Below are positions 1 to 39,135 of a DNA stretch of 39,135 bases, piece by piece. Each line of letters opens with the position of its first letter. The first letter of the stretch is position 1. The translations under genes and the position numbers were made by a program. The stretch comes from a virus. The notes under the pieces were generated by a model, which was not told the origin of the DNA, ran no database searches, and saw only the letters and a list, made by a program, of their open reading frames with translations. The stretch lies in the IMG/VR virus record IMGVR_UViG_3300050343_000057, positions 1-39,135 of that record; one strand, given 5' to 3'.

Positions 1-307
1 CATACTAACGTACACCCCCCGTATGCCCCCTGCCCACCCTCGCATATGTACACGCATACGCACATACAGGCACATGTATACGCTAGGTGAGCACATAATG
101 CGTAGGCATATACACCACACACGAGGAATATTCCACAATAACAATCACTTACGAATATATGACAACTGTTATACAATCAGTTGCCTTCACATATGATGCA
201 AGCATGGGTACGCTGTGAGCAAGTGACGTGTGTGTCACATGTCGAGCACATATACACACCCCTCCATACGTGTGGACACATCACATGCTACACACGAGGC
301 TTCAAAC

Positions 308-347
308 TGATTCGTTTACCCTCCAAAAAGTGATTCGTTTTTACCCT
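308..347 (+). repeat. Direct repeat TGATTCGTTT(TT)ACCCT
   Basis: Two copies, 308-322 and 331-347, differ only by two extra T in the second. A related GATTCGTTTTA occurs at 14122-14132, just before the SSB-like gene, so the core may be a phage control signal. Its role is unknown. Confidence 0.55.
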
Positions 348-351
348 AACA

Positions 352-367
352 AGTCCCACATTGGACT
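352..367. repeat. AGTCC palindrome copy 1
   Basis: First of seven copies of AGTCCAAYRTTGGACT, with one mismatch (C for A at the sixth base). Unlike most others it is not directly before a ribosome binding site. It lies 17 bases upstream of the TACTACGTAGTA element. Confidence 0.75.
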
Positions 368-384
368 TAATTTGCTCCATATAC

Positions 385-434
385 TACTACGTAGTAAAAT
401 AGGTGTTGACACCATCGGATTTTTCTGATCTAAC
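385..434 (+). promoter_or_regulatory. Putative early promoter with TACTACGTAGTA palindrome
   Basis: A perfect 12-bp palindrome TACTACGTAGTA (385-396) is followed 9 nt later by TTGACA (406-411). Seventeen bases on is TCTAAC (429-434), a 4/6 match to a -10 box. The palindrome, the AAAATAG spacer stretch and the TTGACA recur with identical spacing at 2421-2447, which suggests one regulated promoter class. It would drive the gene starting at 484. The -10 is weak, so an activator may be needed. Confidence 0.5.
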
Positions 435-483
435 TGATTGCATCGAAACGGCGAACTTGCCACAAACAAAAAGGAAATTTATT

Positions 484-1141
484 ATGACAAGAACAACGCC
501 AAACCCTACATTCGCTAACACCGCTAACACTGATACAGCAAAAAGTTGTCTTACCTACTCTTGAGCTACAAGGTGCTGACATAGCTCGATTATGGAAACC
601 TACTACCAAGTAGGTCATGATTCCAAGCACGCTCTCACTCAGGCATACTACAAGCCTGTAGTAGGCTTCGACATACTAGGTTGGGCAATGCTTATGGAGA
701 ACTCTAAAAGCAGAGTTTGAAGGTGGTAGAATACCAACTTGGAGATTGAGAGAATGTCAAATGCATATAGTTGACAAACGTAGACGTAGTGAGGCATTAT
801 GGTTCGTTGAAAACGAAGTTGAATGTCGTGAGTTTATTGCTAAAAGCAAGAAAGGTTTCACATCACTTACAGCATTGCAAAGTGCAATGAAGAAAGCTAA
901 TAAGAAAAAAGAATCATCTACTGATGATAAAGCGTCAACAGGTAAATCTAGCAAAGCTAGTGCAACACCAACTGAGGCTACTAGCGAAGCTAAACCTGCA
1001 ACTAAAGAGACAATCTTTAAAGAGTTGCTTGCCATATGTAAGGCTAGTGATGTGAACATCATGGACATTGCAGAGATGCTTATGCTTGAAGCAGAAATGC
1101 TTACACCAGAAGAATTAGCAGATGAAAAAAAGGTAGCATAA
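484..1141 (+). CDS. Unknown protein, first early gene, frameshifted
   Basis: A start ATG at 484 follows an AAGGA ribosome binding site (471-475). The reading then needs about three single-base corrections: near 565, near 604, and at the AAAA run near 707. After these it joins the open frame that ends at 1141. Joined, it gives roughly 215 residues. The N-terminal half has a mixed, globular composition. The middle (about 895-1000) is a Lys/Ser/Thr/Ala linker that looks disordered, and the C-terminus is an acidic helical segment rich in Met, Leu and Glu. I do not recognise the family. An abundant early protein with a linker and a helical tail could bind host factors or nucleic acid, but that is speculation. 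It is the first gene behind the promoter element at 385-434. Confidence 0.6.
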
Positions 1142-1145
1142 TATA

Positions 1146-1208
1146 AGTTTACTTATAGGTTACATCTGGCTCTCTCTCCCTAGCTAGGTGTAACTTTATA
1201 AGTTAACT
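1146..1208 (+). other. Long imperfect hairpin after the first gene
   Basis: The left arm 1146-1167 and right arm 1186-1208 are inverted copies: AGTT, ACTTATA and GTTACA(T/C)CT match in order with only a few mismatches or bulges. The loop is a pyrimidine-rich 18 bases (1168-1185). The structure starts 5 bases after the stop of the preceding gene and ends exactly where AGTCC palindrome copy 2 begins. It has no T-tract, so it is more likely a processing site, attenuator or small structured RNA than a standard terminator. Confidence 0.55.
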
Positions 1209-1224
1209 AGTCCAATGTTGGACT
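1209..1224. repeat. AGTCC palindrome copy 2
   Basis: AGTCCAATGTTGGACT, with 7-bp arms around a 2-base centre. It abuts the long hairpin on its left and stands 8 bases before the GAAAGGAA ribosome binding site of the next gene. Confidence 0.8.
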
Positions 1225-1246
1225 TACATATGAAAGGAAATGTCAA

Positions 1247-1381
1247 ATGGCATACAGAACATCAAGGCAACGTAAGCGTCAAGAACAGCTACGTGAAGCA
1301 TTCAAGCACACAGTCATGGGTGCAATGATGGGTTTTATTTTGGGTAGTGCTTTATTTCTACCATTTTTATTGAAAGGTTAA
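1247..1381 (+). CDS. Small membrane protein, 44 aa
   Basis: ATG 1247 follows AAAGGAA (1233-1239) and the frame closes with TAA at 1379-1381. The N-terminal half is strongly basic (RTSRQRKRQEQLR). The C-terminal half is one hydrophobic segment with Gly and Met-rich small residues (about residues 24-42), so a single inner-membrane helix with the basic part in the cytoplasm is likely. It sits between palindrome copies 2 and 3 in the early block. Size and layout resemble small phage proteins that target host envelope functions, but nothing identifies a partner. Confidence 0.6.
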   Translation: MAYRTSRQRKRQEQLREAFKHTVMGAMMGFILGSALFLPFLLKG

Positions 1382-1385
1382 TGTT

Positions 1386-1580
1386 ATGTTAATTGAACGT
1401 AAATCAATTTATTCTGGCACTATAAGTGCAATGGATATTGATGTAACACCAACGCAGATTAATGCATGGTACTGGCAGGGTGAGCTTATCCAAAATGCTA
1501 TGCCTAACATATCTGCACAAGAACGTGAGTTCATTGCTACAGGTATCACACCCACAGAGTGGGACGAAATGTTTAACTAG
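1386..1580 (+). CDS. Unknown small protein, 64 aa
   Basis: ATG 1386 lies 4 bases after the preceding stop, with GAAAGG (1372-1377) as ribosome binding site, so it is co-translated with the 44-aa membrane protein. The product is acidic and soluble. It contains a TPTQINAWYWQGELIQNAMP stretch and ends EWDEMFN. The motif pattern T(P)xQ(I)xxW then Q(E)REFxxxGITxxEWD recurs within it, hinting at two similar helical halves. The stop TAG (1578-1580) overlaps the first two bases of palindrome copy 3. I do not recognise a family with a known function. Confidence 0.65.
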   Translation: MLIERKSIYSGTISAMDIDVTPTQINAWYWQGELIQNAMPNISAQEREFIATGITPTEWDEMFN

Positions 1581-1594
1581 TCCAATGTTGGACT
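1579..1594. repeat. AGTCC palindrome copy 3
   Basis: AGTCCAATGTTGGACT. Its first two bases are the last two of the upstream TAG stop. It is followed by a TTGAAAGGA ribosome binding site for the gene at 1617. Confidence 0.8.
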
Positions 1595-1616
1595 TATATC
1601 TTGAAAGGATATTAAA

Positions 1617-1844
1617 ATGATTAAAGTAATCAATGCTGATAAGGCTGTAACAATTGCGTTTGAAAAAAGAACTAAGTATCTTAAAGACGTATTAGAACTT
1701 GCTATAAGCGAAGGCAGAAATGCGTTGAGTGTTTCATCGCACAAAACTAATTCTGTAGATGTGGCACAATTGCGTGAGTATGGCTATGATGTTTGGGTAA
1801 ATCCAGACAATGGTGATGCAGTTATAAGTTGGGGTATTGTATAA
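1617..1844 (+). CDS. Unknown small protein, 75 aa
   Basis: ATG 1617 is preceded by GAAAGGAT about 10 bases upstream, and the frame ends in TAA that overlaps the next start (TAATG). The product has a basic N-terminal helix (KAVTIAFEKRTKYLKDVLEL). A mixed part follows, with LREYGYDVWVNPDNGDAVISWG near the end, which looks like a beta-hairpin. The composition is that of a small folded soluble protein. No family is recognised. The gene is translationally coupled to the next one. Confidence 0.65.
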   Translation: MIKVINADKAVTIAFEKRTKYLKDVLELAISEGRNALSVSSHKTNSVDVAQLREYGYDVWVNPDNGDAVISWGIV

Positions 1845-2176
1845 TGGGTAATCGAGCGACACTTGAAGTAATAAATCAAGACTATTCTTGGCAAGAAACA
1901 CCTTGCTACATATATGTACACTGGTCAGGTAGCCCTGAGACTGTGACTGAACTAGTAAAAGGTGCATCATCTAACATGCGTAAGTCTGATGTTAACTATG
2001 CTACTGCTAGACTAATAGCTCACATATGTAACTATGTGGAGGGTGGTTTGTCTGTAGGTGTACAAAAGAACAAAGAAGATTGGGATAATGGACACTATGT
2101 CATAGATATGAGTAATGGTAATATCAAGAATGATGATACGCTTATAGCTGAAGGCATACAGTTTGGTAATTTTTAA
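1844..2176 (+). CDS. Unknown phage protein, 110 aa
   Basis: The start is taken at ATG 1844, which overlaps the upstream TAA. An in-frame TTG at 1829 would lie inside the preceding gene and is less likely. The protein begins MGNRATLEVINQD and carries CYIYVHWSGSPETV, a pattern I have seen in uncharacterised phage proteins that start GNRA and contain a 'Y-HWSG' core. The C-terminal half has WDNGHYVIDMSNG, probably a beta strand pair. It is soluble, with no signal peptide or membrane segment. Function is unknown; the position says early host-interaction gene. Confidence 0.7.
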   Translation: MGNRATLEVINQDYSWQETPCYIYVHWSGSPETVTELVKGASSNMRKSDVNYATARLIAHICNYVEGGLSVGVQKNKEDWDNGHYVIDMSNGNIKNDDTLIAEGIQFGNF

Positions 2177-2179
2177 CTT

Positions 2180-2195
2180 AGTCCAATGTTGGACT
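2180..2195. repeat. AGTCC palindrome copy 4
   Basis: AGTCCAATGTTGGACT, 3 bases after the upstream stop and about 7 bases before a GTGAAAGGA ribosome binding site. Confidence 0.8.
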
Positions 2196-2216
2196 TAATA
2201 TTGTGAAAGGATTTAT

Positions 2217-2414
2217 ATGAAATTTAAATTGCATACAAACACACATTACACCATGCCAAAGCCTAGTCGTGCGGATCGTATAGCTCGGCTGCGAGCACGT
2301 ATTGAGCTACAGCGTAAGTGTGCTTCACCTGTTGTCGATGTAGTGTATGACAACAAAAATAATGTAGTAGAGTTTGTGAGTGACTCAGGTTGGAAAACCT
2401 ACAGCAAATCATAA
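2217..2414 (+). CDS. Unknown small basic protein, 65 aa
   Basis: ATG 2217 has GAAAGGA (2204-2210) upstream. The product has an N-terminal part rich in His and Thr, then a strongly basic helix (RADRIARLRARIELQRK). It ends VEFVSDSGWKTYSKS, where VxFVSDSGWxTYS resembles a small beta unit. A nucleic-acid-binding role is possible from the charge but unproved. It is the last gene before the second TACTACGTAGTA promoter element. Confidence 0.6.
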   Translation: MKFKLHTNTHYTMPKPSRADRIARLRARIELQRKCASPVVDVVYDNKNNVVEFVSDSGWKTYSKS

Positions 2415-2420
2415 CACTAC

Positions 2421-2447
2421 TACTACGTAGTAAAATAGTGCTTGACA
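2421..2447 (+). promoter_or_regulatory. Second TACTACGTAGTA-TTGACA element
   Basis: The palindrome TACTACGTAGTA (2421-2432), the AAAATAG stretch and TTGACA (2442-2447) repeat the arrangement at 385-411 with the same 9-nt gap. Both downstream spacers also contain TCTGA just before the -10 position. No good -10 is present at 17 nt (TTTGTT). It lies in the 111-base gap before the gene at 2526. Confidence 0.45.
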
Positions 2448-2486
2448 ACAGGTTGGTTATCTGATTTGTTGTTAAGCATCGGAACT

Positions 2487-2502
2487 AGTCCAACGTTGGA
2501 CT
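2487..2502. repeat. AGTCC palindrome copy 5 (perfect)
   Basis: AGTCCAACGTTGGACT is the only fully symmetric copy. It lies downstream of the TTGACA at 2442 and before an AAAAAGGA ribosome binding site. That position would suit an operator covering early transcript bases. Confidence 0.8.
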
Positions 2503-2525
2503 TCACATAAAAAGGATTACATACA

Positions 2526-2774
2526 ATGAAAAAGAATAACATGTTCAACACTCCTGATTCAGTTGATCAGATACCTGCATTGATAAAGAACGTAATAAAG
2601 TTTATTGAAGCACCTAAAGGTAAAGGTGATACAGTTGAAGCAATAGTTTCAATCATGATGATAAATAATTTTATTGCAGACAATCAAAACGATTGTGGTG
2701 ATTGCGCTTTTATAAAAGAAGAATCTGATGGCATGATTGATGTATGCCCAGAATGTGCAGAGGATACACAGTAA
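2526..2774 (+). CDS. Small protein with two CxxC pairs, 82 aa
   Basis: ATG 2526 follows AAAAAGGA. The N-terminal two thirds look helical (DQIPALIKNVIKFIEAPKG). The C-terminal third holds CGDC (residues about 59-62) and CPEC (about 75-78), a four-cysteine arrangement that probably binds one zinc ion. The stop TAA overlaps the next start ATG at 2774, so the two genes are coupled. The partner gene is a putative HhH-type DNA-binding protein, which makes a nucleic-acid role plausible but unproved. Confidence 0.65.
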   Translation: MKKNNMFNTPDSVDQIPALIKNVIKFIEAPKGKGDTVEAIVSIMMINNFIADNQNDCGDCAFIKEESDGMIDVCPECAEDTQ

Positions 2775-3394
2775 TGTATAGTCGTGATGTAAGAGAAATC
2801 AAATCGTTTGTCCGTTGGGGTGGTACAGATGCATTTGTAAACACTGGCTTGTTTGTATTGCTAACGATACAAGCAGGTTTATCCACAGTAAAAGGTAGCA
2901 TGGAAAAAGTAAGCATAGATGGTGTGAAAGCCAATTGCTTATGGGGCAAAAAAGATGAAGGTTACAAGTACCTTATCAAGCATGGTGACTACCTACGTAG
3001 TGAGATGTACAAGATTGCAGATGCAAAAGGTTACAACAGTGTTGAAGCTTGTGCTGATGTTGTTGAGTTATTTATGCAAGTACCTAACTTGGGTATGGTC
3101 AAGGCATCTTTCCTTGCTCAATGTTTAGGTTTCAATGTGGCTTGTATTGATGGACACAATGTCAAGCGACTAGGTATCAATCCTAACTTGGTTAAGACAC
3201 CACCAAAGGCTATGAAGCCAGAGACTGCACGTCGAAAGGTTGAAGAGTACATAGTACTTACTCAACGTTCTGGTTCAAAGTATTGGTGGAACACATGGTG
3301 CGAGTATGTTGCAGGTAACAAAGCTAATCGTAAGCTTACTACAGGCAATGTCGTATCTAAATTTCATGTAGAATGTATAACATACGGGAGGTAA
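2774..3394 (+). CDS. Putative HhH-GPD-like DNA glycosylase fold protein
   Basis: The start is placed at ATG 2774, overlapping the upstream TAA, giving 206 residues. The in-frame codon at 2744 would sit inside the preceding gene. The sequence is helical. At residues about 103-132 it reads VPNLGMVKASFLAQ then CIDGHNVKR. This matches the layout of the helix-hairpin-helix and following strand of base-excision glycosylases (PGxGxxxA, then an Asp about 20 residues later in a DxH/N-x-x-R setting). The Asp of IDGH would be the catalytic aspartate. I infer a DNA-repair or base-modification enzyme or a derived DNA-binding protein. The two following genes run in the same direction. Confidence 0.5.
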   Translation: MYSRDVREIKSFVRWGGTDAFVNTGLFVLLTIQAGLSTVKGSMEKVSIDGVKANCLWGKKDEGYKYLIKHGDYLRSEMYKIADAKGYNSVEACADVVELFMQVPNLGMVKASFLAQCLGFNVACIDGHNVKRLGINPNLVKTPPKAMKPETARRKVEEYIVLTQRSGSKYWWNTWCEYVAGNKANRKLTTGNVVSKFHVECITYGR

Positions 3395-3401
3395 CATATG
3401 A

Positions 3402-3575
3402 ATGCAGTATACTATGAAGAACTTTATTAAGTTCACTAAGTCCAACATTGGACTAACTACTAAGAAGAAGAAGCCTAAGCGTGATGATTGGAAGCGTGAG
3501 CGTTCAACAGCACGTAAGATTAAAACTAATATGCAAAGAGGCATAACAGATTATAAACCAAAACGTATAGCATAA
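3402..3575 (+). CDS. Small very basic protein, 57 aa
   Basis: GGGAGG at 3386-3391 precedes two candidate starts. ATG 3398 gives only ten codons, while ATG 3402 opens a 57-residue frame ending TAA 3573-3575. The product has about 18 Lys/Arg, including TTKKKKPKRDDWKRER, so nucleic-acid binding is likely. AGTCC palindrome copy 6 lies inside the frame and encodes KSNIGL. Because the repeat falls within it, the coding call is less secure than its neighbours; a further start at 3414 is also possible. Confidence 0.5.
   Translation: MQYTMKNFIKFTKSNIGLTTKKKKPKRDDWKRERSTARKIKTNMQRGITDYKPKRIA
3439..3454. repeat. AGTCC palindrome copy 6
   Basis: AGTCCAACATTGGACT, the reverse orientation of copies 2-4 at the two centre bases. 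It is the only copy inside a predicted reading frame (3402-3575). Confidence 0.75.
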
Positions 3576-3589
3576 GGAGCTAACATAAA

Positions 3590-3916
3590 ATGACTACTAT
3601 TTCAAAACCACTAGTAAAAAACACTAACCCAGAACTATATGTGAAGCACACAGCACACATGTCAAGAGCAGGTATTCATACCTACAACTATGCATCTGTT
3701 GATGATTACATTCTACAGAACTGGAGAGTGTCTACTATAAAACAGATTGCATCTGACTTAAACGAATACCCTAATCGTATTGTATATAGGGTACAAGTAC
3801 TACAATCTGTAGGTTTAATAGGTAGCAAGTACACTACTAAGCGTGCTACATTGAAGACACAACAAAAGATGCTTGTCACTTGGTTGGCAGATATCAAACA
3901 ACAATTGGAGGCGTAA
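3590..3916 (+). CDS. Putative HTH DNA-binding regulator, 108 aa
   Basis: ATG 3590 follows AAGGAG (3574-3579). Residues about 47-80 read STIKQIASDL then VYRVQVLQSVGLI, which has the shape of a helix-turn-helix: a first helix ending before the Asn-Glu-Tyr-Pro turn, a recognition helix, then a hydrophobic run like the start of a wing. The C-terminus is basic and helical. It is the best candidate in the early block for a protein that could bind the AGTCC or TACTACGTAGTA palindromes around it. That link is inference only. Confidence 0.5.
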   Translation: MTTISKPLVKNTNPELYVKHTAHMSRAGIHTYNYASVDDYILQNWRVSTIKQIASDLNEYPNRIVYRVQVLQSVGLIGSKYTTKRATLKTQQKMLVTWLADIKQQLEA

Positions 3917-3921
3917 TAACA

Positions 3922-4161
3922 ATGTCAAATAAAACACAAGCACAGTGGAAAGCTGAACGTATGGCTAGGTATAAGGTAAATAAAAAGTTATTGGCTAGTA
4001 TGTCTAAGGAACAGCGTGAAGCTATCGAAGAAGCTCAAAAGGTTTTGCGTGACACGTATTCTATGGCTACAGAAGCGCATGATCTATACATGTCAGACAT
4101 AGGTAAGATTGAGTCAGCTTGGTATTCACTGAGGTTTGCATTCAAAACTGAGGAAGAGTAA
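3922..4161 (+). CDS. Unknown helical protein, 79 aa
   Basis: The start is ATG 3922, 10 bases after GGAGG (3907-3911). The in-frame codon at 3880 lies inside the previous gene. The product is charged and almost wholly helical, with a basic N-terminal part (KAERMARYKVNKKLL) and then an acidic helix (SKEQREAIEEAQKVLRD). It ends with an aromatic patch AWYSLRF. It may be a small coiled-coil or adaptor protein. No family is recognised. It is followed after 3 bases by the next start. Confidence 0.65.
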   Translation: MSNKTQAQWKAERMARYKVNKKLLASMSKEQREAIEEAQKVLRDTYSMATEAHDLYMSDIGKIESAWYSLRFAFKTEEE

Positions 4162-4164
4162 CGT

Positions 4165-4401
4165 ATGCCTGTTATGGCATATGAAGTCACGTTAGCCATT
4201 GACAGTGAGAATACTATCATTAAGTTAGATGATACGTATCCTTCTGTCAGTGATTGGCGTACAGCTTCGGAGTTTGCTATTCATATGATGATGCGTAGCA
4301 AACCTGATTCACGAGTTGAGTTTGTCGATTGTAGTGAGAGAGTACATGAGGTATACTCATCATGGGGATACATAAGTGAAACCCCACCATCAATTCAATA
4401 A
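4165..4401 (+). CDS. Unknown small protein, 78 aa
   Basis: ATG 4165 follows the upstream stop by three bases, with GAGGAAG at 4150 as a possible ribosome binding site. A second in-frame ATG at 4174 is an alternative start. The product alternates strand-like segments (YEVTLAIDSENTIIKLDD, RVEFVDCSE) with a helix containing FAIHMMMRS, as in a small alpha/beta fold. The last base of its TAA is the first base of palindrome copy 7. Function is unknown. Confidence 0.6.
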   Translation: MPVMAYEVTLAIDSENTIIKLDDTYPSVSDWRTASEFAIHMMMRSKPDSRVEFVDCSERVHEVYSSWGYISETPPSIQ

Positions 4402-4416
4402 GTCCAACATTGGACT
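4401..4416. repeat. AGTCC palindrome copy 7
   Basis: AGTCCAACATTGGACT. It overlaps the stop codon of the upstream gene by one base and is followed by ATGAAAGGAAATATAAAATG, the usual ribosome-binding-site layout. It is the last copy in the series. Confidence 0.8.
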
Positions 4417-4437
4417 AACCATGAAAGGAAATATAAA

Positions 4438-4746
4438 ATGCATTGGGATACATACTTAGTTGATTTAGATATACCAAAAGAATGGAAGTGTACAAGCCAT
4501 CATCATGATGAACTACCAAGCTACCAAGTAAATGGTCTACACATATGGATGGGCAGCCATGATGCAAATGTGCGTGAGGCTGATGCAAAAAACATTTGGG
4601 GTACAGATTGGGGTATGTTTACACGTTTCATAGCTCAATTGGCAAGCACCTACAATGGTGAGTCAGATGATCATGCATGGCTATGTAGTACTGATAGCTT
4701 TGAAGAGCTACAACAATTTGTAAAGGAATATAACAATGAAGATTAG
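4438..4746 (+). CDS. Unknown protein, 102 aa
   Basis: ATG 4438 has GAAAGGAA at 4422-4429. The product is acidic and rich in Trp and His: HWDTYLVDLDIPKEW, then SHHHDE, then LHIWMGSHDANVREADA. It ends in an acidic helix, FEELQQFVKEYNNED. A His/Asp cluster could bind metal, but no known motif is complete. The end overlaps the methyltransferase start by 11 bases, so the two are translationally coupled. It might assist or protect the methyltransferase, but this is only positional inference. Confidence 0.65.
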   Translation: MHWDTYLVDLDIPKEWKCTSHHHDELPSYQVNGLHIWMGSHDANVREADAKNIWGTDWGMFTRFIAQLASTYNGESDDHAWLCSTDSFEELQQFVKEYNNED

Positions 4747-5839
4747 AACACAACTATCCTTATGTGATGGCTTATCAGGTGGTCAGATAGCAGGTGATAA
4801 GATAGGCTTACGTGCTGATACTTATATAGCTAGTGAGATAGACCCACATGCTATTAAAATTACACAGAAAAATTATCCTGACACTATACAGGTAGGTGAT
4901 ATGACTGAGTGGAGATCATGGGATATTGATTGGTCACAAGTTGATCTAGTCACAGCAGGTTTCCCGTGTCAGGCATGGTCAGTTGCAGGTCAACAGCAAG
5001 GTGATCGTGATCCACGAGGTCAATTGTTTTGGGTAGTACTAGACATCATGCAACATGTGCTAGAGCATAACCCTAATGCTAAGTACCTAATGGAGAATGT
5101 TAGAATGTCGAATGCTTTTGAGGAGTATATCACGTACCACACTGAGCAAGCATTGCCTAATGTAAACAAGTACCTAATCAACAGTGCGCTAGTGTCTGCA
5201 CAGAATAGGAAACGTTTCTATTGGACTAACATCGAAGGTATTCAACAACCAGAAGACAAAGGTATAGTATTGAAAGATATACTTGAGGATGGTTTGACTG
5301 ACAGAACTAAGTCACATTGTCTTGATGCTAATTATTTCAAGGGTGGTAATCTCAAATCATATTTCGAGAAGCATCGTAGACAGTTGGTGTTTAGTGATGA
5401 TCAGATGTGTCATGTAGGTGACGCTGATCTAAAAGGTCACGGATATGTACGAAGGGTGTATGCAGCCGAAGGTAAAGCACCTAGTCTGTGTGCCTCAAGT
5501 GGTGGTAACTTAGAGCCTAAAGTATTGGTGAAGGGTGGGCGTATGGTTGGTCGAAGACTAGATGCTAATGGTACTCGTAAAGATTATGATACAACTATAC
5601 CTATCAAACAGATGATTGAGGTCAGAGAAGATGATAAAACTAATTGTTTAACCACAGTAACTAAGGACAGTATCTTGATTGAGAACTTGTCTTGGCGTAA
5701 GCTAACACCATTAGAATGTGAACGCTTACAAACAATACCAGATGGGTACACTGAAGGTGTATCAAACACACAGCGTTACAAGATGCTCGGCAATGGGTGG
5801 ACTGTAGACGTGATAGCACATATATTGAAAGGGTTATGA
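4736..5839 (+). CDS. DNA (cytosine-5-)-methyltransferase
   Basis: This 367-residue protein has the ordered motifs of C5 cytosine methyltransferases. Motif I is LCDGLSGGQIAG (about 9-20). Motif IV is GFPCQAWSVAG, with catalytic Cys about 78. Motif VI is MENV (119-122) and motif VIII is QNRKRFYW (156-163). A variable target-recognition region of roughly 130 residues follows, then LTPLECERLQTIP (IX) and QRYKMLGNGW (X). It transfers a methyl group from S-adenosylmethionine to cytosine C5 in DNA. No restriction endonuclease lies next to it, so it is an orphan enzyme, probably protecting phage DNA or marking it for regulation. Length and motif order are normal and the frame is intact. Motif I has DGLSGG where FAGxGG is usual. 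Confidence 0.92.
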   Translation: MKIRTQLSLCDGLSGGQIAGDKIGLRADTYIASEIDPHAIKITQKNYPDTIQVGDMTEWRSWDIDWSQVDLVTAGFPCQAWSVAGQQQGDRDPRGQLFWVVLDIMQHVLEHNPNAKYLMENVRMSNAFEEYITYHTEQALPNVNKYLINSALVSAQNRKRFYWTNIEGIQQPEDKGIVLKDILEDGLTDRTKSHCLDANYFKGGNLKSYFEKHRRQLVFSDDQMCHVGDADLKGHGYVRRVYAAEGKAPSLCASSGGNLEPKVLVKGGRMVGRRLDANGTRKDYDTTIPIKQMIEVREDDKTNCLTTVTKDSILIENLSWRKLTPLECERLQTIPDGYTEGVSNTQRYKMLGNGWTVDVIAHILKGL

Positions 5840-5840
5840 T

Positions 5841-6014
5841 ATGACAATTAAAGAGCTAATATTGCAACTTGAACAAGCACTAGAGTCTCACTATTCAGAT
5901 GAACTTGTGTGTATTTATGATCAAGATACAGGTGAGCGTATAGATATAGAAATTGTAGATGATACAATTGATGGTGAAGTACAACTAAATGTAAAGGAGT
6001 TTTACAATGACTGA
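5841..6014 (+). CDS. Unknown small acidic protein, 57 aa
   Basis: ATG 5841 follows the methyltransferase stop by one base, with GAAAGGG (5826-5832) upstream. The product is very acidic and looks like a helix followed by beta strands (ELVCIYDQDTGERIDIEIVD). Its end overlaps the next start: ATG at 6007 sits within its last codons. The acidic charge could suit a DNA mimic, but the size is small and the idea is untested. Confidence 0.6.
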   Translation: MTIKELILQLEQALESHYSDELVCIYDQDTGERIDIEIVDDTIDGEVQLNVKEFYND

Positions 6015-6192
6015 TGAAATACAAACATATAGTATGTCCAAAGCTTTAAGGGCTTATGCAGAAGGTTATGCAGTATACATAGCACACCCTCTTGATGAAG
6101 ACCCAGATGATAGACTGTTTAGCGCAGATGAAATCATGAGAGCTGATGGACATTTATTTATAATAAAAGAAGTAGTGTTTGAATACACATAA
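6007..6192 (+). CDS. Unknown small acidic protein, 61 aa
   Basis: ATG 6007 follows AAAGGAG (5994-6000) and overlaps the previous gene by 8 bases. The product reads as one helix (SKALRAYAEGYAVYIA), an acidic turn with HPLDEDPDDR, and a closing strand (GHLFIIKEVVFEYT). No membrane segment or known motif is present. It belongs to the coupled run after the methyltransferase. Confidence 0.6.
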   Translation: MTDEIQTYSMSKALRAYAEGYAVYIAHPLDEDPDDRLFSADEIMRADGHLFIIKEVVFEYT

Positions 6193-6212
6193 AATACAAA
6201 GGAGATAAAACA

Positions 6213-6389
6213 ATGACACAATATAAACCATACTACAGAAGTAAACCTGTAACAGTACAAGCACGCAAAGAGAAACGTGATGCAACTATAATGACGATAG
6301 CCGTAGTAATATTCACAGCATTTGCTATGTTAGGTATTGGCTTTGCCTTCTCAGTGTTAGTTCGCTATGTAACTAGTTTGATATTATAA
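6213..6389 (+). CDS. Small membrane protein, 58 aa
   Basis: ATG 6213 follows AAAGGAG (6198-6204). The N-terminal half is basic (YRSKPVTVQARKEKRD) and the C-terminal half is one long hydrophobic segment from about residue 26 to 56 with Gly in the middle. This is the same plan as the 44-aa protein at 1247: cytoplasmic basic tail, then one membrane helix. A holin is possible but the gene lies in the early arm, far from virion genes, so a host-envelope effector seems likelier. Function unknown. Confidence 0.6.
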   Translation: MTQYKPYYRSKPVTVQARKEKRDATIMTIAVVIFTAFAMLGIGFAFSVLVRYVTSLIL

Positions 6390-6393
6390 AGCA

Positions 6394-6427
6394 TTGACAT
6401 TACTATACAAACATGGCACAGTTGCCA
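6394..6427 (+). promoter_or_regulatory. Possible promoter before the DUF932-like gene
   Basis: TTGACA at 6394-6399 stands in the 63-base gap before the gene at 6453, followed by an inverted repeat TGGCA-CAGT-TGCCA (6414-6427). No good -10 box lies 16-18 bases downstream, so this is weak. Confidence 0.25.
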
Positions 6428-6452
6428 CATACTTAAACAAATGGAGAATAAT

Positions 6453-7280
6453 ATGACTTATATACCTGATCACCTAGACTTCAAAGTAGCATTTGAACCA
6501 ACAAAAATGCACGATAAGAAGTACGTTATCAATGAAGATACAGGTGAATACCTTGGCATTGTGGGTAATACATTCCAGTGTGCAGCACATGGTGATTTCT
6601 TTCGTGGTGTAATGGACACTGCTACACAAGAGCTAGGTGCTGATGCATTAGATGGTGCAGTCAATCAGTTTAGAACAGCACGTAATGGTGCATGGGCTAT
6701 GCTTGACGTGACACTACCTAACATCAAGACTAAAATTACAACTGACAAAGCTGAGACTGAGATTGGTAATAGGATCATCAGCTTACATGGTATTGATGGA
6801 TCATGTAGTAACCAAGTATTCTTTGGTGCTATAGATTTCTTCTGTACTAACGGCATGATTACTGGTGATCACGACAAGGTGCGTAAGAAGAACACATCTA
6901 ACTTTACTATGGATAGTTTTATCTACGAACTAAATCGTGCTCGTACTGACTTCTTTGATCAAGCTAAGAGAATGCAAGTGTGGGCAGAGACTAGCCTCAA
7001 GTTCATCAATGTAAAAGATTTGATTGAGAGTATCATTAGCTCTAAGACTAAGGCTGAGAAGATGTTCAGCTTGTATAATGCTGAGGCTAGTGTGCGTGGA
7101 CACAACAAGTTTGCATTGTATTCTGCCTTCACTAACTACGCTAGTTATGCTGATGAACGTAATGGTTTCAACCTACGTAACACGGGACATGATACACAAG
7201 CAATCAACATGTGGTCACGTGAGCAAGAGGTATCCAAGTGGGTAAGCAGTAATCAGTTTCGTGTATTGGAAGTTGCTTAA
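6453..7280 (+). CDS. DUF932-like phage protein
   Basis: The start is ATG 6453, 6 bases after GGAG (6443-6446); the in-frame ATG at 6441 precedes that site. The 275-residue product has the pattern of DUF932 (phage/plasmid-like proteins). An early GEYLGIVGNTFQ segment is followed by FRTARNGAWAMLDVTLP. Then comes the core SLHGIDGSCSNQVFFGAIDFFCTNGM, given here only as a landmark (from residue about 114, key residues DGS and C-TNG). The biochemical role of DUF932 is not known; members are common in phages near replication genes. Its TAA overlaps the integrase start (TAATG), so the two are coupled. Confidence 0.6.
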   Translation: MTYIPDHLDFKVAFEPTKMHDKKYVINEDTGEYLGIVGNTFQCAAHGDFFRGVMDTATQELGADALDGAVNQFRTARNGAWAMLDVTLPNIKTKITTDKAETEIGNRIISLHGIDGSCSNQVFFGAIDFFCTNGMITGDHDKVRKKNTSNFTMDSFIYELNRARTDFFDQAKRMQVWAETSLKFINVKDLIESIISSKTKAEKMFSLYNAEASVRGHNKFALYSAFTNYASYADERNGFNLRNTGHDTQAINMWSREQEVSKWVSSNQFRVLEVA

Positions 7281-8401
7281 TGCCTAAGCTACCTAGATAT
7301 GTACAAGAGAGAGTGTCACCTCACGGGGTGATCTCTTACAGATTTAATCCACCGCAGAACTTAGTGGATGAAGGTGTGGTATCACGTCAAGAGTATGGCA
7401 CTGACCTCAAGGAAGTGCGTAGTATTGTGAAGGAGTTGAACGCAGACATTGACCATTGGCGTGAACAAAAAGCGACAGTGGTACAGATAAAGCCATCAAG
7501 CAAGGTGACAGATTTGATTAACTACTACTATCAATCTAATGATTTCAATATGTTACGAGACACAACTAAGGTGGATTACAGATACTTCCTAACCATACTC
7601 CATCAGACTATGGGCGGTAAGAAGTATGACAGTGTAACAACTAAGGTTGCCAAGCAAGCATATGAGGAGTGGGTTAAGCGTGGTATTAGTTTCGCTAATC
7701 ATGCAGCAACATGTGCAAGTAGGGTATACAACTATGCTATTGACATGGAACATGCCACACAAAATCCTTGGACTAGCATCAAGCGTAAGGCATTGCCACA
7801 GCGTAAGGTTGTATGGTCACATGGTGATGTTGTCAGGTTTCTTGATTATTCGTACAGCGATTTTGACTACAGGAATGTAGGCTTGATTGTACACATGGCA
7901 TACGAATGGTGTCAGACGTCTAGGTGACATGCGTACACTGAAGTGGGAGAACATTGACTTGCGTACACAGCGACTAGAGTTAGAGCAGAGTAAACGTAGG
8001 GCAGATGTATCACTACCAATATCAGATGATCTATGCCACATGTTGAATGAACAGCGTAATGACTTTGGCTTTCAAGAGTATGTAGCACCACACCCAAGAC
8101 CAATGGGCGGTAAGTACCAACCATATGCTATGGAAGTTTGTCTAAGGTAGGTAGACGTGTCATGAGATTGGCTAAGTTACCAGAAGAGTTACGTCTAATG
8201 GACTTACGTAGAACAGGTGTAACACAGATGGTTGATGCAGGTGTACCAATTGGACAAGTGATGTCTGTTACTGGACACAATCATGTGTCTTCTGTGCAAC
8301 CATATATGAAACATACATATGATTCTGCAAATAATGCCTTGACACAGAGAAATGTAAGTGTACAATCGAGTGCAGCGAGTAACATAGAAAGTGATACATA
8401 A
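7280..8401 (+). CDS. int: Tyrosine recombinase (integrase), frameshifted
   Basis: The gene starts at ATG 7280, coupled to the upstream stop, and ends at TAA 8399-8401. It needs one-base corrections near 7914 (giving CQRLGDMRTLKW) and near 8140. Joined, it is about 373 residues. The N-terminal arm-type and SAM-like region covers the first 200 residues. The catalytic domain has the first Arg in RLGDMRTLKW and the second in MDLRRTGVTQ, then VTGH and the nucleophile Tyr in QPYMKHT. The His usual before the second Arg (HxLR) is Met here, as I recall from other marine phage integrases. It would join phage and host attachment sites. No attP or tRNA fragment was found beside it. Confidence 0.85.
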
Positions 8402-9165
8402 TGAATATACTTAGTATTATAAATGATTTGTCACTTACTAATGGTGAAACAAAACGTATGACATGTCCTATGTGTAATACTAAGAATACATTTACTGTCA
8501 CAAACAATATGGGTTCTATTGTATGGAACTGTTACAAAGCTAGTTGTACAGCTAGTGGTGGTACTCGTACTACACTTACTGCTGAGGACATACGTAAGTC
8601 ATTAGGACGTGTTGCAGAAGAGACACATGCTATAAGTTTCTCAAAACCTGAGTGGTTTGTACGAGATTACGAAAGCATATCAGGCTTCTGTGATACGTGG
8701 GGTCTTGATGCACAACATCTAGGTCTATTGTATGATGTGAAGGAACATCGTGTGGTGTTCCCTGTTGTACACAATGGAGTTATGGTAGATGCTACAGGCA
8801 GATCACTTGGAAAACGTATACCTAAGTGGAAGAGATATGGAAAGAGTGACTTGCCATATGCATTTGGATGTGGTAAAACTGCTGTAGTTGTTGAGGACTG
8901 CGTAAGTGCTGCCGTTGTAAGTGAGAGTGGTGTATATGTCGGGGTTGCAGTGTTGGGTACGTCATTATCTAATGGACACAAGAGGTACTTGTCGCAGTTC
9001 TCAACAGCAATAGTTGCATTAGACCCTGATGCATTACCGAAGACACTGCAATTTGCAAAAGATTTACGTGGTTACGTAGATGATGTCAAAGTACTACGAC
9101 TAGAAGACGACCTTAAATATAGACTGCCATCCGACATGGCTAACCTTTCAACACTAGGAGAATAA
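8401..9165 (+). CDS. DNA primase, zinc finger and TOPRIM
   Basis: This intact 254-residue protein starts at ATG 8401, overlapping the integrase stop. The N-terminus has a four-cysteine zinc site, C22-x2-C25 and C44-x4-C49, for reading the template. A TOPRIM domain follows, with Glu165 in VVVEDCVSAA and the Asp pair in ALDPDA (208-210) for metal-dependent primer synthesis. The size and order match the primase half of T7 gp4, with the helicase encoded as a separate next gene. It makes RNA primers at the phage fork in the cytoplasm. Confidence 0.85.
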   Translation: MNILSIINDLSLTNGETKRMTCPMCNTKNTFTVTNNMGSIVWNCYKASCTASGGTRTTLTAEDIRKSLGRVAEETHAISFSKPEWFVRDYESISGFCDTWGLDAQHLGLLYDVKEHRVVFPVVHNGVMVDATGRSLGKRIPKWKRYGKSDLPYAFGCGKTAVVVEDCVSAAVVSESGVYVGVAVLGTSLSNGHKRYLSQFSTAIVALDPDALPKTLQFAKDLRGYVDDVKVLRLEDDLKYRLPSDMANLSTLGE

Positions 9166-9170
9166 AACAT

Positions 9171-10397
9171 ATGGAACTATCCCTCATACGTAGCTTGATG
9201 GACAAAGATTTCTACGATGATCACATCGTGGCGCACGTTGCCCAGACAGATTGTTTAGTAAAGATGTTCGCAAGATCAAGCAAGCAATTGATGCAGCCAT
9301 GAATACATACGAGCGTAGTGTTACACCTGCTGAGATTGAGGCATTGTTTATGTCTAACAACCCAACGCTTACAACAGCACAGCGTCAAGCATACAGTGCA
9401 TTGTTTCGTCAGGTAAACAAAGAACAACCAATGGGTAGTGATGTAGCACAAGAGGTGTTATCAAAACTATTCCAACAGGTAATTGGTGAGGACATTGCTA
9501 ACCTTGGCTTTGACTATGTCAATGGTAGTAAGTCTAGCTTGAGAACCTTTACGTCAAATGCTTGAACAGTATGGTGACGACTTCACACCTAATCTAAAGG
9601 TTGAGTGGGAAGACATTGACCTTGATACTATCATTGCTATGACTGACCTTGAGTCACAGTGGACGTTCAACATACCCACACTCACACGTAAGGTGGAAGG
9701 TATCAATGCAGGTCACTTGATTGAAGTAGGTGCTAGACCTAACACTGGTAAGACTTCTTTCCATGCGTCACTTGTTGCAGGTCCTAATGGGTTTGCGTGG
9801 CAGGGTGCTAAGACAGTTGTGCTATGTAATGAGGAAGGCTACCATCGTGTAGCACACAGATACATTACTGCTGCAACTGGTATGGACAAGCATGAGATCG
9901 TTAAAGAATAGAGCAATGCTATGGCTACGTTTGCTAAGATACGACCTAACATCATGTTCAAAGATGCAACAGGACGTGACATGAATTGGGTTGAGTCAGT
10001 ATGTAAGTCATACAAACCTGATGTAGTTATACTAGACATGGGTGACAAGTTTGCACGCACTGCAGGTTTCTCACGTCCTGATGAAGCACTCAAGGCTAAT
10101 GCTATACATGCTAGGCAGATAGCTAAACAACAGGACTGTGCAGTATTCTATATGTCTCAGCTATCAGCCGAGGCAGAGGGTAAGGTTGTACTCAACCAAG
10201 CTATGATGGAAGGCTCACGTACAGGTAAGGCAGCAGAAGCTGACTTGATGATTATGATTAGTAAGAACCCAACTGTAGAAGGACAAGAAGAAGAAGACAA
10301 TCAACGACACATCAATGTAGTTAAGAACAAACTATCTGGATGGCATGGCATTGTACACACCGACCTTGAGTACAAGATTGCTAGGTACGTATGTTGA
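9171..10397 (+). CDS. DnaB-like replicative helicase, broken reading frame
   Basis: A start at ATG 9171 gives MELSLIRSLMDKDFY, a DnaB-like N-terminus. Two frame changes (near 9248 and 9545) and one in-frame TAG (9909-9911) must be ignored to read through to TGA 10395-10397, about 408 residues in all. The RecA-type core has Walker A GARPNTGKTS (about 9729-9758) and Walker B DVVILDMGD (about 10020-10046). MSQLSAEAEGK follows, resembling motif H3, with RTGKAAEADLMI after it. It would unwind the fork using ATP together with the upstream primase. The breaks look like sequence errors because the conserved motifs are all present in order. Confidence 0.82.
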
Positions 10398-10603
10398 TAA
10401 CGTGGTTAGATGTATCATTACTGGGGTTGGTTGCAATACTTGCATTCAATCTCTGGGAACAGAATAGACAAAGAGCATTACTTGAGAATATACTACGTGA
10501 TGTATATGATTTAGTAAACAAACATAACTCATTGGCAGATGCCTTCGTAGAATTGGCTAATGACTTTGACGAACAACAGGAGATTAATAATAATAATGGC
10601 TAA
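10391..10603 (+). CDS. Small membrane protein with coiled-coil tail, 70 aa
   Basis: ATG 10391 overlaps the helicase end. The product starts with a hydrophobic helix (residues about 1-22, LDVSLLGLVAILAFNLW), then a long polar helix (ENILRDVYDLVNKHNSL) that may form a coiled coil. It ends with a run of Asn coded by AAT repeats (NNNNG), which may be length-variable. Topology would be N-terminal anchor with a cytoplasmic tail. Function is unknown; it could tie replication proteins to the membrane, but nothing proves it. Confidence 0.6.
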   Translation: MLITWLDVSLLGLVAILAFNLWEQNRQRALLENILRDVYDLVNKHNSLADAFVELANDFDEQQEINNNNG

Positions 10604-10865
10604 GTGGAAAGAGTTTGAAATAATGAAAGAGCATCATGTGTTTGATCCTGTTGAGCGACCTGCACATTACAATCAAGATGGTATTGAATGTATAGATTAT
10701 ATACGTCAGGTGTTAGGAATAGATGGGTTCATTGCATATTGTCATGGTAACATGATCAAGTATCAGCATCGGTATCGTTACAAAGGTAATGGTGTAGAGG
10801 ACATGAAGAAAGCTGAGTGGTATGTAAAGAGAATGAATGAGGCATTAGGGGAGAAACATAGATGA
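10596..10865 (+). CDS. DUF3310 (SaV-like) protein
   Basis: The start is ATG 10596 behind AGGAG (10578-10582), giving 89 residues; the frame open further upstream runs over the previous gene. The core RPAHYNQDGIECIDYIRQVL is followed by FIAYCHGNMIKYQHRYR and GVEDMKKAEWYVKRM. This is the full DUF3310 signature: PxHY, GxECID, GNxIKYxxRxxxK and KAxWYLxRL. The family is a small helical protein widespread in phages and often annotated as nucleotide-kinase-like. Its real activity is not established. It overlaps the next gene by 4 bases (ATGA). Confidence 0.85.
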   Translation: MAKWKEFEIMKEHHVFDPVERPAHYNQDGIECIDYIRQVLGIDGFIAYCHGNMIKYQHRYRYKGNGVEDMKKAEWYVKRMNEALGEKHR

Positions 10866-11392
10866 GATGTAGTAGATGCGATGTAGAACTAACAGAAGAA
10901 AACCACCCACCTTCATGGAGAAAATCCAATCAGACAAATTGTAAAAGTTGTATGGGTCAAAATAATAAGTCAAATAATCCACAAAGAATGTGGGTCAATG
11001 GTAAGTATATACCTAAGTCACACCCTCTACACAAGGCAGGTAACTACAAATCATTTGGTGATCTAGCCTTTGGTTCTCTTAACAACTACAAACAAATCAA
11101 AGAAGGTTATGTGTATGCAATTAGTAACTCCGCATGGCCTGATTGGATCAAGATAGGTATGGCTATTGATGCAGAAGATAGACTGAGTAGCTACCAAACA
11201 AGCTCACCTATGCGTAACTACAGGTTAGTACACTCTGTATACTGTAAAGATCGCAGTGAGTCTGAGCGTTCAGCACATATACTTGCAGCACGTAAGGCGA
11301 ATATACCTTGGAGTAAACAAGACAATGGTGAGTGGTTTAATATAACTGAGTCAGAAGCTGTTGATATACTAAAGGAGATTGCAGTTGATTGA
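10862..11392 (+). CDS. GIY-YIG (T5orf172/MUG113-type) nuclease with zinc ribbon
   Basis: ATG 10862 overlaps the preceding TGA. The 176-residue protein has an N-terminal zinc ribbon, C3-x2-C6 and C27-x2-C30. A linker follows, then a T5orf172-like domain from about residue 82. This reads EGYVYAISNS (the GIY part), DWIKIGMA (the YIG part), RLSSYQTSSP with the conserved Arg, then SESERSAH and NGEWF with the likely catalytic Glu. Such proteins are predicted DNA endonucleases, seen both as homing enzymes and as host-DNA degraders. It lies inside the replication operon with no sign of an intron, so a free-standing homing or host-degradation role is likely. Confidence 0.75.
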   Translation: MRCSRCDVELTEENHPPSWRKSNQTNCKSCMGQNNKSNNPQRMWVNGKYIPKSHPLHKAGNYKSFGDLAFGSLNNYKQIKEGYVYAISNSAWPDWIKIGMAIDAEDRLSSYQTSSPMRNYRLVHSVYCKDRSESERSAHILAARKANIPWSKQDNGEWFNITESEAVDILKEIAVD

Positions 11393-12041
11393 AGCAACAT
11401 ACATAGATCATATGGGTAATGACTTGTCTGTAGTTAATGCAGCTCGTGTTAGCTTCGGTAAGAAACACACAAAGTTTCTTGATGCGGATAGTAATTTGAT
11501 ACGCTATCTTGCGGAACACAAACACATGTCACCCTTTGGGCATTGCTTTGCATCCTTCCACGTTAAAGCACCAATCTTTGTGGCACGTCAGTTAGTTAAA
11601 CATAAGTTCCTACGTTGGAATGAGATTAGTAGAAGGTATGTAGATGAAGATGTTGATCTGTATTACCCACCTAATGACGTATGGCGTGGACGTAGTGAGG
11701 ATAAAAAACAGGGATCAGATGGTGAAGTAGACCTAAAGTACCCTGCAATGAATGGGTTCTTGCTTGACGATTTAATAGAAGAAAACGAATCGCAGCGATT
11801 ATTATATAGAAATCTATTGAAAGCTGGAGTAGCTCCAGAGCAAGCACGTATGGTACTACCACAAAGTACAATGACTGAGTGGTATTGGTCTGGTAGCTTA
11901 GATGCCTTTGCTGATATGTGTAACTTACGTTGCAAGAATGACACACAATATGAAACAAGAGTAGTTGCTAACAAGATTAGTAAAAAACTTCTTGACTTGT
12001 TTCCTGTTTCATGGGAAGCATTAAAGGAGAATGATAGATAG
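11385..12041 (+). CDS. thyX: Flavin-dependent thymidylate synthase
   Basis: The start is best placed at TTG 11385, 7 bases after AAAGGAG (11371-11377). An in-frame TTG at 11379 would be too close to that site. The 218-residue product has the ThyX signature as KHKFLRWNEISRRY (residues about 72-85), where most members have RHRxxSxNxxSxRY. The catalytic Ser is kept, but both Arg of RHR are Lys. Further matches are VNAARVSFG at the N-terminus and LLKAGVAPEQARMVLP and TMTEWYWSG near the C-terminus. It methylates dUMP to dTMP using FAD and methylene-tetrahydrofolate. The frame is intact and it overlaps the nuclease gene. Confidence 0.92.
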   Translation: MIEATYIDHMGNDLSVVNAARVSFGKKHTKFLDADSNLIRYLAEHKHMSPFGHCFASFHVKAPIFVARQLVKHKFLRWNEISRRYVDEDVDLYYPPNDVWRGRSEDKKQGSDGEVDLKYPAMNGFLLDDLIEENESQRLLYRNLLKAGVAPEQARMVLPQSTMTEWYWSGSLDAFADMCNLRCKNDTQYETRVVANKISKKLLDLFPVSWEALKENDR

Positions 12042-12053
12042 ATTGGAGTTGGT

Positions 12054-14117
12054 ATGATACTTACCTTAGATGTAGAGAACACAGTAGTAAAAAGAAATGG
12101 CAAGCTACACCTTGATCCATTCGAGCCAGAGAATACACTGGTTATGGTGGGTATGCTAGATGATAACTTGGACACGAGGACATTGTAACATTCGATCATT
12201 CAGAGCAACACACCTACCACAGATGGACGGTAGCATTGTCCAAGAGAAACTGGACAAGACTCGTCTGCTAATTATGCACACAATGCACCACATGATCTGA
12301 TGTGGTTGTGGGAGTCAGGCTTTACCTACGAGGGTGATGATATTCGACACCATGCTAGGTGAGTACGTACTACAACGTGGACAGAAAGCAACCACTATCC
12401 CTTGAGGCTTGTGCAGAACGTTACGATGCTTGACACTACAGAAGCAAGACAGTCATTGAAGGAGTGGCTCAAGGCAGGTAAGTCAGTACGTGACATGGAT
12501 CACACTGAGTTATCTGACTACTTGTCTGCTGACCTACATGCTACACAGCAATTGTATGATCGTTTGCGGATACAGTACGAGGGATGCACTCACTAGAGCC
12601 AACGATCAAGCTGACTAATCAATTGGCTGTACACCTTGCACGTATATACCAACGTGGTTTGAAGGTTGACTATGGAATGCACTGGAACTCTGTGCGTAGA
12701 AGAGTTCGAACAGGAACGTAATCACACTAACACGTTCACTAGAAGAACAGTACGTGAGCTAATGGGTGACAGACCTATCAACCTCAATAGTCCAGAGCAA
12801 TTGTCTTGGGTTATCTATAGTCGTAAGCCACACGATAAGAAGGTATGGAAAGAATTGTTTGATGATCGTATGCCTGACGCAGAATACAAACGTCAATGTA
12901 ACATGCGTACAGTAGTAAGTTATTCAAACAGAAAGCTAGTCAATGCCGTACATGTAATGGCACTGGCAAAACAAAACAAAAGAAGGATGGTACACCATAT
13001 GCTAAACCAAATAGATGCGTTAGTTGTGACGCTACAGGATATATTTTACTGATATTGATAGTAGGGTGGCTGGGCTAAAGTTCACACCACCTACTGCTAA
13101 GTGGATTTCAGTAACAATGGTTTCGGTACAAGCAAGGACAATCTTGTATTCCTTGAAGGTATTGCTAGATCAACGAGGTATGAAAGACGCAGAGACATTC
13201 TTACGTAAGTACGTAGGTTGTCTGCAGTTGAGACATACCTCAGTAGCTTTGTTGAGGGTATTGCTAACTATGTAAAGCCTGATGGTAGCTGCATGTACGT
13301 TTACTTACAACATCGTACAGGTACAGGCAGATTGTCAGGTGCTGACCCTAACATGCAGAACATGCCACGTGGTGGTACATTCCCTGTCAAGAAAGTGTTT
13401 GTGTCACGTTGGGAAGGTGGAAGATAATGGAAGCTGACTTTGCACAGCTTGAATTTCGAGTTGCTGCATTCCTATCACAGGACATGACTGCCATTGACGA
13501 GGTGACTACAGGCTTTGATGTACACAGTTATACAGCTAAGGTTATCATCTGATGCAGGTCAACCTATGTCACGTCAAGATGCCAAGGCACACACATTTGC
13601 TCCTCTGTATGGTGCTAGTGGTTTGGTAGATCACCTGCAGAAGCTGCGTACTACAAACAGTTTACTACTAAGTATCAGGTATTGCTAAGTGGCATAAAGC
13701 ACTTGCCACGTGAAGCATTGAACACTGGCAAGATAACTACACCATCAGGGCGTGAGTTCTGCATTTCCTGATGTACACGTAGACAAATGGGGGTGTGACA
13801 TATTTCACACAGATTAAAAATTATCCTGTACAATCGTTTGCTACTGCTGACATCGTACCTATATCACTGATATACATTGATAAGATGTTAGGTGCTAACA
13901 ATTACACAGTTGTGTAGTCAACACAGTACACGATTCAATTGTAATTGACGTACACCCAGACGAAGAGGAAAAGTATTACGGATAATACAATGCTGCCAAC
14001 GACAAGCTTGATACCTATAGTAAATAAGAAGTGGTATTGACTTTCAACATACCTTTATTATTAGAGGCAAAAATTGGCCCTAATTGGCTTGACACAAAAG
14101 ACGTAGTCGTGATATAA
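12054..14117 (+). CDS. Family A DNA polymerase with DnaJ-type zinc finger, frameshifted
   Basis: The gene starts ATG 12054 and ends TAA 14115-14117, about 687 residues once many single-base breaks are ignored. The 3'-5' exonuclease shows Exo I LTLDVENT (about 12060), HDLMWLWESGF (12291-12323) and Exo III YLSADLHATQQLYD (about 12517). The polymerase domain shows motif A MEADFAQLEFRVA (13427), motif B KAHTFAPLYGAS (13584) and motif C TVHDSIVIDVHPDE (13924). Between the two domains is a DnaJ-like zinc finger (separate entry). This fused finger was described for Puniceispirillum phage HMO-2011 polymerase. At least ten frame breaks occur, far more than decay with all motifs kept would allow, so sequence error is the main explanation. 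Confidence 0.9.
12944..13036 (+). other. DnaJ-like zinc finger inside the polymerase
   Basis: Translated in its local frame the segment gives CRTCNGTG at 12944-12967, a 16-residue Lys/Pro linker, and CVSCDATG at 13016-13039. The pair CxxCxGxG and CxxCxxxG equals half of the DnaJ central domain and should bind one zinc ion. It lies after the exonuclease domain and before motif A. Its role in the polymerase is unknown; candidates are processivity, template binding or contact with a partner. Confidence 0.85.
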
Positions 14118-14153
14118 CTAAGATTCGTTTTAACAGAAAAGGAGATATCACAT

Positions 14154-15046
14154 ATGAACCAAGTAACAACAATCGACACAGGTAACTTCAACGCAATGGC
14201 TGAAGCAATGGGTATGAATGTTGACACCTCAACAGCAAGTCAGGCTAGTACACTTGCACGATTGCGTGTCATCACACACCTATCATGGGTCAGCAGGAGA
14301 CTATCAATGGTAAGAAAGAACGTTGAGGTTGTGTCTGGTGGCACATATAAGTTGGAGATACCAGATGGTCCTACGTACTACGCAGACAGCTACTATACGT
14401 CCATTCCTACAGCGCTTTATGTACAAGAAGTTTGTCAAGGGTAGTGACAGTACACCTAATCGTTATGTCAAAACTGTCATGGCTAATGATTTGAACAGTG
14501 ACATGAAGGACAATGATGGTGGCTTCAACTGTGGTAAACCTGCAGGTTACATTGAAGACTTGGGCATTACCTGAGAAGATGAAAGACTTGATCGTCAGAT
14601 CAAACGTGTACGTGTACTGTTTGGTACAGTAGAGTTACACAAATCCTACAGATGCAGACAGGTAAGTCAGTAGATGTTGTCACCACAGGCATTCATCTGG
14701 GAGATTGAAAATCGTGATGCGTTCAAAGGTGCAGGGTGATCTTCAACAAGCTAGGTAAGATGCGTAGGCTACCACCACAGCACAACGTTCAATGTACTAC
14801 TGAAGAGCAGTACCACTGCCTAACGGTAACAGTGTTCTACTGTACCTACATTTACAGACTTGACTTAGGTGATACACTTGACATGGACAATGACGGTGAG
14901 CAAGAAACCTTTGCTAATTTCATGGCATGGATTGAGAACTACAATGAGTACATCTGAATGCATGGAATGAGAAATGCACAAGAATGACGAGGTTGACACA
15001 GATACTGTGGGAGTTCGTAGACATTGACGCAGAGGACTTTGTGTAA
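14154..15046 (+). CDS. Putative single-stranded DNA-binding protein, frameshifted
   Basis: ATG 14154 follows AAAAGGAG (14137-14144) and the reading closes at TAA 15044-15046 after several one-base corrections, giving about 295 residues. The N-terminal half is mostly beta: VNVEVVSGGTYKLEIPDG, then YYADSATIRPFLQRFMYKKF. After FNCGKPAGYIED comes IRQIKRVRVLFGTVEL and PFIWEIENRDAFK. The C-terminus ends in the acidic tail DIDAEDFV, like the acidic aromatic tails of SSB proteins such as T7 gp2.5. Its position between the polymerase and the exonuclease fits. The SSB call rests on context, beta content and the tail, not on a sure family match. A GATTCGTTTTA motif lies upstream (14122). Confidence 0.5.
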
Positions 15047-15924
15047 TGAACCATCCTGCTGAACTGGCAATACATCAGTACCTTGAAGATGCTGCCAACG
15101 GTAAGTCTTCTATGTCAGATGAAACAATTGACACAGTTAGCAAGTGATGTAGCAGAGGCACTGAAACGCCAGTTCGGTAGTGGTAATAAACGTGACGAGT
15201 TCAGGTTAAGGATGTCCAACATTGGGCGTCCTACTTGTCAACTCTGGTTTGATAAGAACAAGCCAGAGAAAGCATTACCAAAGCCGACTACATTTCGTAA
15301 TGAACATGATGTTAGGAGATATAGTTGAAGCTGTTTTTAAGGGTGTTCTTAAAGAGCTAACGTTCCTTTTGAAGATGAAGATAACTTAGCCTTCCAGTGG
15401 GAGATAGTAATGATACTGTTGTTTCTGGGCAGTTATGATCTTATCGTATGGATGGTGCACTTGATGATGTAAAGTCAGCATCTGATTGGTCATATCAGAA
15501 ACAAGTTTGAGTCATATGATACGTTACTCAAAGGTGATTCATTTGGATATGTAGGGCAGTTAGCAGGTTATGCTAAAGCTTCTGGTAAAAAGGTAGGTGG
15601 TTGGTGGGTAGTCAACAAAGCCAACGGTAACATCAAGTATGTACCTGCTGACAGCATGGACTTTGACGCAGATGCTAGAGAAGCTAAGATAAAACATTGA
15701 CACAGTAAATGCCAATGAGTTCAAGCGATGCTTTCAATCCTGTACCGGAAACGTTTAGAGGTAAGCCATCAGGTAACTATGGTACTAAATCGACTAACTG
15801 TAAGTTCTGTGACTTTAGGTTTGAATGCTTTCCAGAACATTGAAGAGTTACCATCAAAGGTATCACAAGCTAGAGTTAAACCAACAGTAAGTTACGTACA
15901 TGTAAACGAAGGGCTAAACCATGA
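15046..15924 (+). CDS. Cas4/RecB-like PD-(D/E)XK exonuclease, frameshifted
   Basis: ATG 15046 overlaps the preceding TAA. The end is uncertain because of frame breaks; the most natural one is TGA at 15922-15924, overlapping the next ATG. About 290 residues. A first Cys lies in IGRPTCQLWF, and GDIVEAVFKGVL carries the motif Glu. DGALDDVKSASDW supplies the Asp and Lys of the nuclease core, and FGYVGQLAGYA matches the QxxxY motif. The last Cys set is CKFCDFRFEC. One early Cys plus three late ones is the iron-sulfur plan of Cas4 and AddB. It would resect DNA during phage recombination or host DNA breakdown. No CRISPR genes are near. Confidence 0.75.
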
Positions 15925-16361
15925 AGGCATCTCAATACGCTGCCGCAATGAAGCATGGGTATAGGAGTGGGTTAGAGTTCGGACTAAAGACTACCTAATT
16001 AGAACATAAGATGCAAGTTCAAATACGAGAAGGTAAAGATTGAGTGGGAAGACCTTATGTACCGCACCTATACCCCTGACTTTGTATTGGTAACGGTATT
16101 ATAATTGAGACAAAGGGGTTGTTTACTGCAGATGATCGCCGTAAACATTTAGCTGTTAAGGAGCAGCACCCTAAGTTAGACATACGATTTGTATTTACTA
16201 ACAGTCGTTCTAAAATTAAGTAAGGGTGCTAAAACTACCTATGGACAATGGTGTGAAAAAAATGGTATACAGTATCATGATCGCATCATTCCAGGAGTGG
16301 CTGACACGAGAAGGGCAAAGACATGCATCCTGCATTAATCCACTGCCCATACAAAAAGTAA
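15921..16361 (+). CDS. T7 endonuclease I-type Holliday junction resolvase, frameshifted
   Basis: ATG 15921 to TAA 16359-16361, about 147 residues as in T7 gp3 (149). After one-base corrections the core reads MYRTYTPDFVL, GIIIETKGLFTADDRRKHL, DIRFVFTNS and KTTYGQWCEKNGIQYHDR. These are the Asp, the Glu-x-Lys and the C-terminal signatures of endonuclease I. It cuts branched DNA and Holliday junctions before packaging, and in T7 it also degrades host DNA. It follows the Cas4-like exonuclease, a common pairing in T7-like replication modules. Confidence 0.85.
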
Positions 16362-16377
16362 AAAGGAGACAGCAGAA

Positions 16378-16727
16378 ATGAATGAAGAGAATGTATTAAT
16401 AGACTTTGAACCTAATGATTACATCATACGCTGTCTCCATTTTTAGATGAGAAGGTAACTGGACAGGGAGAGTTGATGGTAGGTACTGTAACTACAGAAG
16501 ATAATGTAATGAATGATGATGATCACTACAACTTACACACCTAACACAGCTTGTTGTGCCTCAGTACCTGCCCTATGGAAGAGAGCGCATGAAGTTGTGA
16601 AATCTACTAAGTGAGATTGTAGAGGAAGCTAAGAATAAGGTATCCTAACAAGTTACCAGAAGTAGAAAACTAAAAAGAAACCAGATATAACCAGGTAGAT
16701 AAAAACGTAATAAAGGTAAGTTTCTAA
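16378..16727 (+). CDS. Unknown protein, frameshifted, about 116 aa
   Basis: AAAAGGAG at 16360-16367 precedes ATG 16378. With a few one-base corrections the reading continues to TAA 16725-16727. Recognisable stretches are NEENVLIDFEPNDYI, FLDEEGNWTGE, MVGTVTTEDNVMNDDDHY and LTHLTQLVVASVPAL, followed by a basic tail. The acidic N-terminal half and the LxLTQLVxASVPAL helix suggest a small regulator-like protein. I recall similar hypothetical genes between endonuclease and ribonucleotide reductase in marine podoviruses, but no function is known. Confidence 0.5.
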
Positions 16728-16743
16728 TGTGGGAGACAATGAT

Positions 16744-16898
16744 ATGATAGTTAAAGTATTTCTAACTCTTGACATAGATGAAGAAGAGTATCCAATGCCT
16801 GTAGATGGAAAGATAACGATGAAGAGAAGACGCATGTAAAAGAGTTTATATTGATGTTGATGGGTGGAAATTAAATCAATAAAACAATATCGGAGTAG
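16744..16898 (+). CDS. Unknown small acidic protein, frameshifted, about 51 aa
   Basis: ATG 16744 opens MIVKVFLTLDIDEEEYPMPV. A frame change near 16815 then leads to a C-terminal part that includes Tyr/Ile-Asp-Val-Asp-Gly and a closing IKSIKTI before TAG 16896-16898. The shape strand, acidic helix, strand with DVDG is typical of very small phage proteins next to nrd genes. No function known. Confidence 0.45.
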
Positions 16899-16902
16899 TT
16901 AT

Positions 16903-18728
16903 ATGAATAACCATTTACCAACAGACTATCAAGCATTCATTCACAAGTCACGTTATGCCAAGTACTTGACGGAAGAAGGCCGAGAATCGTGGTGAAACAG
17001 TAGGACGATACATGACAATGTAGTGCAACCAGGCATTAGGTAGAAGAATAGCCTAACCAAAGAGATTGAGCAGGCTATACTAGGACTAGAATCATGCCTT
17101 CTATGCGAGCTATGATGACAGCTGGCCCAGCGCTAGATCGTGACAACACAGCAGGCTACAACTGTAGCTACCTACCCGTAGATGACCCTAAGTCCTTCGA
17201 TGAGGCTATGTACATTCTCCTCTGTGGTACTGGTGTCGGGTTCTCCGTTGAGCGCCAGTTCATCAGCAAGCTCCCAGAAGTACCTGAGTTGTTCGAGAGT
17301 GAGTCTGTCGTTGTCGTTAAGGACAGTAAGGAAGGCTGGGCTAAGGGGTTCCGTCAAGTTCTTGCACTCCTATGGGCTGGTGAGATACCTAAGTGGGATG
17401 TATCTCAGGTACGCCCTGCAGGTGCAAGGCTAAAGACGTTTGGTGGTAGAGCATCAGGCCCAGCGCCTCTTGTAGAACTATTTAACTTTGCTGTATCTAC
17501 CTTCAAGGCAGCACAAGGGCGTAAGCTTAGCTCTATGGAATGTCACGACTTGATGTGCTTCATTGGTCAGATCGTTGTCGTAGGTGGTGTACGCCGCTCA
17601 GCTATGATCTCTCTGTCTAACCTGAGTGATGACCGTATGCGTCACGCTAAGTCAGGACAGTGGTGGGAGACTGCTGGTCATCGTGCCTTGGCTAACAACT
17701 CTGTGTCATACACTGAGAAGCCAGACATGGAAACATTCATGCGTGAGTGGCTTGCTCTTGGTTGAGTCTAAGTCTGGTGAGCGTGGTATCTTCAATCGTG
17801 AAGCATCCAAGAAGCAAGCAGCTAAGTTTGGAAGGCGTGATCCTAACTATGAGTTCGGTACTAACCCTTGTTCAGCGAAATCATTTTACGCCCGTATCAA
17901 TTTTGCAACCTAACAGAGTGTGTAGTACGAGCTACTGATACATTACAGAAGACCTTGAGCGTAAGGTTAAGTACTGGCTACTATCTTAGGTACAATACAA
18001 TCTACTATGATTAAGTTCCCCTACCTTACGTAAGGTATGGCAGAACAATACAGCAGAAGAGCGATTGCTTGGTGTATCTATGACAGGTATTATGGACAAC
18101 CCATTTAATGACAAACTCTAACAAAGGATTGGAGAAGACCCTTGAGCACCTACGTTCTATCGCTGTTGCTACTAACGCTGAGTGGGCTGAACGCCTTGGC
18201 ATCCCTGCTAGTGCTTCTATCAGCTGCGTTAAACCTTCCGGTACGGTATCACAGCTGGTTGATTCTGCCTCTGGTATTCACGCTCGTCACAGCCCCTATT
18301 ATATTCGTACTGTCCGTGGCGACAACAAAGACCCTCTGACACAGTTCATGATTGACCAAGGTATTCCTAATGAGCCTTGCGTTATGAAGCCTGACTCTAC
18401 TGTAGTGTTTAGCTTCCCTGTGAAAGTCACCTGAGCAGGCAGTGACACGTAACGACATGACAGCAGTAGAGCAGCTAGAGTTGTGGCTTACCTATCAGCG
18501 ATCACTGGTGTGAACATAAGCCAAGTGTGACTATCTCAGTTCGTGATGCTGAGTGGATGGCTGTAGGTGCATTTGTGTATAAACTTTCGATGAGATGTCA
18601 GGTGTATCATTCTTGCCACACTCAGATCATACTTATCAGCAAGCACCTTATCAAGATGTAGAAGAGAAGAGTACCGCAAATATATGCTCCCGATGGCTCA
18701 TACATCGGGGGTTATGAATCACTACTAA
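16903..18728 (+). CDS. nrdJ: Class II (B12-dependent) ribonucleotide reductase, frameshifted
   Basis: ATG 16903 follows CGGAG (16891-16895); the end is TAA 18726-18728, about 608 residues. Clear segments are MPSMRAMMTAGPALDRDN and GYNCSYLPVDD with the first active-site Cys. LCGTGVGFSVERQF follows, then GIFNRE, NPCSE with CNLTE (thiyl-radical Cys region, 17870-17912), and CVKPSGTVSQLVDSASG. This order identifies a monomeric NrdJ, which reduces ribonucleoside triphosphates using adenosylcobalamin, so the host must have B12. About eight frame breaks interrupt it, but the block 17094-17765 is clean. Its codons are visibly more G+C-rich than the neighbours, which may reflect separate origin. Confidence 0.9.
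18689..18709 (+). other. Short perfect hairpin at the end of nrdJ
   Basis: CCCGATG (18689-18695) and CATCGGG (18703-18709) form a 7-bp GC-rich stem with a 7-base loop. No T-run follows, and it lies in the last codons of nrdJ. It could slow or attenuate transcription before the next gene, or be chance. Confidence 0.35.
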
Positions 18729-18749
18729 CCTATATGAAGGAGAATCACA

Positions 18750-18962
18750 ATGGCTAAAGTAACGATAGATGAGGTTGAATATGAATCAGATGATTTTACA
18801 GATACTCAGAAGAATCTTTTACAAGAGATCACAATCAATAATAATATCCAATCACAAAAGAACTACGAGATACACTGTCTCAAGTTCACTAATGAAACAC
18901 TGGTGGCTAAACTAAAGGAAGGGTTAGTTGCACCAGAGGCTGAAGAACCTAAGAAGGAATAA
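18750..18962 (+). CDS. DUF6447-like small protein, 70 aa
   Basis: ATG 18750 follows GAAGGAG (18735-18741). The sequence begins MAKVTIDEVEYESDDFTDTQ, as in the many short phage proteins of the MAKVTIDGKEY type (DUF6447). It then has a helix that may form a coiled coil (NNIQSQKNYEIHCLKFTNE) and an acidic Pro/Glu/Lys tail. Members are about 70-80 residues. Their role is unknown. The frame is intact. Confidence 0.6.
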   Translation: MAKVTIDEVEYESDDFTDTQKNLLQEITINNNIQSQKNYEIHCLKFTNETLVAKLKEGLVAPEAEEPKKE

Positions 18963-18977
18963 CATAGGATAATCCTT

Positions 18978-19236
18978 ATGATTAAACGTACAAGAGAATC
19001 ACGTGGTCTGGGTAAGTATGACGCACCGCTAAAGCTACAACATCAAATGGGGGTACAGTAGTTTTAAACGTGGTAGTACTAAGAACCCATTCAGTGAAGA
19101 TACTATGCAGTATCGTGAGTGGAATAGAGGGTACAGTAAAGCCTTCTATGACAATTTAAAACGGGTAACTACCGATGAACTTAGAACAAGAAGCCGAGCA
19201 ATTTATGAAGGAGAAGTACAACATGGTAGAGTTTAA
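18978..19236 (+). CDS. Unknown basic protein, about 86 aa, one frameshift
   Basis: ATG 18978 gives MIKRTRESRGLGKYDAPLK. A one-base correction near 19040 then continues through a GYSSFKRGSTKNPFSEDTMQ stretch and YREWNRGYSKAFYDNL. It ends in a basic tail EVQHGRV at TAA 19234-19236. It overlaps the MazG start. The WNRGY...F...L pattern suggests a small nucleic-acid or protein binder, but I do not recognise it. Confidence 0.55.
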
Positions 19237-19552
19237 CGTGTACCAAACTACCGCATCTGATACTGCTATATATGACGATCAGTACAAAATCCTATACCCT
19301 GCTCTTGGTTTAGCAGGTGAAGCAGGTGAGATTGCAAATAAGGTGAAGAAACTAATACGTGACGGACCAGTTAACAGGCCACCAGATTGGCGTGAACAAA
19401 TATCTGATGAGCTAGGAGATGTTCTATGGTACTGTGCTGCACTAGCTACTGATCTTAATCTGACATTGGGTAAGGTTGCAGGTGATAACATAAACAAACT
19501 TGCTGCACGTAAAGAAGCTGGCACTATAGGTGGTAGCGGAGACAAACGATAG
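19223..19552 (+). CDS. mazG: MazG-like nucleotide pyrophosphohydrolase
   Basis: The start is chosen at ATG 19223, 9 bases after GAAGGAG (19207-19213). In-frame ATGs at 19175 and 19208 would add residues not usual in phage MazG. The 109-residue product starts FNVYQTTASDTAIY and has GLAGEAGEIANKVKK, the ExxE metal site, then ELGDVLWYCAALATDL, the ExxD site. It is an all-alpha NTP pyrophosphatase. In marine phages it has been proposed to alter host ppGpp or to hydrolyse dNTPs. It is the last gene of the rightward arm. Confidence 0.88.
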   Translation: MVEFNVYQTTASDTAIYDDQYKILYPALGLAGEAGEIANKVKKLIRDGPVNRPPDWREQISDELGDVLWYCAALATDLNLTLGKVAGDNINKLAARKEAGTIGGSGDKR

Positions 19553-19561
19553 ACAAAAAAG

Positions 19562-19583
19562 AAGGGGCTTAATTGCCCCTTTT
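19562..19583. terminator. Bidirectional terminator between the two arms
   Basis: AAGGGGC (19562-19568) and GCCCCTT (19575-19581) form a 7-bp stem with loop TTAATT. An A-run on the left (19555-19560) and a T-run on the right (19580-19584) make it work on both strands. It lies between MazG (plus) and the 1110-aa gene (minus), exactly where two converging transcripts meet. Confidence 0.9.
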
Positions 19584-19585
19584 TC

Positions 19586-22500
19586 TTATGGTCTGTTTAC
19601 ATCTGCTACTATTTTAGAGAACTCAGTAAGTTTATCTAAGTCTTCTTTACTCAGTGGGTCAGGTACACGTTTTTGATATTCAACAAAATATGTTTGTGTA
19701 GATATTCGTAAGTCTTTGGGAACACGTCGCCATTTATTTAATGATCTGACGTATGGAGTACCTGCTGTTACAGAAGCTTCTCTCATATACTTTTTATAGA
19801 AATTAATTTTTTCTTTTGTTTCTAAGCGCAGTTTATTTATTACATACTCACGCTCTGTAAACTCTTCTCTTGTTACATCAGGAGCTTCATTATAATATTT
19901 TTCTATTAGTTGTTTTTCTCTAGCTTTAGCTGTTTCAACTACTTGTGGTATTACTTTGTCGTTTAAGAAACCTATTTCAAAGTTCTTTATAGAAGGCACG
20001 CCTGACTTACTACCTAGTACACGCCAATCTAAACCTAATCTTGCTAGATATTCAAAGTCTTCAGAAGGTGCATTAGTTATAGTAGCACCGAGGAACTTAG
20101 CAGTTGGATATAACCTATCTTTACCACCATAGAATCCAGCGTACTCTTTAGAAGGTAGTGCTGCTTCCTCTTCTGGACTCAAGAACATGCCACGTTGCCT
20201 AAACTTTTTCATAACACCATCACCAAAAGCACCCCAAAAATTTAAGTTAGGGTCTTCAGCAACTTCCTTAAACTCTGTACCACGTACACCAGCAGCTCTC
20301 TCCATATCTATAACTTGAGCAAAGGGGACAACAGTAGTAGCTAAAAAGTTACCAAGAAGTTCACCTGCTTTTTTACCTGCTTTTTCATTGGCAAGAAAGT
20401 CTCCACCACCAGCTATTTCCGCTACTTGATCTATTAAAGAATCACCAACGCCTGTTCTAAAGTTACTGCCTGTAAACAACTCTACAAACTCTCGTGTATC
20501 CCACTTAGCAGTAAAGTCTCCTTCAATCCATCTCTTTGCTTGCTCACCAAGATATAAAAATTGAGCCATTGGATATATGGCTGTTGTATTCAATACAGCA
20601 CCCTCACCTTTTTCTCTATCACCAATTGGTATCATCTCAGAATCTGCTGGTGCATCTTCAGATGTTCTCCACCAATAGGCAGCACCAACAGCACCCCAAC
20701 CTAGTAAATTTCGTGAAATGCGTTGCCTATCTTTAGCTGTTAGTGGACCTTTAAAAGCCTTACCACCTGTAGCTACTTTCATTAAAGCTTTCGATAAAGG
20801 TATAGATGCCCCAGCACCAAATTGTCCCATCAATTCCATACTATTAAACATAAATCTAGGGAATGGCATAATTACTGTTAGCCCGTTACGAGTAATAAAG
20901 TTTGTTGTGTCTTTAAAAAAATCTATATCTGGTTGCTTTGCGTATGTAATATCTAATGCTTTTTTAGTAGCTTCATCAACTAAAGATACAAAGTTGGGAG
21001 CGTTAGGTTTTTTAGACACACTGTTAGATGCATTATTAATTAAACCTTTAAGTCCACCCTGTTGTAATACTTCCATTAAATCTATATCGTATTCACGCCT
21101 TGATAATCTTTGTAGCTCACTAAAGAATACACCACGCCTCATCAAATGTTCTTGCCACCTGTTAGGTGTATTTAAAAAATCAACAAAATCTTCAGATGCA
21201 GTAAGTAGAGTATCTAATGCACCACCTTCACCACGACCCGTTATTTTTTGAATCTCATTTAAGTTATTAAACATGGCGTTAAACTGTGCCTTCAACTCTG
21301 GCTGACGCAAGATTAAATCTGTATAATCTTTAGCCACATCAGGCCTTGAGAATATATATTTAAATCCAGAGAAGCTATCTTTCCAAGTCTGTCCTGTAAC
21401 AAGTTTACTTCCAGCTGCGGCTATACCATCATTTTGCATTGCATATATAGCTTCATCCATAAGATTACCAACACTCTCTAGTGGCAATCTAATAGTACCA
21501 GAGGTGAGGTTACGTGATGCAGTAGCTATTTGTGAAACAAGTCCACCACGCCTTACGTTTTCAATACGCATGATGTAACGTCTACCATTACCTACGTTTT
21601 TATCAATTGCTTCTTCACCAAGTATACTAGTTTTGTTTCTCAGTACCTGACTCCACTTACCTAGTATTGTACCAGCTTCTGATGCACTATTAACAACACT
21701 TAAAGCATAGTCTTCAAAAGTTATTCCGTAATCATTTAAAGTGTCTAACATTTCTTGCGAGTTATTTTTTAAGTCTTTACTAACAATGAGATCAAACATA
21801 TTATCTATAAGAGGTCTATCATTATCAAATACATCAGGGAACATTTTCTTAAAATCAGAAGTAGATGCTACCAAAGCATCATGTTTACCTGCCTGTAGTA
21901 TTGGTGCAGTTAAAAAGTCATTACCTGCGTATAAACGAGGGGCTAACCCACCATCCAGTTCTGACATTTCACGTGTGACTTCTTTACCAGCTTGACGAAC
22001 GAGTTGTGGATCAATAACTAAATGACCATTAACAGTTTTAGAAATAATTTTACCAGATTGATTTTGAAAATCTATTATAAGAGCATCGCTTACATCTTTA
22101 TTCTTAGCGGCAATACCTGCAGCTTTATCTCTAGCTATCTGCGCTATTTCACTTGATGCTAAAGAAGCACCACCTGCTGTTTTAGTATTACGTATTTTGT
22201 TTAGTCTTTTGTTTTCGTTTACTACTTGTCTAGTTAATCCACGTGCAGTTCCACCAACACCCCTAGATAATGCCACATCTACTACAGCCCTTACTTGATT
22301 AAGGGCAGGTAAGGTTTCTGCAAACTCTCCAGCCGCACCTAATCCATCCATAATAAAAGAGGTTAAGTCTTCTGGGTTTTCAGTGTTACTATACTTACCT
22401 GTTATAACACTATCTAGTACATCAAAAGTACTAGGAGAAAACTCCTGTAAGGCATTGAGTGAACCTTCTAAGTTATCTACTGTCATAGCACCAAACTTAT

Positions 22501-22918
22501 TAAGGTGCATACCAAACTTTAGTACGTGCTCTGTAGGTAGCTGTGATATTAACCAATCTACGGGTGTTCTGATACCACCTTCTTCTGTTTCACCTTTGGC
22601 AAAGTTTGCGCTTGTTTCTGCATAAAACTCTTCTAATTCTTCTTCTGTTTCAAAACTGTTTATTTTTTCTAGTAGTTCATTCTCATCTTTAAGAGCTAAC
22701 CTATACCTTCTATCTTCATCATAATCATATTCAACTTTCTCTGCACTCGTAAATGCTGGATCGTCTGCTCTTGGAGGTAATAGATTATCATCTTCAATAA
22801 TGGCAGGGTCAAGCTCAGGTTCAGCTAAAACCTCATCAATTGAAGTATCATTTATAGGTATGTTAGTTTCTTCTTTCTCTTCTAAAGAGTCAAGAAAGTC
22901 TATTGTAGATTGATCCAT
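19586..22918 (-). CDS. Large internal virion protein, 1110 aa
   Basis: ATG 22918 lies 6 bases after the upstream stop, so it is coupled to the preceding gene. It is the last gene of the virion operon. The N-terminus is very acidic (about 100 residues). A long mainly helical body with several hydrophobic or small-residue stretches follows, such as LGAAGEFAETLPALNQVRAV and ISRNLLGWGAVGAAYWWR. The tail is charged and helical. No lytic transglycosylase motif is evident. Size, position at the end of the structural arm and helical character fit ejection or core proteins such as T7 gp16 by analogy only. The frame is intact over 3.3 kb, which contrasts with the broken plus-strand genes. Confidence 0.65.
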   Translation of the reverse strand: MDQSTIDFLDSLEEKEETNIPINDTSIDEVLAEPELDPAIIEDDNLLPPRADDPAFTSAEKVEYDYDEDRRYRLALKDENELLEKINSFETEEELEEFYAETSANFAKGETEEGGIRTPVDWLISQLPTEHVLKFGMHLNKFGAMTVDNLEGSLNALQEFSPSTFDVLDSVITGKYSNTENPEDLTSFIMDGLGAAGEFAETLPALNQVRAVVDVALSRGVGGTARGLTRQVVNENKRLNKIRNTKTAGGASLASSEIAQIARDKAAGIAAKNKDVSDALIIDFQNQSGKIISKTVNGHLVIDPQLVRQAGKEVTREMSELDGGLAPRLYAGNDFLTAPILQAGKHDALVASTSDFKKMFPDVFDNDRPLIDNMFDLIVSKDLKNNSQEMLDTLNDYGITFEDYALSVVNSASEAGTILGKWSQVLRNKTSILGEEAIDKNVGNGRRYIMRIENVRRGGLVSQIATASRNLTSGTIRLPLESVGNLMDEAIYAMQNDGIAAAGSKLVTGQTWKDSFSGFKYIFSRPDVAKDYTDLILRQPELKAQFNAMFNNLNEIQKITGRGEGGALDTLLTASEDFVDFLNTPNRWQEHLMRRGVFFSELQRLSRREYDIDLMEVLQQGGLKGLINNASNSVSKKPNAPNFVSLVDEATKKALDITYAKQPDIDFFKDTTNFITRNGLTVIMPFPRFMFNSMELMGQFGAGASIPLSKALMKVATGGKAFKGPLTAKDRQRISRNLLGWGAVGAAYWWRTSEDAPADSEMIPIGDREKGEGAVLNTTAIYPMAQFLYLGEQAKRWIEGDFTAKWDTREFVELFTGSNFRTGVGDSLIDQVAEIAGGGDFLANEKAGKKAGELLGNFLATTVVPFAQVIDMERAAGVRGTEFKEVAEDPNLNFWGAFGDGVMKKFRQRGMFLSPEEEAALPSKEYAGFYGGKDRLYPTAKFLGATITNAPSEDFEYLARLGLDWRVLGSKSGVPSIKNFEIGFLNDKVIPQVVETAKAREKQLIEKYYNEAPDVTREEFTEREYVINKLRLETKEKINFYKKYMREASVTAGTPYVRSLNKWRRVPKDLRISTQTYFVEYQKRVPDPLSKEDLDKLTEFSKIVADVNRP

Positions 22919-22924
22919 GTGTTA

Positions 22925-24121
22925 TTAAAAATCCTCGTCAATATTTCTTTCATTGAGTACCAAGAAAGGATTGCCACGCATTTCACGGTCTGCTACACCT
23001 GTATATACAATAACTTTCCCACTAACAAAAATTACATCCCCTTTATTATACTTACCTGCCTTTAATGTAGCTTTAAATGCTTCTATACTTTCTGGTTTTT
23101 TTAACTTATCGGCTTCATTGTTTTTTATATTAAACCCATAGTCTGTTAGATTAGAAACGGCTCTATTATATATACCTTCAGCTACGGCTTTCATGCCATC
23201 TGATTTAAAAGCTGTATTGCGAGTCATTAATTCATTAGAGACTTCTAATTCACCTATATCTAACATATGCCTTCTACTAGCATCTATTGCATTAAACCTA
23301 TCTTCAATACTATCATACTCTAATCCCAAAGAAGGCGCAACAGAAGCACGTATTTCTCTGGCAAAAGTAGATATATTACCTGCAGTTATTTTTGTACCTT
23401 CATCTACACCATCTCCACTTTTATCACGTTCAGCTTCTTTCATTGTTGCTAAGTCTTTTAATAATATTTTTTGTTCAGACTTCCAGCTTTCCATCTTAGG
23501 AGAGTCGGGTTTCTGTGCCATAAGCTGAGATAATTTGGCAAGTCTATTACCATAAGTAGCATCAAGCTTAGTTGGTTCACCATATAAGGCAGCAAATGCT
23601 TTTTTATTAATACTGAAACCTTCACTCATTTCTATAGAATCACCCGTACCATCACTCATAGTTTCTATAGCTTTTAATTCAGCACCTTCGCTAATTTTTC
23701 CCATACCAACTGGAGTAGCTTCTTCCTTACCATCAGACATATTTACAGTTTCGGTAAAGGTATTTTTGTCTTCTTGATTTAATTCATTTGATATGGATGG
23801 AAAGTTAATAAGTGTGTTCGGGGCAACACCTTTTTTTATAGCATCTTGTCCAGCAGTAAGCCAGAAATCAGCATTCATCTTACCACCAGCCATTATTTTT
23901 GCGACTGTATCAGGGTCTTCATATATAGACTGAAGTAAACCAGCAGTTTCATCTGCAATTTTTTGTTCTGCTTCCCTTTCAGCATTTTTAGTTAACCTCT
24001 GACGTGTGGCAACCATAGCTTCATCATCTGCTAACTTGTTTATACGATCTCGTTCATCATCTAAATCTTCAGTAAGTTTTTTAGCAAAACCAGCACCAAA
24101 TGCTTGTAAGTTAAATGCCAT
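22925..24121 (-). CDS. Putative virion protein, 398 aa
   Basis: The start ATG 24121 overlaps the upstream TAA. The N-terminal 100 residues are charged and helical with coiled-coil character (LTEDLDDERDRINKLADDEA). A Met/Ser/Asp/Gly-rich middle follows, in which NMSDGKEE, TMSDGTGD and EMSEG look like a loose repeat. The C-terminal region closes with beta-like KGDVIFVSGKVIVYTG. No family is recognised. The position between the 174-aa gene and the 1110-aa gene suggests an internal virion or ejection component. Confidence 0.6.
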   Translation of the reverse strand: MAFNLQAFGAGFAKKLTEDLDDERDRINKLADDEAMVATRQRLTKNAEREAEQKIADETAGLLQSIYEDPDTVAKIMAGGKMNADFWLTAGQDAIKKGVAPNTLINFPSISNELNQEDKNTFTETVNMSDGKEEATPVGMGKISEGAELKAIETMSDGTGDSIEMSEGFSINKKAFAALYGEPTKLDATYGNRLAKLSQLMAQKPDSPKMESWKSEQKILLKDLATMKEAERDKSGDGVDEGTKITAGNISTFAREIRASVAPSLGLEYDSIEDRFNAIDASRRHMLDIGELEVSNELMTRNTAFKSDGMKAVAEGIYNRAVSNLTDYGFNIKNNEADKLKKPESIEAFKATLKAGKYNKGDVIFVSGKVIVYTGVADREMRGNPFLVLNERNIDEDF

Positions 24122-24645
24122 TATACTCTCCTTGCCATAAGACCACTAGGCTGTGGCTCTTCATCAACTACATCTTCCATAGGCATATCAGGTTCTTCAT
24201 CAACTTTAATATTGTCTATTGCTTTAGGTAATCTTTCACGCATCTTTTTCATAGCTATTGCAATCTTAGACTCACTAATTTTATCTTCGTCAACAGCTTT
24301 TTCAGTACCTAATGTATATTCAATACCAGCTTCATCACCTATAAATGCAAGCATCTCAATGATTACAGGCATAGCTAATATACCTACGTCTATTGTATGT
24401 AACCCCTGCATCACCGCCGTTGATTGCATTGAGTCTGCCATAGTTGTTAGTGGTATACCCAGTTCCATACTGTCGAGTAGTGCATCGTAAACATCGTCAG
24501 ATGTAAGTCTTGGTATATAAAACTCAAGTGCTTCTTCTACCGTGTTATACTTTGGTGGGTTCTGCCAAGGTCTACCGCCAACTTCAGCAGTCATGCCTTG
24601 TCCGGGAATAGGATAGTTAAAAGAGGGAGAAGGTTTATCGACCAT
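24121..24645 (-). CDS. Putative virion-associated protein, 174 aa
   Basis: ATG 24645 overlaps the end of the 71-aa gene by 11 bases. The protein begins with a Pro/Gly-rich FNYPIPGQGMTAEVGGRPWQ and then has EEALEFYIPRL. A long hydrophobic helix region, HTIDVGILAMPVIIEMLAFI, could be a membrane segment or a buried helix. The C-terminus is acidic with DEEPDMPMEDVVDEEP. The N-terminal GQGxTAEVGxRPWQNPP motif is one I recall from uncharacterised marine phage structural proteins. Role is unknown. Confidence 0.6.
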   Translation of the reverse strand: MVDKPSPSFNYPIPGQGMTAEVGGRPWQNPPKYNTVEEALEFYIPRLTSDDVYDALLDSMELGIPLTTMADSMQSTAVMQGLHTIDVGILAMPVIIEMLAFIGDEAGIEYTLGTEKAVDEDKISESKIAIAMKKMRERLPKAIDNIKVDEEPDMPMEDVVDEEPQPSGLMARRV

Positions 24646-24850
24646 TGGTAAGTTGCTTTCTCTTTTTACGGATAGAGGTTACATAGTCTCGCACTCTATC
24701 AATTGGTTCATTTAAATTTTCTTTAGGTTCAGCTTCACGTTTACGAGATAGAAGACCCATACCCATAGAAGATTTCTTAGGCATATCTTCAAGTTCTGCA
24801 TCTGTAATGTTTAAGTTTGAATATGCTGTAACTGCTGGGTTAATATTCAT
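24635..24850 (-). CDS. Small basic protein, 71 aa
   Basis: ATG 24850 follows AAAGGAA in the 12-base gap after the Q/N-rich gene. The product starts INPAVTAYSNLNITDAELED, then MPKKSSMGMGLLSRKRE. It ends strongly basic (YVTSIRKKRKQLTNGR). MGLLSRxRE resembles a short linear motif. It is coupled to the 174-aa gene. A minor virion part or scaffold is possible; nothing more can be said. Confidence 0.55.
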   Translation of the reverse strand: MNINPAVTAYSNLNITDAELEDMPKKSSMGMGLLSRKREAEPKENLNEPIDRVRDYVTSIRKKRKQLTNGR

Positions 24851-24862
24851 TATTGTATTCCT

Positions 24863-27293
24863 TTATCCTAAGATTGCACCTATACCCTTACCAAGTAAGG
24901 TATCGCCACCGATAGGTGATGTAAACATTGTAGCTACTAAACCACCCCATGCAGATGCAGAGTTATAGTCAGCTTGTAGTGCTGCAATATCTGCTTTAGC
25001 ATCTATCTGTAGTTTAATTGACGCTAGATCAACAATACGTTGTCTCTCATTCTCAGCACTGTTCCATGCCCACTCCATACTATCAGAGTAGTATGACCAC
25101 AAATCATTGTATGCAGTATTAGATATGTCAAGTACATTCTGTGCATTGATTTCATTAGCACGATTTATTGCTACAGTATCTGCAGTAGCAACTTGTCTAC
25201 GCCACTGTGCATTATTCTGATCAATGACTAATCTATTTTGTGCATTGAACTGATCACGTTGATTCATCATCTCTGCCGCAAATCTATTCTGTGCGTTCAT
25301 CTCACCTGCATTAAACTGGTTCTGTGCATTAGTTTGTGCAGTATTAAACTGTGATGTTTGTGTGGCTAAGTTAGCAAAGAACTGATCAGTTTGATTTTGA
25401 CTTGATGCATTAAACTGTGCCGCCGCATTAGTTGCCGCTTGATCTGTAAACAAAGACTGTACTTGTTGTTGTGATTTAAACAACTCAGTTTGTTGTATGT
25501 TACTCAAGTTAGTTAAGTCCATTTGCATAAATGCTTGTGCATTCATTACAGCCGCTTGTTGACGATTACTTAGGTTAGCCATATCTAAGTTAGACAATGC
25601 CGCCGCTTCTGCCATTACCATAGCTTGTCTATTAGATAGGTTAGCTATATTAACAGTGTTAGCATTACGACTATTCTCCAAAGCAACCTGTTGTTCAGCA
25701 GTGAAGTTCATGTTAGCTACATCACTAATCTTACTTGCATTCATAACACGTGATTGAAATGCTTGATCAAACTCTTGACCCATAAATGTTGCACGTTGCT
25801 GTGCCGCAAGCATAGCACGTTGTTGTCTGTTTGACAAGTTCTGTGTTTCAAAGGATGCTTGTGTCTGTGCATCAGCCATTGCGATAGGTAATGCTGACTC
25901 CATAGCGGCCTGTACAATGGCTTGACCTGCCATACTACTAGCACCTAAGCCACGTGCCGCCATAGTCGCTGTAGCAGTCCTCATAGCCCCTGCAGCCCAT
26001 GCTGGTGTAGCTCCACCCTCAAAGTTTGTCATTAGTGTGTCAAGTTGCCCTGCCACAGTAGCTTTCTGAGATGGTGATGCAGTAGCCGCTTGCACTTCTT
26101 CTGTAAACTTAGATGCAGTTTCAGCATTTGCTACACCACTTATAAGTTCACCATTTTCAATCTTACGCTGTACTGGGTTCTCCATTAATATGGATGTACC
26201 TTGTGCCGCATCTAACTCACTTACACTAGTTGCAGTTGCAGTCTTAGCATCTACAATAGCTTGTGGATTAACTGTACCTGTAGCCGCTTGTGTTTGTGCC
26301 AGTGCTTTTGCTACTTCATCTGCCGATGTAGCCGCAGTCATAGTAGCCGCATCAGTAGGTGTAACAGCATCAGCTTGTGCAACAGTAGCAGTAGTTACAG
26401 GAGTAGATATATCACCTGTTACTTGCCCACTACGAGGATCAATTATCTGATCACTAGTTATCTGCGTACCTACAGGTTGTACTGTAGCACCATAAGCTAG
26501 TGATGGATCAATGGCTCTATTAGCAATTAACTCAGATACAGATTGACCTTCGTATGCACCTGTCTGTGGTACACCACCTACTGAAGTACTTGTATTTTGA
26601 ATACTATTTGCGTTTATGTCTGGTTTAGTATCACTGGGGCCGGGACCTCTTGCAATAGCTTCAGCAATAGCCGCAGCTTCTTCGGGTGATTTAACATCAC
26701 GTTGCATTTGCCTGTTAACAGCCTGATCATATGTGTAGCTATATGTCTGTGGGCTTGTATTGGTTGTACCAACAATATTACCTTGCGCATCCATAAGACC
26801 TGTACGTGGATCAAGCGTTCCTGATTGTGTAGCTAGATAAGCTTCATATGCTTTATCCTGTGCCTTACCAATACTACCAGAACCCATCTGACCAAAGTAA
26901 GGGCTATAGTACATATCTTGAGTACCTACAGTATTACTATTTTTAAAGTCTGTATACTCTGGTGAATTAAAAAAGTCTTGGTTTATCTCTGGTAACCGGG
27001 GGTGGTATTAATGTACCATCAGTTTTTGAAGATTCATTTGCAAACATGTTAGGTGTAAGATTCATTTGAGAACCAGTAGCTGATGTAGTTACACCACCAA
27101 CAGCATAGCTAGGTTTCTTTACTATACCACCCTTAGCCATTTCCATAGCTTTGTTTTGATACATATTCATCTTACTCATTTTATCAGGGTTCTGATTTAA
27201 GTAATCATTAAAGCCACTCATATCACCTTGATAACCTAAGTTACCTGCAATGCGTTGCATAGCCTGTGGTTTAAATCCTTTGAACTGCATCAT
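24863..27293 (-). CDS. Q/N/A-rich repetitive virion protein, about 810 aa, one frameshift
   Basis: Two open pieces join into one gene: ATG 27293 (MMQFKGFKPQAMQRIAGNLG) and the part ending 24863. Removing one G from the run 26998-27002 makes the frame continuous and supplies LPEINQDFFNSPEYTDFKN before the second piece. The N-terminus carries a YxGDMSxFNxYLxxNPDK unit and an AKGG-type segment. The middle is Ala/Thr-rich. The C-terminal half repeats NLSNRQQ or close forms about every 30 residues, between helices rich in Gln, Asn and Ala. Such Q/N/A-rich helical proteins are typical of the internal or ejected proteins of marine podoviruses. A near-perfect promoter lies just upstream. Confidence 0.7.
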
Positions 27294-27311
27294 TCTTCTA
27301 TCTTCCTTATG

Positions 27312-27354
27312 TTGTCATGTGACAAATTATACTCTATCTTAATATCTGTGTCAA
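27312..27354 (-). promoter_or_regulatory. Consensus sigma70 promoter with overlapping operator-like palindrome
   Basis: On the minus strand TTGACA (27354-27349), exactly 17 bases, then TATAAT (27331-27326) make a textbook promoter. It lies in the 69-base gap before the 810-aa gene. Immediately downstream, TTGTCA-TG-TGACAA (27325-27312) is an inverted repeat that would cover the transcription start. This is a typical repressor site position. It would allow the internal virion genes to be transcribed separately from the fibre genes. Confidence 0.8.
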
Positions 27355-27362
27355 GCATTAAC

Positions 27363-27863
27363 TTAATCTGCTAGTGGATTATCTAGTGCACGTTGTAATT
27401 TAGTTACTAGTCTATCTTCTAACTCTTTCATTGCTGAAGACTGTGACACTCTTACACGTTCTCGTTGATTCTCAAACCTTATTTCAGCATCATCTATCAT
27501 AGTACGTACCTTGTCTTCATTGTCACGTACCATATCCTCAATACGATCTGTCTGTTGTTCTATTCTTAACAGATCATCTTTCAGACCATTCTTAATATCT
27601 CTAGTGTACTCTACACTCTCTTCAACCTTCTCAGATATACCAGACACTTTAGCATCCATGATATCCATCTGTTGTTGATATGCACCTAAGTCTAACCCTG
27701 CAACTTCTTCTATCTTTTGGTATAGAGTGAAGCCACCATACAAACCACCAACTACTGTAGACAAGAAAGCTATTATAGCTAGTACTGAACTTGCTGTTAG
27801 TTTTACACCACCAGCTTTTACTTCTTTGTCAGCTAGGCTTTCAACGTTTGTTAAATCTACCAT
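27363..27863 (-). CDS. Membrane-anchored coiled-coil protein, 166 aa
   Basis: ATG 27863 overlaps the upstream TAA. The N-terminal 25 residues are charged. One membrane helix follows (about residues 25-48, AIIAFLSTVVGGLYGGFTLY), then about 115 residues of charged helix with coiled-coil character. Acidic and basic residues alternate in DLLRIEQQTDRIEDMVRDNE, and the end is LQRALDNPLAD. Topology should be inner-membrane anchored. It is the last gene of the exported cassette. A holin, spanin-like or tethering role are options; no lysis motif proves any. Confidence 0.65.
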   Translation of the reverse strand: MVDLTNVESLADKEVKAGGVKLTASSVLAIIAFLSTVVGGLYGGFTLYQKIEEVAGLDLGAYQQQMDIMDAKVSGISEKVEESVEYTRDIKNGLKDDLLRIEQQTDRIEDMVRDNEDKVRTMIDDAEIRFENQRERVRVSQSSAMKELEDRLVTKLQRALDNPLAD

Positions 27864-28279
27864 TAGTTCTCAAAGTCCATACCACCTGTCTGTTGCAGGT
27901 TCTTCAATGCTTCTAGCTCATTACGTAGTTGTTGTATCTCTAATCTACGTTGAGCTAACTCTACCTGATACAAGTCGTCACAATTAATACGAGACTTAGG
28001 TTTATCAAGAGGTATAACAACACGGGCATATAACCCTACATCCTTACTTTGGTGTCCAAAACTTGATGGATTAAATGTACCACCTACATTGTTGACTACA
28101 CCTGTAACACCAAACTCTAAGTTTACACCACCACCTACAGCATTACTACAGTCTAAGTTACCTGCCCTAAATCTATCTGACTGATAGTTCATTGGTGGGT
28201 TAGGTAGTGTTAGAGCTAGGTTGTTACTCTCAGCTACTACTGAACTAGCTACGACACATAATGCCAATGCTAATCTCAT
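27863..28279 (-). CDS. Exported protein with C-terminal coiled coil, 138 aa
   Basis: ATG 28279 overlaps the upstream TGA. Residues 1-16 (MRLALALCVVASSVVA) form a Sec signal peptide with a likely cut before ESNN. The mature part has LPNPPMNYQSDRFRAGNLDC, a Gly/Val/Asn-rich strand region with EFGVTGVVNNVGG, then LYARVVIPLD. A helix, LAQRRLEIQQLRNELEALK, likely a coiled coil, follows. Two Cys (in NLDCSN and RINCDD) could form a disulfide in the periplasm. No lipobox is present. I recall similar unnamed proteins from marine phages but know no function. Confidence 0.65.
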   Translation of the reverse strand: MRLALALCVVASSVVAESNNLALTLPNPPMNYQSDRFRAGNLDCSNAVGGGVNLEFGVTGVVNNVGGTFNPSSFGHQSKDVGLYARVVIPLDKPKSRINCDDLYQVELAQRRLEIQQLRNELEALKNLQQTGGMDFEN

Positions 28280-28662
28280 GCTGGCTCACCATCAATACGT
28301 GAGCATATCCTAGAGACAACCAAAGTTCTTGAGTCTGTCTTTTTTCTTACCTTTGATGTAGTACAAATATATGTAGCTTCATCTAAATCTAACTCACGTA
28401 TATACACAATAAAATCTTTACGTTCTTTATAACCTACTTTAATGATCCTATACTTAGATGAGAATGGTAGGTTTGTAAAGTTTAAATCAAACAAATCTAT
28501 CTGATAATACTCTACATCTTCCCGTGAGTTAAACAAAGACATCTCTGCTTTAACTACACCTGCAACATACGTAGGTTTTAACATTGGGTAGGCTGGTGTC
28601 ATTTCATGTGCAGAAACAACAGTAGCCCAACCCATAAACGCTATGATTAGTTTATTTAGCAA
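28276..28662 (-). CDS. Exported beta-rich protein, possible pilus-chaperone-like, 128 aa
   Basis: The start is taken as TTG 28662, overlapping the end of the SCPU-like gene; it gives a signal peptide MLNKLIIAFMGWATVVSA before HEMTPAYP. The longer frame upstream lies inside that gene. The mature part is beta-rich, with VVKAEMSLFNSREDVEYYQI, FTNLPFSS, FIVYIREL and YICTTSKVRKK, and ends SRICSRI. The strand pattern and the two late Cys recall small immunoglobulin-like periplasmic chaperones. This is fold-level inference with low certainty. Its coupling to a pilin-like subunit makes the idea attractive. Confidence 0.55.
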   Translation of the reverse strand: MLNKLIIAFMGWATVVSAHEMTPAYPMLKPTYVAGVVKAEMSLFNSREDVEYYQIDLFDLNFTNLPFSSKYRIIKVGYKERKDFIVYIRELDLDEATYICTTSKVRKKTDSRTLVVSRICSRIDGEPA

Positions 28663-29140
28663 TACAAGTAGCCTGTACAACTGCAGTGTATGTACCTCCC
28701 GGCAAAGGTTTAGCTGAACCGTAGACTGCACTTGATGCAGTAGAGAACCATGTTGAACCTGCAAGAGTTAGGTTAAAGATAGTGGTACTATCCACTACAA
28801 CTTTTGCATCATTATAAGCTGACATTCCTGACACAGAAGTTTTAGTTACACTTGTACTTCCTGTCCATGCAAGTGTATCTGTAAGGTTAGGTGAAGAGCT
28901 AAAGGATGTAGGGTGAGTTATGTTTGCAGTATATGAGTCTGCAATAGATACATCAAACCTAATTACAGGTAGTACACCACCATCTGAAGGTGTTGTGCTT
29001 AACTTACTGGCAATAGGGTTGCCGTATACACCAGCTTTATCTGCTTGAATAACACACTTGGCGGCTACGCTTCCTGTAATATCTACAGTAGCAAATGCTG
29101 GTAATGCACAAAGTGATAGTAGTGCTGTTAAATATTTCAT
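28652..29140 (-). CDS. Exported pilin-like (spore coat U-like) protein, 162 aa
   Basis: The start is ATG 29140, with GAGGAA just upstream; an in-frame ATG at 29152 would add four codons before that site. A signal peptide MKYLTALLSLCALPAFA is followed by TVDITGSVAAKCVIQADKAG. The rest is Ser/Thr/Val-rich beta sequence with DGGVLPVIRFDVSIADSY and a late GGTYTAVVQATCIAK. One early and one final Cys, short length and all-beta content resemble SCPU/fimbrial subunits. The protein is probably secreted to the periplasm or surface. It is the centre of the exported cassette. Confidence 0.6.
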   Translation of the reverse strand: MKYLTALLSLCALPAFATVDITGSVAAKCVIQADKAGVYGNPIASKLSTTPSDGGVLPVIRFDVSIADSYTANITHPTSFSSSPNLTDTLAWTGSTSVTKTSVSGMSAYNDAKVVVDSTTIFNLTLAGSTWFSTASSAVYGSAKPLPGGTYTAVVQATCIAK

Positions 29141-29148
29141 TGTATTCC

Positions 29149-30018
29149 TCATTTGTTATACTGCATGTCTACCATTTTTTCATGTAGTACTTGTTGGGCT
29201 AAATTGTTTCGTAAAGCTTTCTTGTTGTCGGGTATAGTTCCATCTTTTAATCCAGCCGCATCGTTTAGTGTACCGCCGTTTATCTTTGCATTGTAATACA
29301 TATTGATATTAGTTTGTTTGTTTAAGGCTAATATTATATCGCTTTGATTTTGTGCCTTGAATAGTGTAAGAGCATTAGCAGAGGCAGTTAATCCCATCTC
29401 TATGCGTGTCTCCTCTTCTTCCTCTTCTTCATCTAGTATAAGTTTACCATCTTCGTCATACTGAAACTCTTCAGCTTCTAGTGTATCTACAACTGCATCA
29501 TCTTCTAGTGCATCATAGACTATAACCTCTGGTAATACTGGCATAGGCTTTACATAACCTGCACAAGATGGGTCAGACTGTGGATCATAGCATTTGTCTA
29601 ACCTGTAGTTGTATATTACAACAGCATCTTTAACAGTTCCTTCACCCTCAACTTCAACAAACCCAGTACCCCATTTAGATGCTGGTATATTTGAAAGAGG
29701 GAAAGACTTAACAATAGTATTTCCGGGTACGCCAGACCAATCATCAGTCTCTCTAAATGTATAACCATCTCCACTTGCGTTGTGATTGCCTACATGTACC
29801 TTCATATCTGCTTCTGGGTCTTTTACTGTAGTGTACCTATAGAGTAATCCATTTATATCTACACCACCGATACTAGGTAAGATAGAATCCATAGACCAAC
29901 CTAATGCACCTGATGCCGCATTACCTGTAGCTCCATACGTATATGGTTCAGAGTAGGAGTAAGAAGGCAAGAGTACTAAAGATAACACCCAAGCCAATCT
30001 TAGTTTCACTGTTCTCAT
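29149..30018 (-). CDS. Exported protein of unknown function, 289 aa
   Basis: ATG 30018 opens MRTVKLRLAWVLSLVLLPSY, a signal peptide with a likely cut after SYS. The start lies 71 bases inside the end of the upstream gene, in another frame. The mature protein has a first half of mixed strands (GALGWSMDSILPSIGGVDIN, GDGYTFRETDDW). A CYDPQSDPSCAGY pair follows, which probably forms a disulfide, then a very acidic region with a run of nine Glu. The C-terminus is a helical part (ALTLFKAQNQSDIILAL). The acidic block could bind calcium or a cationic surface. No family is recognised. Confidence 0.65.
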   Translation of the reverse strand: MRTVKLRLAWVLSLVLLPSYSYSEPYTYGATGNAASGALGWSMDSILPSIGGVDINGLLYRYTTVKDPEADMKVHVGNHNASGDGYTFRETDDWSGVPGNTIVKSFPLSNIPASKWGTGFVEVEGEGTVKDAVVIYNYRLDKCYDPQSDPSCAGYVKPMPVLPEVIVYDALEDDAVVDTLEAEEFQYDEDGKLILDEEEEEEETRIEMGLTASANALTLFKAQNQSDIILALNKQTNINMYYNAKINGGTLNDAAGLKDGTIPDNKKALRNNLAQQVLHEKMVDMQYNK

Positions 30019-30502
30019 CAAACATCTTTCTGATTACATCGTTTTGATCTCGTTCGATCTCATCTTTAACTGCTTCCATATCCCATGCTAGTCTAGCTTG
30101 ATCACCAACTAATCCATCTTTAGGGCATGGTGTACCTGCATTCATCATAGCATCAAACACTCTTTCGTCTTGACACATTACTGATACTGCGGCTACCTTC
30201 ATGCCCATGTCATACATAGTCTTAGCATTCTTGAGCTTCTCACAGTTCATGTCACGTACTGTACGACCTGCTGAGATACCTAGTATCTGTGTCTGTACTG
30301 CCCCTGCTACACCTACAGTACATAAGTCAGAGTTACTTGCACTTATCTGTGGAGATATAGCCGATGGTGGTGGGCTATTGATTGTAGTATCCATAGAACC
30401 ATTTGAAGTTATAGTACTATTAGTGTCAGTCTTTATAACATCATCATCGGCATGTGCAATACTACCGATTAGTAGGGTAAATAGTATAAGTAAGAGTTTC
30501 AT
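29948..30502 (-). CDS. Exported protein with C-terminal membrane segment, 184 aa
   Basis: ATG 30502 overlaps the stop of the 88-aa gene. A signal peptide MKLLLILFTLLIGSIAHA is followed by DDDVIK, then a Ser/Thr/Asn/Pro-rich linker. The folded part has four Cys (DLCTVG, DMNCEK, VMCQDE, TPCPKDG) and helices such as KTMYDMGMKVAAVS. The last 16 residues, IGLGVIFSTLAFLLLL, are a hydrophobic tail. Cleaved signal plus C-terminal anchor would leave the body in the periplasm. Its 3' end is also the signal-peptide region of the next gene in another frame. Confidence 0.65.
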   Translation of the reverse strand: MKLLLILFTLLIGSIAHADDDVIKTDTNSTITSNGSMDTTINSPPPSAISPQISASNSDLCTVGVAGAVQTQILGISAGRTVRDMNCEKLKNAKTMYDMGMKVAAVSVMCQDERVFDAMMNAGTPCPKDGLVGDQARLAWDMEAVKDEIERDQNDVIRKMFDENSETKIGLGVIFSTLAFLLLL

Positions 30503-30765
30503 TTATTATCTTGTTCTGCCATTCTCTCTACTAGGTTACGAATAGCTTTAATGTTTTCATCAATACGTCCTAGAGAGACAGCTTGCATTTGTACTGTCTT
30601 CTCTAGTGTATTTATACGAGTTTCTTGGCGAACTAAATCACGAGCATTATTTTTGACGGAAGAGTCTAATGAAGACACATACCATACAAGTGATATAGTT
30701 TGTAGTACGATAGCTACGATTAACGTAACTGGTACTGACTTAGAAAGATGCCAACTCTCAGTCAT
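30499..30765 (-). CDS. Small membrane-anchored coiled-coil protein, 88 aa
   Basis: ATG 30765 overlaps the TGA of the tail chaperone gene. Residues about 11-31 (VPVTLIVAIVLQTISLVWYV) form one membrane helix, and the rest is a charged coiled coil (ARDLVRQETRINTLEKTVQM, IKAIRNLVERM). The plan is the same as the 166-aa protein at the other end of the cassette, so the two may be partners. A short protein like this could also be a holin or Rz-type lysis accessory. The sequence does not decide. Confidence 0.65.
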   Translation of the reverse strand: MTESWHLSKSVPVTLIVAIVLQTISLVWYVSSLDSSVKNNARDLVRQETRINTLEKTVQMQAVSLGRIDENIKAIRNLVERMAEQDNK

Positions 30766-31052
30766 GGTTTAGTAGGCCATGTTATATTATCTGGATAGCC
30801 ATCTAAGTCTTCTATATCTAACAGAGCTTGACGATAATTAGTCCACTCCGTTCGTTTATCTTCTGACATTTCGTTCCAACGTAAAGCATTAGATACAATA
30901 GGGTCTACATCTGATAAGAGTAAGTCATCACGTACTTTTCTTGCGTATTCTGGAGCTTTAGCCTCTTGTGCCGCCCGTTCTGCCGCTAGTTGGATTTCTT
31001 CTTCTTCAGTAAGCTGTATTGTTATTCCGTCTACTATTTTGTGATTTGACAT
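30762..31052 (-). CDS. Phage tail assembly chaperone-like protein, 96 aa
   Basis: ATG 31052 stands behind AAAAAGG, after the second fibre gene. The N-terminal half is acidic and helical (EEEEIQLAAERAAQEAK). The C-terminal half has the pattern of the small tail assembly chaperone proteins that follow fibres: RDDLLLSDVDPIVSNALRW, then EWTNYRQALLDI and a WP ending (NITWPTKP). Such proteins help fibre folding or trimerisation. A second member, 33211-33634, follows the first fibre gene and shares DPIVxNxLRW and TWPTKP. Confidence 0.75.
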   Translation of the reverse strand: MSNHKIVDGITIQLTEEEEIQLAAERAAQEAKAPEYARKVRDDLLLSDVDPIVSNALRWNEMSEDKRTEWTNYRQALLDIEDLDGYPDNITWPTKP

Positions 31053-31066
31053 CGTCGTTACCTTTT

Positions 31067-33199
31067 TTATTTGAGTATACCAAAAGCTGAAATTGTACCT
31101 TTTTGCATATTACCATTATCAAACTGTAGCTTGAATGCATTCCAATCAGTCCAAATATTTCTTGAATAACTCTCTTCAGCAGTTCCGCAAGAATACAAAG
31201 TTACTACCTGTTCATTGCTGTATGCCCTATATGTAGCAGACCCCATCGCTTGGGTGGTTACTGTATTTCCACCATGTGCATTCATTATCATTACATATCC
31301 ACTCACATTAGCTCCAAAGTTTCCTGAAGTAGTAAAGCCTTGTTGTCTACTTATTCTCATATCTTCGTTCCAAGTGTCGCTCAACTGAGAGCCACCCTTA
31401 TGGTAAAAGAGAGTTCCTCGTACATCCCCATAGCCTTTGTAAGAACTACCGCCGTTGTCACTAAATTTCATTAAGAAATCTTTTGAGTCTTGGGTGCAGA
31501 CTATGCCATTAAACTCAATATAGTAACTATCATACTTAGTGCTATCAACTCCTGTAAAAACATAAGATGAAGTGTTGTTCATAACCGACCTGCTTAACAA
31601 TACTCTTGAGCCACCACTAGCGTCTGCCCATTGTGCAGTGCCAGCAGATGCATATTTAAGTATTTGGTCTGTAGAGCCGCCACTAGGGATATGGTTATTA
31701 CCATTACCTGTTGGGTGAGAATAGTTGTTAGCATTGGTTGCCATTGTATCTAATCTAACACCATCTGCCGCAAGATCACGTCCATCTACTGTACCTGCTA
31801 CAGTTACGTTTCCTGATATGTCAGCATTACCATTTATGTCTAATTCTGTAGCTACAATTTTGGTATTAACATTAAACTGAGTAGCACTAATAAATGCTCT
31901 TTGAGTGCCACCTACAGAAAATCCTAAGTTATCTGAGTTTGGTCTAAACATTCCTGTGTTTGTATCACCGCTAAATGTATAACTAGGCAAACTAGCCGTA
32001 CCATTTGCTATTGCTACTCTACTATTGAATATAGCTGTACCAGCGTCAGACATATCAAGTCTTAGGGCTGTTATAACAGAACTACCATCTAAACCTTGAA
32101 GTTTCATATCTCCATCACTTATTGCAGAATATATTAAAAAGTCATTGCTACTTTTGTATAAAGCTCCAAAGCGTGTACCGCCATCTTTAAGATTGATGGC
32201 TGAACCATCAGCATCAAGGTTAATATCTCCTGCAACGTCTAGTGTGAAGTCGCCAGAAGCATTAGCTATATTACCTGTGACCTGTATGCCTGTTGATGTT
32301 GTGGCTAGTTTCTTGGCGTTATCATAATATAAATCAACAGAGCCATTTTGGTTAAACACTCCCATGTTTTCAGAACCACCAGTAGCTTGTATCCTTACGC
32401 CATCGTTTCCTCTAATATTAAGTCGTCCAGTTCCTTCATCTTGAATATAACTATCAGACCCATTATGATAAATCTGGAGGTCAGACCCAGCACCGAACTT
32501 AGCTTTGACGTTATTATTATACAGGACATCGCCTGTCATAGTGCCACCAGCTTTTGGTAGCTTAGTGCCTAATGCTGTTGTAAGTGTAGAGTTATAGTTA
32601 GCGTCATCGTTGATAGCCGCAGCTAACTCATTCAAGTCATTGAGTGTGCTTGGTGCGCCACCAATAAGTGTTGTAATCTTATCTGTAACGTAAGCTGTTG
32701 TAGCTATTTTAGTACTATCATCAGACTCAGCTTGTGTAGTTGCTGTAGTAGTAGATGATAGAGAACCACTAAGTGAACCACTGATAGTACCTGTAGCTGT
32801 TATGTTACGGAAGCCTGTTATATCTTTGTTTGTATTAACTACTACAGCTTTAGATGCTGATACTGTACCTGCTGTAATACCATCAATGCTCTCTAAGTCA
32901 TTCTCATTAATATCAGCACTACCTATTACAAAGCTACCACCAGTGATAGCACCTGTAGTTGTTATAGTAGATGAGCCATTGTCTATGTTACCAAAGCCTG
33001 ACGTTATGCTACCACTATTCAATGCACCTGTAGAAGTGATGTTAGTTGTAGTGATACCATCTACATATGCTTTGATAGACTGCTGACTAGCAATGCCAGT
33101 AGCAGAGTCACTAGCAAGATTATCCTCATCAAGGAAGCTCTTACCATCTAAGATGTTTATTTCTTGTGCACTATCTGCTAAGTCTCTTGCCTTACTCAT
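31067..33199 (-). CDS. Tail fibre protein 2, 710 aa
   Basis: ATG 33199 follows AAGGATAT. The frame is intact. The N-terminus holds NILDGKSFLDEDNLASDSAT and SIKAYVDGI, an adaptor-like unit that also occurs inside fibre 1. Then come Ser/Thr/Gly beta repeats (ITSTGALNSGSITS, TATGTISGSLSG) and a LPKAGGTMTGDVLYNNN unit. The last 180 residues, from RVLLSRSVMNNTSSYVFTGV on, form a distinct beta-rich tip domain that probably binds the host. Fibres of this type bind surface polysaccharide or protein receptors. Confidence 0.8.
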   Translation of the reverse strand: MSKARDLADSAQEINILDGKSFLDEDNLASDSATGIASQQSIKAYVDGITTTNITSTGALNSGSITSGFGNIDNGSSTITTTGAITGGSFVIGSADINENDLESIDGITAGTVSASKAVVVNTNKDITGFRNITATGTISGSLSGSLSSTTTATTQAESDDSTKIATTAYVTDKITTLIGGAPSTLNDLNELAAAINDDANYNSTLTTALGTKLPKAGGTMTGDVLYNNNVKAKFGAGSDLQIYHNGSDSYIQDEGTGRLNIRGNDGVRIQATGGSENMGVFNQNGSVDLYYDNAKKLATTSTGIQVTGNIANASGDFTLDVAGDINLDADGSAINLKDGGTRFGALYKSSNDFLIYSAISDGDMKLQGLDGSSVITALRLDMSDAGTAIFNSRVAIANGTASLPSYTFSGDTNTGMFRPNSDNLGFSVGGTQRAFISATQFNVNTKIVATELDINGNADISGNVTVAGTVDGRDLAADGVRLDTMATNANNYSHPTGNGNNHIPSGGSTDQILKYASAGTAQWADASGGSRVLLSRSVMNNTSSYVFTGVDSTKYDSYYIEFNGIVCTQDSKDFLMKFSDNGGSSYKGYGDVRGTLFYHKGGSQLSDTWNEDMRISRQQGFTTSGNFGANVSGYVMIMNAHGGNTVTTQAMGSATYRAYSNEQVVTLYSCGTAEESYSRNIWTDWNAFKLQFDNGNMQKGTISAFGILK

Positions 33200-33210
33200 A
33201 TTTTATATCC

Positions 33211-33634
33211 TTATTCTGGCTTTGTAGGCCATGTTACTGTGTTAGGGAAACCAGATTGCTGCTGGTAAGTTAAGCAAGTCAGTTCGGTATTGTGTCCACT
33301 CTGCTTGTTTAGCATCTGTTAGTTCACCCCAACGTAAAGGGTTAGTTACTATTGGGTCTACTTCTTCGACTAACTTCTGGTCACGTTGACGCTCTTAAGA
33401 CCTGCCGCTAGTTCTGCATCTAGTTCTTCTTGAGTAGGTGCTACATATGCTTCAAAGTCTGAGCCAATAAGCCCAAGCAATACGCTGTTGTCTACAGTCA
33501 TATCTGTATCATCAGGGCTTAAATGATAAGGTATCCAATCAAACTCTGGATGGTTAATCTCTACTTCAAATGCAGTATTCTCTGCGTTTAGTGATTGTGC
33601 GTTACGCACTTCTGTTATTGTTACTTGTTGGCAT
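33211..33634 (-). CDS. Tail assembly chaperone-like protein 1, frameshifted, about 141 aa
   Basis: AGGAGG and ATG at 33634-33632 mark the start. The next bases need one C less (33630-33631) to read MQQVTITEVRNAQSLNAEN, and a second break lies near 33395. The reading ends at TAA 33213-33211. The N-terminal half has FEVEINHPEFDWIPYHLSPD and a DLxxxLLGLIGSDFEAY-like unit. The C-terminal half has DPIVTNPLRWGELTDAKQAE, then WTQYRTDLLNLP and TWPTKPE. It is thus a longer homologue of the 96-aa chaperone and belongs to fibre 1. Confidence 0.7.
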
Positions 33635-33655
33635 AAACGCCTCCTATTATTATTA

Positions 33656-36600
33656 TTAAGATATTCTGACCCAAAGTGTACCATAGTAGCCAGTTCCCCC
33701 ATAACCCATACAACGCCAAGTTCCTGATTGCGCAGTAATAGTGTCGTATACAAAATTATAAACAGCATATGCTGTTTGTAGATTTGAACCTGCTATTGTT
33801 TCTCCAACAGTGTAATTACCACTACCAGCACCAGCACCAATAAGACCATAAGTACCAACAGCACCAAAAGCTGTACTGCCACCAACACCTGTTAGGTTAG
33901 AGCCATCGCCGTAATAGTTTACAGCGTATACGTCTTTGAACCTTTCTGAACTACCACCCAGATTAACAGCATTGTCCCTGCCGCTTGCTGATGCTGGGTC
34001 TACTGGTATTAACCTATCCGAACCATCATCAAAGTATAACCCAGTGTTACCAGACCCTACAATAATAGAACCGCCGTTAGCCGCAATACTACCTACATCT
34101 GCCCCGCCTTTGCGGAGTTGTATAATAGTGCCATCATTAGTAAGTCTATCAAAGAAAGCCGCCGCACCACTTGCTCGTCTTGCTTGCACAAAACCTGCTT
34201 GACCTATTGTAACAGCATTTTGTGAGCCTTGTAATGTAGAGCCAATTACAACATAGCCATTTGAGTCTATGCGCATACGTTCTGATGCTGAAGTGCTAAA
34301 ATGCATATGGTCATCAGAGTGGTCGTAGGTAATAATACCTCTATTTGGTGCATTTCCAGTTGTTCCATCAGCAAAATGTATTGAACCATTACTAGCAGTA
34401 CCAGTTCTAATGGTCATACCAAAATCTCCACCACTATTACCAATAACTAAATCATCAGCAGCAGTGTTAAAATCTCCCGGTGTATCTTGTGCTATACCAA
34501 CTCGCCCTGACGAGTCGATGCGCATACGTTCTGAGCTGTTTGTACCAAATAACAGTGGAGTACTAGCTAATGTATATAATTTTGTTTGCGCTGAATGTGT
34601 TTGCAAAAACGCATACTTTGTAGAACCATCATTACTAGTGCCATAGAGTTCTGAATAGTCGTCACTTCTACCACGCATAGATATTGCATTTGCACCACTA
34701 TTAGCTTGTACGGTTAAAGGCATATCAGGAGAACTCGTACCAATACCAACACGGCCTGAGTTATCAATAGATACTGCATTGCCAATAACACCTCCAGCAT
34801 TATTACCTACATCAAACGCTAAACCACCATTATCTATTCCTTGTATTCTACCTAAAGTACCACCGGGGTTTGAGAATGAAATTAATGCGTCTAAACCGTC
34901 TGTTGAATTATGTAACTTTAGTAAATCTTCAGATGTGTTTTCTACCCACAATTTATAACCTAATGGATTACTCGTACCAATACCAACGTTGCCTGATGAG
35001 TCTATGCGCATACGTTCTGTGTTGTTTGTACCAAAGCGTATATCGCCAGCTTCTCTATTAAGTATTTGAAATAGAGTACCTTCCTGTTGAATGTCTACAC
35101 CATCGTTAGCTGTGTGTCCTGTTGCATCATCTGTAAGGTGGATTATTGTTCCACCAGTAGTAGTTGCAATATCTAAAACACGAACAGGCGCACAACCAAT
35201 ACCAACCCGGCCTGATGAATCTATTGTTAGCCTGTCATTAGTTCCTAATTGAGCATTACCGCTAATTTTGAACTTGTCACCATCAGAATTATCGACACCT
35301 ATAGCAAACGGGGTTGCACCGTTTAAATCAAACCATATGCGTGAGTCACCAGTACCATCTGCTCTTATATCTAAAGTGGCACTTGTATTTCCTGTTGATC
35401 TAAACTCAGCGATTGCACCACCACCTGACAATGCAGAATGTATAGCTAATGGTGTCGCTGGAGAACTCGTCCCAATACCAACATTTCCTGACGATACATT
35501 TAAACCTCCAGTAAGTGTACCACCAGCTAGGGGTAGTTTAGTAGCAATAGAGTTTGTTATAGTAGTACTAAATGATGCATCATCGTTTAAAGCTGCGGCT
35601 AACTCATTAAGTGTATTAAGAGAACCCGGTGAGCTATCTACAAGGTTAGCAATAGCTGTGTCTGTATAAGCTTTGATAGACTGTTGTGTGGCTAGTGCTG
35701 TTGCACTGTTAGATGCCATGTTATCTTCATCAAGTATGTTTGTAATAGACACAGAGCCTGTACCAGATAAGCTATCAAACTCAACTGATCCACCAACGTC
35801 TAAGTTACCTGTCATAGTACCGCCAGATAAGTTTAGTTTTTCTGTATCATTAGCTAATGGAATCCAGTTACCTGCATGTGCGAAGTAACCTTTACCTGTT
35901 GCATGAACATGAGCAAACATACCGTGATAAGTTGATGCACTTGGTAAGTCTGATAATTGAGAATATACGTTACCGAATAAAACTTTATTGCCGTTACCAT
36001 TAATGTCACCTGTCATAGTGCCACCAGCTAGACCTAAGAACCTAGCATCTGCCGCTGTCTTACTATAGTGATCTGCAAGTTGGAATGTACCATAACCTAC
36101 GATGTCAATAATATCACCAGCAGTAGCACCTGCACTTAGTACTACAGTAGAACCACTTGTAGCTGTTACGTCTGTACCAACTAAAAGTTTTACACCATTA
36201 AGATATACATCTACGTAGCCTACATCATATGTTGCAGAGAATGTAGTCTGTCCTGATGTAGCTGTATATGTGTTACGACCAGATGTACCATTAACTGATG
36301 AACCTGCCGCTTGCCAACCACCTGATCCACTACGAACAAACATAATGTTACTTGTAGTGTTAAAATACAATGCACCTGCTATTAAAGCGTCACCGTCATT
36401 GTCTACTGTAGGGGCAGATGATTTAGCACCTAAGTATCTGTCGTCAAAGTCATCATAAGAATTAGCGGCATTAGTAGCACTGGTAGCCGCAGCTGTTGCT
36501 GAGTTACCTGAGTTTGTAGCCGATGTTGCCGCATTGGTAGCTGAAGTAGCCGCTTGAGTAGCACTTGCCGCCGCCGCTGTATTAGACCCTGCGATACTAT

Positions 36601-38372
36601 CAACATACAGTTTTTGTAGCCGCATCGGCATTAGCAGTAGGTGTACCTAATCCAGTAATCTTATTGCCACCCATAGCTATTGCAGATGCCATAGTACCAC
36701 CTGATTTTAGTAAGGCAGTTGTGTCAACGTAGTTCTTAGTAGCACCATCTTGATTAGCAGTAGGATCACCTAGTCCAGTTATCTTACTTGTACCCATAGC
36801 TATAGCACCAGACATAGTGCCGCCTGATAAGTTTAACTTAGTAGCATCTTGTGCATCTACATAACCTTTACGAGATAGCTCATCATTTGTTGCAGGGTTA
36901 GCTGTAGATGTTACAGCGTTAGTACCCATTACAATGTCACCAGTTAGTGTTCCACCTGCAAGGGGTAACTTAGTAGCTATAGAATTAGTAATAGTAGTTG
37001 AGAAGTTTGCATCGTCATTGATTGCCGCAGCTAACTCGTTAAGAGTGTTTAGGGCATCAGGAGATGAGTCAACTAAAGCAGATACCTCGGTGTCTACATA
37101 TCCCTTAGTAGCGGCATCTGTTGAAGCACTTGGAGCACCTAAACCTGTTACTTTACTACCGCCCATAGCAATAGCACCTGACATAGTTCCACCAGACAGG
37201 TTAAGCTTTAGTGCATCTGCAGTATCTACATAGTTCTTTGTAGCCGCATCTTGAGCACTGGTTGGATCGGTAACGTTAGCAATAGTTGTACCTGTAACAT
37301 CTAGTGTACCGTTTACAGTTACATTGTTAAATGTAGATAAACCTGACCCTGCAGTTACATTACCCGTCACATTGCCTGTAAGATTACCAGTAACGTTACC
37401 TGTGATATTGCCTGTTACGTTACCTGTAAGTGGGCCTACAAGACTTGACCTGTAATAGTTGTACCTGTGATTGCGGCTGTAGATAGAAGCACCAATAATA
37501 GTACCATCAATATTACCACCGTTTATATCTACAGTAGCTAGTGTAGCCTGACCAGATGTAGACACTGTAGTAAAGCTACCAGCAACGGCTGTTGATGCAC
37601 CTATAACTGTATTGTCTATATTACCTGCATTAATGTCTACAGTAGTTAATGTTGATGTTCCTGTAGCTGTTAGGTCTGTCACAGTAGCAGGTGAAGCTGA
37701 TGAAGCACCAATAGTTGTACCATCAATAGCACCTGCATTAATATCTACAGTAGCCAGAGTAGACAGTATCCTGTAGCATTTAGTGTAGTAAATGAACCAG
37801 CACCTGCGTTGTACCACCTATAGTTACGTTATCTATAGCACCAGAGTTTATGTCTACAGAAGTAATAGACACCTGTAGTTATATTAGCTGTGCTTAGAGT
37901 AGTTGTTCCAGTAACACCTAATGTACTTCCTATAGTAAACGTACCTGCAACTGCACCATTAATATCTACATCTAGTGTATCTATGTGTGCTGTACCATCT
38001 AAGTATAAATCTTTAAACTCTAAACCTGATGTACCTAAGTCTATATCATTAGTTATTACAGGTATATAGCACCATCAGAGAAGCGTACTTGTTCTACTGC
38101 GGCTGAAGATACCTCTACAAAGACACCTACTTGATTAGTGCAGTGTTTATAACAACTTTGTTTAGTGCATCAACATCACCGATAAGCGGAATGTATCCAC
38201 CTTCTCCTGTTGAGCCATCGTGTTTGTGTCCACTTGATACAGCAAATGCATCACGGAGTTTGTTGTACTCGGCGTTAATAGGTGCTGCACGAACTGTAGC
38301 TGTTGGTATTATGTCTGCTGAAGACTGTCTTACGTAACCTGCCAAAGTATTATCTCCTGTCGGCTGTCTCAT
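33656..38372 (-). CDS. Giant tail fibre protein 1, about 1570 aa, several frameshifts
   Basis: One gene runs from ATG 38372 (MRQPTGDNTLAGYVRQSSAD) to TAA 33658-33656. Breaks lie near 38130, 37870, 37770, 37450-37485 (two that compensate) and in the T-run 36611-36615, where one more T restores AATKKLYVDSIAGS. Ordered modules: an N-terminal virion-binding part; three to five SVDINxGxIDxxxIG repeats; TGNV tandem repeats; four LNLSGGTMSGAIAMGG...TKxYVD units; an Ala/Thr/Ser helix region; then many RIDSSGNVGIGTSSP repeats typical of trimeric fibre shafts; and a C-terminal part with GDGSNLTGVGG. It recognises the host surface. Confidence 0.8.
37357..37428 (-). repeat. Six 12-bp tandem repeats coding TGN(V/I/L)
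   Basis: Six consecutive 12-base units (plus-strand form A-NATTGCCTGTN with variants) run from 37357 to 37428. On the minus strand they encode TGNV, TGNI and TGNL repeats in fibre 1. The copy number could change by slippage or recombination and so alter fibre length. Confidence 0.75.
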
Positions 38373-39135
38373 ACGTCAAGGCTACTGCCTGTATAGTATG
38401 ACTTGCATTTGTATTATTCGTAACGTAACTTATGAAACAGAGTTACCTGATCCCGATATATTTGTAAGTGTTTTAGGTGACGGATTACCATCATATATAC
38501 CACCTGCTCCATATATAGCTGTACCATAAACGGAAGCTGCACCCTCTGTAGTGAAGTCATAGTTAGTAGGGTTAGCTTGTACCTCGTGTCATCATAGTCA
38601 TAAGAGACACCAACAAAAACTTCTGTATCACCTTCTGATTTTAGGTAAGTGTTTACTTTATGTACTACCTTACGTATTTCTGGGTCTTCCATATAGTAGT
38701 AAGGTGTTTGATACAAACTAAATATTGAGTTACCACCAAAGCTGTTACCTCTTTCTTGTCGATGTACTTTACCAGAGCCATCTCCATGTATTACATGTTC
38801 AAACTGTCCTATGTATCCACTAGCTACACAGTTTGCTTCCATACCAGTAAGCTGACTATACTCAAATATACTTTGCTTATTCTGACTTTTACGTATCCCA
38901 CCTATTAAAGATAAAGAAGCATCATTCTTAAAGAAGAATCTAAACTGTGACTTTCTTCCTAAGTACTACAATAGCTACATCTTCTATTTGTTCTGATAAG
39001 ATAATAGTTATCAAATATAGACTGTATTTCTTTAGAAACTGTAGCAAGTTCAACATCACCAATTTTATCAGTACCAGAAATAGGACGTATACCATCAGGA
39101 CCTAAGAAAAGTAAGTCACCACCAAACTCTACCAC
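38350..39135 (-). CDS. P22 gp10-like tail accessory/stabilization protein, 3' part only, frameshifted
   Basis: The gene enters from the right edge and ends at TAA 38352-38350, overlapping the fibre 1 start by 23 bases. Reading from the edge gives FGGDLLFLGPDGIRPISGTD and SKEIQSIF. After breaks near 38960 and 38585 it continues with SIFEYSQLTGMEANCVASGY and TTEGAASVYGTAIYGAGGI, and closes with IQAVALTYETADRR. The first segments and the final AxTYExADRR resemble the beta-propeller-type phage stabilization protein (P22 gp10), which closes the portal and joins it to the tail. The call is by pattern only. Confidence 0.55.

Follow-up and report, generated by a model that had tools for sequence, protein, structure and literature searches.

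What purpose could a block of exported and membrane-anchored proteins serve inside the tail gene run of a phage? The question is raised by the window (the whole 39,135-nucleotide stretch analysed here), a fragment of an HMO-2011-type phage, which carries seven overlapping genes (p1-p7) at 27363-30765 on the minus strand; by a hydropathy heuristic, their products are all membrane-anchored or exported. A preliminary description had proposed seven genes with coupled starts, and we find all seven ORFs on that strand, each overlapping its neighbour (by 4, 71, 4, 11, 4 and 1 nt from p1 to p7). The longest overlap places the first 71 nt of p3 on the 3' end of p2. The genes and their flanks are:

p0 (flank, outside the cassette), 30762..31052, minus strand: tail fibre assembly chaperone (PF16778, 9.7e-9; phrog_4628, 3.1e-12)
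p1, 30499..30765, minus strand: 88 aa; N-terminal transmembrane segment and, by eye, a coiled-coil-like region; predicted inner membrane protein
p2, 29948..30502, minus strand: 184 aa; signal peptide, conserved four-Cys domain, C-terminal hydrophobic tail
p3, 29149..30018, minus strand: 289 aa; signal peptide, Cys-DPxxxPxC-GY element, acidic stretch, conserved C-terminal segment
p4, 28652..29152, minus strand: 166 aa; exported; predicted Ig-like fold
p5, 28276..28662, minus strand: 128 aa; TTG start; exported; predicted single domain with a PapD-N-domain-like fold
p6, 27863..28279, minus strand: 138 aa; exported; beta-rich stretches, then a coiled-coil-like C-terminus (by eye)
p7, 27363..27863, minus strand: 166 aa; N-terminal transmembrane segment and, by eye, a long coiled-coil-like region; predicted inner membrane protein with a periplasmic part
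p8 and p9 (flank, outside the cassette), 24863..27293, minus strand: HMO-2011-type late genes

Across 51 distinct contigs of uncultured marine phages, whose flanks differ, p2-p7 keep their order and overlaps, a conservation that the preliminary description had proposed looking for. Before counting, 95 of 195 sequences were removed as redundant. One remaining entry (L001) is a second copy of the window; it is excluded below when downstream genes and lipoproteins are counted but stands in the sets of 75 entries and 52 full entries, so the 52 correspond to 51 distinct contigs, the window being one of them. The p2-p7 genes are under purifying selection (median dN/dS 0.08-0.16, with single pairs up to 0.66). 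Together with the conserved order and overlaps, these low medians indicate that the cassette is not a chance arrangement.

Gene content suggests a core and an insert. Among the 75 entries with both p3 and p7, 64 have all three of p4-p5-p6, nine have none and two have a partial set; the partial entries (L145 and L115) look like ORF-calling failures, and tblastn finds p4 in L145. The p4-p5-p6 block thus appears to be gained and lost as one, inserted in a p2-p3-p7 core. The idea that two membrane-anchored proteins bracket the set is therefore too simple, as the core is also found without p4-p5-p6. The full p2-p7 set occurs both in HMO-type contigs and in contigs with other flanks, while the largest contigs carry p2-p3-p7 without p4-p6.

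Relatives are numerous in uncultured phages (p2 has 548 in viral_contigs, p4 241 and p5 487), and p2 also occurs in 11 phage records, including pelagiphage and roseophage isolates. Homologous p2 genes are present in the pelagiphages HTVC033P, HTVC202P and HTVC115P and in roseophage CRP-810, with a homologous p7 in HTVC115P (7e-9) and CRP-810 (1e-5). These four units share the order p2, large exported protein, small membrane protein; they have no p4-p6, and their p3-like proteins correspond in position and layout but do not match the p3 profile. They are annotated as hypothetical, except that in CRP-810 p2 is called OmpA-family and p7 lysozyme. Among INPHARED phages, p4 and p5 have no match at E up to 1, p7 has one (HTVC115P), and the 24 matches of p6, all to Vibrio phages, are weak (E about 0.06-0.1). 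In bacterial genomes, p4 is found only in three small MAG contigs, which are probably binned phage DNA. Full-text searches of an open-licence library gave no description of the cassette, in keeping with the earlier suggestion of an undescribed system.

Export-type N-termini are also conserved. A hydrophobic stretch lies within the first 25 residues in 74/76 p2, 68/75 p3, 68/68 p4, 67/67 p5 and 65/65 p6 relatives, whereas eight neighbouring window proteins, used as controls, all fall below the hydrophobicity threshold. A stricter rule (hydrophobic and net positive start plus a cleavage-like site) is passed by 46/76, 67/75, 64/68, 53/67 and 65/65, respectively; in these counts the start positions assigned to many p2 and some p5 relatives are approximate. 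A hydrophobic C-terminal tail is present in 71 of 76 p2 proteins and an N-terminal transmembrane segment in 67 of 68 p7 proteins. These topology calls are heuristic, yet the export-type N-termini are kept although the N-terminal sequences differ, and the proposal of an exported, coupled cassette is supported.

The best PHROG match of p1 is of unknown function (1.5e-6), followed by weaker lysis matches (holin, 8e-5; Rz-like spanin, 2e-3); its Pfam match, DUF7365 (1.7e-5), is below the Pfam cut-off. In other phages the place of p1 is often held by a family of similar layout, F9 (74-80 aa): of the nonredundant loci, 26 have F9 and 11 have p1 directly upstream of p2. Both p2 (phrog_20531, 1.4e-13) and p6 (phrog_37374, 5.7e-7) match families of unknown function, p6 being a possible outer-membrane or anchoring subunit. 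Neither PHROG nor Pfam gives a match for p3, and PDB sequences give no credible one. The p3 C-terminus is kept, while distant relatives, 289 to 941 aa long, have N-terminal parts of different kinds and lengths; the long relatives have no credible Pfam domain, and a possible resemblance to nidogen-like or jelly-roll domains plays no part in our reading. The p7 protein ends in a conserved LQRALDNPLA motif. Profiles of p2, p4 and p5 gave nothing convincing against PDB chain sequences, and none of p1-p7 has a convincing PHROG or Pfam match to a structural family; a minor tail protein row for p7 stands at E 0.37.

Structure prediction says more about p5 and, to a lesser extent, p4. The ORF list gives p5 as 162 aa, the form used for its PHROG and Pfam searches, but relatives point to the TTG at 28662 as the conserved start: of 67 relatives, 52 have the start one codon ahead of the aligned position and three more at that position itself. 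The structure prediction and most comparisons with relatives used a 127-aa form starting at 28659. This form models as one domain (AF2 pLDDT 86.2). Although its first Foldseek row is a Cu superoxide dismutase (5.5e-4), 11 of the first 15 rows are PapD-like chaperones (Caf1M, E 6e-4; FimC, 1e-3; prob 1.00). In VIA, the listed chaperones reach Z 8.3-9.7 (FimC 4dwh: Z 9.7, rmsd 3.7, 100 aligned), against a higher score for CsxA (Z 10.1, rmsd 2.4, 93 aligned) and 8.3-8.9 for MSP domains. A conserved Cys pair, C99 and C119 in the 127-aa numbering, sits in two strands of the model. We conclude that p5 is predicted, with good confidence, to fold as one PapD-like domain akin to the N-domain of the FimC and Caf1M chaperones, which gives good support to its earlier description as a small possible Ig-like chaperone.

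The best p4 model has a pLDDT of 85.5 (five models, 85.5 to 55.9). Its best Foldseek match is the PapG pilin domain (E 3e-3, prob 0.99), followed by FimD-tip, CfaB, CsuA/B, Caf1 and FimG rows mixed with AP2 mu and staphylococcal adhesin rows; no Foldseek row reaches E 1e-3, nor does any match in the viral structure library. The 50 VIA rows hold MSCRAMM, integrin and carbohydrate-binding folds (Z at most 7.8) and no chaperone-usher pilin, and so the pilin reading of p4 depends on the Foldseek ranking and on the presence of p5 alongside. By predicted fold, p4 is weakly nearest to chaperone-usher pilins. Residues 22-31, ahead of Cys33, are modelled with low confidence and no strand, making them a candidate donor strand. 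Of the earlier label "pilin/SCPU-like", the first half keeps this weak fold support without a Pfam or PDB sequence match; SCPU membership was dropped, as PF05229 matches none of 37 p4 members at E up to 1. Pfam searches with the 37 p4 and 38 p5 members returned only weak, unrelated matches.

To see what accompanies the cassette in other phages, we counted downstream genes in 66 nonredundant loci, the window included, each with at least four genes after p7. In 45 of them an endolysin-type gene follows p7 at a distance of at most six genes; a holin-like gene together with an endolysin occurs in 42, and family F7 in 43; 11 loci are HMO-type (with p9), and 10 have no endolysin, holin-like gene, F7 or p9. 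Family names are drawn from one member each: F12 is a GTA holin (PF11351, 1e-23), the endolysin F13 matches PF05838 (3e-30) and F10 matches PF00182 (6e-7), while F11, which lacks a Pfam name, is termed holin-like from its location, which matches that of HMO-2011 gp58. The structural genes upstream vary (fibre-like in 28 of the 52 full entries, F14 in seven, head protein in five, portal in five and J-like fibre in three). Outside HMO-type phages, then, the most constant neighbours of the cassette are lysis genes, not tail genes. The preliminary placement inside a virion operon is correct for the window, where no lysis gene is near, but not for these other phage types.

The linkage was also approached from the lysis side, with F7 and F13 queries taken from cassette loci and the best 80 matches (several contigs recur). 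With F7, 24 of 48 close and 22 of 32 distant matches were kept as nonredundant loci, and the cassette is present in 22/22 close and 4/17 distant loci with enough upstream sequence. With F13, 38 of 80 were kept; among the 26 with enough upstream sequence, p7 lies within 5 kb upstream in 13 and any cassette gene in 15, and nine of the 11 without the cassette carry an HMO-2011-like terminase. Two HMO-type records (54.9 and 48.3 kb) have an F7-F11-F13 trio, 79-83% identical, directly before the terminase and distant from the cassette. One distant unit carries a cell wall hydrolase (PF07486, 1.4e-20) next to p2 and a lipase (PF01764, 1.6e-21) separating p3 from p7. Ten distant loci have no holin-endolysin linkage, and three of these hold a cell-wall-hydrolase-family gene (by profile match for L120 only). 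Of 19 records picked mainly among those without the cassette in the locus, most of them fragments, 15 show no p2.

Is the cassette then part of lysis? HMO-2011 has a lysozyme and a holin-like gene without the cassette, and no outer-spanin candidate was seen by eye near its lysozyme. The cassette is therefore unneeded for lysis there, which rules out an obligatory role. It also means that missing lipoproteins at cassette loci lend weak support: in the 45 loci with an endolysin, no credible outer-spanin lipoprotein was found, using a lipobox rule that does detect the CRP-810 lipoprotein. This rule gave four candidates: one is a p6 member, and the other three are a single frame met three times, in two cases on the strand opposite a called gene. 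Individual p2, p3 and p6 proteins of relatives satisfy the rule as well, while the window versions show no lipobox by eye.

Our preferred reading, held tentatively at somewhat under an even chance, is that the cassette encodes late, co-translated envelope proteins that act with the holin and endolysin when the cell is opened. Such an exported lysis-stage complex is perhaps an outer-membrane breaching device, a task done by spanins in other phages. The p7 protein (and p1) would be anchored in the inner membrane and extend into the periplasm, and p2 would be exported but retained by its hydrophobic tail. The acidic p3 would form an exported stalk, its conserved C-terminus docking on a p2/p7 base and its N-terminal part facing the outer membrane or the surface. 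As a one-domain PapD-like chaperone, p5 could keep the pilin-like p4 folded in the periplasm until p4 attaches by donor-strand pairing to p3, to further copies of p4 or to p6, which would be the outer anchor. Once the endolysin has removed the wall, this scaffold would breach or loosen the outer membrane. The starting points are the genes, their order and overlaps, the heuristic export and anchor features, the predicted folds of p5 and (weakly) p4, and the lysis linkage in relatives; from these we infer every protein-protein contact, the timing and the membrane-breaching action.

As in spanins (Rz/Rz1 and unimolecular), p7 and p1 may be inner-membrane proteins with periplasmic parts, coiled-coil-like as judged by eye, and with exported partners, and as with two-component spanins, the genes accompany a holin and endolysin in most loci, though not in the window or its two HMO-type relatives. 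Unlike spanins, the window set has no lipobox lipoprotein, comprises seven genes that are not nested, and includes pilin-like and chaperone-like members. We know of no lysis mechanism that needs a pilin-chaperone pair, which counts against a lysis role, and the linkage could instead come from late genes being transcribed together or from exchange between phages that share a host. Of the purposes first proposed (a surface fibre or barrier, a lysis device, or altered attachment), the neighbourhood nevertheless favours the lysis stage, and the other two remain as alternatives.

The main rival is a surface system late in infection, in which a pilin-like fibre or a p3-tipped complex masks the receptor, excludes other phages or sticks cells together, the last being an effect proposed for curli encoded by phages; we consider this unlikely, though worth serious attention. 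The adjacent p4 and p5 resemble (p4 weakly) the fimbrial subunit and chaperone of chaperone-usher pili (type 1, P, Caf1, Csu), and the p3 pattern of a constant C-terminus with an N-terminal part differing in kind and length would suit a binding head. Passages in PMC9599517 and PMC7029224 also describe curli fibre cassettes in marine phages that move between phage families. Like these pelagiphage curli (type VIII secretion) cassettes, ours is a multigene exported set in different marine phage types, but it consists of other protein families and often lies beside lysis genes. No usher was found in the phage records, several of them fragments (PF00577 in 0/17, PF13954 in 0/14; E. coli control positive), and no CsgG pore (PF03783 in 0/10; control positive), leaving a fibre no visible route outside. 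The cassette further differs from chaperone-usher pili in that p5 has one domain rather than two, there is no sequence-level match, and the genes are phage-borne and often lysis-linked. The lysis genes adjoining most non-HMO loci and the presence of p2-p3-p7 without p4-p6 in other phages also argue against a surface system.

It is quite improbable that p4 and p5 mimic a pilin and its chaperone as decoys and so block pilus assembly or some other system of the host: p5 keeps only the domain resembling the subunit-binding one and no usher was detected with the pair, but p4-p5 nearly always occur with p6 and inside the p2-p3-p7 core, which would be superfluous for a simple inhibitor. As improbable, and rejected as a main reading, is that these are tail or fibre proteins with incidental hydrophobic N-termini; the window genes do lie between a tail fibre chaperone and p8/p9, but HMO-2011 and CRP-9 (whose tail-region genes are related) match no p2, p4, p5 or p7, phages with differing structural genes share the cassette, and its export-type N-termini persist despite sequence divergence, whereas tailed phages build their particles in the cytoplasm.

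To our knowledge, a pilin and chaperone pair without an usher would be unusual in any known system. A bolder form of the lysis-stage reading, which we think unlikely but attractive enough to state, is that an usher-less pilin and one-domain chaperone on a periplasm-spanning p2-p3-p7 base form a pilus-derived spanin substitute, which would assemble under or through the outer membrane, breach it, and be exchanged among unrelated phage types. About 13% of tailed phages of Gram-negative bacteria are reported to have no recognisable spanin, and what substitutes for it is called an open question in a passage of PMC12819732 (citing Kongari 2018). The cassette is a concrete and widely conserved marine-phage candidate for such spanin-less lysis, and its seven genes allow the question to be put to the test. 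If it instead builds a surface fibre, marine phages would have, besides curli, a second type of fibre that they may confer on infected cells.

The window, a virus record of 39,135 bases, is linked by short late-gene stretches to its relatives Puniceispirillum phage HMO-2011 and CRP-9, a roseophage. Its seven-gene cassette is placed as follows:

27363-30765, minus strand: p1-p7, bounded by p0 on one side and p8/p9 on the other
Upstream flank: p0, tail fibre assembly chaperone (PF16778 match)
Downstream flank: p8/p9, late genes common to HMO-2011-type records

Here p1 and p7 are proteins that look coiled-coil-like by eye and have a predicted N-terminal transmembrane (TM) segment, p2 is a four-Cys protein with a hydrophobic C-terminal tail, p3 an acidic protein predicted to be exported, p4 a pilin-like candidate, p5 a candidate chaperone and p6 another predicted exported protein. 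Successive genes overlap by 4, 71, 4, 11, 4 and 1 nt, and p5 starts with a TTG at 28662, within the end of p4; TTG stands at the same place in 52 of 67 relatives. Searches matched 548 relatives of p2, 47 of p3 and 241 of p4, of which the best 80 at most were used per query; the 195 sequences gathered (including the window) were reduced to 100 by redundancy removal. Of these nonredundant entries, 52 (51 of them distinct) have a complete p2-p7. In the redundant set, the 71-nt p2/p3 overlap is the same in all 153 measured entries and the 11-nt p4/p5 overlap is identical in 112/114, as are those of p1/p2 (31/32), p3/p4 (126/127), p5/p6 (135/148) and p6/p7 (67/70). Median dN/dS against the window was 0.08 for p2, 0.13 for p3, 0.11 for p4, 0.16 for p5, 0.14 for p6 and 0.09 for p7 (28-64 pairs each), with single-pair maxima of 0.23 to 0.66 and dS reaching about 3. 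The cassette is intact; at 12402-18434, early genes look by eye to be split over several frames, as if by sequencing errors (one family from this region has 223 aa in the window vs up to 654 aa in relatives). One 80-kb contig of the HMO type, marked by the presence of p9, carries p2 twice (IMGVR_UViG_3300046167_000032; G003:139-690 and 54706-55254), and may therefore be a concatenated or chimeric assembly.

The AlphaFold2 models of p4, built from 37 sequences, had a mean pLDDT of 85.5 for the best and 81.2 to 55.9 for the others, low over residues 1-30. The top Foldseek match was to the pilin domain of PapG (E 3e-3, prob 0.99), with nothing at E 1e-3 or better; among the 50 matches listed, FimD-tip, CfaB, CsuA/B, Caf1 and FimG were interspersed with AP2 mu and staphylococcal adhesin entries. 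In VIA, the top rows for p4 (Z at most 7.8) were other folds, many of them Ig-like. For the p5 model (pLDDT 86.2), Cu superoxide dismutase took the first Foldseek row (5.5e-4), and 11 of the first 15 rows were chaperones of the chaperone-usher pathway (Caf1M 6e-4, FimC 1e-3, SfaE 2e-3). VIA matched about residues 17-124 of p5 to the N-domains of FimC, Caf1M, SafB, DraB, YadV, PapD and CsuC at Z 8.3-9.7 (best FimC: Z 9.7, rmsd 3.7, 100 aligned), and also to CsxA (Z 10.1, rmsd 2.4, 93 aligned) and MSP domains. C99 of p5 is invariant and C119 nearly so; in the model they lie in two strands (97-104 and 113-121), the place of a disulfide in FGL chaperones. Adjacent p4 and p5 point by predicted fold to the two halves of a single known complex, and we infer that the two matches carry more weight together than either does singly. 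No usher was found in the phage records searched (PF13954 0/14, PF00577 0/17).

The cassette is modular. Among 75 nonredundant entries with p3 and p7, 64 have all of p4-p6, nine have none and two are partial, both of which look like ORF-calling failures. The entries that lack p4-p6 come from contigs ranging from about 9 to 244 kb and retain the C-terminal HEKMVDMQ motif of p3 (512-941 aa where complete) and LQRALDNPLA of p7. In one distant unit (L120), a class 3 lipase (8247-8984) and a TM protein replace p4-p6 between p3 and p7; in others, the place is taken by the small protein F152 or by unrelated genes. F152 directly follows p3 in two distant units (L128:8105-8431 and L124:8105-8434) and is beta-rich by eye; it is perhaps an outer-membrane protein, and its L128 copy has no Pfam match. 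Long p3 relatives (L124:5280-8105, L128:5841-8105) show by eye many Cys-rich repeats (C, LYD, C, GY, AY), of which the window's p3 has one only.

Eleven phage records matched p2, including Pelagibacter phages HTVC033P, HTVC202P, HTVC115P, HTVC023P, Baldr and Mosig and roseophages CRP-207 and CRP-810; p7 matched in HTVC115P (7e-9) and CRP-810 (1e-5). In the first three pelagiphages, a large exported protein comes after p2 and a small TM protein after that, the order seen in the cassette. Their equivalence to p3 and p7 rests on position, since at E <=0.05 the p3 profile matched the large protein in none of the three, nor did the p7 profile match the small one in HTVC033P or HTVC202P. In CRP-810, a small predicted lipoprotein lies right upstream of p2 (L007:5558-5818; weak p2-profile match, E 4e-6), judging by which the p2 domain may be able to work at the outer membrane. 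Public records name CRP-810 p2 as OmpA family, its p7 as lysozyme and the p3-like gene of ctXG6705 as tonB; a lysozyme domain was looked for in CRP-810 p7 and not found. Judging from sequence matches, public p2-unit entries are unannotated or named in ways the searches do not bear out.

In 52 full entries, the six genes upstream of p2 included a fibre-like protein (28), a tail-fibre-chaperone-family gene (16), the virion structural family F14 (7), head protein (5), portal (5) and a J-like fibre (3). Downstream of p7 there usually come F7, then a holin-like protein, then an endolysin. F7 has an EF-hand-like N-terminal match below the Pfam cut-off and two TM segments by eye; the holin F12 matched PF11351 (1e-23), and the endolysin types F13 and F10 matched PF05838 (3e-30) and PF00182 (6e-7). 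Of the 66 loci that extend four or more genes beyond p7, 45 have an endolysin, 42 a holin-like protein plus endolysin and 43 F7; 11 are HMO-type, and 10 lack all of these marks. Reciprocal retrieval, among the matches listed, found the cassette with 22/22 F7 relatives at >=80% and 4/17 at <70%, and p7 in 13/26 F13 loci (any cassette gene in 15/26). Because the queries came from cassette loci, best matches only were used and several contigs recurred, the result demonstrates close linkage within a set of near relatives and falls short of a fully independent test. The 11 cassette-less F13 loci among the matches listed also have F7 and the holin-like F11, nine with an HMO-2011-like terminase, and p2 was not seen in 15 of 19 further records, mostly fragments chosen mainly for a cassette-less locus. 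In two HMO-type records (54.9 and 48.3 kb), one of which encodes a p4 identical to that of the window, the F7-F11-F13 trio lies directly upstream of the terminase and the cassette elsewhere; the modules are therefore split in the phage type to which the window belongs. In HMO-2011 itself, gp56 is a lysozyme and gp58 matches at F11's place; no cassette was found in it. Several HMO-type relatives carry a HlyC-type lysine acyltransferase between p7 and p9 (L112:10698-11111, L139:11197-11610; PF02794 1e-20 for one member); this family, with 13 members among redundant loci, is absent from the window, and HTVC115P gp46 bears the same annotation. A phage lysozyme domain protein (PF00959) follows p9 in 3/11 HMO-type records examined (L112:13209-13982, L139:13718-14464), where the window has a 71-aa gene.

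No outer-spanin-like lipoprotein was seen near 45 lysis loci. This gives a lysis role weak support, because cassette-less HMO-2011 shows none near its lysozyme either (by eye), and because single relatives of p3 (L127:6666-8237), p2 (L126:2392-2961) and p6 (L166:6285-6704) satisfy the lipobox rule with a Cys after the signal stretch that the window's proteins lack. The main rival is that the cassette would make a fibre on the cell surface or a mask over the receptor. Curli encoded by phages offer a precedent, in that exported fibre cassettes of that kind move among marine phage families, according to PMC9599517 and PMC7029224; however, CsgG was not found in 10 records.

Neither p4 nor p5 matched among 50,697 phage records, and a full-text search of open-licence literature found no description of the cassette. 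We consider it unlikely to be something categorically new and rate it as a late envelope or lysis-linked phage cassette. Building on the established gene set, its linkage, the heuristic export and anchor features and the two predicted folds, we propose that the p1-p7 products would meet in the periplasm, where p5 would guard p4, p4 would assemble by donor-strand pairing and p2, p3 and p7 would form a base. The whole complex may then aid the opening of the outer membrane once the endolysin has acted.
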